Part shown: one piece after another, positions 1 through 43,331 of the stretch
Position numbering within the stretch: position 1 is the first letter of the stretch
How the letters are laid out: each line of letters opens with the position of its first letter
Source of the DNA: a virus
Virus record (IMG/VR): IMGVR_UViG_3300035670_000443
Span: 1 to 43,331 of that record
Length of the DNA: 43,331 nt
Strand: one strand, 5' to 3'
Position numbers and translations under genes: made by a program
The notes under the pieces: generated by a model
What the model saw: only the letters and a program-made list of their open reading frames with translations
Database searches by the model: none
What the model was told of the DNA's origin: nothing

Positions 1-82
1 TGCCGATCTCCCCTAAGCGAAGACGACTGTCTGAGCTTGAGGGATTAGATTCAGCTTTCTCAATTTGAATTGTTTCTGACAT
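1..82 (-). CDS. Portal-like protein, N-terminus only (cut by window edge)
   Basis: An open frame starts at ATG 82-80 behind the ribosome binding site GAGGGGAT and runs off the left edge. The visible start is MSETIQIEKAESNPSSSDSR followed by LRLGEIG. It begins 12 bases after the terL stop on the same strand. In tailed phages the gene after the large terminase is very often the portal, the dodecameric ring through which DNA is packaged, and an acidic, Ser-rich start leading into an LRLGE-type stretch fits such proteins. The portal assignment is inference from position. The existence of the reading frame is well supported. Confidence 0.5.
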   Translation of the reverse strand, partial: MSETIQIEKAESNPSSSDSRLRLGEIG

Positions 83-94
83 TATCCCCTCAGA

Positions 95-2141
95 TTATGA
101 ATTAAGGTCATATTGCGCTTTGATTGTGGGATCGTTGAGAGCGGTTAGTTTTGGGACTGTGTAGGTTTTGATTGTATTCAATGCGTTAAATGCTGACGCC
201 ACACAGTCAGGTATGTCATCCTTGTACGTTTTTGTGCTGCGCTCTCCTGAAAACTTCTCAAGAGATAGCAAATAAAACTCTAATGTAGCTGCGTCAAAGG
301 TACTGGATACAATTTTAACTAATCCATTTTCCGCAGCCGAGGCAAACGGCGCAAACTTTGTCATCTTGGATTTGTTACTTGGCATAGGGTCTGCTTTAAC
401 AACATAACCTTTACCTATTAACTTCTTAGATGATTCAATGAATTCGTATTTACCGGAAGCTGATGGATCTTTTGGAAAGATGATAGTCATATCTGAGCCA
501 TCTTGTTTAGCCTGAAGCTCTATAAGATTGTCTCGCTCACCTACAGTCTTTCTAACTACTCCAAGGACTTTGCTATCTGGATCTTTGAAACTGGGATGGA
601 AGTCACCGAAAATATAGTAGTAACCTTCTTTGTCTTTAGCCATACCTACTTGTGATGTGTAATCAGGACTCGGTTCTTTATCAGAAGGGGCAGTACCAGC
701 TTTATCGTAAGCTCTGACGCACTTAGCACCTAGAGGGATCTTATCTGCCACCGCACACCACTTTCTGTCGAAGTACAAGCTATTAGATGGACGAACTTTC
801 CAGTTACCATCTAATAATCTCGCTCTGTCAATGGGGTTCAAACCTTCAAGCCAAGCAAGATAATCACTATTTTGCTCCAACATTCGGGGGTTGTCCCTGA
901 TTGTGCTACCAATAAAGCTGAAGCTAATTGGTTTCACATTATCACCGTATGTGGCTTTTAATTCTTCTGGTGTATCACCCCAAAGATATTGCCCACCTTG
1001 TAAAATGAACCAGCGTATTACACCAGCTCTTTCTTCGATAGGGAAACCGTCTTCATCTAACCACCAAGAAATCATCTCTGCTATCTTGTGGTCTGGATCG
1101 GGATTGCAACTTATGACCATTCGTGAAGGATACTTACTCTCAGAGCGCATTCGTGACATCAAATATTCTATTTGAGACCAGTCAAATTGCGTTCCTTCGT
1201 CAAAAGCTATGAACGTATCGTTTTGTTAAGTATACTTCGCTAAAGTATACCCTGCCTTGGCAGCTATATGTTTCCATATAGACCCGACTATATCTTCACC
1301 GTTAACTAAATAATACGGTGTCCCCCATTTCCACCCGCTTGGGTGTACGGCTTTCGCCTAGTCTGTGAACCTTCTTACTTTCGTAAGCTTGGCTGCTGAT
1401 TGTCCAATCTCAAACATTGTTACACGTAGTAGTTTAAGCTCTAAGGAGTTTCCAGCAATTAAAGGGATTATTCACTGTAATATTACTACTACAGGCAGCG
1501 TAATTGTCACTGTAAACCTTGGTGATTGTACTTGTCTTTCTCTGTCTCCATGTGAGACCATTTCATTTTAAAACCAGTAGGAAACTTAGCTTCTAATGAA
1601 TGCTCTGACATACGAGGACGGAGTTCTGTGGGTAGCTGCATGTACATATTACGTGCAGTATCGAATACACCACCAAGACCTTTGATTTGAACTGTTGTTC
1701 TGCGGAATACAATTGCATTTGCTTTTGGGTCATCTACATAAAGCAAAGGGAGCATTTGTAATAGGAAACTTTTGCCGGAACCGGCTGCCAAATATTATGT
1801 AGTCGCTACGCTACTCTGCCTTTTCAAGCAGGATCGGGTCATATCTTCATCCCAGAGGGAGTCTACCGTTTCGGATAATCAATCGCTTATTACCCTACGC
1901 CCTGACTAGGGCTGACCTCCACACACGCCATTACGCTTGGCTCGGTATTAGCATAGAGCTTAGCCCCTTAGCTTTCACCGAATTAGATAGATTCTTAGAT
2001 ACACATTACTGTGTTCTGTGGCGCAAGTTCACCACCCATGATTAAAATTTGAGCCTTACAGTCAACAATCATTTGTTGTTTTTTAGATGTAGGTCCAAAA
2101 GGTAATCTTATCTCGCGGGGTTGTTTTTGTTTAGTTGTCAT
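95..2141 (-). CDS. terL: Terminase large subunit, split by two group I introns (three exons)
   Basis: This is the ATP-driven DNA packaging motor and headful/cos nuclease. The gene is in three pieces: exon 1 2141-2031 (37 codons), exon 2 1788-1509, exon 3 1218-95. Joined, they give about 504 residues, a normal TerL length. Exon 1 ends in LIMGG and exon 2 starts with AAGSGKS, rebuilding the Walker A motif GGAAGSGKS at residues 36-44. Exon 2 ends in NHQGLQ plus one base and exon 3 continues TFIAFDEGTQF, rebuilding the Walker B motif FIAFDE with its catalytic Glu. Exon 3 also holds RAYDKAGT, a typical start of the C-terminal RNase H-like nuclease domain. The start is ATG 2141 behind AGAGGAG. Without splicing each piece ends in a stop soon after its exon. 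Splice points were inferred from protein continuity plus group I P1 pairing. Splicing itself is not shown by DNA, so a decayed gene is the less likely alternative. Confidence 0.9.
1219..1508 (-). ncRNA. Group I intron 2 of terL (290 nt, no ORF)
   Basis: Read on the minus strand, this stretch has all four conserved group I elements in order: P (AATTGCTGGAAA, 1449-1460), Q (AATCAGCAGCCAAGC, 1387-1401), R (GTTCACAGACTA, 1359-1370) and S (AAGATATAGTC, 1286-1296). P and Q pair through GCTG/CAGC (P4) and R and S through GACTA/TAGTC (P7). The 5' exon ends in CAGT and the intron carries GCTG shortly after, giving a P1 helix with the expected U-G wobble at the splice site. The intron ends in G. It removes an in-frame stop and restores codon TAT (Tyr) before Walker B. 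It carries no endonuclease gene. Confidence 0.9.
1789..2030 (-). ncRNA. Group I intron 1 of terL (242 nt, no ORF)
   Basis: On the minus strand this holds group I-like elements: P (CGGTGAAAGCT, 1970-1980), Q (AATACCGAGCCAAGC, 1935-1949) pairing through CGGT/ACCG, and an S-like AAGATATGACC (1837-1847) whose TGACC can pair with GGTCA at 1913-1917 as P7. The 5' exon ends GTGGT and the intron contains GCCAC after GAACTTGC, so P1 forms five pairs with a U-G wobble at the cut site. TGC just before GCCAC can pair with the 3' exon GCA (P10). The last intron base is G. Removal joins GG to AAGSGKS in frame. The R element is less standard than in intron 2, so the subgroup is unclear. Confidence 0.8.
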
Positions 2142-2195
2142 AAAACTCCTCTTAGTTATAAATACTCAGGGGAATACTTATAAATAAGAGCCAGA

Positions 2196-3347
2196 CTAAT
2201 CTGGCGTAATATACTTTAACAATATGTCTAATACAAGACTGAAGTCTTTACGGTGGAATGTCTCTGTATAACCAGAACCCATTTCTTGTTTTGTAATTAT
2301 ACCTCTTTCGATACCAGAAGATATAATCTCACTCTCAAGTTTGCGTATAACGTACCCATCAGGGTTCTCAAGGTAGTATATTACAGACACTGGGTACTTA
2401 CATTTCTGTTGTATCTGCTTTAATCTTTTATCTAAATTATTCGTTATACCAAATTTCAGCACATCGTCAGTAACTTTCAATAAATAAAAAGTACCTCCCA
2501 TAGTGCTTCTATAACCAACCCTTTGATTCGAGCATCTAGGGCAACCAGCGGCATAAAGATGACTGTTAGGTGCTTGAGAAAACACACCATGATCTCTACA
2601 TATGATGTCTATCTTAGTATGTTGATTTTTGTAATCAACTAATGAATAGTCATATTTATCACCATGCACTTTCTTAGCTAACGCTATGTATTCTTCTGTT
2701 GTGAACTTAAACATCTCTGCTTTAGCTAGTGAAGCACACTTAGTACAACCAATTGTAGTTAGATGGTGATCAGCCCTTTGAGTGACTACTCCGTGTAACT
2801 TACATTCATATGTAATATACTTACTCTTACCAACATACTCAGTAATAGAGTAGTCGTATTTGTCACCATGAATTTGTTTTGCCTTTTCTACATATTGTTC
2901 TTTACTGAACATTTGACGTTTGGAACTATTACTTGCTGCACAAAGTTTACACCCAACCTTACCTGATGTGTGATCATGTAAACTTTGTTTAAACACTCCG
3001 TGCTCTGGGCAAACAATCTCTATAATATCTTTAGATTTTACTTTGTCTGGCACTAGACTATAATCATATTTACCGTCGTGTGCAGAGGTTGCTTTGTCAA
3101 TATAATACTGTCTAGGTTTGCTTGTAGCTTCAGCAATTCGGTCTATTGCACAAAGTTTACATCCATGTCTAGCGGATGTATGACTATTTGGTGTAACTTC
3201 AAATATAAAATCATGCTGAATACACCGAACTTTTACCTTATTACAAGCTTTAGTGTAAACAGACAAAGAATAATCATACTTATCTCCGTGAACACTTCTA
3301 GCTTTAATAATAAACGTTTCTAAATCTTCTATTTCGTGCTTTGCCAA
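2196..3347 (-). CDS. Free-standing homing endonuclease-like protein: zinc-finger repeats plus GIY-YIG-type domain
   Basis: The 383-residue protein has five tandem repeats of about 65 residues, most containing HGDKYDYSL and several CxxC pairs (for example CKLCA, CTKCA, CPRCS), which probably bind zinc and DNA. The C-terminal part, GTFYLLKVTDDVLKFGITNN then LDKRLKQIQ, fits the GIY-YIG/T5orf172-type nuclease core with its Tyr, Gly and Arg. The start is a TTG codon at 3347 after AAGG, as no ATG lies near. It sits between the terL start and the next upstream gene, and could act as a mobile endonuclease helping spread of the terL introns. That role is inference. Coding on the same strand as terL is clear. 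Confidence 0.8.
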   Translation of the reverse strand: MAKHEIEDLETFIIKARSVHGDKYDYSLSVYTKACNKVKVRCIQHDFIFEVTPNSHTSARHGCKLCAIDRIAEATSKPRQYYIDKATSAHDGKYDYSLVPDKVKSKDIIEIVCPEHGVFKQSLHDHTSGKVGCKLCAASNSSKRQMFSKEQYVEKAKQIHGDKYDYSITEYVGKSKYITYECKLHGVVTQRADHHLTTIGCTKCASLAKAEMFKFTTEEYIALAKKVHGDKYDYSLVDYKNQHTKIDIICRDHGVFSQAPNSHLYAAGCPRCSNQRVGYRSTMGGTFYLLKVTDDVLKFGITNNLDKRLKQIQQKCKYPVSVIYYLENPDGYVIRKLESEIISSGIERGIITKQEMGSGYTETFHRKDFSLVLDILLKYITPD

Positions 3348-3359
3348 TTAATTAAACCT

Positions 3360-3449
3360 TAATAATTATCACCCTACTCTTAGCCGTTGGCGTAAGAAAG
3401 AGATGTGTTTCTTAGACTAATGTAAGATGATAATTATTAAAATCTTACA
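3360..3449 (-). promoter_or_regulatory. Hairpin region before the endonuclease start
   Basis: A perfect 12-base inverted repeat, TAATAATTATCA (3360-3371) and TGATAATTATTA (3428-3439), lies just upstream of the TTG start at 3347. The proximal arm sits next to the AAGG ribosome binding site. A second inverted repeat, TGTAAGAT/ATCTTACA (3421-3428 and 3442-3449), overlaps the distal arm, so the two helices exclude each other. Phage homing endonuclease genes such as T4 I-TevI are known to be held silent by RNA hairpins near the start. This layout suggests the same kind of control. Confidence 0.5.
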
Positions 3450-3523
3450 TCTCGAATTGCGAACAATTATTTTTCAACGATTTCTCGTTACGGACACGCC
3501 AATACCCGTTTAAAACAATATTT

Positions 3524-3548
3524 GAACAAACAGCCCCTAACGGGGCTG
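3524..3548 (-). terminator. Rho-independent terminator after the 3721-4149 gene
   Basis: Minus strand: stem CAGCCCC, loop GTTA, stem GGGGCTG, then TTTGTTC. The 7-base GC-rich stem and T-rich tail fit an intrinsic terminator. The 172 bases between it and the stop at 3721 hold no convincing gene; I see only small hairpins there (for example palindrome GAACATAAATGTTC at 3599-3612). Confidence 0.75.
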
Positions 3549-3720
3549 CTCATCCTCCCAGACATTCCAAATCGCAATGCTTGGATACGTGTAGGGGTGG
3601 AACATAAATGTTCTGTAAACTTTATTAATTCGCTAACGGGGTTAATATCCAACCAGCTTCACGCTGTTCCGCGCTCTATAACTCCAGCAAACCACATCCC
3701 ATGTGAGGATGCTGAATTCT

Positions 3721-4149
3721 TTATTTCTTAGCTTTAGTGGCAGCCTTCTTTACAACCGGCTTAGCTTCTACTGCTGTTTCAACAACCACTTCCGTAGCCT
3801 GTTCTACTTCAATTGTAGCTGCTTCCGCTACATCTGTCAAATCTTTTTCAATAACAGACATCATAAATACATACTTTCTATCGAAGATGAATGTCACTCG
3901 AAGCAACGTACCTACAATACTACGAATATCATCTTCTGTCAAATCTTTTGCATTGTTTACAACGTAGTCAATCACTTCGTGTAACTGAGCAAATCGAATA
4001 GTATTACCACCAACACTGTAATCGGTGCTAACATTGGTAAACATTTTTCCATTAATTTCTTTCCAGAAATCAGCATATGTTCCATTCTTCACTGCTTCAT
4101 AAATTGCTGGCAAGAAGCTACTCACGCCATGATAAGTTAAATTCTTCAT
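3721..4149 (-). CDS. Phage protein of unknown function with basic, Ala-rich tail
   Basis: 142 residues beginning MKNLTYHGVSSFLPAIYEAV. The start at ATG 4149 was chosen because AGGAAA precedes it. An open frame to 4230 exists but would run through the upstream terminator hairpin. The N-terminal 100 residues look alpha/beta and globular. The last 45 are rich in Ala, Val, Glu and Lys and end KKAATKAKK, a flexible basic tail like those of nucleic-acid-associated phage proteins. It is flanked by terminators on both sides and so is probably a single-gene transcript. The function is not recognised. Confidence 0.7.
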   Translation of the reverse strand: MKNLTYHGVSSFLPAIYEAVKNGTYADFWKEINGKMFTNVSTDYSVGGNTIRFAQLHEVIDYVVNNAKDLTEDDIRSIVGTLLRVTFIFDRKYVFMMSVIEKDLTDVAEAATIEVEQATEVVVETAVEAKPVVKKAATKAKK

Positions 4150-4187
4150 TGTATTTCCTGTATAAATTACATTCTCTAAAATAAAAG

Positions 4188-4240
4188 CCCCGTTACGACG
4201 AGGAGAGGTGTGCAGAGGAGGATGCACCATCGTAACGGGG
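4188..4240 (-). terminator. Long-stem intrinsic terminator upstream of the 3721-4149 gene
   Basis: Minus strand: 11-base stem CCCCGTTACGA, then TCGTAACGGGG, followed by CTTTTATTTTA. The 31-base loop carries an inner hairpin GTGCA/TGCAC. It would end transcripts coming from the 4449-4811 gene. The bases 4241-4448 between that gene and this hairpin hold no gene; a TATAAT-like box on the minus strand near 4345-4352 could serve the downstream gene but has no good -35. Confidence 0.7.
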
Positions 4241-4407
4241 AAGGAGGGAACACATCACTGTGTTTTATTTTAATCGCTATCTTATGGTGATAGCTGGAGG
4301 AGAGAAGAAAGTGGCACACCTCTGCCAAGGTTTACACTTTGAGGGATTATAAGTGTATTGTACCATCACTACGCTAGTTTTGCCCTATGCGTTTTGAAAT
4401 CTTTATA

Positions 4408-4448
4408 GAATGTAATTGAAATTGATTACTTATTGGAATGTAATTGAA
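4408..4448. repeat. 13-base direct repeat pair
   Basis: GAATGTAATTGAA occurs at 4408-4420 and again at 4436-4448, a 28-base period, immediately beside the stop codon of the 4449-4811 gene. It could be a protein binding site or replication slippage. Nothing further supports a role. Confidence 0.5.
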
Positions 4449-4811
4449 TTAGCCAACAGAGCCAAATTTAACAACTACACCTTCATATGTTTCTTCTTGT
4501 GTGTCAGCCATGTCTTCGACATCTGATTGTTTAGCTCGTTGAAGCTCCACTTTTTCGTTGTGGATAAGAAGCTCAAACCATTTACCGCTAAGGTAAACGT
4601 GAATCTTAATAGCTGCTCCAACATCACCACGTTCTTCTAACGTAGCTGCAAGCTCTTGTAATTTCTTTAGAGAGGCAGGACCAGCTAATGACAGCATAGA
4701 CTCTAACTTTGCTTTAGAGTGTTTACCTTTAGCCCCCGGCCTGCGTCCTGATGGGTTCCCAGACTTGCCCTTGGAAAAGCGGCCTTTGTCGTCACGAATT
4801 TCGTCTGTCAT
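4449..4811 (-). CDS. Small-terminase-like DNA-binding protein (DUF5681-type N-terminus)
   Basis: 120 residues. The N-terminus reads DKGRFSKGKSGNPSGRRPGA, the hallmark of the DUF5681 family (RFxxGxSGNPxGRP), found in phage proteins next to terminase genes. A helical middle follows and an acidic C-terminus. The start ATG 4811 follows AGAGGAATATAAT. A sigma70-like promoter sits just upstream. Its place near terL suggests the DNA-recognition subunit of the packaging enzyme, but an endonuclease and another gene lie between, and the identity rests on the N-terminal motif only. Confidence 0.6.
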   Translation of the reverse strand: MTDEIRDDKGRFSKGKSGNPSGRRPGAKGKHSKAKLESMLSLAGPASLKKLQELAATLEERGDVGAAIKIHVYLSGKWFELLIHNEKVELQRAKQSDVEDMADTQEETYEGVVVKFGSVG

Positions 4812-4834
4812 ATTATATTCCTCTTACATCCACT

Positions 4835-4863
4835 AATGTATCATTGACTTCTTGATTTGTCAA
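4835..4863 (-). promoter_or_regulatory. Sigma70-type promoter for the small-terminase-like gene
   Basis: Minus strand: -35 TTGACA (4863-4858), 17-base spacer, -10 TACATT (4840-4835), 24 bases before the start codon region. The -35 is a perfect consensus. Confidence 0.65.
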
Positions 4864-4875
4864 GAGATATTTAAT

Positions 4876-5127
4876 TTAATTATCAAAATATGAATAATAG
4901 AAGTCGGAATGACTTTCGGAATGTAATGATGGGCTTGCTCCTTCAGAGCAATTTTCTAATGTAAATACTGGAGAGTATTGCTTCTCTTTTGAAGCGTTGA
5001 TACAGCTATTACAAAGCCCTACAAGCTCATCTGAATTGGGGTATGTACGTTTTTGTTCGCCTGTATCTAATAAGCGATTACAAGCCATACAGCGGCTTAT
5101 AAAACCTGTGATTGATCTGTTTGTCAT
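4876..5127 (-). CDS. Small zinc-ribbon-like protein
   Basis: 83 residues with CMAC near residue 13 and CNSC near residue 39, four cysteines spaced as in a treble-clef or zinc ribbon. The C-terminus is Ser/Tyr-rich and ends in FYYSYFDN. The stop lies just upstream of the promoter of the 4449-4811 gene. The function is unknown. Small zinc-ribbon proteins in phages often bind nucleic acid or host RNA polymerase, but nothing specific shows that here. Confidence 0.65.
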   Translation of the reverse strand: MTNRSITGFISRCMACNRLLDTGEQKRTYPNSDELVGLCNSCINASKEKQYSPVFTLENCSEGASPSLHSESHSDFYYSYFDN

Positions 5128-5139
5128 ATTGTTATTCTT

Positions 5140-5397
5140 TTAGCAAGTGATTTGTGGTGGACTTAACCAAGGTTTTATATAGTCAGGTAATTGTTTACCT
5201 ACCTCGATCTGGTCTGGAGTTATCTTGAATTTCTTAAGAACTGGTGCATCTGATTTAAGCCAATCAGATAACGTTTCTTTCTTTACCACTAAATTCAAAT
5301 GTTCTTTAATTATTTCTACTTGTTCTGAATCAAGTTCAGAAGGATCACCAATTTCTAATAACCCTTGTAACCAATAACAGAAATTTTCTGGAGTCAT
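5140..5397 (-). CDS. Phage protein of unknown function, 85 aa
   Basis: The start ATG 5397 follows AAAAGGAAACATT, a better start than the open frame extending to 5463, which would run through a structured RNA. The sequence MTPENFCYWLQGLLEIGDPS with later IKEHLNLVVKK resembles small phage proteins that begin MTPEQFCYWLQGF, common in many Gram-negative phages and without assigned function. The gene is directly downstream of the structured RNA 5421-5576. Confidence 0.75.
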   Translation of the reverse strand: MTPENFCYWLQGLLEIGDPSELDSEQVEIIKEHLNLVVKKETLSDWLKSDAPVLKKFKITPDQIEVGKQLPDYIKPWLSPPQITC

Positions 5398-5420
5398 AAT
5401 GTTTCCTTTTGTTAATTTAT

Positions 5421-5576
5421 AATGAGCTGGCCTCTGGTGTGTTTGTGAGGCTTTGATACCCAAGAGCGTTCATGAACGCTCAAGGTTAAGTGCCATCTTC
5501 AGTTTGGCACAAGTACTTTCTCTCTTCTTGGGTCGCTAAACCCTAGCGCAATCACCACTTGCGCATTCAGCTCATT
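5421..5576 (-). ncRNA. Structured RNA element 2, related to its neighbour
   Basis: Minus strand. A perfect 9-base closing stem AATGAGCTG (5576-5568) / CAGCTCATT (5429-5421) encloses a chain of hairpins: GCGCAA/TTGCGC, GGGT/ACCC with loop TTAGCG, GTGCCA/TGGCAC, the 18-base perfect palindrome at 5464-5481 (half-site GAGCGTTCA), and GCCTC/GAGGC. The first two hairpins and the linker match element 1 in order and partly in sequence (GCTAGGGT, TAGC, ACC, then A-rich, then ACT). It ends 23 bases before the start of the 5140-5397 gene, so it could also act as that gene's leader. It is not a tRNA. Its function is unknown. Confidence 0.5.
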
Positions 5577-5578
5577 GG

Positions 5579-5716
5579 TTTGGTGTTTGTCACGGATTCG
5601 AACCGTATACACTTCTGCGATAGAAGTCGGGATCAGCGCACTATCCGAATTACTCACCTAGTATTTTCTTTCGGTAGCTATACCCTAGCAAGCCATTTTG
5701 CTATTCAAACACCAAA
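5579..5716 (-). ncRNA. Structured RNA element 1, tRNA-like but not canonical
   Basis: Minus strand, 138 nt. An 11-base perfect closing stem TTTGGTGTTTG/CAAACACCAAA encloses hairpins TAGCAA/TTGCTA (loop AATGGC), GGTA/TACC, TACT/AGTA, GGAT/ATCC, ACTTCT/AGAAGT and a T-arm-like CGG-TTCGAAT-CCG. The TTCGAAT loop and the terminal ACACCA resemble a tRNA, but the acceptor is too long, the RNA is about 60 nt longer than a tRNA, and no anticodon arm with U33 can be found. A tRNA finder may report it as a tRNA with an intron. Two bases separate it from element 2, with which it shares layout. Confidence 0.5.
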
Positions 5717-5802
5717 ACAATAAACTAAATCTTGGTTCTTCGGCCAGAACTACTTCCAACCCTCAAAGTCTTCCCCATTGACTTACCACTACTAGGTTCT
5801 TT

Positions 5803-5877
5803 TGGCGCACCATAATTGATTCGAACAATTTCTACAAATTTAGAAGAATTGTGTGCTATCCATTACACTAATGGTGC
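5803..5877 (-). tRNA. tRNA-Arg (anticodon TCT)
   Basis: Minus strand cloverleaf: acceptor GCACCAT/ATGGTGC with discriminator G and encoded CCA; D-arm GTGT/GCAC; anticodon loop CTTCTAA with anticodon TCT, stem with one T-T mismatch; T-arm AATTG-TTCGAAT-CAATT. It decodes AGA, a codon frequent in this AT-rich genome and often rare in hosts. Confidence 0.9.
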
Positions 5878-5888
5878 TTAAATAACTC

Positions 5889-5965
5889 TGGTAGCCCCAG
5901 TAGGACTTGCATCTAACTACCTACCGATTATGAGTCGGTTGCTCATCTATATGAGCTTTGAGGCC
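5889..5965 (-). tRNA. tRNA-Met (anticodon CAT), weak T-arm
   Basis: Minus strand: acceptor GGCCTCA pairs with TGGGGCT through two G-T wobbles, discriminator A, encoded CCA; D-arm GCTC/GAGC; anticodon stem ACCGA/TCGGT with loop CTCATAA, identical to the loop of bacterial elongator tRNA-Met. The T-arm is poor: the loop reads TGCAAGT and the stem has mismatches. Elongator Met is favoured over tRNA-Ile(CAT) by the loop. Confidence 0.8.
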
Positions 5966-5975
5966 ATTTATTTAA

Positions 5976-5994
5976 TCAAACCGACTAATGTCGG
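5976..5994 (-). terminator. Probable terminator after the 6002-6229 gene
   Basis: Minus strand: CCGAC-ATTA-GTCGG followed by TTTGATT, directly after the stop at 6002. The stem is short but GC-rich and the tail is T-rich. It separates the protein genes from the tRNA cluster. Confidence 0.5.
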
Positions 5995-6001
5995 GGGGAC
6001 G

Positions 6002-6229
6002 TCAGTCCCATTTCACATTCCAATAGCTACCACACTGGTTACGATAGTGTAAATTAAGCACCTCACGTAATTGTTCATAATTGAGAGAACAAACACGAGC
6101 GATCATTTCGTTATGTTCAATCCCCCAATTATGTTCATTGTAGCGTTGGTACGCTGGATGCGTCAACAACATTCGTATTTTATTTGCAAGCTTACGAATC
6201 TGTGTCTTGCTTAGCTTTTTAATGTTCAT
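6002..6229 (-). CDS. Phage protein of unknown function, 75 aa
   Basis: The start ATG 6229 follows AAAGGAAT. The longer open frame to 6325 overlaps the promoter and the end of the upstream gene and is rejected. The protein begins MNIKKLSKTQIRKLANKIRM, basic and helical, and ends QCGSYWNVKWD. It has its own promoter (6259-6286). No family is recognised. The basic helix could bind nucleic acid. Confidence 0.75.
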   Translation of the reverse strand: MNIKKLSKTQIRKLANKIRMLLTHPAYQRYNEHNWGIEHNEMIARVCSLNYEQLREVLNLHYRNQCGSYWNVKWD

Positions 6230-6258
6230 ATGTATTCCTTTATTTGCGGTATAAACAA

Positions 6259-6286
6259 AGAATAACACATGATTCTTATTTGTCAA
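6259..6286 (-). promoter_or_regulatory. Sigma70-type promoter of the 6002-6229 gene
   Basis: Minus strand: TTGACA (6286-6281), 16-base spacer, TATTCT (6264-6259), 30 bases before the start codon. Confidence 0.65.
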
Positions 6287-6309
6287 TAGGTAATTTGAAA
6301 TTATTTTAA

Positions 6310-6489
6310 TTAATATTTTGACCATTCATAGTATTTTATTACGTCAAAACTGACTAATGGATGACCAGAATATTTATTGCAAATACATACACCGTAGTCC
6401 ACAGCCTCATCCTCGTTTGTGAAGCCATCACTATTCATATTAGATAAGTAGCTATCCATAAAAGCTACACGAAAATACATTTTAATCAT
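6310..6489 (-). CDS. Small phage protein, 59 aa
   Basis: A 59-codon frame below common length cut-offs. ATG 6489-6487 overlaps the TAA of the TM2 gene (TAATG), which points to translational coupling. GGAG lies upstream. The protein MIKMYFRVAFMDSYLSNMNS continues with an acidic NEDEAVDYG stretch and ends YYEWSKY. No family is recognised. It is the fourth gene of the operon headed by the HTH protein. Confidence 0.7.
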   Translation of the reverse strand: MIKMYFRVAFMDSYLSNMNSDGFTNEDEAVDYGVCICNKYSGHPLVSFDVIKYYEWSKY

Positions 6490-6764
6490 TATTCATCTCC
6501 ATAAATTTCTAACATCTTACGATTATATTCCTCGGCAACGTAATATGTGTAGAATCCGTCAAATATAAATACACATACACTTACCATCATGACTGGTGGA
6601 ATTACCAGACTAATTACGAACAGCATAAATCGAATAATGGCTTGATCTGTCTTCTTCAGATAAAATAAGTGTAATCCCCATAGGCCGAAAAATAATCCTA
6701 ACAGATACGCCAGTGGCGTAGACTTCTTGTTTAATTCATATAAAGCTAATTGTTTTGTGTTCAT
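6489..6764 (-). CDS. TM2-domain membrane protein
   Basis: 91 residues. LAYLLGLFFGLWGLHLFYL followed by a turn, an Arg-containing second segment and DGFYTYY is the TM2 domain pattern: two membrane helices, with the Gly-x-x-Gly-x-His-x-Phe-Tyr motif in the first. Its ATG (6764-6762) overlaps the TGA of the polymerase-like gene, so translation is likely coupled. TM2 proteins occur in many phages and bacteria, and their exact role is unclear. Location: inner membrane. Confidence 0.85.
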   Translation of the reverse strand: MNTKQLALYELNKKSTPLAYLLGLFFGLWGLHLFYLKKTDQAIIRFMLFVISLVIPPVMMVSVCVFIFDGFYTYYVAEEYNRKMLEIYGDE

Positions 6765-8062
6765 TGTTTTACCTCCAACTTACAATTATTATCACTGCCA
6801 AGAATTTGCTTGTATGCGATCCTCATAGATGTTTCACCAAACTCTTTCAGTCTTTCCTGCACGATAATAGAGTCATGCACAGGAAGAACAAATTCGTCAA
6901 TATCCATGAACTGCTGTATAATCAAATCCATAATCTGTGAGTCAATATATTGCAGGTTGACACCCTTACCGCTGAACATCCAATCAGCGGCATACATATT
7001 GTGTTCAGCCAACCTGTGCAATATCTGTTTCACTTCGATTACAGGGGGAACTTTACCCTCTGCTTTCCACTGAGTAGGTAAATGCTTCTCCGTTTCTTCA
7101 TCTTTCAAACTACGCAGTTCGTGAGTAACAGCAGCTAATGCTTGGTTAAAATCCTTAGCGTTGAACATACACAAGAAAGCAATCTTACATATCTTACACA
7201 TAGCATTCTGATCATAACCATCCATCGTAATACCATACGGATCAAAACCATCAGGTAATGTAACATCACAAATCTCAGCAATCAGGCTGGGATGTAAAGA
7301 TTTAAAATCAATCTCAACCGTGTCCTCACCATCGATCTTAATCTTCTTACGGAATGTTCTTGCCATGATTGTAGTACCCTCCCCAATAACATAACTTCTA
7401 CCACCATTCACAAAAGAAGAATTATTATAAACCTTCCTTAGCTGAATGTCAAAAGAATCTTCCAACACAGAGATAATAAACTGTCTCGAATACTTGTTAT
7501 ACTTGTTAAGCATAGCAACGAGCTTCTTTTGCTGATGACCTAAAGGTTTCTCGATTAAATTCTTATCCTTGTCTCTTACTTGGATTACATCGGGTATTGT
7601 TGGTAATTCAATCAGATTAGGGTAACACGCTCTGATCTTGTCCTCTAAGAATTTAGACATAGACAGAAATGTTGGTTCTACCTTGTCAGGCATTAGTTTA
7701 CCACCATAACCTCTGGTGTTCTCTTTCCATGTCTTAACACCACCAAGTTCAAGTGTAGTTAACCCTGTTTCACATAACCACTGCAACACTTCCTTAAAAG
7801 CTGAATAGCTTACCTTTCTTCCTGTATCGACTCCGTTATAGATGGTCGATTTAGAGAAACTACACTTGTCTAGTGTTATGCTCACCTTAGCCCTATTTGA
7901 CTTAACACTGAAGCTTAGGTTGTAAATAATGCAAGCGATAGCATTACGAATCTTAGTTCGCTTAACACCTTTAAGTTGAACATTATACCAACTCTCATAC
8001 TCAACAACCAATTCGTCAACTAAACTATTTATATACTTATCTAATTTATATTCAATCCACAT
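6761..8062 (-). CDS. Small palm-domain polymerase-like protein
   Basis: 433 residues. VEIDFKSLHPSLIAEI (Asp252) matches motif A of template-dependent polymerases, and LPVHDSIIV (His396-Asp397-Ser398) matches motif C of family A enzymes, usually HDE. GVNLQYIDSQIMDLIIQQF before it is typical of the family A palm. Residues 1-130 contain STIYNGVDTGRKVSYSAFKE and look like a winged-helix DNA-binding part. There is no 3'-5' exonuclease domain, and the length is far below DNA polymerase I. The phage encodes a full T7-type polymerase at 40950, so this is a second, specialised enzyme, perhaps for priming, repair or a satellite-like replicon. Assignment rests on motifs only. Confidence 0.6.
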   Translation of the reverse strand: MWIEYKLDKYINSLVDELVVEYESWYNVQLKGVKRTKIRNAIACIIYNLSFSVKSNRAKVSITLDKCSFSKSTIYNGVDTGRKVSYSAFKEVLQWLCETGLTTLELGGVKTWKENTRGYGGKLMPDKVEPTFLSMSKFLEDKIRACYPNLIELPTIPDVIQVRDKDKNLIEKPLGHQQKKLVAMLNKYNKYSRQFIISVLEDSFDIQLRKVYNNSSFVNGGRSYVIGEGTTIMARTFRKKIKIDGEDTVEIDFKSLHPSLIAEICDVTLPDGFDPYGITMDGYDQNAMCKICKIAFLCMFNAKDFNQALAAVTHELRSLKDEETEKHLPTQWKAEGKVPPVIEVKQILHRLAEHNMYAADWMFSGKGVNLQYIDSQIMDLIIQQFMDIDEFVLPVHDSIIVQERLKEFGETSMRIAYKQILGSDNNCKLEVKQ

Positions 8063-8148
8063 TCATATAAACTCCATACTCCATTACAATACCAAATGCT
8101 CTACAACCCTCGATATTACTGTATTCTTATAGTTTTTGGGTACACGTT

Positions 8149-8352
8149 TTATTCCTCCACAGTAAGGGTAAACGTGATCCCTAAAGCAACCAACAATTCA
8201 AAGAGTTTATCCATACTCACGCAATCTGTTTTAAGCCACTTGTGAATAGCCTGTCTCGATACACCAAGCTGTTTGGCTAAAGCTGTCATGGTAATCTTAT
8301 TACGTGTCATATGTACAGCCAGAATCGTTTGTAACTGTTCTTTACTTGTCAT
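8149..8352 (-). CDS. Cro/cI-type HTH transcriptional regulator
   Basis: 67 residues. MTALAKQLGVSRQAIHKWLK is a classic helix-turn-helix of the Cro/cI (XRE) class. RBS AGGAGG precedes ATG 8352. A perfect palindrome lies between the -35 and -10 of its own promoter (8374-8392), so it probably represses itself and the polymerase-like operon that follows after 86 bases. A 25-residue C-terminus after the HTH is enough for dimer contact only. Confidence 0.9.
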   Translation of the reverse strand: MTSKEQLQTILAVHMTRNKITMTALAKQLGVSRQAIHKWLKTDCVSMDKLFELLVALGITFTLTVEE

Positions 8353-8371
8353 AATATCCTCCTACTCCATA

Positions 8372-8399
8372 AGTATAACATGGATTGTTATATTGTCAA
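8372..8399 (-). promoter_or_regulatory. Promoter with palindromic operator for the HTH operon
   Basis: Minus strand: TTGACA (8399-8394), 16-base spacer, TATACT (8377-8372). Between them lies the perfect 7-5-7 inverted repeat TATAACA-TGGAT-TGTTATA (8374-8392), overlapping the -10. Such a position is typical of an operator whose bound repressor blocks RNA polymerase. The HTH protein encoded directly downstream is the natural candidate. Confidence 0.8.
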
Positions 8400-8419
8400 C
8401 CATTAAGTTGCATACACAA

Positions 8420-8518
8420 GACAAAACGCAAATCTCTAAAATTGCGTTTTCCTCAACAGATACACACACTACCACATCAAATCTCCGATGTCAACTTATT
8501 TCGATTGACAAAACGCAA
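8420..8518. repeat. Repeated GACAAAACGCAA motif in the divergent control region
   Basis: GACAAAACGCAA occurs at 8420-8431 and 8507-8518 (87 bases apart), and its inverted core TTGCGTTTT at 8442-8450 forms a 9-base inverted repeat with the first copy. The second copy overlaps the -35 box of the plus-strand promoter. Three copies in 100 bases suggest binding sites for a regulator of the tailspike operon. Confidence 0.65.
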
Positions 8519-8533
8519 TATTTATGTTACTCT
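8505..8533 (+). promoter_or_regulatory. Sigma70-type promoter of the tailspike operon
   Basis: TTGACA (8505-8510), 17-base spacer, TACTCT (8528-8533), about 40 bases before the first start codon. The -35 overlaps one GACAAAACGCAA motif. Confidence 0.55.
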
Positions 8534-8573
8534 TGTGGATGTTAAATGTATTAACAATTAAGAGAATATCACA

Positions 8574-8768
8574 ATGAGAGATATCACAATGAGAGATATT
8601 GTACAAGTAAGTATCACTATCTATAACCCTTACAGTGGGATTGTTAGTGGTGGAAGTAAGATTGAGCCTATCGTGCCTGTAGAGGACACAGACGGGTTTT
8701 TAGATATTAATGGCTATCTGTTCGATGATAGTGAATTATGGGATGGTGCAGAGTTATGGAGTGTTTAA
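8574..8768 (+). CDS. Small acidic protein co-encoded with the tailspike, 64 aa
   Basis: The reading frame begins with a 15-base tandem duplication (ATGAGAGATATCACA then ATGAGAGATATT), so both ATG 8574 and ATG 8589 are possible starts; AAGAG lies upstream of the first. The C-terminus is acidic (DDSELWDGAELWSV). The stop at 8768 abuts the tailspike ATG. It may be a short virion or chaperone partner of the tailspike, but no family is recognised. Confidence 0.65.
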   Translation: MRDITMRDIVQVSITIYNPYSGIVSGGSKIEPIVPVEDTDGFLDINGYLFDDSELWDGAELWSV

Positions 8769-10649
8769 ATGACAATTAAGAAGTTAGTGTCGGAATATAA
8801 AGGAAGTCCAAATAATAGTAAAGGTGGGGATATTGCTGATACAGTAAATGCTATTCAGTTATGGCTTGATGCTGGTACTTCTTTCGCAGAGAGCAACCAT
8901 ACTCAAATTACGTCTGCGTTATCAGAATTTAAATCAGTAGTTATTAACTCGCTGTCAAGTGAAGTTTATGTAGATGACACTATAGTTGTACCGTCAGGTA
9001 AAAGTCTAAAAACAGTACATGGTATAAAAATAAAAATGTTACCATCTGCAAACAAGATGGTCATTTGCAATGAAGGATTGTTAAGAGCTTTTTCAACTGC
9101 AACAATGTCTTGGTCTGCTGCAAATGGGCGTAGATTTACCATCACATGGACTAATCATGGATTGTCTATTGGTGATGTATTTTGCATCCAAGGTGCAACA
9201 CCGGTTGAATTCAACACATGCTTTACAGTGGCATCAGTAACCAACAGTAGCACATTTGATGCTTACGCCAACGAAACTCCGTCTGCCGCCATATCTGGAT
9301 CATTCAACGTCAAGAAGTGTGACATGAACACTTTCGTTGATGTTTCCGGTGACTATAATAAGGTTGGCGGCAATAATGGTACTGGTATTAATACGATGGG
9401 CGCTGTTTTTTCATTTATCGCAAAAAGCAGTATTAGAACCCGAATCGACAATACGGCTAAATACGCATTTCAAATTTCAGCCGCCTTAGATTGCGATGTG
9501 GATGTTGGTGGTATCTCTGAATCTGATTGCGCTAAGTTTTATGGTGCGATTAGAGATATAAGAGCAACTGTTCACGGTACGAGCTGGGATGACTGCATCA
9601 GCGTTCATTGTGCAGAATATGGTGTTTATACGGTATATCAACCAGCTGTCGGCCCCATTGAAAATATCTTTATTACTGACTTCTCAGTTCAGCAAACAAA
9701 AGCCGCTCAGTCTTATAGTGGTAACATCGTTATTTATAGTGATGACATTTACAAGATTGATAACGTCTATATTGGAAATGGAAGCGCGACAGGTCAAGGT
9801 GTTGGGCTTACAATCAAAGATGCCAGCGCATCACCACCAGCAGTAGCTACAGTGGGCAACGTGGTTGTGGAAAACGTTACTCTCGCCGGAGGCGCTGGTG
9901 TTGTTTGTGCTAGGGTTCAAACAAAGGTGAAACGCCTTGAATTGAGAAACCCTAACTTTGTAAATTCTGACATATCTGCTCGCATCATGGATATAGAAGC
10001 TGCTGGCATTGTTGATGTGTTTTTAGTAAATGGTATTGTCTTTGATGCGACTAAATACACCGGTTCAACTGTTAACATGTTCAACATTGTAGGTTCTGTT
10101 GATAAAGTGACAATTACTGGCGCACAGATTAAAGGTGACGCAACTGGGAAATTCCTCAAGTTGCTTCAGTTAGGTACTAATGCCGTGCGTAGTGTTGTAT
10201 TGAACGGATCTTTCAGTTATCTGAACGTATTGGTTGATACTCAAGCAGGCGCATCATTAAAGCACTCCATTACTTATGATAGCTGCGTTGTGGATAACTG
10301 TGAAAGCGGTGTGCTTGCTCGGTCTCCAGCTAACGTTTACCTGAACACAAGCAGATTCACATCCGTTGCGAACGGAGCTGCCCGCTCTGCTGCGTCTGGG
10401 AATCTTATTCAGGTTTATGACTACGGTAGCCAATATTCATCAGCTAACGCGTTATCTGCAGTGGCTGGCGGACTTGTTCAGCCGATGACGCCAACAACAA
10501 ATGCGAATATCACCAACGCAATAGTGAACAAAGCTGCGGGAGCTTTTGCATTTAGCACCACTGCCGCTGGCACAATTCCTGCCAACAGACCCGTTGTTTG
10601 CGATGGCACGAACTGGAAAGATATGACAAACTTGAGTAATGTGTTTTAA
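8769..10649 (+). CDS. Tailspike / tail fibre protein with predicted right-handed beta-helix
   Basis: 626 residues. The N-terminus (MTIKKLVSEYKGSP) begins like capsid- or tail-binding domains of phage spikes. From about residue 60 the sequence is a long series of short beta strands with repeating V-x-I/N patterns, for example VDVGGISESDCAKFYGAI and IYKIDNVYIGNG, as in pectate-lyase-like beta-helix spikes that bind or cut surface polysaccharide. Ala/Ser/Thr-rich C-terminal repeats (NAIVNKAAGAFAFSTTAAG) fit a trimerising end. No catalytic residues can be assigned by eye. GC content looks higher than in neighbouring genes, in line with exchange of host-range modules. A strong terminator follows. 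Confidence 0.85.
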   Translation: MTIKKLVSEYKGSPNNSKGGDIADTVNAIQLWLDAGTSFAESNHTQITSALSEFKSVVINSLSSEVYVDDTIVVPSGKSLKTVHGIKIKMLPSANKMVICNEGLLRAFSTATMSWSAANGRRFTITWTNHGLSIGDVFCIQGATPVEFNTCFTVASVTNSSTFDAYANETPSAAISGSFNVKKCDMNTFVDVSGDYNKVGGNNGTGINTMGAVFSFIAKSSIRTRIDNTAKYAFQISAALDCDVDVGGISESDCAKFYGAIRDIRATVHGTSWDDCISVHCAEYGVYTVYQPAVGPIENIFITDFSVQQTKAAQSYSGNIVIYSDDIYKIDNVYIGNGSATGQGVGLTIKDASASPPAVATVGNVVVENVTLAGGAGVVCARVQTKVKRLELRNPNFVNSDISARIMDIEAAGIVDVFLVNGIVFDATKYTGSTVNMFNIVGSVDKVTITGAQIKGDATGKFLKLLQLGTNAVRSVVLNGSFSYLNVLVDTQAGASLKHSITYDSCVVDNCESGVLARSPANVYLNTSRFTSVANGAARSAASGNLIQVYDYGSQYSSANALSAVAGGLVQPMTPTTNANITNAIVNKAAGAFAFSTTAAGTIPANRPVVCDGTNWKDMTNLSNVF

Positions 10650-10661
10650 TTAAACCAAACA

Positions 10662-10686
10662 AGCCCGCCTTCGTGCGGGCTTTTTC
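10662..10686 (+). terminator. Intrinsic terminator after the tailspike
   Basis: AGCCCGC-CTTCGT-GCGGGCT followed by TTTTC: a 7-base GC-rich stem directly after the tailspike stop. Confidence 0.9.
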
Positions 10687-10714
10687 ATTTCTACAATTTA
10701 CCCTCATTTCCCTA

Positions 10715-10743
10715 TTGACAACCAATCAACACCAATGTAAGCT
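10715..10743 (+). promoter_or_regulatory. Sigma70-type promoter for the 10.8 kb operon
   Basis: TTGACA (10715-10720), 17-base spacer, TAAGCT (10738-10743), 34 bases before the ATG at 10777. Confidence 0.55.
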
Positions 10744-10776
10744 ATGTAGACATTAACAAATTTGAGGAGAAGACTA

Positions 10777-11358
10777 ATGTTTAAATCAATTATTTCGTGG
10801 TGGAAAAATCAATTCTTAGCTGAAGGTGAAAGTCAGGTCAAGTATCAGGAAGATGTGAAGCCAGATAAACCAGAACTTCCAGAGAAAGTTCTTAGAGAAT
10901 TAGACTATATTACAGACTATTATGCTAGCTACACAACGCACAATAAACAATTTGGTCTTGATACGTTTACTATTTACACAAAAGATAACGAAGTCCACCA
11001 GAAGCAACTAGCTTCTCCAGTTGTTACGTTCCTGAAAGTGATTAAGAAGGGTTTTGATGAAGGCAAGATTAACTTCCCATCACGAGATATGGATGAGTGT
11101 ACTGTTCGGGTAAACTTTGATGATAAACTCTTATTCTGGTTAAAGTTCAACACTGAAGAAAACGTATTAGATTTCTACGAAAGATTTAAATTGTCAGGTA
11201 TTCGTCTTGAATTTCCTTCGAGCATGAATTATCTTACAGGCAATGAACATTATTGGATTAGTCGATACGTCGTTTATCGTTTAGCACTTGTGTCTCAAGC
11301 AGAGGAAGAAAAACGTCGAGCAGCAACAGAGTTAGAACTACAGGAGTTATTGAAATGA
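10777..11358 (+). CDS. Phage protein of unknown function, 193 aa
   Basis: The start ATG 10777 follows GAGGAGAAGACTA; the frame extends further upstream but without a binding site. The protein starts MFKSIISWWKNQFLAEGES, with an amphipathic helix, then an acidic linker and a mixed alpha/beta body; the end is a Glu/Arg-rich helix (EEEKRRAATELELQELLK). Its last codons overlap the start of the next gene. It is first gene of the operon after the 10.7 kb promoter. No family is recognised. Confidence 0.8.
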   Translation: MFKSIISWWKNQFLAEGESQVKYQEDVKPDKPELPEKVLRELDYITDYYASYTTHNKQFGLDTFTIYTKDNEVHQKQLASPVVTFLKVIKKGFDEGKINFPSRDMDECTVRVNFDDKLLFWLKFNTEENVLDFYERFKLSGIRLEFPSSMNYLTGNEHYWISRYVVYRLALVSQAEEEKRRAATELELQELLK

Positions 11359-11585
11359 AAATCTCAGAAGAATTAATCCATGAGCTATTGGAATTGACTC
11401 GTTTATTCGCTCACTTACCATATAACGCCATATTCATGTTTGTGGCTTATGAGGATAAAAGAACGTTTGACTTCTTTAATGAGAAAATTTATATTCCTAT
11501 GACTGAGGGAATGCGGGAATACGGAAGTAACGTGGTTGCGTTGCTAAATGAAATCAAAAGTGAATTGGGGGTGGAGAATGGTTAA
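11355..11585 (+). CDS. Phage protein of unknown function, 76 aa
   Basis: ATG 11355 overlaps the previous stop by four bases (ATGA). The protein starts MKISEELIHELLELTRLFAH and is mostly helical, with aromatic residues in the middle. Its end overlaps the start of the nucleotidyltransferase gene. It has no recognised family. Confidence 0.75.
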   Translation: MKISEELIHELLELTRLFAHLPYNAIFMFVAYEDKRTFDFFNEKIYIPMTEGMREYGSNVVALLNEIKSELGVENG

Positions 11586-12219
11586 AATTGATGGAGATAT
11601 CTTAGCGACAATTGAGAGTATTGCTGAGAATACGATTGGATATGAGGTGTATCTGGGTGGTGGAATTTTGAGGGATGTGTATCTTGGTGTAAAGCCAAAG
11701 GACATTGATTTGTTCTTTGTCCCAGTGGAGAATGCACCACAATATCTGTTACATGACACACATCGTAACTTACAGTTTAGTTATCGAATGGAAACAAATG
11801 AGACACAATCACTGTATCAACGAGGTGTTGAACAACTGATTGGTTTTAAAACTCCATCTTTAGTGGTTCCTGAGCTTCAATTTATCGTGTACGGCACAAC
11901 GCTGACAGCAGAAGAACTCACGGAAGACATGGATATAGGTATTTGTCAAATCATGTATCACATTTTCTCTGGTAAATTCTACGTGTCTGAGAATTTTAAG
12001 AAAGATGTTGCAGCTAAAGAGATCCGTTGCTATCATAAATACGACAAATATCGCATGATTGAACGATTTGACAGGATGCAACGTAAGTTTCCTGATTTTA
12101 AGTGTGTTGGTAAACCTACGGTTGGGTTTAATGACTTCATTGACTCGCCAATTGAAGCTATCAGTAGTGTTTATCGTAAGATTAAACCGCGTAAAGTGAG
12201 TTGTAGCAGCGGATACTAA
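11578..12219 (+). CDS. Nucleotidyltransferase (poly(A) polymerase/CCA-adding head-domain type)
   Basis: 213 residues from ATG 11578, which follows GGGGGTGGAG; an upstream in-frame codon at 11548 lacks a binding site. YLGGGILRDVYLG (residues 25-37) followed by KDIDLFF (Asp42, Asp44) is the GG-x3-RD-xxx-G-xxx-DxD signature of class II nucleotidyltransferase head domains, the catalytic core of CCA-adding enzymes. The rest of a CCA-adding enzyme (neck, body, tail) is missing, so it is a stand-alone transferase. Possible substrates are tRNA ends, host RNA or a protein; the sequence does not say which. The last two catalytic-region Asp residues are present, so activity is likely. Confidence 0.75.
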   Translation: MVKIDGDILATIESIAENTIGYEVYLGGGILRDVYLGVKPKDIDLFFVPVENAPQYLLHDTHRNLQFSYRMETNETQSLYQRGVEQLIGFKTPSLVVPELQFIVYGTTLTAEELTEDMDIGICQIMYHIFSGKFYVSENFKKDVAAKEIRCYHKYDKYRMIERFDRMQRKFPDFKCVGKPTVGFNDFIDSPIEAISSVYRKIKPRKVSCSSGY

Positions 12220-12234
12220 CCAAGGTTAGCTCTA

Positions 12235-12325
12235 AAACGCTCTAGGAACTATTATAAGCGATTATTTTATTTAGGGCTACGTGTGTATCACTTTATGAAT
12301 ATAATTGATTGTAGGCGATTCTAGG
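12235..12325 (+). repeat. Intergenic repeat element, copy A
   Basis: This begins AACGCTCTAGG, has AGCGATTATTTTAT shortly after, and ends ATAATTGATTGTAGGCGATT. Copies B (34297-34393) and C (35030-35118) share the start AACGCTCT and the end block AATTGATTRTAGAGCGTTT. A second TATAATTGATT at 12330-12340 lies just downstream and could act as a -10 box for the gene at 12361. The element sits in the only large gap (12220-12360) of this operon. Confidence 0.5.
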
Positions 12326-12360
12326 GCGGTTATAATTGATTTTTAAATAGGAGGACTGAG

Positions 12361-12693
12361 ATGAAACCAATTAATCGTAAATTTACCCCAGAAGTGGGTA
12401 TGGCTTTAGCAACTAAAGACGGTCAACGTTGTGGAAATGCTTTTATCATTAAAGAGGAAGATGAGAATTACGGTGGTGTAGAAACATTTCATCTGTTCCA
12501 TGTGTTGACTGATTTCGGCAATGTAATGCGGCTGACTGAGAACGAAGTCATTGAATTATTTGATATTGCTGATTGGTGGTGCGAGGAAGTAACATTTAGA
12601 GGGTTCTCTGCTGTAGCTGATCCTAAGTGTCCTGTAGAGAGAATTAAACGTCAGATGGAATTGTTGACAAATTTGTTAGAGGAATTGGAATGA
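12361..12693 (+). CDS. Phage protein of unknown function, 110 aa
   Basis: AGGAGGACTGAG precedes ATG 12361, a strong binding site. The sequence MKPINRKFTPEVGMALATKD leads into a beta-rich body (NAFIIKEEDENYGGVETFHLF) and a helical end (RIKRQMELLTNLLEELE). It is the first gene after repeat element A. The stop overlaps the next start. Not recognised. Confidence 0.8.
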   Translation: MKPINRKFTPEVGMALATKDGQRCGNAFIIKEEDENYGGVETFHLFHVLTDFGNVMRLTENEVIELFDIADWWCEEVTFRGFSAVADPKCPVERIKRQMELLTNLLEELE

Positions 12694-12926
12694 AATACAG
12701 AGTGTTGAAAATTGATGATGAGTATTTCCCGCAATACAAAAGTTGGTGGACATTTGGTTGGAGGAACTTCTATATAGATTATGTCTTTGGTAACAGAAAC
12801 CCTATTTCGTTCTTTAGAGAAAGACATGCAATCGAATATTGCCAGAGTAAAGTTAAGGTAAAAGAACCTGAGAAAGTTGTATGGGAATCAAAACGAGCCT
12901 ATCGTAGTGATACTGGACCAGAATAA
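12690..12926 (+). CDS. Small Trp/Tyr-rich phage protein, 78 aa
   Basis: ATG 12690 overlaps the previous stop (ATGA). The protein MKYRVLKIDDEYFPQYKSWW is unusually rich in Trp, Tyr and Phe and ends in a basic stretch (ESKRAYRSDTGPE). Its opening MKYR resembles that of the 25847-26041 protein, possibly a distant paralogue. Unknown function. Confidence 0.75.
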   Translation: MKYRVLKIDDEYFPQYKSWWTFGWRNFYIDYVFGNRNPISFFRERHAIEYCQSKVKVKEPEKVVWESKRAYRSDTGPE

Positions 12927-12940
12927 GGAGACACAATAGC

Positions 12941-13153
12941 ATGCATGATAACATGTATTCCTATGACAGACGTAATGGATTTGAATTGGTAGTAGAAACT
13001 ATGCCATGCGAAGATAAAGCTTATGTAGGTATGGTGTACTATCAAGGAAAGTTGAAATATAAAACACCTCTGCGTTTCAATCCTGATGATTGTCGAATGG
13101 AGATCTTGAAGGATTTAGAAGCCTATTTGGAAAACTTTGGTGCAGTCTATTGA
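12941..13153 (+). CDS. Phage protein of unknown function, 70 aa
   Basis: ATG 12941 follows AAGGAGACACAATAGC. The protein has an alternating pattern suggesting a small beta-sheet (FELVVETMPCEDKAYVGMVY). Its TGA stop (13151-13153) lies inside the -35 box of the next promoter. Not recognised. Confidence 0.7.
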   Translation: MHDNMYSYDRRNGFELVVETMPCEDKAYVGMVYYQGKLKYKTPLRFNPDDCRMEILKDLEAYLENFGAVY

Positions 13154-13177
13154 CAAATGAGAAATTAGTGGTAGTAT
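13150..13177 (+). promoter_or_regulatory. Sigma70-type promoter starting at a stop codon
   Basis: TTGACA (13150-13155), 16-base spacer, TAGTAT (13172-13177). The upstream gene's stop codon TGA is part of the -35 box. The next start is at 13211 behind GAGGAGAG. Confidence 0.7.
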
Positions 13178-13210
13178 TGAATGATGATTAATTATTGAGG
13201 AGAGAATATA

Positions 13211-13585
13211 ATGCAAATTACTATTGGAGATATGTTAAACTTTTTAGAAAGTAAAGATCCTGATGAAATTTTAATTCACGGATTTAAAAACCCACACAGT
13301 TATCGTGGAATGTATGATTGTGCTTCAGTTGAGGTTGCTGATCATGAGGTAAAAGTTAGTTCTATGATTGAAACATGTAGAGAACTTCTCAGTGAAACCT
13401 TCTTTGGTTGGAAAGGTGGTGAATATGAGTATAATGAAGATACGTCACTGTTCTTCGCTGAGCGAGGTAGAACGGAATCATTTGTAGGTTATCACGAGTA
13501 TAGCTTAGAATATGGTTCACCTACAGATATTCGCATTTACTTTTATCAACTCATCCATGATGTTGAAATTAAACTGGTTTATTGA
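13211..13585 (+). CDS. Phage protein of unknown function, 124 aa
   Basis: GAGGAGAGAATATA precedes ATG 13211. The sequence MQITIGDMLNFLESKDPDEI continues with an acidic middle and a beta-rich end (DIRIYFYQLIHDVEIKLVY). The N-terminal part resembles small phage proteins with an ITVGEL-LxxLxxxDPDx start, often of unknown role. It is first gene behind its own promoter. Confidence 0.75.
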   Translation: MQITIGDMLNFLESKDPDEILIHGFKNPHSYRGMYDCASVEVADHEVKVSSMIETCRELLSETFFGWKGGEYEYNEDTSLFFAERGRTESFVGYHEYSLEYGSPTDIRIYFYQLIHDVEIKLVY

Positions 13586-13597
13586 GGAGAATTTACA

Positions 13598-13939
13598 ATG
13601 ACAAAAAACAATTATGAATTGTTAGCGGATACATCGCTAGACATCTTACTGCCTAAAATGGTACAGCAGATTATGGGTGAAGGTATCTCTGAAGAGATGG
13701 CTACTGAGTTCATGCAATGGTCTATTGCTACTTGCGGTATTCGAGATGCTTATGTTGCATGGTTTACTAAAGAGTTCAACGAAGATGAAATTCAAGAAAT
13801 TGTAAACTATCAGCAGAAGTACTTACAACGTATCCTGTCATTAGATGGTGTCTTGACAGAGAACTTACTGTCACAAATTGATCCTAAGCAACTGGAAGCC
13901 AAATTAACAGAACTATGGGAGAAATATAATGCAGCTTAA
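13598..13939 (+). CDS. Helical phage protein of unknown function, 113 aa
   Basis: ATG 13598 follows GAGGAGAATTTACA, starting 12 bases after the previous stop. The protein is almost fully helical and acidic (DTSLDILLPKMVQQIMGEGI). The end overlaps the next start by 11 bases. Not recognised. Confidence 0.75.
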   Translation: MTKNNYELLADTSLDILLPKMVQQIMGEGISEEMATEFMQWSIATCGIRDAYVAWFTKEFNEDEIQEIVNYQQKYLQRILSLDGVLTENLLSQIDPKQLEAKLTELWEKYNAA

Positions 13940-14129
13940 ATTCAGCGTAGATACTGTAATCACAGCTATGGAACGTTATCTCGATGATAACCAAGTGAAG
14001 CCTAGCGTATTTGATTTTGAACGTGAGGAAATTTTCCGCAAGTTTGAAACGTTAGTGCGATTAGCTAATAAACCAGAAGCTGTTATTCTGGATGATTATG
14101 AAGTTGACATATTGTATAAATATTTGTGA
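13929..14129 (+). CDS. Small phage protein, 66 aa
   Basis: It starts at ATG 13929 inside the end of the previous gene, with GGGAGAAATATA before it. MQLKFSVDTVITAMERYLDD is followed by helical sequence. It has the compact overlap typical of this operon. Function unknown. Confidence 0.7.
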   Translation: MQLKFSVDTVITAMERYLDDNQVKPSVFDFEREEIFRKFETLVRLANKPEAVILDDYEVDILYKYL

Positions 14130-14135
14130 GGCAGT

Positions 14136-14330
14136 ATGTCAGAATTAGAGCTTTGTTGTGAAAAGGAATATGATGACATACTTCGCATAAGTTCGGAAGG
14201 TAGTGATGAAGTATGTTTTCATATTGATTCCATTTACGCAAACTGTGACTGTGTATTTCTCAGTAAAGAGAAATTAATGTTGTTACATAAATGGATTAAC
14301 GAATATTTAGGAGAAAATCATGTGGCTTAA
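14136..14330 (+). CDS. Small acidic, Cys-containing protein, 64 aa
   Basis: ATG 14136 follows GAGGCAGT. The protein MSELELCCEKEYDDILRISS has five cysteines (CC, C, CDC), which might bind a metal. The start of the next gene overlaps its end. Not recognised. Confidence 0.65.
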   Translation: MSELELCCEKEYDDILRISSEGSDEVCFHIDSIYANCDCVFLSKEKLMLLHKWINEYLGENHVA

Positions 14331-14490
14331 TCATCTACGTTTTACTGTTGGTGTGTTTGTTTTAGTGTGCTTATTGACACCTACTGTTGCTATATTTAAG
14401 GTCATACTTCCGAATAGAGAGCCGGAGAGTCTTTGGGATGCGCTTGTTGGTAGTGTGAAAGATTTGCGAGATGAAATTTATTTCAAATAA
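14320..14490 (+). CDS. Small single-pass membrane protein, 56 aa
   Basis: This is a 56-codon frame. ATG 14320 overlaps the end of the previous gene and has AGGAGAAAATC before it. MWLNHLRFTVGVFVLVCLLT continues with PTVAIFKVIL, a clear membrane helix, then a charged tail ending DLRDEIYFK. Likely an inner-membrane protein. No holin-type features beyond the single helix. Confidence 0.7.
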   Translation: MWLNHLRFTVGVFVLVCLLTPTVAIFKVILPNREPESLWDALVGSVKDLRDEIYFK

Positions 14491-14507
14491 TTAATAAGGA
14501 GTATTGG

Positions 14508-15272
14508 ATGACTTTAGAGCATGGTGGTGGTCGTAAAGTGCGTGAACGTAAAGTTACACGAGCTAAGAAAGTGGCTGAAGGTGGTCAACGAGCTATTGAC
14601 CCAAAACACTTAGAAGAACGCAAAGAGAAGTTTCAATCTGTTAAACCTATGAATGACTTGCAAGCAGAATATATCAGATTCTGCTGGGAGTCTCCTGTTG
14701 TGATAGCTACTGGCTTCGCGGGATCATCGAAAAGTTACATCCCAACTTGTGTAGCCGCAGAGAAGTGGTATTTAGGTGAAATTGACAAGATTTATTTGAT
14801 TCGACCTGCGACATCAAGTTCAAAATCTCTTGGGTATTTCAGTGGTTCTTTGGTAGAGAAAGCAAAGCACTGGCTTGCGCCTATTCTTGATACTTTGTAT
14901 GAGAAGCTTGGTCGTAATGTAACAGAGTTGGCTATTGAATCAGGAGCTATCGAGTTTATTCCGTTAGAGGTTGTGAAAGGGCGTAGCTTAAAGAACTGCT
15001 ACATCATTTGCGACGAAGCGGAAGACCTTACAGTGAAGGAATTTGTCAAAGTAGTAACCCGTTTAGGCGAAAACGCAACAATGGTATTTGCTGGTGATAT
15101 TCTTCAGACAGATTTGAAGGAAGAAAACGGATTGTCTTTAGCCTTGAAGATGAAGGAAGAAGATGTGAACTTACCTTGGTCATTTGTGGACTTCAATAGA
15201 CCAAGTGATATTGTTCGGTCTAAAGCAACGCGAGAAGCTATCCTTGCTTTCCGGCGTAGAGGGTTAATGTAA
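14508..15272 (+). CDS. phoH: PhoH-like P-loop ATPase
   Basis: 254 residues, near the size of phage PhoH proteins. GFAGSSKS (residues 69-76) is a variant Walker A of the family (usually GxAGTGKT), and YIICDEAEDL (Asp169, Glu170) is the Walker B, normally DEAQN. LGENATMVFAGDILQTD matches the PhoH sensor region with GD..Q. The first 45 residues are basic. PhoH-family proteins are RNA-binding ATPases with helicase or RNase links, common in phages and of unsettled purpose. The start ATG 14508 follows AATAAGGAGTATTGG. A homing-endonuclease-like gene starts one base after its stop. Confidence 0.88.
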   Translation: MTLEHGGGRKVRERKVTRAKKVAEGGQRAIDPKHLEERKEKFQSVKPMNDLQAEYIRFCWESPVVIATGFAGSSKSYIPTCVAAEKWYLGEIDKIYLIRPATSSSKSLGYFSGSLVEKAKHWLAPILDTLYEKLGRNVTELAIESGAIEFIPLEVVKGRSLKNCYIICDEAEDLTVKEFVKVVTRLGENATMVFAGDILQTDLKEENGLSLALKMKEEDVNLPWSFVDFNRPSDIVRSKATREAILAFRRRGLM

Positions 15273-15273
15273 T

Positions 15274-15879
15274 ATGGCGAAACAACTTATTTATGGGGTA
15301 GGTGTAGACGACACCTCTTATGCGAAGCAAAAGAGAACATATTCTTATGTAAATGGGAAAAAGGTAAGCCATCTTGTTTGGGCATGTCCACATCATACGG
15401 TATGGACAGGGATGCTAAAGAGATGCTACAGCTCAAAATATAAAGCAAATAACCCAACTTACTCAGACTGCACTGTTATTGATGAATGGTTAAATTTCTC
15501 TAACTTTAAAGCTTGGATGGAAACTCAAGACTGGGAAGGAAAACAGTTGGACAAAGATGTGCTCGTATTTGGAAATAAAATATACAACAAAGATACTTGT
15601 GTATTTTTGGATAAGAAAACTAATTGCTTTATGGTTTCTGGTAAAAATAAACGAGGTGAATACCCAATCGGTGTGTATTTTTACAAAAGAGTTGGTATGT
15701 ACTTGTCGAGATGCAGTAACCCGTTTACAAATAAAATGGATTGCTTAGGGTATTTCACAGACCCATTATCTGCACATAAAGCTTGGCAACGCAGAAAACA
15801 CGCTTTAGCGCTTGAGCTTGCTGATTTACAAACTAACCATCGCGTAGCAGACGCTTTGCGTCTGCTACGCTCCAGATAA
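15274..15879 (+). CDS. HNH/AP2-type homing endonuclease-like protein
   Basis: 201 residues. HHTVWTGMLKRCYSSKYKAN followed by TYSDCTVIDEWLNFSNFKAW matches the phage family that opens with H-xx-W-xx-M-xx-RCY and Y-x-x-C-xV-x-x-xW, usually annotated as HNH or AP2 endonuclease. A second part (GVYFYKRVGMYLSRCSNP then AHKAWQRRKHALA) fits an AP2-like DNA-binding domain. The HNH catalytic residues are not evident. It lies between phoH and clpP-like genes and looks like an insertion. Its 3' end holds a 13-base perfect hairpin. Confidence 0.65.
   Translation: MAKQLIYGVGVDDTSYAKQKRTYSYVNGKKVSHLVWACPHHTVWTGMLKRCYSSKYKANNPTYSDCTVIDEWLNFSNFKAWMETQDWEGKQLDKDVLVFGNKIYNKDTCVFLDKKTNCFMVSGKNKRGEYPIGVYFYKRVGMYLSRCSNPFTNKMDCLGYFTDPLSAHKAWQRRKHALALELADLQTNHRVADALRLLRSR
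15842..15870 (+). repeat. Perfect 13-base stem-loop at the 3' end of the endonuclease-like gene
   Basis: GCGTAGCAGACGC, loop TTT, GCGTCTGCTACGC. It is GC-rich in AT-rich surroundings, lies inside the coding frame and has no T-tract after it, so it is not a standard terminator. It could protect the mRNA 3' end, be the trace of an insertion, or weaken read-through into the next gene. Confidence 0.8.
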
Positions 15880-15908
15880 AGATTGGACTAAAGCATAAGG
15901 AGAGAATT

Positions 15909-16649
15909 ATGAGTGAGAAAAAAGATTATGTTTACGTCACCCCTGTCGCGACAGAGTATCGTTATTACTTAGACGAAAGTGTTAGCGATCCTCAAGACTA
16001 TCACCAACTATTCGAATTATTGGCTAGTGTTGGAGAGAACGATTGTGTTCGTATCATCATCAGTAATTTTGGCGGCAGTCTTGTTACTTGTTTGGCTATC
16101 ATCAATGCTGTTCGACAATGTAAAGGTCTGACTGTAGGTGTACTAGCCTCCGTGGCTTATTCTGCTGGTGGTGCCATTTGGCTATCCTGCGAAGCTCAGG
16201 AAGTGCAGCAGCATGTTGGATTTATGGCTCACGACGCACAAGGCGGTAGTTTCGGCTCCTTGTATCAGCAGAAGCAAAGTATTGAACACGAAATGACCCA
16301 GTTGCGTTCATTATATGAGGATGTGTACGAAGGTTTCTTGACTCAAGACGAAATCGAAGTTCTATTAAAGAATGGAGATTTGTGGTTAAACGAAAAAGAG
16401 ATTATTGGGCGGTTGGAAGCCAGAGATAAAGCAGTCCAAGCTAAACAACAAGAAATGATGAAGCAGGTAGAACAAGACTTCTTAGCCTCAATGGAAGCTG
16501 ATGAACTACCAGAAGCAATCTTGAAGAAGCTCACTAAATCACAACTTATAGATTATATCCAAGGCAATATCATTGTTGATGTAGCAGAGAATGGCGAAAC
16601 ATTTGAGATTATTGAAATCGAGGATGAAGAACCTCCGAAATTACATTGA
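15909..16649 (+). CDS. ClpP-like ATP-independent serine protease/prohead-type protease
   Basis: 246 residues. SVAYSAGGAIWLS contains the nucleophile Ser85 of the ClpP/crotonase fold and FMAHDAQGG carries His108; IISNFGGSLVTCLAIINAVR is the family's oxyanion strand and helix (usually SPGG). The C-terminal 60 residues are a charged coiled-coil-like region plus a small acidic end. Host ClpP is shorter and works with ClpX/ClpA. Phage homologues may process virion proteins, but this one is surrounded by early-type genes rather than head genes, so a role in host or regulator turnover is also possible. The start ATG 15909 follows AAGGAGAGAATT. Its TGA lies inside the next promoter's -35. Confidence 0.82.
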   Translation: MSEKKDYVYVTPVATEYRYYLDESVSDPQDYHQLFELLASVGENDCVRIIISNFGGSLVTCLAIINAVRQCKGLTVGVLASVAYSAGGAIWLSCEAQEVQQHVGFMAHDAQGGSFGSLYQQKQSIEHEMTQLRSLYEDVYEGFLTQDEIEVLLKNGDLWLNEKEIIGRLEARDKAVQAKQQEMMKQVEQDFLASMEADELPEAILKKLTKSQLIDYIQGNIIVDVAENGETFEIIEIEDEEPPKLH

Positions 16650-16708
16650 CAATAAACAATTAGTTTGATAATATAACCACCCGCTAACACGGAGTGGCTT
16701 TTATTTTA
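16646..16708 (+). promoter_or_regulatory. Promoter overlapped by a terminator-like hairpin
   Basis: TTGACA (16646-16651), 17-base spacer, TAATAT (16669-16674); the stop of the ClpP-like gene is inside the -35. Right after the -10, CCACCCG (16677-16683) can pair with CGG-A-GTGG (16691-16697), followed by CTTTTATTTTATG. Read-through RNA would form this terminator-like hairpin, whereas RNA started here (about 16681) lacks most of the 5' arm. Confidence 0.65.
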
Positions 16709-16723
16709 TGTGGAGGAAAGTGC

Positions 16724-17005
16724 ATGAAGAATATTGCTGTAATTGTAAACAATAAAAGAGAGTGGGAATTTTTCGTTGAAGCATTACAGTTTGCTTTATC
16801 GAAAGAGGATACACCATACAAAGCCACACCTAACGAGGTTGTAGACAAACAGAAAGATGTGCGATACTTTCTAGTGCCTAATCATTTCAGCGGCATTGAA
16901 CGTATGCGAGGTGTTATTGTGAATGATTACATGACTATGGCTAATTTTGTGGATGACGATATTCACGAGTATTTGATGAACTACATGAGAGGAGAAAAAG
17001 AATGA
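16724..17005 (+). CDS. Phage protein of unknown function, 93 aa
   Basis: ATG 16724 follows GGAGGAAAGTGC. The protein MKNIAVIVNNKREWEFFVEA has a Rossmann-like start (beta strand, turn, helix) and mentions of conserved NDYM further on; similar small phage proteins of unknown role exist. The stop overlaps the next start. It is first gene of the operon that includes the dNMP kinase. Confidence 0.75.
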   Translation: MKNIAVIVNNKREWEFFVEALQFALSKEDTPYKATPNEVVDKQKDVRYFLVPNHFSGIERMRGVIVNDYMTMANFVDDDIHEYLMNYMRGEKE

Positions 17006-17883
17006 TTCATTTACATGAAAAATTATGGGTTGTAATAAATAAGAATCGAAAATGCGATGACTCTGAATATTGCTTAGCTTACATGACCCACGCTGAATAT
17101 AACAAAGATGGTACAGAAAAAGATAATTTTATAAAACGGAAAAATACTGGAACCGGTTGGGCTACTATACGCGATAGCTCCAGTGAAGATTTTTACTTCG
17201 ATAATTCCCCTGTCAAAGGTTTTACTGTTGCTGGGAGCGTTTCTCGCTGGTCAACAGACAATAAGGTAATTCGTATTGAAGATCCACGAAAGTTTGTTGT
17301 AGAAATTCCAGTAAGTGCCTTGACTACGTTGTTGAAATATACTACACTAGTAAATGGTATTGTACAAGAAGAATGTTTGTGGGGTAAGGAAGGAAATAAT
17401 CACATTCTTATCCCAGTGAATAGTGAAGTGTATCAGAAAGCAAAAGCACAAACTGAGCAAAACAGTAGTAAAGTTAAAATTAACACTTTGAAAGAAGGTG
17501 ATGTTGTAAAATTCTCTGTAGATGGGGAAACATATTGCTATGTTGGTAAATATAGGATTATGTGGGAAGTAAGCACTAAGTTGGCTCAGAAAACAAGCTC
17601 TTGGAGTGGTGTACCTGTTTCTGCTTCAACTGACCCAACAGTACGCACCCAAATTATTAATGAAGATGGTTATAGTTACCTGTTTAAGTATTTGGGTGAG
17701 AATTCTTGGAAGCGAGGGGAGTCTAAGAAATCAGGCAGTTGTATTGTTGTTGGAAATATGGAAGTACCAGAGGTGAAAATGGAAGATTATTCTATTTATA
17801 GAACAAATGGTATTTTCCCAGAAACAAAACTGAATTACAAAGAATACTACACTTCACAAGTAAAAGAAATTATCAAGAAATAG
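17002..17883 (+). CDS. Phage protein of unknown function, 293 aa
   Basis: ATG 17002 overlaps the previous stop, with GAGGAGAAAAAGA before it. The sequence is beta-rich with many Ser/Thr (VKGFTVAGSVSRWSTDN) and contains a KINTLKEGDVVKFSVDGETY stretch resembling an SH3/KOW barrel near residues 155-175. No catalytic motif or known family is seen. It ends 10 bases before the dNMP kinase and is probably co-translated with it. Confidence 0.75.
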   Translation: MIHLHEKLWVVINKNRKCDDSEYCLAYMTHAEYNKDGTEKDNFIKRKNTGTGWATIRDSSSEDFYFDNSPVKGFTVAGSVSRWSTDNKVIRIEDPRKFVVEIPVSALTTLLKYTTLVNGIVQEECLWGKEGNNHILIPVNSEVYQKAKAQTEQNSSKVKINTLKEGDVVKFSVDGETYCYVGKYRIMWEVSTKLAQKTSSWSGVPVSASTDPTVRTQIINEDGYSYLFKYLGENSWKRGESKKSGSCIVVGNMEVPEVKMEDYSIYRTNGIFPETKLNYKEYYTSQVKEIIKK

Positions 17884-17893
17884 GAGAAAACAA

Positions 17894-18481
17894 ATGGCTA
17901 AAATTATTGTAATGAATGCTCCAGCGCAATCCGGCAAGGATTGTGCAGCAGATTACGTTACTGAGAAATACCAAGCACAACACTTACGATTCAAAGATGG
18001 TTTGTATAAAGTAGCCGCTATGGTGGCAGGGATTACCGAGTTTCAAATGAAGCAGTTAGCTACATTCCGACCAACCAAGGAAACACCATCTCGCTATTTC
18101 TCAGTAGGTGGCGAACAAGTTAGCCCTCGTCAATGGCTGATACATTGCTCTGAGAATGTTGTAAAACCATTATTAGGTAAAGACTTCTTCGGTAAGCAAT
18201 TAGCTCAGTCAATCACATCTGACTTAGTGGTGATCTCCGACAGTGGTTTTGAATCAGAGATTGTTCCACTACTGGAAGCTGGACATGATGTGTATGTATT
18301 CCGCATTGAACGTGAAGGTTATACATTTGCGGGTGACAGTCGTTCCTATCTGCCCACATCACCACTGTATAAAACATTCTTGTTAGAGAATAACGGAACA
18401 CTGGATCAGTTCTTGAATAAGGTTGGAAGTATTGTGGATGATGTGGTGGGAATTAGTGGAACAAGTGGGGTAGCGAAATGA
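17894..18481 (+). CDS. Deoxynucleoside monophosphate kinase
   Basis: 195 residues. Walker A APAQSGKD at residues 9-16, followed by LRFKDGLYKVAAMVAGI and RQWLIHCSENVVKPLLGKDF, are features of the phage dNMP kinase family (T5 dmp, T4 gene 1 type), which phosphorylates dNMPs from degraded host DNA to dNDPs for phage synthesis. VVISDSGFESEI matches the substrate-site strand. The start ATG 17894 follows AGGAGAAAACAA. The stop overlaps the next gene. Confidence 0.87.
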   Translation: MAKIIVMNAPAQSGKDCAADYVTEKYQAQHLRFKDGLYKVAAMVAGITEFQMKQLATFRPTKETPSRYFSVGGEQVSPRQWLIHCSENVVKPLLGKDFFGKQLAQSITSDLVVISDSGFESEIVPLLEAGHDVYVFRIEREGYTFAGDSRSYLPTSPLYKTFLLENNGTLDQFLNKVGSIVDDVVGISGTSGVAK

Positions 18482-18753
18482 TGTTCTCATTAATTGCTAC
18501 AACAGCGGCATTTGCTGTATCAACCGGATTGAAAACCATGCAGTCCAGAACAATAGCTTTACGTAATTACAAAGCTATTCCATTTATTAGCTATCTGATT
18601 GCTGTGCTGGAGCTGACAGTTTATTCTACAGCAATTGGAACAGCTATAGCTACATCTTCCACATGGCCTGTGTTTGTATTAGCAATTGGTGCCGCTATAG
18701 GCGCATTGGGTGGGGTGTATGTCGCAGACTTAATTAGTGAAAGGAATAAATAA
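18478..18753 (+). CDS. Small membrane protein, three predicted helices, 91 aa
   Basis: ATG 18478 overlaps the dNMP kinase stop. Hydrophobic segments lie near residues 5-20, 33-60 and 65-85 (SYLIAVLELTVYSTAIGTAI, VFVLAIGAAIGALGGVYVAD), with a charged end ISERNK. This could be a holin by topology, but the genome places spanins elsewhere, and similar Gly/Ala-rich phage membrane proteins have no known role. Confidence 0.75.
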   Translation: MMFSLIATTAAFAVSTGLKTMQSRTIALRNYKAIPFISYLIAVLELTVYSTAIGTAIATSSTWPVFVLAIGAAIGALGGVYVADLISERNK

Positions 18754-18941
18754 TGAGCTACCACTATTCAGACATAGATGACTTACCACCCATGCGAGTT
18801 CCTGACGTTACATCAGAACGTAATGCACTCTATGTCATCCTCTGCGACTTCATCTCTCCTGATGAAATACAGAAGCGTATAAAAGATGTTTATGCTGGAA
18901 AATATAATCAGCGTAATACAAACGAAAAAGCCCGCATTTAG
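18753..18941 (+). CDS. Small protein whose stop lies in the terminator, 62 aa
   Basis: ATG 18753 overlaps the previous stop by one base. The protein MSYHYSDIDDLPPMRVPDVT is followed by a helical part and a basic end NEKARI. Its last codons and TAG are inside the terminator hairpin at 18929-18947. Unknown function. Confidence 0.7.
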   Translation: MSYHYSDIDDLPPMRVPDVTSERNALYVILCDFISPDEIQKRIKDVYAGKYNQRNTNEKARI

Positions 18942-18955
18942 CGGGCTTTGTTTTA
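18929..18955. terminator. Bidirectional terminator
   Basis: AGCCCGC-ATTTA-GCGGGCT, followed by TTGTTTTA on the plus strand and by TTTTTCG on the minus strand. It separates the plus-strand operon from the convergent gene at 18964-19560. Confidence 0.9.
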
Positions 18956-18963
18956 TGTGTAAT

Positions 18964-19560
18964 TTAACTGTATACATATCCATTGAATGTGTATATACTG
19001 AGCTGAGCACTTGGTGCTGTCTGTACACCATATGTTTGTAATGCAACACTAGGTGTAGATGGAACTAAGTCTCCAAAATCACTTCCTGTAGAACTACGGG
19101 CAAACATAGAACGTAATTTTATACCAGTCGGTAAAGTGAGGGATGAGAAGTCGAAGAATACATCTTGTTGATTAGCGTTTTCTAAGCGAATATCAATAGA
19201 ATTACCTAAAATACTCCACGTAGAACCACCATTCACGCTAGTTTCTACCCAGAAGAATAGACTAGATGTACCTGAAGCACCAGAACGAGCTGCACGTAAG
19301 CGACTCTTTAGAAGTAATGGACCACCTTTCAATACGGTAAGTGTACCAGTAGCGTCAATAGATAGTATCCCGTTAGGGGATGTCTTCGCTGGGCCATACT
19401 TTACTTGCTTTGGTGTGTCTGCCGTTGAACCTGATTGGGTTGTTGTGTCAATAAAGTTTTCATACAAGGAAGCACCACCTAAAGCATTTAGTGCTTCAGC
19501 AATTTCCTTCATTTTTAAGTTTTGGTATAAATCTGTATGTATATCGGCTACTATGATCAT
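18964..19560 (-). CDS. Beta-rich, probably virion-associated protein in an isolated minus-strand unit
   Basis: 198 residues. After a short helix (MKEIAEALNALGGASLYENF) the sequence is beta-rich, Ser/Thr/Gly-rich and almost without charged residues, ending in strands such as PSAQLSIYTFNGYVYS. This composition is typical of head decoration, fibre-tip or adhesin-like phage proteins. It stands alone in reverse orientation, with its own promoter and a shared terminator, between blocks of plus-strand early-type genes. This layout is that of a moron. No enzyme motif is visible. Confidence 0.7.
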   Translation of the reverse strand: MIIVADIHTDLYQNLKMKEIAEALNALGGASLYENFIDTTTQSGSTADTPKQVKYGPAKTSPNGILSIDATGTLTVLKGGPLLLKSRLRAARSGASGTSSLFFWVETSVNGGSTWSILGNSIDIRLENANQQDVFFDFSSLTLPTGIKLRSMFARSSTGSDFGDLVPSTPSVALQTYGVQTAPSAQLSIYTFNGYVYS

Positions 19561-19602
19561 ATTGAACCTTTGTGTTATTTAAATCACACCTATCCTACTA
19601 TA

Positions 19603-19630
19603 AGGATAACACGAAAACAAAGTAAATCAA
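19603..19630 (-). promoter_or_regulatory. Promoter of the isolated minus-strand gene, with inverted repeat
   Basis: Minus strand: TTGATT (19630-19625), 16-base spacer, TATCCT (19608-19603). The -10 is one arm of a TATCCT-ACTATA-AGGATA inverted repeat (19591-19608), a possible regulator site. Confidence 0.55.
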
Positions 19631-19673
19631 GTGTTAAATTGAGCTATTAGATAAATAAATTAATCATACCCTG

Positions 19674-19702
19674 TTGACACCACATAGAATCACCTGTACA
19701 CT
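19674..19702 (+). promoter_or_regulatory. Sigma70-type promoter of the 19.7 kb small-gene operon
   Basis: TTGACA (19674-19679), 17-base spacer, TACACT (19697-19702), 30 bases before ATG 19732. Confidence 0.65.
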
Positions 19703-19731
19703 TGTTTCATCTTATCAGGAAGGAGTAATGA

Positions 19732-19941
19732 ATGACTAAGCAAAAGAAAGAGAAAGTGATTGAGACTGTTGTTGTGACGTTGCAAGATTTCCATTCACCA
19801 GAATTTGAGTTCCCTTCCCGTTATTGTATCAGGAACGCTATGGGTGAATACGTTTTCTTCAAAACGAGTAAGCGAGATTTAGCTCAACAGCAAGCAGATA
19901 AAGATTATGGTACTGGTCGGTATAAAATTCGGGAGGTGTGA
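19732..19941 (+). CDS. Small basic phage protein, 69 aa
   Basis: AAGGAGTAATGA precedes ATG 19732; an out-of-frame ATG four bases earlier meets a stop at once. The protein MTKQKKEKVIETVVVTLQDF has a beta-rich middle and the DYGTGRYKIREV end seen in small phage proteins. First gene of its operon. Function unknown. Confidence 0.75.
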   Translation: MTKQKKEKVIETVVVTLQDFHSPEFEFPSRYCIRNAMGEYVFFKTSKRDLAQQQADKDYGTGRYKIREV

Positions 19942-19942
19942 T

Positions 19943-20182
19943 GTGAACGTTGTAATAAAGAAATCTAAGTGGACAGAAAGAGATTTACGTTGCTTATTCG
20001 GTGATGAAGATGTTATTTTTAGTGAAGCCAATAACATCACAGATTTAGTAGTCGAATTGAAGCTGTTTAAATCCAAGTCTCAAGCGAGAGCAGCAGGTAG
20101 AGTTGGTGATATTCCATCAGGTTGGACTGAATTTAAAGGAAATAAAACTAATACCTTGTGGATCTGGAACCCAGATGAATAA
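19943..20182 (+). CDS. Small S4-like basic protein, 79 aa
   Basis: The start is GTG 19943 one base after the previous stop, with GGGAGG before it; no ATG lies nearby in frame. KLFKSKSQARAAGRVGDIPS resembles the core of S4-type RNA-binding domains (L-x-x-S-x-S-x-A-R), and the end TNTLWIWNPDE resembles other phage proteins that join a GW pair. RNA binding is therefore possible but not shown. Confidence 0.7.
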   Translation: MNVVIKKSKWTERDLRCLFGDEDVIFSEANNITDLVVELKLFKSKSQARAAGRVGDIPSGWTEFKGNKTNTLWIWNPDE

Positions 20183-20196
20183 TACGGAGGTGTGAC

Positions 20197-20379
20197 ATGT
20201 TCGAACAACACAAACTAAATGGTAAAGAATACAGAGTGTATGGTCCACATGTTTATGTGTATGACCCAAGTGATAAAAGCAAACATAGTATTAATGGTTA
20301 CTCGCCTATCGATATTCCGCTGAATAGATTTATGTTTAAGCTTGCTGATAAAGAATATTGGGTTAATTATAGGAGATAA
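20197..20379 (+). CDS. Small phage protein, 60 aa
   Basis: GGAGGTGTGAC precedes ATG 20197. The protein MFEQHKLNGKEYRVYGPHVY is rich in Tyr and His and probably forms a small beta sheet. Not recognised. Confidence 0.7.
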   Translation: MFEQHKLNGKEYRVYGPHVYVYDPSDKSKHSINGYSPIDIPLNRFMFKLADKEYWVNYRR

Positions 20380-20383
20380 TAAG

Positions 20384-20608
20384 ATGAGTGCAACAATGAT
20401 GATTTTCTGTGGACCAGCCGTATACGAGTATAAAGGAATACTCTTTGAGTTTCATAGCTGGAGTGGCCCTTGGCCTTTAAAGAAAGATGGAGATCTAAAG
20501 AAATATGCTGGAAAGAAATTTTGGGATATGTGGGATGAGTTTTCAAAGCTACCAAAAGAAGAACAATTAACATATAACATTCACCGAGGAGGGTGTCAAA
20601 GAATATGA
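20384..20608 (+). CDS. Small phage protein, 74 aa
   Basis: The start ATG 20384 follows AGGAGATAATAAG; an upstream in-frame codon at 20342 lies inside the previous gene without a binding site. FHSWSGPWPLKKDGDLKKYA then KKFWDMWDEFSKLPKEEQ shows a Trp-rich body and a helical end. Unknown function. Confidence 0.7.
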   Translation: MSATMMIFCGPAVYEYKGILFEFHSWSGPWPLKKDGDLKKYAGKKFWDMWDEFSKLPKEEQLTYNIHRGGCQRI

Positions 20609-20844
20609 ATAGAGAAACAGAATCTAAATGTTATAGTGATTGGCGCAGGTCAGAAGCATACCAAGTACCTATGACAGAAGAAGGTATGCGAAAAGCTGAT
20701 GAACGTTTTAATGAATTCAAGAAAGGTTGGCAATATGGTGCTAAATATGTGTTGTTCTTGATTGAACAAGCACATAAAGAAAACAAACAAGACCATAATT
20801 TCTATTTAAAATTAGTAGAACAGATACGAGGAGAATTTAAATAA
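20605..20844 (+). CDS. Small phage protein, 79 aa
   Basis: ATG 20605 overlaps the previous stop; AGGAGG lies 13 bases upstream. GTG 20593 in the same frame is an alternative but touches the binding site. The protein is helical (ERFNEFKKGWQYGAKYVLFL). Function unknown. Confidence 0.65.
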   Translation: MNRETESKCYSDWRRSEAYQVPMTEEGMRKADERFNEFKKGWQYGAKYVLFLIEQAHKENKQDHNFYLKLVEQIRGEFK

Positions 20845-21092
20845 TGGCAACAAATTTAGATATTATAACACTACTTCAACGTGGTTTAGAGCCAGAGCTT
20901 CGTAAGGCTGTCCATGAAAAGATTATGAATTCTCTGCTTGAAGAATTTAGAACCAAAGTAGAGCCTATGGTGGCGGAGTATACTGGTAAGATAGTGGTTA
21001 CTGGTATAGAAAGAATTCGTGATATTACGTCTATTCGGGATGAATTAAATATCTACATCAATGGTGTGGATATGGAAAGACTTAATAAATGA
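20844..21092 (+). CDS. Helical phage protein, 82 aa
   Basis: ATG 20844 overlaps the previous stop (TAATG), with GAGGAGAATTTAA upstream. The protein MATNLDIITLLQRGLEPELR has a helical start and a beta-rich end. Unknown function. Confidence 0.7.
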   Translation: MATNLDIITLLQRGLEPELRKAVHEKIMNSLLEEFRTKVEPMVAEYTGKIVVTGIERIRDITSIRDELNIYINGVDMERLNK

Positions 21093-21400
21093 ACCTAGAC
21101 AATCAAGCACGTAAAGCTTATAAAGAATCTGCTTCCAGTGTGATATATTTCATTGTGTTGGCGAGTTATCTCTATTACATTCGAGATGAATCTGTTCTAT
21201 CTGATGAAGTGTTTGATAAGCTGTGCAAATTAGTTATTGACAAGAACATCAAGCATAAGCTATTATCGCATTTAATAACGGACGATAGGATGCGAGCTGG
21301 GTCACTGTTTGATGTGAAAGTAACTCAGTATCCAGATTTTATTGTGAAGGATGCTGAAACGTTAATTAGAAATGGTATTTGGTATGGAGATAAATTATGA
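21089..21400 (+). CDS. BRCT/ligase-adjacent-type helical phage protein, 103 aa, function unknown
   Basis: ATG 21089 overlaps the previous stop. The protein MNLDNQARKAYKESASSVIY continues FIVLASYLYYIRDESVLSDE, then VFDKLCKLVIDKN and ends RNGIWYGDKL. The pattern Y-Y-x-x-D..L-SD-x-x-F-D-x-L resembles the N-terminal nucleotide-binding region (Ia domain) of NAD-dependent DNA ligases, and such small ligase-Ia-like proteins occur in phages. This likeness is weak and is inference. Confidence 0.6.
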   Translation: MNLDNQARKAYKESASSVIYFIVLASYLYYIRDESVLSDEVFDKLCKLVIDKNIKHKLLSHLITDDRMRAGSLFDVKVTQYPDFIVKDAETLIRNGIWYGDKL

Positions 21401-21627
21401 TGCAAGAAACATTTGAGACTATTTATTACTTCTGGCAAGCAGAGGTTAGAAGCAAAACAAATCCTGCGGATAATTGGTCTGGTCATTGGGGTGTGCAGGA
21501 AGCAAAACGAAGTTTTGATGGAACTTTATTGATACAAGATGTGCTAGATTCCATAGAAAAAGAATCACGGGCAGGGTCTGATTATCCAGATGGCGACTAT
21601 ATACTTAAAGCATTCAATAGGATTTAA
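21397..21627 (+). CDS. Small phage protein, 76 aa
   Basis: ATG 21397 overlaps the previous stop. The protein has WQAEVRSKTNPADNWSGHWG and a short helical end (DVLDSIEKESRAGSDYPDGD). Unknown function. Confidence 0.65.
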   Translation: MMQETFETIYYFWQAEVRSKTNPADNWSGHWGVQEAKRSFDGTLLIQDVLDSIEKESRAGSDYPDGDYILKAFNRI

Positions 21628-21630
21628 TAT

Positions 21631-21765
21631 ATGAAAAACAGTGTTTACAATGTGTGTTGTTCTGTGGTATGCTTAGGACTTACATGGTTTTGCTTTGAGC
21701 ATAACTCGGGGTGGGCAGCCCTTGGGGCTGCATTAGCTTTATTAAGTTTAGAGAAGGATAAATAG
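21631..21765 (+). CDS. Small membrane protein, 44 aa
   Basis: A 44-codon frame between two genes. ATG 21631 lies three bases after the previous stop, and its TAG touches the next ATG. MKNSVYNVCCSVVCLGLTWF is followed by AALGAALALLSLEKDK: two short hydrophobic segments with four Cys, so likely a membrane protein. The tight fit to both neighbours supports it. Confidence 0.6.
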   Translation: MKNSVYNVCCSVVCLGLTWFCFEHNSGWAALGAALALLSLEKDK

Positions 21766-21966
21766 ATGGGTTATTATGATATTGCAGGGTACGACAATTG
21801 GTTAACAACAGATGTAGTTGGTGATTTAGCATGGAAAGAGCTGTATGAGTTCGAGTGGATCGAATCTCTAATCCGAACTGAACATCCACATTTAGACGAT
21901 GAAGATGTTGCTATCTTAGCTGAAGAACGTCAACGTAACGGGTATTATTCGCAATATGATTTCTAA
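21766..21966 (+). CDS. Small acidic phage protein, 66 aa
   Basis: ATG 21766 directly follows the previous TAG with GAGAAGGAT before it. MGYYDIAGYDNWLTTDVVGD leads into a helical acidic part (HLDDEDVAILAEERQRNGYY). The end overlaps the next start by 11 bases. Not recognised. Confidence 0.7.
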   Translation: MGYYDIAGYDNWLTTDVVGDLAWKELYEFEWIESLIRTEHPHLDDEDVAILAEERQRNGYYSQYDF

Positions 21967-22165
21967 TATTACAATCATCATATTTTATTTCAGTTGCGCT
22001 ATATTTGTCAGCGTACTGGACTTCGAATGGAGTGAGGATGCTGACAACCCAAAAGCATATTGGAAGTATTTGTTAGTTAATATAGTGACATGGTGGATTA
22101 CTATCTTGATATTGACAGGAAGATTTGCAAGATTTATTAAACGACAACACAGGAGAAAGAAATGA
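21956..22165 (+). CDS. Two-helix membrane protein, 69 aa
   Basis: ATG 21956 lies within the end of the previous gene. The hydrophobic start ITIIIFYFSCAIFVSVLDF and LLVNIVTWWITILILTGRF form two membrane helices joined by an acidic loop; the basic end FIKRQHRRKK should face the cytoplasm. Could be a holin-like protein, given the spanin genes 220 bases downstream, but this is position-based only. Confidence 0.65.
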   Translation: MISNITIIIFYFSCAIFVSVLDFEWSEDADNPKAYWKYLLVNIVTWWITILILTGRFARFIKRQHRRKK

Positions 22166-22326
22166 ACGTAACAATTGAGTTAGACCACGACCAAGTGGAA
22201 TCAATTGTCCGTAATGATTTGATTGAGATGTACAAACTGACTGACGACCTTGAAGTGAAGCAAGCTTTATACAAAGTGATTGATTACTACAGTACTCGTG
22301 ATCAATGGGACGAATTTAACGCTTGA
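22162..22326 (+). CDS. Small conserved-type phage protein, 54 aa
   Basis: ATG 22162 overlaps the previous stop, with AGGAGAAAGA upstream. MNVTIELDHDQVESIVRNDL then DDLEVKQALYKVIDYYSTRD resembles a small helical protein common in Gram-negative phages. Its TGA (22324-22326) is inside the -35 of the next promoter. Function unknown. Confidence 0.75.
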   Translation: MNVTIELDHDQVESIVRNDLIEMYKLTDDLEVKQALYKVIDYYSTRDQWDEFNA

Positions 22327-22364
22327 CATACATAGCCACGTTGAATATAATGTTCTTCGTGGCT
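22323..22364 (+). promoter_or_regulatory. Perfect-consensus promoter nested in an inverted repeat
   Basis: TTGACA (22323-22328), 17-base spacer, TATAAT (22346-22351): both boxes match the sigma70 consensus exactly. AGCCACG (22334-22340, in the spacer) and CGTGGCT (22358-22364, at the start of the transcript) can pair only in RNA coming from upstream, and are followed by TAATTATTT. It drives the spanin operon. Confidence 0.9.
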
Positions 22365-22384
22365 TAATTATTTAGGAGAAACTA

Positions 22385-22906
22385 ATGTTATTATTTTTGA
22401 AAACTTATTGGAAGGCTATCGCTATTGTGCTATTACTCGTTCTAACGAACGTAGCTACATATCAGCGCACATCCTCGCATGTGAATACAGCTTGGGAATT
22501 GAAGTGGTCTGAGGCGAATGTAGAAGCTTTAAAATCGACAATTGAAGAACAGAACAGAGAGATTGAGAAACAACAACAACTGATTAAGGAGAAAACAAAG
22601 AATGAACAATATCACAAACAAGAGCAAGCTAAGCTTGACGTTGCTTTTACTGAGCTGTCTACTGAACATGAGTTGCTCCTCAAAACCCTTGATTCAATGT
22701 CCGAAGGTGGAGAAGATGGTAGTGCCGGAGTTAACCGTGAACGGGCATCCGAAGCTACCACATCCATTGTGCGAGCCGAGTTGCTCCGATGGAGTGTCCA
22801 AGCAAATGAAATTCTATCGAAAGAAGCTGACTCACTCAGATTGAGCAATACAACTTGTATTAATGAGTATAATTCAGTAAAACGTGTAATTAATGGAGAG
22901 AAATAA
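22385..22906 (+). CDS. Rz: Rz-like inner-membrane spanin
   Basis: 173 residues. One N-terminal membrane helix (AIAIVLLLVLTNVATYQ) anchors it in the inner membrane; the rest is a periplasmic coiled coil (ALKSTIEEQNREIEKQQQLI and onwards). With the outer-membrane lipoprotein Rz1 it spans the periplasm and fuses the two membranes as the last step of lysis. ATG 22385 follows AGGAGAAACTA. The Rz1 gene is fully embedded in another frame. It is the first gene after the consensus promoter. Confidence 0.85.
   Translation: MLLFLKTYWKAIAIVLLLVLTNVATYQRTSSHVNTAWELKWSEANVEALKSTIEEQNREIEKQQQLIKEKTKNEQYHKQEQAKLDVAFTELSTEHELLLKTLDSMSEGGEDGSAGVNRERASEATTSIVRAELLRWSVQANEILSKEADSLRLSNTTCINEYNSVKRVINGEK
22602..22844 (+). 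CDS. Rz1: Rz1-like outer-membrane spanin lipoprotein, nested in Rz
   Basis: 80 residues in a different frame within the Rz gene. ATG 22602 has AAGGAG 13 bases before it. The N-terminus is basic, then LSLTLLLLSC, a signal with lipobox-like Cys19 (LLSC), or Cys25 as alternative. The mature part is Pro-rich (VPELTVNGHPKLPHPL), as in Rz1. The nested layout is the known embedded Rz/Rz1 class, which supports both calls. Confidence 0.8.
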   Translation: MNNITNKSKLSLTLLLLSCLLNMSCSSKPLIQCPKVEKMVVPELTVNGHPKLPHPLCEPSCSDGVSKQMKFYRKKLTHSD

Positions 22907-23808
22907 TGACATTTAAAATTGAAAACTTAAAAGACTTTGAAGCTGTGCAGGCTGGCGATACGCTAATCATTCAAGTACCTCATCGTTGGGGCGGTTACAT
23001 GGTGGGTAATCGTCAATTGAATGGTACACAAATCACAATCAATAAAGATGAAACCTTGTACACATACACAGCACCACAGCGCACATGGATTAAAACAATC
23101 CTGAAAGATGGTACAGAGCTTTCTGCACAAGAAGTGAATAAGATCCACAATCAGTATTATGATGACGATGAAGAAAAGATTGTTTATCCTTCTTTGAAGG
23201 AAGAATTTGCACATCGGGAACGTCTATTAGAGCTTGGTGAAGGTGAGAAAGTGTATCTGGAAGAAGAAGCTATCCTTACTCCAGTGCAATATACAATTGT
23301 CGGTGAGCTGAAAGACACAGGTAATCCATTTGTAGAAACTGCTGTATCATATGGTAAAGGTCGTTTCTCTACAAGTGACAACAGCTTCTTTAAGCTGAAT
23401 GTATCGGAAGTGATTGGTGATACATTGAAGAAGTTCGCGGCTGAAGCTGAATTACCATTTGTCAATGGTACACACAGTGGTTATAAATACGCTAAGATTA
23501 AAGGTGACTACGTAATCACAAGCGGTAAATGGGAACATATGGCAGATAAGTGTTTCAAGTATTTTCCATCATTACAAGCTGCACAAGACTACGAAAGGGT
23601 GGTTCGTAGTGAGCTACATGATTACCTTGCTGCTAAGTTTAATATGACAGTGATTGGTAAGTTTGTTGCTGCTGAAATCTTTGCTGATTTACAAGCTATC
23701 CTGAAGAAAGTGGAAGGGTTGGCTGTAATGCAGAAAGCTCAAGATAATAAGCGTTATACAACTAATGCTATTAATACTTTAATGAAGAAATTAGGGGAGG
23801 TGAAATGA
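22906..23808 (+). CDS. Phage protein of unknown function, 300 aa
   Basis: ATG 22906 overlaps the Rz stop (TAATG). The sequence starts MTFKIENLKDFEAVQAGDTL with an SH3-like segment, has an acidic middle (LEEEAILTPVQYTIVGELKD) and a helical C-terminal third. No motif of a known enzyme is visible. Though behind the lysis genes it is not an endolysin by any visible feature. Confidence 0.75.
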   Translation: MTFKIENLKDFEAVQAGDTLIIQVPHRWGGYMVGNRQLNGTQITINKDETLYTYTAPQRTWIKTILKDGTELSAQEVNKIHNQYYDDDEEKIVYPSLKEEFAHRERLLELGEGEKVYLEEEAILTPVQYTIVGELKDTGNPFVETAVSYGKGRFSTSDNSFFKLNVSEVIGDTLKKFAAEAELPFVNGTHSGYKYAKIKGDYVITSGKWEHMADKCFKYFPSLQAAQDYERVVRSELHDYLAAKFNMTVIGKFVAAEIFADLQAILKKVEGLAVMQKAQDNKRYTTNAINTLMKKLGEVK

Positions 23809-24005
23809 AACCTAAATTCAAAGTAGGTGATAGAGTGAAATGGAAAGATAAAGATTTCCTATCTAATGGTTATGTTCTAAAGGTAATGAAATCAGGTCTC
23901 GGTGGTTTGTTGTACATCATCAAAACAGATGAGAAAGCACCAAATGAATACGCTTACAACACAGACGAGCTTATTGCTTGGCCTAACGATATTGAATTGG
24001 AGTAA
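23805..24005 (+). CDS. Small SH3/KOW-like protein, 66 aa
   Basis: ATG 23805 overlaps the previous stop, with GGGGAGGTGA upstream. MKPKFKVGDRVKWKDKDFLS then GYVLKVMKSG and YIIKTDEKA is a small beta-barrel pattern (VGDRV-x-W) common in phage hypothetical proteins. Unknown function. Confidence 0.75.
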   Translation: MKPKFKVGDRVKWKDKDFLSNGYVLKVMKSGLGGLLYIIKTDEKAPNEYAYNTDELIAWPNDIELE

Positions 24006-24007
24006 AC

Positions 24008-24211
24008 ATGTGGTATGTAAAACACGAGGTTAAAACAGATACATATTTTGACATATTCTATGACGAAGATGATAGAGACTGGGTGTGTTATGCTACAGAT
24101 AAGTATTATGCACCTTACTACGAAACGCAAGAAGCTGCACAGAAAGACATTGACAGATTAGGTGAATGTGGTGTATTCTTAGTGCCGGTGTTTGAACAAG
24201 AGGAGAATTGA
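24008..24211 (+). CDS. Small acidic phage protein, 67 aa
   Basis: ATG 24008 lies three bases after the previous stop, with TTGGAGTAAAC before it. The protein MWYVKHEVKTDTYFDIFYDE is Tyr/Asp-rich with a helix near the end (YETQEAAQKDIDRLGECGVF). Not recognised. Confidence 0.7.
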   Translation: MWYVKHEVKTDTYFDIFYDEDDRDWVCYATDKYYAPYYETQEAAQKDIDRLGECGVFLVPVFEQEEN

Positions 24212-24213
24212 TT

Positions 24214-24429
24214 ATGGAATTATTTATTTTATTTGGGTATGTTATCCCCGCTTTAATTGTAGTAATCATCGGTGTTCAAGAAGCTAGACGTGTTGGTCAG
24301 TTAACTATTACCGATATTCTGTGCACTGTTTTAGCGGTAGTTATACCTATATTTAATATTTTAACTATCGTGGTGTTTGCTAGTACAAAAGGTTGGGGTG
24401 ATAAAGTACTATGGATTAAGAAGCGGTAA
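24214..24429 (+). CDS. Two-helix membrane protein, 71 aa
   Basis: The start ATG 24214 follows AGGAGAATTGATT; a TTG six bases earlier is less likely. ELFILFGYVIPALIVVIIGV and IFNILTIVVFASTKG form membrane helices. It ends with a basic tail (WIKKR). The 74 bases after it, to 24503, hold no gene that I can support. Confidence 0.7.
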   Translation: MELFILFGYVIPALIVVIIGVQEARRVGQLTITDILCTVLAVVIPIFNILTIVVFASTKGWGDKVLWIKKR

Positions 24430-24503
24430 CAATCTACCGAATTATTCAGAAAAACGGTAAGGTGGTTCCGTTTAATGATGATGGTTAAATTTGAGGAGAG
24501 AAG

Positions 24504-24818
24504 ATGAGTAATACAAAATTTATTGATGGTCCATATGCTGCTGCAAAATATTCTAAGAAACGTATTGGGATTGGTAAAGGTGGTGAAGGGGCTTTCTGTT
24601 TTGTTACACCACGACAAGGTGATGATTTTGATGATGACATTTTATACTCTGTACAGTTGATGAAGTGTTCTCCAGAGCTATACCAACAACTAGAAGAAAG
24701 TAATGACTGTATGGCGGCTTTAATTGACACATTAGCTAAATATGGTCATAATACACATGACTTATTGGAGCAAGTGAAGTGGAATGAATTTGTGTTGGCT
24801 AAAGCGAGAGGTGAATGA
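24504..24818 (+). CDS. Phage protein of unknown function, 104 aa
   Basis: GAGGAGAGAAG precedes ATG 24504. MSNTKFIDGPYAAAKYSKKR has a Gly-rich loop (IGKGGEGAFCFV) followed by an acidic helical part with two Cys. The stop overlaps the next start. Not recognised. Confidence 0.72.
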   Translation: MSNTKFIDGPYAAAKYSKKRIGIGKGGEGAFCFVTPRQGDDFDDDILYSVQLMKCSPELYQQLEESNDCMAALIDTLAKYGHNTHDLLEQVKWNEFVLAKARGE

Positions 24819-25060
24819 TGTTCATTAAAATTCAAGTAGCTCAACGTGAAGGTACTATTGAAATCAACACTGCACACATCAGCTCTATGACTTTTAGCGC
24901 ATACTCCGCTGCAACTAATGAACGTAGTATGGGTTATGAGTTTAGAATGAGTAATGGTGATGTTTATCATACAGACCTTAACAATTACTCCAGAGTTAAA
25001 GAAATCATAAGTGCAGAGGAAAGATATGTTCAAATGGCTCTTAAACAAGCTGCTTCCTGA
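24815..25060 (+). CDS. Phage protein of unknown function, 81 aa
   Basis: Two starts, ATG 24815 and ATG 24818, are possible, both overlapping the previous stop. The protein MFIKIQVAQREGTIEINTAH is beta-rich with a helical end (VKEIISAEERYVQMALKQA). Unknown function. The next gene starts inside its end. Confidence 0.68.
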   Translation: MMFIKIQVAQREGTIEINTAHISSMTFSAYSAATNERSMGYEFRMSNGDVYHTDLNNYSRVKEIISAEERYVQMALKQAAS

Positions 25061-25241
25061 GTTATCCAGAGAAGAAAAAGAATGGATTGACAAAATGGCA
25101 GAACTACGTAATCGTGGTGTTCGTTTTGAAAGCTATGGTGGAGGCTGGAGAGTTGAGTTTGACTCTCCTGAAGCAGCACATTGGTATTACAGTAGGTTCT
25201 TAGGTAAATGGAAAGGTAAGATAGCGGGAGTGAATAAATGA
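25026..25241 (+). CDS. Small phage protein, 71 aa
   Basis: ATG 25026 follows GAGGAAAGAT and is preferred over GTG 25011 in the same frame. MFKWLLNKLLPELSREEKEW then VRFESYGGGWRVEFDSPEAA has a helical start and a beta middle. Stop overlaps the next start. Not recognised. Confidence 0.68.
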   Translation: MFKWLLNKLLPELSREEKEWIDKMAELRNRGVRFESYGGGWRVEFDSPEAAHWYYSRFLGKWKGKIAGVNK

Positions 25242-25384
25242 GTTTTAAATCAGAATATGACGACCTACAATTTGATTGGTCACTGAACAGATTAACTCCG
25301 CAAGAATATCAAAGACGTTATGATGAATTATGGGAAAGATACCCTGATGGTGGTGCTTCTGAAAGAGGAGATGAAGAAGAATGA
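25238..25384 (+). CDS. Small acidic phage protein, 48 aa
   Basis: A 48-codon frame with four-base overlaps at both ends (ATGA at 25238 and at 25381). MSFKSEYDDLQFDWSLNRLT then PQEYQRRYDELWERYPDGG is acidic and helical. The double overlap and GGGAG upstream support it. Not recognised. Confidence 0.7.
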   Translation: MSFKSEYDDLQFDWSLNRLTPQEYQRRYDELWERYPDGGASERGDEEE

Positions 25385-25617
25385 ACAGAGTAGAATTTCA
25401 GAACTGGCTGAACGCTTTTCCAGAAGACACAGAGATTCATGTGGGAATTCAACAATCAGCTCCAGATTATTGTCCTTATGGTGAAGTAGTATATCAGAAG
25501 TTCAAAGGAGAAGAATATGAAGACTACGATTACACAGATTTTAATGGAAATAAATTTGCAACTGAACAAGATTGGTATTACAATAAACGTATCTTAGAGC
25601 TTGGAGGGAGAGATTAA
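25381..25617 (+). CDS. Small phage protein, 78 aa
   Basis: ATG 25381 overlaps the previous stop, with AGGAGATGAAGAA before it. MNRVEFQNWLNAFPEDTEIH continues VGIQQSAPDYCPYGE, a pattern (FxxWLxxFPxDTEI) found in many phage proteins of unknown role. Tyr/Asp-rich end. Confidence 0.75.
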   Translation: MNRVEFQNWLNAFPEDTEIHVGIQQSAPDYCPYGEVVYQKFKGEEYEDYDYTDFNGNKFATEQDWYYNKRILELGGRD

Positions 25618-25866
25618 GTGGCTAACAACAAACACCAAGAATCTCACTGGTATAAGGATTATCAAATATGTTTCTATCCAAGAGAACAGACGTTACGTTG
25701 TGAGAACACATACAGTCAATGGGTGATGGTGTGGGCACCAGACAGAGAGATTGTGTATGAACGTTATTTCAATACAGATGAAATCTTCTGGAGTGGTGTG
25801 GAGACACAAGAGAAGATGTTGGATTATATTAAGAGGATTATTGACAATGAAATACAGAGCGTATAA
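25618..25866 (+). CDS. Small phage protein, GTG start, 82 aa
   Basis: GTG 25618 directly follows the previous stop, with GGAGGGAGATTAA upstream. ANNKHQESHWYKDYQICFYP is aromatic-rich and followed by an acidic part and a helical end. The end overlaps the start of the next gene. Not recognised. Confidence 0.68.
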   Translation: MANNKHQESHWYKDYQICFYPREQTLRCENTYSQWVMVWAPDREIVYERYFNTDEIFWSGVETQEKMLDYIKRIIDNEIQSV

Positions 25867-26041
25867 ACTAACATTTGATATATCATTGAAACCATCAGAA
25901 CATTATATCATTCCAGTAGGGACTATGATTCATGATGGTCACACTTGCACTGGGATGAGAGTTCATGTTGTGAAAGAAGACATGGACGCCCCTGTGATAT
26001 GGAATAACGCTTTCATTATTAGTGAGAGTATGTTAGCTTAA
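25847..26041 (+). CDS. Small phage protein, 64 aa
   Basis: ATG 25847 follows AAGAGGATTATTGACA and is preferred over an upstream ATG at 25751 that lies in another gene. MKYRAYKLTFDISLKPSEHY is beta-rich. The opening resembles that of the 12690-12926 protein. Unknown function. Confidence 0.68.
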   Translation: MKYRAYKLTFDISLKPSEHYIIPVGTMIHDGHTCTGMRVHVVKEDMDAPVIWNNAFIISESMLA

Positions 26042-26061
26042 TTTATTTGTGAGGAGAAAGA

Positions 26062-26121
26062 ATGAAACCAACACAAGAACAAACAGGCACATTTGATGCA
26101 GCTATGAAAAAGCCCCGTTAA
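26062..26121 (+). CDS. Possible 19-residue micro-protein ending in a terminator
   Basis: GAGGAGAAAGA lies at ideal distance before ATG 26062. The frame MKPTQEQTGTFDAAMKKPR ends at TAA inside the loop of the next terminator. The strong binding site favours real translation, but the length is too short for certainty; it may be a decayed gene start. Confidence 0.4.
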   Translation: MKPTQEQTGTFDAAMKKPR

Positions 26122-26136
26122 GGGGCTTTGTTGTAA
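26109..26136. terminator. Bidirectional terminator at a convergent junction
   Basis: AAAGCCCC-GTTAA-GGGGCTTT followed by GTTGT on the plus strand; on the minus strand the stem is followed by TTTTTC. It separates the plus block (ending 26121) from the minus gene that ends at 26137. Confidence 0.9.
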
Positions 26137-26736
26137 TCACGTAAGGTCTTTACACGCTTGTAAGAAATCTTCCACAGTAAAATCTTTATTAAACCACTCT
26201 AGCTTATGTTTACTGTCTTTGAATTTTTCATGTAGAAGCTTTTCTAAATCTAAGTATCTACCATCTGTACATTCGAAAGTAGCTAACAATTCTACCTCAA
26301 AAGGATTACTGGTTCTTATGCTGGATAATCTGCTTTGCATGTTCTTAGAGTAACCTATCTTATAATAATCTCCGCAACCCAATAAATACACAACTCCGTT
26401 TCCTTTCCCAGAATATTTATCGTTAAAGAAATCAGACCCTCTTTGATTAGGTTTTCTAGTTTTTCTAAAAGCCCCAATGAAAGTAAACCAGACAAACGGC
26501 CATTTCAGTTCATATGAACAAGATTGTTCTTTCACATAAGAAACGTCATCACACAGTTTAGAGACTAACTTTCTGTCTTTATTGTTCCACGAATCCTTCG
26601 GTATTTCGAGAATTTCTTTTAATTTGTCAATATGAATTGCTTTAGTACGTTCTCTACCCCAACCAACACGGTACTTTTCTGGGATTTCTCTCAACTCACT
26701 TAGGAACCACTGTATTGTTTCATCATCAAAATTCAC
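26137..26736 (-). CDS. GIY-YIG/T5orf172-type endonuclease-like protein
   Basis: 199 residues. GVVYLLGCGDYYKIGYSKNM then QSRLSSIRTSNP is the GIY-YIG superfamily pattern of the T5orf172/MUG113 group (YxL, YKIGxS, R), with a Glu further on in YLDLEKLLHEKF. The N-terminal 100 residues are unlike known families and could bind DNA. Start GTG 26736 with GGAGGTTTAA before it. It is probably a free-standing homing endonuclease or repair nuclease. It lies downstream of another GIY-YIG gene. Confidence 0.75.
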   Translation of the reverse strand: MNFDDETIQWFLSELREIPEKYRVGWGRERTKAIHIDKLKEILEIPKDSWNNKDRKLVSKLCDDVSYVKEQSCSYELKWPFVWFTFIGAFRKTRKPNQRGSDFFNDKYSGKGNGVVYLLGCGDYYKIGYSKNMQSRLSSIRTSNPFEVELLATFECTDGRYLDLEKLLHEKFKDSKHKLEWFNKDFTVEDFLQACKDLT

Positions 26737-26795
26737 TTAAACCTCCAACCACTTAATTAATAAATTTCTCATTCGCTCAGACAGAATCAACACCT

Positions 26796-27383
26796 TCATA
26801 GGCTTCCCTTGTCTGATACAGGCCAGTTCTTCAATTTAAAATGATAGATACTCCCTTCAGCCCAAATGTCGAACACAGCTTTTAGCACATGATAATACTT
26901 CCCAGAATCATCAGCTAAGTGAGACATCATACCAGCAGGGGTGTCCACTGAACACCATCTCTGACCTCTTGTAATTGTCGTATACCCTTGACTAGACATC
27001 ATACGACAAATATCTCTTGCTATCGTTATCCAATGGTCTCTGCGATTCCAGTATCGTTTACTACTCTTACAGAACTCTTTAATCTCTTTAGTGACAAAAT
27101 TATACATCTCCGACCGAAATGCTGCGTTACAGTCACTCTTATTCCATACAGGTTTCAACCGCTCTATTTCTTCCTTCTCCAGAGAAACAGCTTCAGCTTT
27201 AGATAACCCTTCATGGAGAATATTGACCTTAACTTTCTTATTACTGAAGTGCCAGCGATTGGCTTCATACACATGACTGATCCCAGAAGTGATATGTTTA
27301 TACCTATCCGGTTTTCCTTCCCCAACATACAAACAGTTTCCATCAACGTCAAAAGCCGCATACACAATATGATTATTTTCCAT
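26796..27383 (-). CDS. GIY-YIG nuclease domain protein
   Basis: 195 residues. VYAAFDVDGNCLYVGEGKPD then RYKHITSG shows the GIY-YIG core (VYxxF, LYVGEG, R) and SLEKEEIERLKPVWNKSD contains the family Glu. The C-terminal half may bind DNA (SKRYWNRRDHWITIARDI). ATG 27383 follows AAAGGAGACATTGA and overlaps the end of the helicase-like gene by 11 bases, so it is co-translated with it, which suggests a functional partner or a settled mobile gene. Confidence 0.72.
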   Translation of the reverse strand: MENNHIVYAAFDVDGNCLYVGEGKPDRYKHITSGISHVYEANRWHFSNKKVKVNILHEGLSKAEAVSLEKEEIERLKPVWNKSDCNAAFRSEMYNFVTKEIKEFCKSSKRYWNRRDHWITIARDICRMMSSQGYTTITRGQRWCSVDTPAGMMSHLADDSGKYYHVLKAVFDIWAEGSIYHFKLKNWPVSDKGSL

Positions 27384-28680
27384 TCAATGTCTCCTTTAAT
27401 GTTTCATCATCAGTTTCTAACCAAAGTTTATATAGATCCCTCATTCGCTTACATGGCACAATGAGGTGCATTTTTTCTTTCTTCCTGACACTACCCCTAA
27501 ACACCCACTGTAAGAATGAAGCAAGAGCGTACAAATCCCTACTGACATGGACACCTTTACTTGTGCAGAAATTATATATAAACGTGTTGGGGTTCTTACC
27601 AAGCAAATACACAAGACAAGTCTTGTCTGCATAGTCATTGGTAGCTTTAGCATCAGAATATAGCCATGTAGCTTTACTGAATCCTTGCCCTTTAACAAGA
27701 GGTCTACGTTTAACTTCTCTAGTATCATCCTCTTTCCTAGGAGGGTGTTCCCAGTTAGGTTTAGGGCAAGCAACAAGAATATCATTAGCCTTAGCTTTCG
27801 CTGATTTGATACACGACTCCAAACATTTCCTAATCTTATCTACCACTTCCTCAACAGCATCATCTTGCCACCAAGACTGAGAGTAGGAATAATTCTCTAT
27901 TTTAAACATAGAACGTGTCTCAACAACATCAATACATTCCTTGATATATTGCTTGACTTCTGAAGTAGAACGGTTTAGAATTGGTTTCTGCTTGACAACC
28001 TCTACACCATTTATTTCACACCAAGCAGACATAAAACTTCCTTCAAACAAATAAGTAAGTACCCACACTTCATCAAAAGCAGAGAGGACTTCATATGGAA
28101 ACTCCCATATGACAGCATCACCGTTCACATAGAAAACACAACCAGTATCACAAAGCTCCGCAAGAGTAAGGAATTCCCACTTGGTAGGGAGTGGGTGCTC
28201 ATTGTGGTTATACACCATCTTGTTTGTAGCTGGATCAACAAGGAATGTTCTATCATTAATGAAAGAATGTAAAGACTTCTTAGTGATACCATCAAAAACA
28301 CGATAAGCATCTAAGCACTCATCAATAACCAATACATTACGATACAAACCGAGGGTATCTTTTATTGTCTTATCTAAACCAAGAAAAAGGTTATGTGTAG
28401 CACTAATATTCTTTCCTTGGTGTAACAAACTTTTTATATGAGTAGCTTTACTCCCTCTTAGCGGTATGGGGTAACTAAAACACATATCAGGTAAAGCAAT
28501 TTGTATTCTACCAGCAGCATACTTGCCTTCTACCACCTCACCACCAACCTCAGACAGCAAAGGAGATAGATACACAAACTGCTCAAACTTATCTTCTTCT
28601 TTCCAAGCTTTCATCTGAGACATCATCCAGTGGGATTTACCACTACTCATGATCTCATCAACAACATTTACTTTCAACAC
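27373..28680 (-). CDS. Helicase-like P-loop ATPase
   Basis: 435 residues. IMSSGKSHWMM (Gly14-Lys15-Ser16) is the Walker A motif and VLVIDECLD (Asp120-Glu121) the Walker B/DExx box. Near the C-terminus, FLQWVFRGSVRKK resembles helicase motif VI with its arginine finger. Length and motifs fit a compact SF2-type helicase. Start is GTG 28680 or TTG 28677; GGAG lies 3 or 6 bases upstream, which favours TTG. It is the first gene of a minus-strand unit with two GIY-YIG proteins and starts beside the AT-rich repeat region, so a role at an origin is possible. Substrate unknown. Confidence 0.68.
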   Translation of the reverse strand: MLKVNVVDEIMSSGKSHWMMSQMKAWKEEDKFEQFVYLSPLLSEVGGEVVEGKYAAGRIQIALPDMCFSYPIPLRGSKATHIKSLLHQGKNISATHNLFLGLDKTIKDTLGLYRNVLVIDECLDAYRVFDGITKKSLHSFINDRTFLVDPATNKMVYNHNEHPLPTKWEFLTLAELCDTGCVFYVNGDAVIWEFPYEVLSAFDEVWVLTYLFEGSFMSAWCEINGVEVVKQKPILNRSTSEVKQYIKECIDVVETRSMFKIENYSYSQSWWQDDAVEEVVDKIRKCLESCIKSAKAKANDILVACPKPNWEHPPRKEDDTREVKRRPLVKGQGFSKATWLYSDAKATNDYADKTCLVYLLGKNPNTFIYNFCTSKGVHVSRDLYALASFLQWVFRGSVRKKEKMHLIVPCKRMRDLYKLWLETDDETLKETLNGK

Positions 28681-29327
28681 AAACTCCTCTCTTGGTTACA
28701 CAAACAAAATCAAAACAAATCGCACCTCACAGGCTGCAATCCTCGACAGAGGGTTGTGAGCATGGAGGTTTCTCTGGGTTATTATTAGACTAAAAATCAG
28801 AACAAAATAGAGGGTTTCTAAGGGAACTTAAATCTACTTAGAAAATGGACGATTTTTTGCTTGTAAGTGTATGATTTGTCTAACTAAAAAAATTAAGGTC
28901 TTTAGTAAGAGTCTCTATACTTAGAAAATCAATATACGAACATCTCCTACCCTTATAGTGTACCATACTTTAAGTATATTGCAAGTTTTATTTGCAATGA
29001 AATATCATCTATTTAACCTAGTACCAAATCAAATATCATAACCAAAATATCCACTCTTAGTGTAACATCTTCCTGTATCCTTCCTGTTTCCACTCTATAC
29101 ATGAAACATCTGTGTAAAAATACTATAAATACTTCATTTAATTACACTTTATTTGTAAAAATCTTAGTGCAAATATCAGTGTCCCTTCCTGTTAATTTTA
29201 ACAACAAAAATATCATACCTAAAATATACACCCTATAAGGTATTTTAGAATTGATAAAATCGTGTAGAGCTGTTTAACACCCCAACCAACCCCTCAAACC
29301 AATCTTCCGGAAGATATCAAATATCAT

Positions 29328-29342
29328 TGATAATCATTATCA
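29328..29342. promoter_or_regulatory. Fur-box-like palindrome 1
   Basis: TGATAATCATTATCA is a perfect 7-1-7 inverted repeat and matches the consensus site of the host iron regulator Fur at every defined position; the flanking ATCAT extends the match to 15 of 19 bases of the classical box. It lies in the non-coding region. Confidence 0.6.
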
Positions 29343-29456
29343 TTTGTATTTCTATTATCAATTGCATTGTAGGAAAATTTCAGAATGAATAGGAATAGTT
29401 ATTATTTAGATTATTGATTACACTTGTAATCTACTAATTAATTAGTAGGAGAGTAA

Positions 29457-29497
29457 TGATAATAGTTATCATTTATGTTTATATTGACAGGTATAAT
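29457..29497 (+). promoter_or_regulatory. Fur-box-like palindrome 2 with TATAAT downstream
   Basis: TGATAATAGTTATCA (29457-29471) differs from the Fur 7-1-7 consensus at one base and is part of AATGATAA-TAG-TTATCATT. TATAAT at 29492-29497 lies where a -10 would be if the palindrome covers the -35, so a Fur-repressed promoter is plausible. The 245 bases downstream to the terminator at 29742 hold no clear gene and could be a small RNA. Confidence 0.5.
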
Positions 29498-29741
29498 TGC
29501 AGTGGTGAGATAGACTAATAGTTAGTGTATTTGACTAAGTATGGTAAGGCATACCACTAATTGATTTTATTGATTAGAAACAAGCTATGCTTCGTGTTAG
29601 ACAATCTTTCGATTGCTCACCCTTCGCCTGAGGATAACTTAAGGGATATTATTGGAGTGTAATTAGTAGTAAATAACGCTCACAAGTATAGCTTATTCGC
29701 TTTTAGTGTGCATACTGTAGAATAGCCCTACACAAATAACA

Positions 29742-29760
29742 AAGCCCCTATGAGGGGCTT
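29742..29760 (-). terminator. Terminator after the small-gene cluster
   Basis: Minus strand: AAGCCCC-TCATA-GGGGCTT, followed by TGTTATTT. It lies 119 bases after the last gene of the 29.9-32.6 kb cluster. Confidence 0.7.
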
Positions 29761-29878
29761 CTGAGTGTGTTATATTGGATCTAGTATACTTGTTTAATAC
29801 CTAATTGTATCAGGTCTTTCACAGTCTCAGGATTGTAGAAAAATAAGTGTATTGTGCCTTTGTGATTCTACGCATAAT

Positions 29879-30016
29879 TTAAATTTCCTTGTGTTGTTGG
29901 CTTGCTACATTGCGCCAAAATTGTTTTACTGCTTTGCCTTGCTGTTTTGCTTTGAGCTTGGTTTGCTTGTTATCTTGTTTTGTGTTGTCTGGGTTAAATT
30001 TAAAGCTTTTTGACAT
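29879..30016 (-). CDS. Small basic, Gln/Lys-rich protein, 45 aa
   Basis: A 45-codon frame. ATG 30016 lies six bases after the previous stop, and GAGGAATAAAACAAG gives its binding site inside that gene's end. MSKSFKFNPDNTKQDNKQTK continues KAKQQGKAVKQFWRNVASQQ: strongly basic and polar, probably nucleic-acid binding or disordered. Last gene of the cluster. Confidence 0.7.
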   Translation of the reverse strand: MSKSFKFNPDNTKQDNKQTKLKAKQQGKAVKQFWRNVASQQHKEI

Positions 30017-30022
30017 CTTGTT

Positions 30023-30382
30023 TTATTCCTCGCCATCTGTAGCAATACCGTTCGAATACAAGTACCCGTCACAGATATTATCTGAAATAACATACAGGTA
30101 TTCATCTAAACTTTCAACATTATTTACCAGATATTCCGCATTGTCAAACGGAATAAGAAAATAATTTTCCGATAATTGTTCGATGTTGCCATCAAAAGAA
30201 ACAGCAAGGTTTGCTTGGTCGAAGCTGAACACAACGCCCCGATCTGTTACTTCAAAGTCAACAATAAACCATTCTTTTTCGTTGTCGATCATGCGTTCAA
30301 ATTCAAAACAAGGAATTCTGCCAGAATTGATCAGGCTGTCCACTTGTTCTTGTAATGCTGTTTTGATTGCTTGCTTGTTCAT
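30023..30382 (-). CDS. Acidic protein of unknown function, 119 aa
   Basis: ATG 30382 follows AGGTGAAAT. MNKQAIKTALQEQVDSLINS begins with a helix, and the rest is an acidic alternating alpha/beta body (WFIVDFEVTDRGVVFSFDQA). Acidic small phage proteins include DNA mimics, but nothing specific shows this. Part of an eleven-gene cluster. Confidence 0.72.
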   Translation of the reverse strand: MNKQAIKTALQEQVDSLINSGRIPCFEFERMIDNEKEWFIVDFEVTDRGVVFSFDQANLAVSFDGNIEQLSENYFLIPFDNAEYLVNNVESLDEYLYVISDNICDGYLYSNGIATDGEE

Positions 30383-30396
30383 ATTTCACCTATTTA

Positions 30397-30648
30397 TTAG
30401 AATTTATACTGAAAACGTTCTACCCGTAAAGAGTAACAACTTTTTAATTTACCTGTCAAAAACTCAGACAAGATATTTATAAAGCTTTTCCGTGTTGCTT
30501 TCACCACAAATTGATTGCCTGTCTTATGACAGATGATCAAGTGATCTTTTATCTGGTCAATTTCTTCAAAGCTTAGTGCCTTGATAGCCAGAATTAAGTC
30601 TAAATCCGATTGTGCCGTTGCTTCAATTGATTGGATTACTGGGATCAT
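30397..30648 (-). CDS. Protein of unknown function, 83 aa
   Basis: ATG 30648 overlaps the previous stop (ATGA), with AGAAGGGGGTCAGG before it. MIPVIQSIEATAQSDLDLIL then IKALSFEEIDQIKDHLIICH is helical with a basic end (LRVERFQYKF). Not recognised. Confidence 0.72.
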   Translation of the reverse strand: MIPVIQSIEATAQSDLDLILAIKALSFEEIDQIKDHLIICHKTGNQFVVKATRKSFINILSEFLTGKLKSCYSLRVERFQYKF

Positions 30649-31052
30649 TCCTGACCCCCTTCTTCTGATTCTAAATTACTTTCGTATTCATCTAAAGCAG
30701 AATCAATATGATCCTGAACGTCAGCATACAAAGCCCAAAAAGCTAAGGCAGAATGCAAACCAGATAAGCCTGAATCTTTCAGCACTTCACCAGCACTTTC
30801 AGCGCCTAAGTTATCGACCATGTAATCTGAGTTATCGGAATGTTCCAACACTGAAAGATTATAGGCGTAATAAATAATCCATTGGTGACCATCAATTGTT
30901 TCATGCAATAAAACATCTCGTATTTTTTCTAAAACAGTATCCCGATCAAAAGTGTCTGCGGTAGTGCAGTCAGTATAGTCTGCGGCTTCGCTGACAATCA
31001 TTTCTGCCAGTGCTGAAACTTCTTTCCAATATTCTACGCCTGATAATTGCAT
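30645..31052 (-). CDS. Acidic protein of unknown function, 135 aa
   Basis: The start ATG 31052 is preferred over TTG 31079; AAAGAGAATGTGATT precedes it. MQLSGVEYWKEVSALAEMIV is helical throughout, with TIDGHQWIIYYAYNLSVLEH in the middle and an acidic end (NLESEEGGQE). Similar hypothetical proteins with the IDGHxWVIY motif occur on plasmids and phages of gammaproteobacteria, with no known function. Confidence 0.75.
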   Translation of the reverse strand: MQLSGVEYWKEVSALAEMIVSEAADYTDCTTADTFDRDTVLEKIRDVLLHETIDGHQWIIYYAYNLSVLEHSDNSDYMVDNLGAESAGEVLKDSGLSGLHSALAFWALYADVQDHIDSALDEYESNLESEEGGQE

Positions 31053-31151
31053 AATCACATTCTCTTTTGTTGTTGGCAAAATTGCCGTTGTTTGCTTATT
31101 GCTACTGACTCAAATTATAAGCCAGTAGTATATAAAGAAACAAGCTTTATT

Positions 31152-31412
31152 TTATAATTCAATCGCTTTTTCGAGCCAATCTGTATTTTCTGTGACGTAT
31201 TCAGCATGATCATAATCAAGCTCATACGCAGCAATACAAGCACCTTTCGCTTTATAGTGTAAACCAGTGTTGCGAAAATTAAAACCAGTTTCACGGCTCA
31301 ATTTAATTAACGCGCCTTTCAGATTTTTAGCATTAATTTTAAACCGTTTCAGCCAGCAATAATTCAATTCACCGCCGAAAGTATCTGTCATTTCAAAGTA
31401 AAAAGTATTCAT
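31152..31412 (-). CDS. Protein of unknown function, 86 aa
   Basis: ATG 31412 follows AAGGATGACGCAAT. MNTFYFEMTDTFGGELNYCW then LKRFKINAKNLKGALIKLSR is a compact beta-alpha pattern; the end YVTENTDWLEKAIEL is acidic. The protein resembles small conserved phage/plasmid proteins in which a beta start FxxxxxDxFGGExNYxW is followed by KGA; the role is unknown. Confidence 0.72.
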   Translation of the reverse strand: MNTFYFEMTDTFGGELNYCWLKRFKINAKNLKGALIKLSRETGFNFRNTGLHYKAKGACIAAYELDYDHAEYVTENTDWLEKAIEL

Positions 31413-31439
31413 ATTGCGTCATCCTTTATTGTTTACTAT

Positions 31440-31604
31440 TCAGCTATTAAAATCTAAATCTTGTATTGTGTCAACGTCTTTTTGTTTATTAACGTACTCT
31501 TTATCAACGATTGATAGTACTTGCCTTTCAATTCCTTTGAACTTGTTTTTGCTTTCAGATTGCACTACCTTAACAGCTTGTGCGATTAATTGCAAACGAT
31601 TCAT
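31440..31604 (-). CDS. Small protein of unknown function, 54 aa
   Basis: A 54-codon frame. ATG 31604 follows AAGGAAATAAA, the same leader type as its neighbours, nine bases after the previous stop. MNRLQLIAQAVKVVQSESKN then KFKGIERQVLSIVDKEYVNK is helical with mixed charge. Not recognised. Confidence 0.72.
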   Translation of the reverse strand: MNRLQLIAQAVKVVQSESKNKFKGIERQVLSIVDKEYVNKQKDVDTIQDLDFNS

Positions 31605-31613
31605 TTTATTTCC

Positions 31614-31778
31614 TTAATACAAAACAAATTCAGGTTTAAGTTTATCAATACTTCGCCCAATGTCAATAATCTTTTGAGCATCGGCAACACTAATTTGATA
31701 ATATTCTGCAAAACATTCAACTGTCAGAAAATTATTTACCCAATCAAGATACATTGTGACAAATTTATCTAAGCTCAT
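31614..31778 (-). CDS. Small protein of unknown function, 54 aa
   Basis: The start ATG 31778 follows AAGGGATTAAA, two bases after the previous stop; an earlier ATG at 31799 lies inside that gene and lacks a binding site. MSLDKFVTMYLDWVNNFLTV then YYQISVADAQKIIDIGRSID is a helical fold that may contain a helix-turn-helix-like pair. Function unknown. Confidence 0.7.
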   Translation of the reverse strand: MSLDKFVTMYLDWVNNFLTVECFAEYYQISVADAQKIIDIGRSIDKLKPEFVLY

Positions 31779-31779
31779 T

Positions 31780-32046
31780 TTAATCCCTTGTTTTGACATA
31801 TCTGTATTTTAAAACAAAATCACCGAATTCACTAGTATATTTTTCCGAATCTTTTCGACCTTTTTCGGACTGGTGAAAAACGGCGTCTGTTATTCTCACA
31901 AGTTCGCCACTATTACCAGTTATAACCCAAAATACTGACTGACTATTGATTTTCATTTGAGATAAAGTATTAGCGTAAACCGTACCGGCGCGCAATAATT
32001 TACCACTTTTAGAATACAGATCAAAGTAAAAACCGTATAATGTCAT
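31780..32046 (-). CDS. Protein of unknown function, 88 aa
   Basis: The start ATG 32046 follows AGAAGGGAAATAAA; the open frame to 32091 covers another small gene. MTLYGFYFDLYSKSGKLLRA is beta-rich, with MKINSQSVFWVITGNSGELV and a basic end (LKYRYVKTRD). Not recognised. Confidence 0.7.
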   Translation of the reverse strand: MTLYGFYFDLYSKSGKLLRAGTVYANTLSQMKINSQSVFWVITGNSGELVRITDAVFHQSEKGRKDSEKYTSEFGDFVLKYRYVKTRD

Positions 32047-32059
32047 TTTATTTCCCTTC

Positions 32060-32158
32060 TCAGAATCCAGCCAAGGCCATATAGCCACCAATTAAACTAC
32101 ACGTAAAGCTTACAGCAAGGTAAATCAGGTTGTCAATAGCTTGTTTTGATAATTTCAT
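32060..32158 (-). CDS. Single-pass membrane micro-protein, 32 aa
   Basis: A 32-codon frame. ATG 32158 overlaps the previous TGA (ATGA), and its stop lies 13 bases before the next ATG. MKLSKQAIDNLIYLAVSFTC continues SLIGGYMALAGF: a basic start and one membrane helix. The coupling on both sides supports translation. Function unknown. Confidence 0.65.
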   Translation of the reverse strand: MKLSKQAIDNLIYLAVSFTCSLIGGYMALAGF

Positions 32159-32367
32159 ACTTTCAGTACCTTGTCGTTTTGTCCGAAGTAAAACCAGCGA
32201 TTTGAGTATTCCACCGGTGCAACAATTCTAGCGGTCCGACTACTGATCTTTTTGTAAGTGTTACCGTTTACCATGAATTGATCATCGATAGCCAATTCTG
32301 AAAACACTGGGAATAATTGCCGGATCACCGGATGCAGTTGATCGCGTGTTTCTTTTGATGGCTTCAT
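32155..32367 (-). CDS. Small protein of unknown function, 70 aa
   Basis: ATG 32367 lies one base after the previous stop, with AAGGTAATTTAAT before it. MKPSKETRDQLHPVIRQLFP has a helical start, then a small beta barrel-like part (FMVNGNTYKKISSRTARIVA). Its stop overlaps the next start. Not recognised. Confidence 0.72.
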   Translation of the reverse strand: MKPSKETRDQLHPVIRQLFPVFSELAIDDQFMVNGNTYKKISSRTARIVAPVEYSNRWFYFGQNDKVLKV

Positions 32368-32368
32368 A

Positions 32369-32557
32369 TTAAATTACCTTATTACATTCAATAGCATGTT
32401 TCTTACAATGCCGGTATTCTACCTGAGCTAATACTTTACAGTCAAATTGTTTTACTTGCAAACCATAGCAAACCACGTAAACCGGTTTATATAAATAATT
32501 ATTAGATACATACATTAACAACTGATACTGGTTAACTTCATTTTTAAGTATTTGCAT
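32369..32557 (-). CDS. Small protein of unknown function, first of the cluster, 62 aa
   Basis: ATG 32557 follows AAGGTATAAATAAA. MQILKNEVNQYQLLMYVSNN then YKPVYVVCYGLQVKQFDCKV has three Cys and a His (YRHCKKHAIEC), perhaps a metal site. It heads the minus-strand cluster behind the 32.6 kb promoter. Confidence 0.7.
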   Translation of the reverse strand: MQILKNEVNQYQLLMYVSNNYLYKPVYVVCYGLQVKQFDCKVLAQVEYRHCKKHAIECNKVI

Positions 32558-32596
32558 TTTATTTATACCTTGCTTGCCGTCGCTTCGATAGGGATA

Positions 32597-32624
32597 AATC
32601 TATCACAGCCAAAACAGAAAGCAA
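32597..32624 (-). promoter_or_regulatory. Promoter candidate of the eleven-gene cluster
   Basis: Minus strand: TTGCTT (32624-32619), 16-base spacer, TAGATT (32602-32597), 40 bases before the first start. A second candidate, TTGACA at 32706-32701 with TATTCG 18 bases on, lies further up. The rest of 32558-33032 holds no gene; ATCGTGT occurs at 32727, 32747 and 32881. Confidence 0.5.
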
Positions 32625-32785
32625 GCTTTATTTTAAATTATTTTCTAGGCTGTTTTCCCTTATATAGCATTATGCGCGAATAGCACAAGCTGATAAGCTC
32701 TGTCAATAGCTTTTCTGTATTTATTTATCGTGTAAATTATTTCGACATCGTGTGTCAGCTTTCGTTACAACGTGTGTAAAATTTA

Positions 32786-32820
32786 TTGACACATTCCTGG
32801 GCTATTGAGAATTATTCTCA
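32786..32820 (+). promoter_or_regulatory. Fur-box-like palindrome 3 over a promoter-like sequence
   Basis: TGAGAATTATTCTCA (32806-32820) is a perfect 7-1-7 palindrome of the type bound by gammaproteobacterial Fur. TTGACA at 32786-32791 places the -10 (GAATTA, 32809-32814) inside it, the normal arrangement for Fur repression. No plus-strand gene follows; a short non-coding transcript up to about 33030 is possible. Confidence 0.55.
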
Positions 32821-33032
32821 TTTGCGTTTGCTGGTATTTTCTGGTCGTGGTGCTGGCTGAATCAATTGAGTGGGTTAGTGATCGTGTGAGATATTGAATG
32901 AGGTTTTGCTCAACTCGTTGATTTTCCAACCATTTTCGTATCGAGTTTGGAATGGAAAAGCTCTCGATGCGTATGTTAATGGTCGAGTTTTACACTAAAT
33001 TCCGTCTCAATTTCTAAATTTTAAGGGTGAAA

Positions 33033-34031
33033 TTACTCACCCCCATCAACAATATTTAACCTCGCAAATTCTCCATGATGTTTCAGTGCTAATTCATTAT
33101 ATGCTAACGCAGCTTCTTTTTCTGTTTCGCATAACTTCACAAATGATCTATTACCTACCCTGATTATAGCTTTCCAAGGTTTCCATGACGCTTTCTTTGG
33201 TTTCGGTCTACTCTTATCAAAAATCACTCCTTTGTACTTCGATACTGTACGGGTTTTTGTTTTAGCAGAATTAACACTATTTTCCCAAGTTGTTGCCAGT
33301 CTTAGGTTAAATCTTACATTATTCAGTGGGTTTCCGTCTATATGGTCTATAACATAATTTGAAAAATTAGTACAACCAAATACTAGATGATGTAAACGAT
33401 AACCCCGTCTTTCATTGAGACTCTGGGTAGACCCTTTAATTTTTGCATATACATATTTGTTTGCACATAGAGAAACGTAGTCGTTTTCATCTACAATAAA
33501 AGGGTAGTCTATCCAGTATTCATAGAAATCCTTGTCAACTAATGTTTCTCCGCATACTCCAATTATCTCTGTGCTTCCTTTTCTGAATTCCATAACAGGC
33601 AGTTTCATCACTTCAGGGTTATCTGTAGAACCATTCCAATTTTGAATAACATCAGTAAATCGTTTCCAGAACTTATTCGATGATTTACTTGATGGTACAC
33701 ATCCACAACTTGTTTTCATCCCAAGAGAAAGTTGAGATCTGTCTGGATTGAATAAATTGCCACAGTCGCACATCATTGTAGGTCTTACTGGATTTTCTAA
33801 CCCTACAACCACCAGTTTTCCAAACCTATCTCCCATGTTCACAGAAACTTCTTCTGAAGACCTGTACTGTTTCAGTTTAACGTTTCCTTCGATAATTCTG
33901 TGTTTTGGAATATCTTCCCTGATTGTTCCGTCTGTAAACTTGACAGTGTAGTTACCTTTACCGGACATTCCAATAACAGAGTATTCAATTCCTTGTTTAT
34001 TAGTATTCGTAAAACCTATTTCTAATTTCAT
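33033..34031 (-). CDS. HNH homing endonuclease with AP2 domain
   Basis: 332 residues. LHHLVFGCTNFSNYVIDHID then GNPLNNVRFNLRLATTWENS is the HNH core of phage homing enzymes (H, DHxDGNxxNN). KYKGVIFDKSRPKPKKASWK to RSFVKLCETEKEAALAYNEL is an AP2 DNA-binding domain. A Cys-rich part (MCDCGNLFNPDR..SCGC) near residue 90 may be a zinc finger. ATG 34031 follows TGAGGAAAATTA. It is a free-standing mobile gene placed after the terminator of the next upstream gene. Confidence 0.88.
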   Translation of the reverse strand: MKLEIGFTNTNKQGIEYSVIGMSGKGNYTVKFTDGTIREDIPKHRIIEGNVKLKQYRSSEEVSVNMGDRFGKLVVVGLENPVRPTMMCDCGNLFNPDRSQLSLGMKTSCGCVPSSKSSNKFWKRFTDVIQNWNGSTDNPEVMKLPVMEFRKGSTEIIGVCGETLVDKDFYEYWIDYPFIVDENDYVSLCANKYVYAKIKGSTQSLNERRGYRLHHLVFGCTNFSNYVIDHIDGNPLNNVRFNLRLATTWENSVNSAKTKTRTVSKYKGVIFDKSRPKPKKASWKPWKAIIRVGNRSFVKLCETEKEAALAYNELALKHHGEFARLNIVDGGE

Positions 34032-34051
34032 TAATTTTCCTCAATAGCTAA

Positions 34052-34069
34052 AGCCCGCTAATGCGGGCT
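34052..34069 (-). terminator. Terminator between the secreted protein and the HNH gene
   Basis: AGCCCGC-TAAT-GCGGGCT. Minus strand tail TTAGC is weak; plus strand tail ATTTGTTT is richer in T. It may work in both directions. Confidence 0.7.
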
Positions 34070-34268
34070 ATTTGTTTACAATTTCAAGTTTAACGGCTTT
34101 ATTAAACGAGACTGTGTGACAATTTTTACCTTTTTCCAATCTACATTGGTTATAGTATAACATTCGTATTTCACGATCTAATACCTTCCTGTATTCCCAG
34201 TTAGTTGTTGCTGTGTTTGCAGTGAAACATGATAATGTAGCCACCAGTATTAGAAAACATCTAACCAC
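34068..34268 (-). CDS. Small exported protein, 66 aa
   Basis: GTG 34268 follows AGGAGAGGGATT and is preferred over ATG 34283. The basic start and LILVATLSCFTANTA form a signal peptide, with cleavage probably after NTA. The mature part has two Cys (NQCRLEKGKNCH) that could form a disulfide in the periplasm. The stop lies in the terminator. Function unknown; an exclusion or envelope role is only a guess. Confidence 0.65.
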   Translation of the reverse strand: MVRCFLILVATLSCFTANTATTNWEYRKVLDREIRMLYYNQCRLEKGKNCHTVSFNKAVKLEIVNK

Positions 34269-34296
34269 AATCCCTCTCCTCATTCAAACATCGTGT

Positions 34297-34393
34297 ATAA
34301 CGCTCTACAATCAATTATAAACCACTTTCTCCTTAATCCTATCCGAATGTATTGGGATAAATTATCGTGGCTTAGAATGATTCCTATTGCGTT
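34297..34393 (-). repeat. Intergenic repeat element, copy B
   Basis: Plus strand ATAACGCTCTACAATCAATT at the start and TTAGAATGATTCCTATTGCG-TTTAA at the end; the latter matches copy C (TTAGAATTGATTATAGAGCG-TTTAA). On the minus strand it shows TATAATTGATTGTAGAGCG, a TATAAT box upstream of the exported-protein gene. Confidence 0.55.
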
Positions 34394-34596
34394 TAATCTT
34401 CACATGACATCATTGCAACAAAGTCATCTCGATATAATTCTTTAATTTCTTCAGAGAATGTTTCACTTGCAAACTGATGTGTGAATACAGGATAACCTAG
34501 TCGTTTCTCAACATCTTTATGGAAATCCGAAAACTTACACATCATCAAGCCTGTGAACCCTGTCAAAATAATGCCTTGCTCTTTAGTTAACTTCAT
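34393..34596 (-). CDS. Conserved-type phage protein (DUF7736-like), 67 aa
   Basis: ATG 34596 follows AGGAGAATAAA; a longer frame to 34680 lies inside the next gene. MKLTKEQGIILTGFTGLMMC then FSDFHKDVEKRLGYPVFTHQ and EEIKELYRDDFVAM match a small protein found in many Gram-negative phages that starts KLTKEQAxxLTGFTG and has VEKRLGRPV. No function is known. Confidence 0.82.
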   Translation of the reverse strand: MKLTKEQGIILTGFTGLMMCKFSDFHKDVEKRLGYPVFTHQFASETFSEEIKELYRDDFVAMMSCED

Positions 34597-34597
34597 T

Positions 34598-35017
34598 TTA
34601 TTCTCCTTTGCTGTACAATTTAACAAAACCTTCTGCGTCACAATCGTTGTGATCATAATACACATCACCAAACTGTGCAAGCTCTTTTGCTAAAGTTTTC
34701 ATAATTTCATCACTGCTACCCCAACAACCTAAGCTGAGGATCACTTTATCACCTTCGTATGTGTCTGAATAATCGCTGTCACAACCGAAATGAATAGATA
34801 ATTGACGGGTCTGAAAGCTGGTGTCTAAACCTACGGGACGGTATTTAAAACCAATGTAAAAACTAGCAATACTACCCATAAAATGTGGTTCATATTCATT
34901 ACTACGACCACCGTAAAATCCTAAAGATTCATTTTTAATGACAGTTAATACATTACTTAACAAATCTAAAGCCACCTCTTTACCAGCACATACAAACAGT
35001 TTAGCGTCTACACTCAT
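34598..35017 (-). CDS. Phage protein of unknown function, 139 aa
   Basis: ATG 35017 follows AGGAGGAATAAA, a strong site. MSVDAKLFVCAGKEVALDLL then NVLTVIKNESLGFYGGRSNE is alpha/beta; the end has CDAEGFVKLYSKGE. It starts next to repeat element C. Not recognised. Confidence 0.75.
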   Translation of the reverse strand: MSVDAKLFVCAGKEVALDLLSNVLTVIKNESLGFYGGRSNEYEPHFMGSIASFYIGFKYRPVGLDTSFQTRQLSIHFGCDSDYSDTYEGDKVILSLGCWGSSDEIMKTLAKELAQFGDVYYDHNDCDAEGFVKLYSKGE

Positions 35018-35029
35018 TTTATTCCTCCT

Positions 35030-35118
35030 ACAACGCTCTCTGAGCGATTATTTATGTTATCCCAAGCCAACGTATAGCTTAGCTGTTAAAACGTCTTAGA
35101 ATTGATTATAGAGCGTTT
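35030..35118 (+). repeat. Intergenic repeat element, copy C
   Basis: It begins AACGCTCTCTGAGCGATTAT and ends AATTGATTATAGAGCG-TTTAA. The two ends are partly complementary (AACGCTCT/AGAGCGTT), so it can fold as a long stem. It lies between the HNH gene and the 34598-35017 gene, like copies A and B directly upstream of a gene. Confidence 0.55.
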
Positions 35119-35509
35119 AAATACTATTGGCTTTAATCCGCTTCGCTGTACGTTGTAACCCTCTCAACGCTTTAGCTAAATCTAACTCATTCACAGGATT
35201 CTCAATCATACTCTTTAAGCTATTAAACGTTGTATGACAAGCTGCAACATTCCCTGCTTCGTAAGGTTTGTTGCTATCAATACGGTCGATTGTAAACGTA
35301 TCCGCTGTCAATGTCAACCCTGTGAAATAACATTTCTTAGCTCTTAGCATATTCTTGAAGCTAACAAAAGAGATGTTAAACTCAATTCCACGATCTTTAC
35401 TAGAATTAGCTTTAGATAGATAAGCCTTAGCAATCTTAATGTCATCACCAGAGTGCCGGTTAGTGGTTTTCTTTTTAGCTGTCTTAATCATGTCAAATTT
35501 TGGTGGCAT
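35117..35509 (-). CDS. Small HNH-type endonuclease, 130 aa
   Basis: KKCYFTGLTLTADTFTIDRI then DSNKPYEAGNVAACHTTFNS is the HNH fold of a small phage family (C-x-x-TG, IDR-ID-xxKPYxxGN, H-x-x-FN). The start MPPKFDMIKTAKKKTTNRHS is basic. ATG 35509 follows AAGGAGAAACACC. It could be a free-standing homing endonuclease. The stop abuts repeat element C. Confidence 0.78.
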   Translation of the reverse strand: MPPKFDMIKTAKKKTTNRHSGDDIKIAKAYLSKANSSKDRGIEFNISFVSFKNMLRAKKCYFTGLTLTADTFTIDRIDSNKPYEAGNVAACHTTFNSLKSMIENPVNELDLAKALRGLQRTAKRIKANSI

Positions 35510-35520
35510 GGTGTTTCTCC

Positions 35521-35799
35521 TTAAATGTTAATCTCTACCACTTCCAGTTCTACGTTTTTCAGAGAATCCGTGTACTCTGGGCTGGAATAATCAGCATTGT
35601 ACCAAGCAACATCTCGATTTGCAATAATTTTTTCTGCATGTGAACGGGAGTCTGTTGTCCACAGAGGAATGTATGCAAAATTAGATGTGTAGAACATAAA
35701 ACTGACACTACAACAGAATTCAGCATCACTAGGGTTAGCTGAATAATCAACACCTAAAAACTTACCTGTCTTTACTACTCGAATTGCGTACAATTTCAT
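35521..35799 (-). CDS. Phage protein of unknown function, 92 aa
   Basis: ATG 35799 follows GAGGTAAAATAAC. MKLYAIRVVKTGKFLGVDYS is beta-rich, with two adjacent Cys (FCCSVSFMFY) and an end VELEVVEINI. The fold looks like small phage proteins with a YAIR-x-x-TGKFLG start. Function unknown. Confidence 0.75.
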   Translation of the reverse strand: MKLYAIRVVKTGKFLGVDYSANPSDAEFCCSVSFMFYTSNFAYIPLWTTDSRSHAEKIIANRDVAWYNADYSSPEYTDSLKNVELEVVEINI

Positions 35800-35800
35800 G

Positions 35801-35998
35801 TTATTTTACCTCATCAAAAACTTTGTGAAATACACCAGCACTCATCCAATCAATCATACCGGCACCGTAATCTACCAAAACTTTAGCGTATGTAGAATCT
35901 AACTGGGTCAGATGTACAATATCACCTTCGTTAATACGAAAAGAAGTTACACCTACTGTTACACCAAAAGAACGGTTTGCTTTGTATTTTACGTTCAT
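35801..35998 (-). CDS. Small SH3-like protein, 65 aa
   Basis: ATG 35998 follows GAGGAGAAATGAC. MNVKYKANRSFGVTVGVTSF then RINEGDIVHLTQL is a small beta barrel of SH3/KOW style. It is first gene of the minus-strand unit driven by the divergent promoter. Function unknown. Confidence 0.72.
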   Translation of the reverse strand: MNVKYKANRSFGVTVGVTSFRINEGDIVHLTQLDSTYAKVLVDYGAGMIDWMSAGVFHKVFDEVK

Positions 35999-36030
35999 GT
36001 CATTTCTCCTCATTCGTTTCGATGTGATAC

Positions 36031-36122
36031 ATCCTACGCTTATCTATTCCCTATGTCAACAAGAATTTTAGATAAATTCGTAAACGATTCTGCTTGACAT
36101 GAGATGTGTGTATGTGTAGAGT
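36031..36122. promoter_or_regulatory. Divergent pair of sigma70-type promoters
   Basis: Minus: TTGACA (36059-36054), 17-base spacer, TAGGAT (36036-36031). Plus: TTGACA (36094-36099), 17-base spacer, TAGAGT (36117-36122). The -35 boxes are 34 bases apart. The plus leader carries the palindrome CTAAACGTTTAG (36133-36144) whose end is part of the ribosome binding site TTTAGGAG. Confidence 0.8.
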
Positions 36123-36155
36123 AGCTGTCTGTCTAAACGTTTAGGAGAAATTTAG

Positions 36156-36431
36156 ATGAATAACAAAATCGAGAAAGGTTGTTTAGCTATTGTTGTGAAT
36201 AGCGCATGTTCGGAGAACTTAGGTAAGGTGGTAACGGTAGGGGAATTTTTAGGTGATGTTAGTCCAGTTGCAGGGAATGACCAGTGGGTTGTAGATGTCC
36301 CTCAAAAGTGTACGAGTGGCCTCACTGTACTTTTCCAAAGAGAAAAGAATCTTTTACGTATTGATTCTTACGACCAAGATGTGTATACTCTTGAGCAGAT
36401 TGAGCAATTAGAGAAGGAGAAAGTGGAATGA
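36156..36431 (+). CDS. Phage protein of unknown function, 91 aa
   Basis: ATG 36156 follows TTTAGGAGAAATTTAG. CLAIVVNSACSENLGKVVTV then GEFLGDVSP resembles small phage SH3-like proteins with A-xI-x-x-x-x-x-xNxGK. The helical end (EQIEQLEKEKVE) overlaps the next start. First gene after the divergent promoter. Unknown function. Confidence 0.75.
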   Translation: MNNKIEKGCLAIVVNSACSENLGKVVTVGEFLGDVSPVAGNDQWVVDVPQKCTSGLTVLFQREKNLLRIDSYDQDVYTLEQIEQLEKEKVE

Positions 36432-36577
36432 AAACAGTAACAGTTGATGCACAAAATCTGTGGTACATCTTATCTGTATATGAAAGTTTGTTGGATAAAA
36501 ATAGTCCTTTTGCGTCAGGGGATTTAGCGATTATCCAAAAGATGAAACAACAAATTAGAGATGAGGAGAATAAATGA
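36428..36577 (+). CDS. Small phage protein, 49 aa
   Basis: A 49-codon frame with ATGA overlaps at both ends (36428 and 36574), and GAAGGAGAAAGTG upstream. MKTVTVDAQNLWYILSVYES then LLDKNSPFASGDLAIIQKMK is helical and resembles the small phage proteins that count helix-turn repeats ending in QQI. Not recognised. Confidence 0.72.
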   Translation: MKTVTVDAQNLWYILSVYESLLDKNSPFASGDLAIIQKMKQQIRDEENK

Positions 36578-36774
36578 TGGGTGATTTAATAATTATTTGG
36601 TTTGCGTTCAATGTAGTTTTTTGTTTATGGTCTGCACATAACTGGTTTACGTGGTTGTTTAATAAAACAAAAACCAAGCCTTCTAATCAAATAGACCGCA
36701 ATCAACTACTAGAATTAATTGTCTCAGCAAGTTGTTTAGCTCTTTACTTAGTTCATACAGGATACTCACTTTAA
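36574..36774 (+). CDS. Two-helix membrane protein, 66 aa
   Basis: ATG 36574 overlaps the previous stop, with GAGGAGAATAA before it. MGDLIIIWFAFNVVFCLWSA and LLELIVSASCLALYLVHTG are membrane helices, joined by a basic linker. Function unknown. Confidence 0.7.
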   Translation: MMGDLIIIWFAFNVVFCLWSAHNWFTWLFNKTKTKPSNQIDRNQLLELIVSASCLALYLVHTGYSL

Positions 36775-36983
36775 TGAACAAAGCTCCTGCTGAAGCATTG
36801 GAAGAACTAATCATCCTGTCTGGGATGTATCGTGTACAGCTTGGATTAGTGGCTAAGCTTTCAGGAGCTATCTTAGCTGATGATAAGCACAGAGCTAAGA
36901 AGTTGTGGAGCGAGATGACAGAGATTAAGAGTTATCTTTGTGACATCTTCACTTGTGATATTGAGGAATATTTGTTTAAATAG
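36774..36983 (+). CDS. Helical phage protein, 69 aa
   Basis: The start ATG 36774 overlaps the previous TAA (TAATG); the frame is open further up but inside that gene. MNKAPAEALEELIILSGMYR then GAILADDKHRAKKLWSEMTE is helical. Unknown function. Confidence 0.7.
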   Translation: MNKAPAEALEELIILSGMYRVQLGLVAKLSGAILADDKHRAKKLWSEMTEIKSYLCDIFTCDIEEYLFK

Positions 36984-36991
36984 GGGGTATT

Positions 36992-37294
36992 ATGGATTGG
37001 TACATTAAATTGGTGATAGTTATTGCAGTGGTTTTAACTGTGGTGCTATATTTTATTCCTTGGGAATTACCTTTTGACAGCAACGCTGAAGCTTTCACTC
37101 TAAAGATGGTTAAAATGCACTACTACGACGCCTTAGGTTGTAAGATTGATGCGGGATATACCTTTATGGTGAAAGTAGGTCGTAAAGATTTAATTGAAGG
37201 TATTGACAATAAATTCTTAGGCGGGTATACTGTTACACAAGAAGCGTTACGAATTAATCGTGAACGTATAGCAGAAAGATTAAATGGAGAATAG
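36992..37294 (+). CDS. Membrane-anchored protein, 100 aa
   Basis: ATG 36992 follows AGGGGGTATT. One N-terminal helix (YIKLVIVIAVVLTVVLYFI) then a 70-residue soluble part with basic residues (YTFMVKVGRKDLIEG). The topology suggests periplasmic exposure, but a cytoplasmic tail is equally possible. Not recognised. Confidence 0.72.
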   Translation: MDWYIKLVIVIAVVLTVVLYFIPWELPFDSNAEAFTLKMVKMHYYDALGCKIDAGYTFMVKVGRKDLIEGIDNKFLGGYTVTQEALRINRERIAERLNGE

Positions 37295-37296
37295 CA

Positions 37297-37503
37297 ATGA
37301 AATTCAAATGTATTAAAGATTTTTGGATGGAAAGAGAATCAGAGAAATACGGTGATGTTCCTGCTTTCAAGGCTGGTGAAGTTTATGATTTTTACGTTAC
37401 CTTTTTAGGGGAGTATTACACATCACGAGATAACCACCGAGCTTCGCATTATATGTATAATGACGCTACATTTTATGAATATTTCATTCAAGTGAAGGAA
37501 TAA
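37297..37503 (+). CDS. Small phage protein, 68 aa
   Basis: ATG 37297 follows GGAGAATAGCA. MKFKCIKDFWMERESEKYGD then VPAFKAGEVYDFYVTFLGEY is an SH3-like pattern (F-K-x-G-x-x-Y). Tyr/His-rich end. Function unknown. Confidence 0.72.
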   Translation: MKFKCIKDFWMERESEKYGDVPAFKAGEVYDFYVTFLGEYYTSRDNHRASHYMYNDATFYEYFIQVKE

Positions 37504-37506
37504 CAC

Positions 37507-37770
37507 ATGCCAGCAACAATTATCGCTGTAGACTTCCGTGGCACACGTAAAGTAGTTGGACATGAGTGTATCCCAAAACGCACAGCTTGGAATTGTGATG
37601 TCTGCGGAAAGGAATACATTAATATCGAAGGTGCTGAAGATAACATTCGTCGTATTGACATTGATAAAGATGTTATGTCAGCAACTGGAAAGAAACAGTT
37701 GACAACTACTATCAAAGTGTGCGAGAATTGCTGTATTCAGATTGGTAATGTGTTTAAGAAAGGAGAATAA
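37507..37770 (+). CDS. Small zinc-binding-like protein, 87 aa
   Basis: ATG 37507 follows AAGGAATAACAC. WNCDVCGKEY near residue 30 and VCENCCIQIG near residue 75 give two CxxC pairs, a likely zinc ribbon. The pieces between are acidic. Function unknown; similar small zinc proteins occur in phage early regions. Confidence 0.72.
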   Translation: MPATIIAVDFRGTRKVVGHECIPKRTAWNCDVCGKEYINIEGAEDNIRRIDIDKDVMSATGKKQLTTTIKVCENCCIQIGNVFKKGE

Positions 37771-37772
37771 TT

Positions 37773-38240
37773 ATGTGTAAATTTAAAGCTGGCGATAAAG
37801 TAAGACGAATTGCTGAAAGCACTGCTGAAGTAAAGAAAGGTGGCATCTACACAGTAGTAAAAGAGTTGTATCCTAACTTGTATTTACAAGACATTGTTGC
37901 TGCACACGATAGTTTTAACTTTGAACTTGTTGAAGATGTGTTGTGTCCACCATCAGAACAAGAAATTATTACAGCTTGGTTGGATAAGTTGACTTATGTT
38001 CTGGCTAAAGATTGTTCAATCAACTCAAGTCTGGATATAAATGAGCATGGTGGTATTTCTATCTTCGGAGATATATCTCAAATCACAGGTTCAGCAGACA
38101 TCTATCAATACGTAGAGAACACATACGACCAACTGAAGTCACAAGAGATCCAGAAGAAATCACAAAAGCTTCTTGAACAGAAAGAACAGTTAGCTAAGCA
38201 ATTGGCTGATATTGAAAAAGAATTGGAGAACTTGAAATGA
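37773..38240 (+). CDS. SH3/KOW-like protein with C-terminal coiled coil, 155 aa
   Basis: ATG 37773 follows AAAGGAGAATAATT. CKFKAGDKVRRIAESTAEVK then GGIYTVVKELYPNLYLQDI is a small beta barrel. Residues 115-155 (QEIQKKSQKLLEQKEQLAKQ) form a strong coiled coil, which suggests oligomers. Several paralogue-like barrel proteins lie in this genome. Function unknown. Confidence 0.75.
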   Translation: MCKFKAGDKVRRIAESTAEVKKGGIYTVVKELYPNLYLQDIVAAHDSFNFELVEDVLCPPSEQEIITAWLDKLTYVLAKDCSINSSLDINEHGGISIFGDISQITGSADIYQYVENTYDQLKSQEIQKKSQKLLEQKEQLAKQLADIEKELENLK

Positions 38241-38455
38241 AAAACTTAGCTTATAGCACAGTGTTCTTTTTAATTATGAATGTGATGGTTGCTATTATTA
38301 TGGCTGTATCGGGGTTCGATTTTACGTTCCCTAATCCAGATATTCCTGAAGTACATGGATATTATATCTGGTATGCTGTTTTTGAAGTGATTACTTGTGT
38401 GTTTACTTTAATCTTCGCAGCATCATTGTACGATAAGAAGAACACAAATGATTGA
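38237..38455 (+). CDS. Two-helix membrane protein, 72 aa
   Basis: ATG 38237 overlaps the previous stop. LAYSTVFFLIMNVMVAIIMA and WYAVFEVITCVFTLIFAASL are membrane helices with a 20-residue acidic loop; the end YDKKNTND is polar. Unknown function. Confidence 0.7.
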   Translation: MKNLAYSTVFFLIMNVMVAIIMAVSGFDFTFPNPDIPEVHGYYIWYAVFEVITCVFTLIFAASLYDKKNTND

Positions 38456-38651
38456 TTTCAACAGCTTGCCAGAATTATTACAGAAGTTCTTGACAGAACT
38501 AAATAAGCAGTATAAGATTGCTGCCATATCTGTTGTAGATGATGGAGCTTACAAAACTTATCAAATAAGCTGTAAAGGTAAGGTGTTTTACATCTATCAT
38601 CGTTTAGCTACAGATGAATGGACATGGAAAGGACATACTGGATGCCGCTAA
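38448..38651 (+). CDS. Small phage protein, 67 aa
   Basis: ATG 38448 lies within the end of the previous gene. MIDFNSLPELLQKFLTELNK is helical, followed by a beta-rich end (YQISCKGKVFYIYHRLATDE). Not recognised. Confidence 0.68.
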   Translation: MIDFNSLPELLQKFLTELNKQYKIAAISVVDDGAYKTYQISCKGKVFYIYHRLATDEWTWKGHTGCR

Positions 38652-38678
38652 AGAGCAAATACGGCAAGGTGGTGCAGA

Positions 38679-38879
38679 ATGAAGATCAAAGACATAACTA
38701 AAGAATGGAAACTCGCTTTATCGTGGGCTGTAGATCCAAACGACTCACCAAACGACTACATGGACTGGAAAGACTACAGTGCATACGGCTACGACTATGT
38801 ATCAATTGATGGTGTTGTCTACACTTATGGTAAGTGGGGTATTACCGGAATATTTGAAGGGGTTATTGATGACAATTGA
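38679..38879 (+). CDS. Small acidic phage protein, 66 aa
   Basis: ATG 38679 follows AAGGTGGTGCAGA. MKIKDITKEWKLALSWAVDP then NDSPNDYMDWKDYSAYGYDY is acidic and aromatic. Its end overlaps the next start. Not recognised. Confidence 0.68.
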   Translation: MKIKDITKEWKLALSWAVDPNDSPNDYMDWKDYSAYGYDYVSIDGVVYTYGKWGITGIFEGVIDDN

Positions 38880-39165
38880 ACAAAAACGTCAAGAGATTCT
38901 TGACATCTTGGAATATTTTGGATTTGAAGTAACTTTTTCTAGTTCTGTTGTTGAACTAAAACATGATGACGGTAAGGAATTTAAGCACTGTCATATTAGT
39001 TATGGACATGGCAATAACCACGGAGGTTACTTCTCAATGGTAGAATCTGAGAATATTGGTAATGTATATGACTTCCAGTTATCAGGTATTCGTAGTGATG
39101 ACTTTGAGAAAGTGAAGGGTGCATTCTGGTTATATTGTAAATTGGTTAAGGAGTATTGTGATTGA
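38869..39165 (+). CDS. Phage protein of unknown function, 98 aa
   Basis: ATG 38869 is preferred (GGGGTTATTG before it) over an earlier ATG at 38779 within the previous gene. MTIEQKRQEILDILEYFGFE then VELKHDDGKEFKHCHISYGH is a helix followed by a beta hairpin. The TGA overlaps the start codon of the primase-helicase, so the two may be coupled. Confidence 0.7.
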   Translation: MTIEQKRQEILDILEYFGFEVTFSSSVVELKHDDGKEFKHCHISYGHGNNHGGYFSMVESENIGNVYDFQLSGIRSDDFEKVKGAFWLYCKLVKEYCD

Positions 39166-40940
39166 GTGCATGGGATGATTGGAAATCATCTCTGAAGAAT
39201 GGTAAAAACCCTTGTTATGGTTGCCGAAAGAAAGGCAATGATAGATCAGGAAACAACTTTCACTTTTATGGTCAGGGTAAAGGTGGTAGTTGTTTTTCCT
39301 GTGGTTTTACTATTTTATCAGATGATGAGAAAGAACGTAGAGGTATCGAAAGTAATGAAGATCAAGAGGAGTATGAAGTGAGTACCAAAGAGCCAATTAC
39401 AGAAGCAGAACAAGAGCATATTAAAAGTTACACAGGGACTTCAGGTAAGGGTTATCGAGGTCTGCGTGATGAAATTACACATTACTTCAGGGTTCGTTAT
39501 GAATATGATGAAACAACGGGTGAACCGATTAAGCAATATGTTCCAACAACAAAAGATGGCAAGTTAGTTGGCTATAAGACTCGTAAGTTTCCAAAAGACT
39601 TTACAGCACCAATCGGTGTGACAGGTAAGGATTGTGATTTAATTGGTCAATTCCGGTTCAAGGATTCAACAGGTATTCTTTTAATTGTTGGCGGAGAGAT
39701 TAAACAATTAGCTGCCTATCAAATGTTTGTTGATGATCAGAAACGTAAAGGTAAAACACAGTATGACCCTGTAGCAGTCGTTGCACCCACAATTGGAGAG
39801 TCAGGTGCTGCTAAGCAACTGGCAAATCATTACTCTTGGTTATGTCAGTTTAGTAAGATTGTTGTTTGTATGGACTCTGACGATGCAGGGAAAGCAGCCG
39901 CAGAGGAGATTTGTAAAGTTCTGCCTAAAGGTAAGGCTTTTGTTATGACAATGCGCTACAAGGATGCTGACGAATACATTAAGTATGGCAAAGAAGAAGA
40001 CTTCATTAAGGATTTCTGGAAGGCAAGGCAGTATACACCAGATGGTATTCTAAGCAGCGCAGACCTGCCAGATCGGGCAAGAAGTGAAGCAGCAGTAGAA
40101 AAGATTCCACTACCGCCTTTCATGCACAGATTACAAGCTTTAATGGCTGGCGGTATTCCTTTAGGTCGGATTGTAAATCTGGGGTCAGCCAGCGGCACAG
40201 GAAAAAGTACCATTGTTGACGAGATGGTATACTACTGGCTATTTAACAGCCCACACCGGATCGGTATTATTTCTTTAGAATCTGATGCTGGGCAATACTG
40301 GATTAAGTTGATGTCTCGACATATAGAGAGAAAGATTGATCTGATTGAGACAGTGGATGAGAAGCTTGATCTCATGTCGCAAGACTGGTATCTTGAAAAA
40401 GAACACAATCTGGCTTATGATGATTTTGGTAATACTCGTTTTCATCTAATGGAAGATCGTGATGGCGGGTTAGACAGTTTAAAGCAGTGCATTGAATCTT
40501 TAATCATCAGTTGTGATTGTAAGGTGATTATCTTAGATCCGTTGCAGGATATTTTGGATGGTCTTTCTAATGAAGACCAAGCAGTATTCTTACGGTGGAT
40601 GAAAGGTATGATTAAAACATACGGTGTTACTTTCGTAAACGTAAATCATGTGCGTAAGTCTGGTGGAGGGCAAAAAGCGAACTCTGCTGGTGCAGACCTG
40701 CATGAAGAAGACTTCAGTGGAAGTTCGACCATTTTCAAAAGTGGTGCTTGTAATCTTATCTTTACGAGAAACAAAGAAGCAGAGGATGAACTTGAACGTA
40801 ACACAACAGTTATGAAAATGTCCAAGTGTCGCTGGACAGGACATACAAGTCCGTTTGCTGGTAAGTATTACTATGATAATAAGACACACAAGTTATATGA
40901 TTATGAAGACTGGTGTGCAAAACAGACTGTGGAGTTTTAA
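39162..40940 (+). CDS. T7 gp4-type DNA primase-helicase
   Basis: 592 residues: zinc finger with Cys18, Cys21, Cys44, Cys47; TOPRIM-type primase with GGEIKQLAA (catalytic Glu), GESGAAK and VVCMDSDDAGKAAA (metal-binding Asp pair); DnaB-like RecA helicase domain with Walker A GSASGTGKST, Walker B KVIILDPLQD and VNHVRKSGGG. It makes RNA primers and unwinds DNA as a hexameric ring at the fork. The start is TTG 39162, chosen because AAGGAG lies nine bases before it and no ATG fits; the frame begins SAWDDWKSSLKNGKNPC. It directly precedes the polymerase, as in T7-like replisomes. Confidence 0.93.
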   Translation: MSAWDDWKSSLKNGKNPCYGCRKKGNDRSGNNFHFYGQGKGGSCFSCGFTILSDDEKERRGIESNEDQEEYEVSTKEPITEAEQEHIKSYTGTSGKGYRGLRDEITHYFRVRYEYDETTGEPIKQYVPTTKDGKLVGYKTRKFPKDFTAPIGVTGKDCDLIGQFRFKDSTGILLIVGGEIKQLAAYQMFVDDQKRKGKTQYDPVAVVAPTIGESGAAKQLANHYSWLCQFSKIVVCMDSDDAGKAAAEEICKVLPKGKAFVMTMRYKDADEYIKYGKEEDFIKDFWKARQYTPDGILSSADLPDRARSEAAVEKIPLPPFMHRLQALMAGGIPLGRIVNLGSASGTGKSTIVDEMVYYWLFNSPHRIGIISLESDAGQYWIKLMSRHIERKIDLIETVDEKLDLMSQDWYLEKEHNLAYDDFGNTRFHLMEDRDGGLDSLKQCIESLIISCDCKVIILDPLQDILDGLSNEDQAVFLRWMKGMIKTYGVTFVNVNHVRKSGGGQKANSAGADLHEEDFSGSSTIFKSGACNLIFTRNKEAEDELERNTTVMKMSKCRWTGHTSPFAGKYYYDNKTHKLYDYEDWCAKQTVEF

Positions 40941-40949
40941 GGAGGCATA

Positions 40950-43061
40950 ATGCAAGGGTGGGTATTTGACTATGAAGCAGACAATCTTTATTTGTTGTCT
41001 ACAAAGGCGTGGTATGTTCGCTTCAAATCCTTAGATGGAAAGAGAACAGTAGCTATCCACCCTTTCCGGCAAACTAAAGAGGATACTAAATCACAAATCG
41101 AGCAGTGGACTAAGAGTTTTCCAGAAGGCTCTTTAGTTGTAGGCCATAATATTCTTGGATATGACTTATGGGTTCAGTGGAAACTTTTTGATGTGGTTCC
41201 CAAAGTTGGTAAAGGTGGGTTTGACTGGTTGTGTGGTCACAAAGTTCAGTATGTTGACACATATGTTCTTTCACAGTATCTGAACCCTGATAGTCCATTC
41301 CATTCTCTTGAATACCTCTCTAGGGGTTCAGAAGATGAGAAAATGGATTACCGGAACAAACTGATTGAGCTAGGTGTTATGACAGGTAAAGAGGAAAAAG
41401 GTTTTGAATTCTCTTTCTGGCACGAACTAATGGCTCAGTACTGTGACGACGATGTGGATGCTACTATTGGCGTGTTTAATCGTTTGTGGGCGAAAGCAGA
41501 AACGTTATATGGTAATGAGTGGGTTCACAAGTCATTTCGCCAGCTTCAGAAAGATTACTGGCTTTACAGCGCACAGGCATATACTGGGGCACCATTCAAC
41601 ATGGAAAAAGCCAAAGCACTTATCGCCAAGTGCGAAGATGAGATGAGTAAACTGAAAGCTGAAGTTGAGCCGCATTTACCACCTCGCCCATTAAAGGCAG
41701 CAGAAGAATCTTTTTATAGAATCCCTGCTAAACCTTATAAGAAAGACGGCACATTTAGCGCCACATTTGAAAAGTGGTTAGAGAGGCATAGTGCGACTTT
41801 CGAGGACGGTAAAATCAAAGCGTACGGTTTTGAGGTTGAGCTTAAAGCTGGTGAAATTCTGCCAGTTAAACTCCCTTTAGAGATTGATGATAATATGGAG
41901 CTAAAGCAGTATTTCCTTGATTCTGGATGGAAACCACATGATGATTTCTGGAACTTCAAGAAAGGCCCAGATGGGAAACCGATTCGTGAAAATGGCAAGT
42001 ATGTAAAAACTACACCCAAGATTGCACACCAAGGTAAGATATGCCCTAACCTTGCTAAGATTGATGGTGAGATACCTAAAAAGGTTGTTAAGTTTTTATC
42101 ATATAGGAATCGACTAGGTGTAGTGACAGGTTGGGTAAATAACTGGCGTATGGAATTTGATCAACGACTGAGTGCAGAGATTAGTGGGTACACACCTACA
42201 TTCAGGGTTAAACATAAAACCCTAACTAACTGCCCTAAAGCTTCTCCAGACGTTTTGCTTGGTGAAGAAATGCGCGATTTGTTTTATGCACCAGAAGGTT
42301 ATTGGTATATTGGAACAGATGCTGCTGCGCTAGAAAACAGAACAGTGGCAAGTTATACAACAAAATACGATAACGGTAAGTTTGCTGACCTTGTGTTGAA
42401 TGGTGACTCGCACAGCTTCAACGCTTTTGCATTCTTTCCTCATTTGCACGACAGGTTTGATATTAACGATCAAACACTCAAGGATAACCCTGACTTTAAA
42501 CCGTTCAGGAATAAAGCCAAAACTGGTGCTTACCTTTTAGCATATGGTGGTGGTGTAGCTAAACTGGCAAGTAGTCTTGGCTTGAGTAAGGTAGAGGCAC
42601 AGTCTTCTTACGATAACTACTGGAACATGAATGAGGGGCTTGGAAAGCTGAAACAGAATATTGAAAAGTATTTTGACACCAAAGGGCAAAAGAAGTATAT
42701 CCCTGCTTGGGATGGCCGTATGCTTTGTGCAAGGGGTAAGAATATTTTGATCAATCTTGCAGGCCAGTCTTGTGGAGCTGTTGCCATGTCTTTAGCTGCT
42801 TGCTTAATGGATGCAAAACTTGGAGATTTATTGTTGGATGAGTTAGGCAGACCTTACTACCTCTATAAAGGTAAAAAAGTCTTTAGAATCAGTCTAGTGC
42901 ATGACGAATACTCTTGGCTTGTTGAAGACGGTATTAACGAAGAAGTTCGCTCAATGTCTGTTGATTGTATAGTAAAGGCTGGGGAATTTCTAAAACTACC
43001 ACTTCCGCTCGACGGTGAGGGAAAAATGAGTTTTGAAGGTAGCTGGAAAGATGTTCATTAA
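40950..43061 (+). CDS. Family A DNA polymerase, T7 gp5-like
   Basis: 703 residues, the size of T7 gp5 (704). N-terminal 3'-5' exonuclease: VFDYEAD (Asp7, Glu9), VVGHNILGYD and YCDDDVDAT (exo III). Polymerase: IGTDAAALENRTVAS (motif A Asp), RNKAKTGAYLLAYGGG (motif B, Arg, Lys, Tyr), LVHDEYSW (motif C His-Asp-Glu). All catalytic residues are present, so it is probably the replicative polymerase. ATG 40950 follows AAGGAGGCATA. It works with the preceding primase-helicase; a processivity factor (thioredoxin in T7) cannot be read from sequence. An HNH-type mobile gene follows. Confidence 0.95.
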   Translation: MQGWVFDYEADNLYLLSTKAWYVRFKSLDGKRTVAIHPFRQTKEDTKSQIEQWTKSFPEGSLVVGHNILGYDLWVQWKLFDVVPKVGKGGFDWLCGHKVQYVDTYVLSQYLNPDSPFHSLEYLSRGSEDEKMDYRNKLIELGVMTGKEEKGFEFSFWHELMAQYCDDDVDATIGVFNRLWAKAETLYGNEWVHKSFRQLQKDYWLYSAQAYTGAPFNMEKAKALIAKCEDEMSKLKAEVEPHLPPRPLKAAEESFYRIPAKPYKKDGTFSATFEKWLERHSATFEDGKIKAYGFEVELKAGEILPVKLPLEIDDNMELKQYFLDSGWKPHDDFWNFKKGPDGKPIRENGKYVKTTPKIAHQGKICPNLAKIDGEIPKKVVKFLSYRNRLGVVTGWVNNWRMEFDQRLSAEISGYTPTFRVKHKTLTNCPKASPDVLLGEEMRDLFYAPEGYWYIGTDAAALENRTVASYTTKYDNGKFADLVLNGDSHSFNAFAFFPHLHDRFDINDQTLKDNPDFKPFRNKAKTGAYLLAYGGGVAKLASSLGLSKVEAQSSYDNYWNMNEGLGKLKQNIEKYFDTKGQKKYIPAWDGRMLCARGKNILINLAGQSCGAVAMSLAACLMDAKLGDLLLDELGRPYYLYKGKKVFRISLVHDEYSWLVEDGINEEVRSMSVDCIVKAGEFLKLPLPLDGEGKMSFEGSWKDVH

Positions 43062-43074
43062 TAGGAGTATGTAA

Positions 43075-43331
43075 ATGAGTGTTCCAGAAGATTTAGTAGA
43101 AAATGATGAAGTATTCCTTCCCATAGAAGGTACGCTAGAAAATTACTTTGTCAGTAATAAAGGTAGAGTGTATGTAGTAAGTATGCGTAGATTTGCTACA
43201 ATACTTGACAACGGAGCAGGGTATAAGAATTGCTGTGTTTATGTAAAAGGGCGCAGAGGTTTAAATTCATGCCGATACATTCACAGGCTTGTTGCAGAGC
43301 ATTTTATACCTAATCCAGACAATAAAAAGTT
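43075..43331 (+). CDS. NUMOD4/HNH homing endonuclease, N-terminus (cut by window edge)
   Basis: ATG 43075 follows AGGAGTATGTAA. EVFLPIEGTLENYFVSNKGR then VYVV is a NUMOD4 domain and RYIHRLVAEHFIPNPDNKK is the start of the HNH part (I-HmuI-like; the Asn-His next is beyond the edge). The frame is open to the window end. It lies 13 bases after the polymerase stop, a typical site for free-standing homing genes beside replication genes. Confidence 0.88.
   Translation, partial: MSVPEDLVENDEVFLPIEGTLENYFVSNKGRVYVVSMRRFATILDNGAGYKNCCVYVKGRRGLNSCRYIHRLVAEHFIPNPDNKK

Follow-up and report, generated by a model that had tools for sequence, protein, structure and literature searches.

The protein encoded at positions 6761-8062 (minus strand) of the window, by which we mean the whole stretch of 43,331 nucleotides of viral DNA analyzed here, is a member of the divPolA2 family of phage polymerases, and relatives of this protein are found in bacterial chromosomes, where small elements that integrate at tRNA genes carry the polymerase and an integrase as their recurrent genes. 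Taking all lines of the analysis together, we give about an even chance to the reading in which the protein would work as an accessory priming/replication enzyme.

The source record is an uncultivated virus contig of 43 kb, and among named phages Pseudomonas phage vB_PsaM_M1 has the closest regular DNA polymerase (43%). An earlier, sequence-only reading had described the open reading frame in question as a minimal family A-like polymerase of 433 residues, bearing the motifs IDFKSLHPSL and VHDS and lacking an exonuclease domain, in a genome that already has a full T7-type polymerase. The frame, which begins with ATG, and its motifs (residues 251-260 and 395-398, respectively) were found as described, and the regular polymerase was located at 40950-43061 on the plus strand (703 aa, with an exonuclease region; phrog_17, E 2.4e-75), adjoining a primase/helicase gene at 39162-40940 (plus strand; phrog_239, E 3e-172). 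The overlap coupling noted in that reading was also confirmed: the start of a gene for a TM2-domain membrane protein (6489-6764, minus strand, 91 aa; PF05154, E 5.8e-8, above the cut-off) overlaps the polymerase stop by 4 nt (ATGA), and an ORF of 59 aa without family match (6310-6489, minus strand) shares 1 nt with the TM2 gene. The operon-like run ends with an ORF of 107 aa, also without family match (6002-6325, minus strand). Pfam and PHROG searches returned no family for the small neighbor proteins and no helicase in the operon, and neither an SSB-like (MP) nor a helicase partner was seen beside the polymerase gene.

The first gene of the operon, at 8149-8352 on the minus strand, encodes a Cro/CI-type helix-turn-helix protein of 67 aa (HTH_3, PF01381, E 2.6e-7), in agreement with the Cro-like regulator proposed earlier. 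It is preceded by a near-consensus sigma-70-type promoter, TTGACA-16-TATACT (8372-8399, minus strand; 11 of 12 positions), although promoter matches in the region are no more numerous than in shuffled sequences. The region that separates the operon from the divergent gene contains a perfect, operator-like palindrome, AAAACGCAA-N10-TTGCGTTTT (8423-8450), and a further, third half-site is found at 8510-8518. Over the whole window the half-site was counted four times, where 0.63 occurrences would be expected; none of 100 shuffles reached this count. The palindrome is a candidate operator for the Cro-like protein. The sequence-only reading had further suggested that regulator, polymerase and TM2 protein form a module. 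Here the outcome was negative, as neither the TM2 protein nor the small proteins had a counterpart beside any homologue fetched, a tblastn search with the TM2 protein over 50,697 phage records returned nothing, and, among the homologues fetched, just one other phage has an HTH homologue ahead of its polymerase gene. Since TM2 is conserved with the polymerase nowhere and the HTH gene in a single other phage, the trio is not a system, and a conserved HTH-Pol-TM2 module was rejected. The other phage is a barbavirus-like contig (L062), in which the Cro-like HTH gene at 4659-4865, similar to that of the window (phmmer E 3e-10), stands before the polymerase gene.

The window polymerase is matched over its full length by PHROG_4756 (E 2e-81), a family of "unknown function" with no member in 14 control genomes. 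By tblastn, homologues occur in 287 phage records, with hosts that include Vibrio, Rheinheimera (barbaviruses), Aeromonas, Pseudoalteromonas and Shewanella; that of Vibrio phage ICP1 is ORF100, and among the matches listed the phage homologues are annotated as hypothetical or carry no annotation. No model in Pfam, NCBIfam or PADLOC matched the polymerase, PDB sequence searches with the single sequence and with an eight-sequence profile gave no match, and a profile comparison with the phage's own regular polymerase was not significant. The best BFVD match was a barbavirus protein named "DNA polymerase", the barbavirus Barba31A provided a structural match (E 7e-37), and the divPolA2 protein of Barba19A aligned with 30% identity over 97% of the window protein (tblastn, E 4e-53).

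The divPolA2 family was named by Yutin et al. in 2024 (Virol J, section "Two novel phage PolAs", PMC11348598), and that section describes a polymerase additional to the regular one, with up to three paralogues per phage and an active palm, for which a role in repair or RNA synthesis was suggested. The window protein shares with it an A-family palm with motifs A, B and C, the lack of an exonuclease, a separate N-terminal globular domain, a place as second to a regular DNA polymerase and a variable neighborhood. The two differ in that the regular polymerase of the window phage is of PolA type, whereas barbaviruses have PolB, and in the Cro-like repressor, palindrome, TM2 operon and Cys within RxxxK that are found in the window. 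The same section reports no detectable similarity for the N-terminal domain, which in the window protein is weakly winged-helix-like, and does not mention chromosomal relatives.

To model the fold, AlphaFold2 was run on a 47-member alignment, and the full-length model reached a pLDDT of 89 and a pTM of 0.78. Among the Foldseek matches listed against the PDB, all were A-family DNA polymerases (E 1e-6 to 4e-4), and VIA-align gave Z values of 14.9 for yeast mitochondrial RNA polymerase, 14.1 for the Plasmodium apicoplast polymerase and 13.0 for T7 RNA polymerase, which leave the RNA-polymerase and A-family DNA-polymerase branches tied. The model thus returns the A-family fold expected from the motifs rather than an unrelated one, and the window protein almost certainly adopts an A-family/T7-RNAP-type polymerase fold with palm and fingers. 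In place of the thumb and exonuclease of PolA, the model has an N-terminal domain of helices and beta hairpins (approximately residues 30-135; 7658-7975, minus strand). When the N-terminal 152 residues were modelled alone (pLDDT 89.6), the matches were mostly winged-helix proteins, at low scores (VIA Z 5.5-6.4; best Foldseek E 0.08), and no polymerase thumb was among the matches listed; the domain is therefore described here as weakly winged-helix-like in its predicted structure, which falls short of proof.

Residue conservation was assessed in 47 members drawn from IMG/VR and GTDB genomes. Gly221, Arg222, Arg238, Asp252 and Lys293 are invariant, and Glu250, Asp274, Tyr276, Arg289, Asn301, Asp374, Ser375, His396, Asp397 and Ser398 nearly so. 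The two catalytic aspartates, whose conservation the sequence-only reading had made a check on its proposal, are kept throughout: Asp252 in 47/47 members and Asp397 in all 46 homologues that reach that position. On the minus strand of the window, the GGR hairpin (residues 220-222) lies at 7397-7405, and its Arg222, present like Gly221 in 47/47, corresponds to the arginine in the "TGR" hairpin of PolA. Motif A, EIDFKSLHP (residues 250-258; 7289-7315, minus strand), carries Asp252 and, at D+5, His257; the family pattern is D-F/Y-x-x-L-H, with His at D+5 in 38/47 members, the position at which T7 gp5 and the window phage's own polymerase have Glu (D457 and E462 are invariant in the regular-polymerase alignment, A5). 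Motif B, on the fingers helix (residues 289-301; 7160-7198, minus strand), holds the invariant Lys293, with Cys289 and Asn301; the residue at K+8 is Asn in 43/47 members and Tyr in T7 gp5. Motif C, VHDS (residues 395-398; 6869-6880, minus strand), contains Asp397 and reads HDS(F) instead of the HDE of PolA DNA polymerases, HDSF at this motif being a feature of T7-type RNA polymerases. The residues that help known A-family enzymes to select the sugar are thus replaced and the metal ligands kept, with a possible effect on the choice between dNTP and NTP. The window copy also departs from its own family: its codon at 7196-7198 encodes Cys289, at a position that is Arg in 53 of 54 relatives and Lys in the remaining one, so that Cys is unique among the 55 sequences. 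Read from sequence, Cys289 in place of the RxxxK arginine is a real argument against full activity of the window copy, which is nonetheless probably still catalytic.

A scan of GTDB genomes yielded 48 polymerase loci, in Alphaproteobacteria, Gammaproteobacteria, Betaproteobacteria, Desulfobacterota, Ignavibacteria and Myxococcales. PHROG_4756 matched all five of the bacterial-genome members scanned individually (E 3e-41 to 9e-59), and this recognition of the chromosomal copies tested places phage and chromosomal proteins in one family. When all ORFs around the 48 loci were clustered, a tyrosine integrase recurred beside the polymerase in 26 loci and a serine resolvase in six, with little else. 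Moreover, in 16 of the 24 loci with a usable tRNA or tmRNA, the end of that gene was repeated (17-66 bp) across the polymerase gene, against 15 of 917 control windows taken at random from the same loci. The elements so delimited measure 2.5-14.5 kb (median 8.6 kb); 15 of the 16 carry a tyrosine integrase, in 12 cases within approximately 170 bp of the att repeat, and the cargo varies between type III restriction-modification, an AbiEii-like ATPase, a GTPase and proteins without assigned function. For L035 (Paracoccus kondratievae) and L012, no clean empty site could be obtained within the same genus: relatives share the tRNA side only, where homology starts exactly at the att core, since the opposite flank varies or has been rearranged. 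The polymerase is patchy in occurrence: in the Paracoccus family, 39 of 296 genomes have it, with several of the copies decayed. Chromosomal pairs are under purifying selection (dN/dS 0.09-0.22).

Several individual loci deserve mention. Elements of 6-14.5 kb, integrated at tRNA or tmRNA genes and with polymerase and tyrosine integrase as recurrent genes, were seen in L012, L013, L015, L017, L020-L024, L026, L030, L035, L044, L047 and L051; L012 and L015 carry the type III restriction-modification genes and L013 the AbiEii-like ATPase. In a Devosia MAG (L019:818-3274), a 2.5-kb unit flanked by tRNA-Ser and 20-bp repeats contains the polymerase gene and no integrase; it may be an element that is minimal or has decayed and is mobilised in trans. 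In Paracoccus (L035:6936-9005 and L046:2081-4151), the ORF immediately upstream, of 149 aa, falls into the same cluster as the polymerase family, and the polymerase gene of P. denitrificans is split over several frames.

These loci bear on the earlier suggestion that the window genes might be a satellite-replication module, which fares best among the functions then proposed because the chromosomal relatives sit in small integrase-bearing elements. No repeats were found around the window operon or the neighboring tRNA-Arg, and the G+C content of the polymerase gene (37.5%) is close to that of the window (37.7%); as there are neither flanking repeats nor a shift in base composition, there is no sign that the polymerase gene rides an inserted element here, and an inserted satellite was rejected.

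The same reading had known of no named system to which the genes could belong. Names exist on both sides: the phage family is divPolA2 (PMC11348598), and the chromosomal relatives match the TV-Pol mobile elements of Iyer, Abhiman and Aravind (2008, PMC2579912). In the 2008 paper, TV-Pol elements are characterized by a minimal A-family polymerase with a conserved hairpin Arg and RxxxK, by a lambda-type integrase, a resolvase and restriction-modification hotspots; a combined primase and polymerase activity was proposed, and the hosts include Paracoccus and other Rhodobacterales. Compared with this description, our chromosomal relatives likewise have the hairpin Arg, the two Asp, the fingers Asp and RxxxK, consist of a single-protein minimal polymerase, and are accompanied by lambda-type integrase, resolvase and restriction-modification genes. 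On the other hand, that paper proposes replicative transposons, whereas the tRNA/tmRNA-end repeats found here point to site-specific integrative elements, and no D5 helicase fusion was seen. From the shared features, we infer that the chromosomal set is probably the TV-Pol set of 2008. The window protein keeps Arg222, Asp252, Asp397, the fingers Asp274 and Lys293 and lacks the Arg of RxxxK; owing to Cys289 in that position, it was not itself filed as a TV-Pol. The mobile-element context, too, was found for the chromosomal members only and not for the window phage.

The one candidate compared from a named TV-Pol phage, gp030 of Microcystis phage Ma-LMM01, gave a weak pairwise hhalign match (E 5e-4, probability 31%), and the TV-Pol link by this route is weak. 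As a remote relative, gp030 (L116:22746-24266) has the hairpin Arg, a D-x-x-x-x-H motif A, N-G at motif B and HNS rather than HDS at motif C, and its gene adjoins a transposase gene. The SCCmec pair CCPol-MP is a proven primase (PMC7581432, PMC10061031) that Iyer et al. placed in TV-Pol. It resembles the present family in that an integrative element encodes a minimal A-family polymerase with no proof-reading, CCPol priming together with its partner, and differs in that CCPol is close to bacterial Pol I, occurs in Bacillota and is paired with an OB-fold SSB and a helicase; the window family has another N-terminal domain and no Pfam DNA_pol_A match, and such partners were not seen. Pipolins (piPolB, PMC7385651) are likewise integrative, with tRNA-end att repeats, tyrosine recombinases, restriction-modification cargo and one polymerase gene, but their polymerase is of the B family, with no sequence relation.

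In a maximum-likelihood tree, 14 of the 16 phage sequences fell into one clade and the "phage" label required two changes only, which indicates an old split and not recent traffic; on this basis we rejected the idea that phages and elements exchanged the gene recently. Since the phage sequences are a separate lineage, what the polymerase does in elements is not necessarily what it does in phages. A more tentative, and in our view rather doubtful, joint reading is that the divPolA2 proteins found in lytic phages and the polymerases of TV-Pol type in tRNA-integrating elements would be one family and a third branch of the A-family/T7-RNAP superfamily, namely a single-protein primase-polymerase that starts the replication of mobile DNA, marked by a DNA-polymerase-like motif A with His for Glu at the sugar gate, an RNA-polymerase-like HDS motif C and a winged-helix N-domain; copies retained by phages may then serve to prime phage DNA or in competition with the elements. 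The phage branch was already described in 2024, and the link from phage to element appears to be new: it is made neither in the divPolA2 section nor in the TV-Pol text consulted, and no other paper making it was found among open-licence papers. It ties a phage polymerase family without explained role to the polymerase of small integrative elements, so that the 2008 prediction of TV-Pols as primase-polymerases and the 2024 question on the role of divPolA2 can be tested on the same short list of proteins. Moreover, if the chromosomal copies start element replication, a polymerase gene with a tRNA-end repeat would be a simple marker for widespread small mobile elements.

For the accessory priming/replication enzyme that we favor, the following course may be envisaged. 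A stand-alone minimal A-family-type polymerase of palm, fingers and winged-helix-like N-domain, separate from the replicative polymerase, would make primers, or extend short ones, on exposed template strands, while its N-terminal domain would take hold of template or origin DNA. Precedents for such a primase-polymerase activity are the proposal made for TV-Pols and the proof obtained with the SCCmec CCPol-MP pair. In integrative elements the polymerase would start replication after excision; in the window phage the Cro-like repressor would hold the operon shut, its lifting would turn on the accessory activity, and TM2 and the small ORFs would be local additions. Against priming it counts that the phage has a primase/helicase and a polymerase of its own, so that an extra primase is not needed. 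Enzymes that extend damaged or stalled ends (a repair or translesion DNA polymerase), or that transcribe a few phage genes, would account for a fold equally close to mitochondrial/T7 RNA polymerases and to DNA polymerases of the A family, for HDS(F) rather than HDE at motif C, and for phage neighborhoods that are variable and not among replication genes, both here and in PMC11348598. Yet motif A is laid out as in DNA polymerases (D-x-x-x-L-H), the sugar-gate position being occupied by a bulky residue, the promoter-recognition domain of T7-type RNA polymerases is missing, and the chromosomal members lie in integrative elements without repair partners; we consider such a repair or RNA polymerase unlikely.

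Less probable again is a window copy that is in decay or has no catalytic activity and serves, for instance, as a DNA-binding regulator: Cys289 at the RxxxK position, found in this copy only, speaks for it, but the frame is long and open, the ribosome site and promoter are intact, Asp252, Asp397, Lys293 and Arg222 are kept, and a 100% identical copy of the polymerase exists on a second contig, though possibly from the same sample. Defence or counter-defence, in which the protein would block other phages or satellites with TM2 as a membrane effector, seems to us the least probable. Precedents for defence RTs exist and were counted in its favor, along with the membrane protein in a repressor-led operon and the type III restriction-modification and AbiEii-like ATPase genes of chromosomal elements. 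Weighing against it, none of the PADLOC defence models (0 families) matched the polymerase, TM2 is not conserved with it, the constant chromosomal companion is the integrase while restriction-modification genes vary, and phages have up to two or three paralogues (PMC11348598 and the present analysis).

Elsewhere in the window, the match of the terminase large-subunit ORF (95-1162) to the phrog_979 profile starts only at profile position 284, and HNH-endonuclease-like ORFs lie beside it (2196-3347) and at 33033-34031; the packaging gene has probably been interrupted by a homing endonuclease or an intron. In addition, a 626-aa protein encoded at 8769-10649, with no PHROG match and a weak match to an endosialidase beta-barrel domain (E 0.008), is a possible tail spike.
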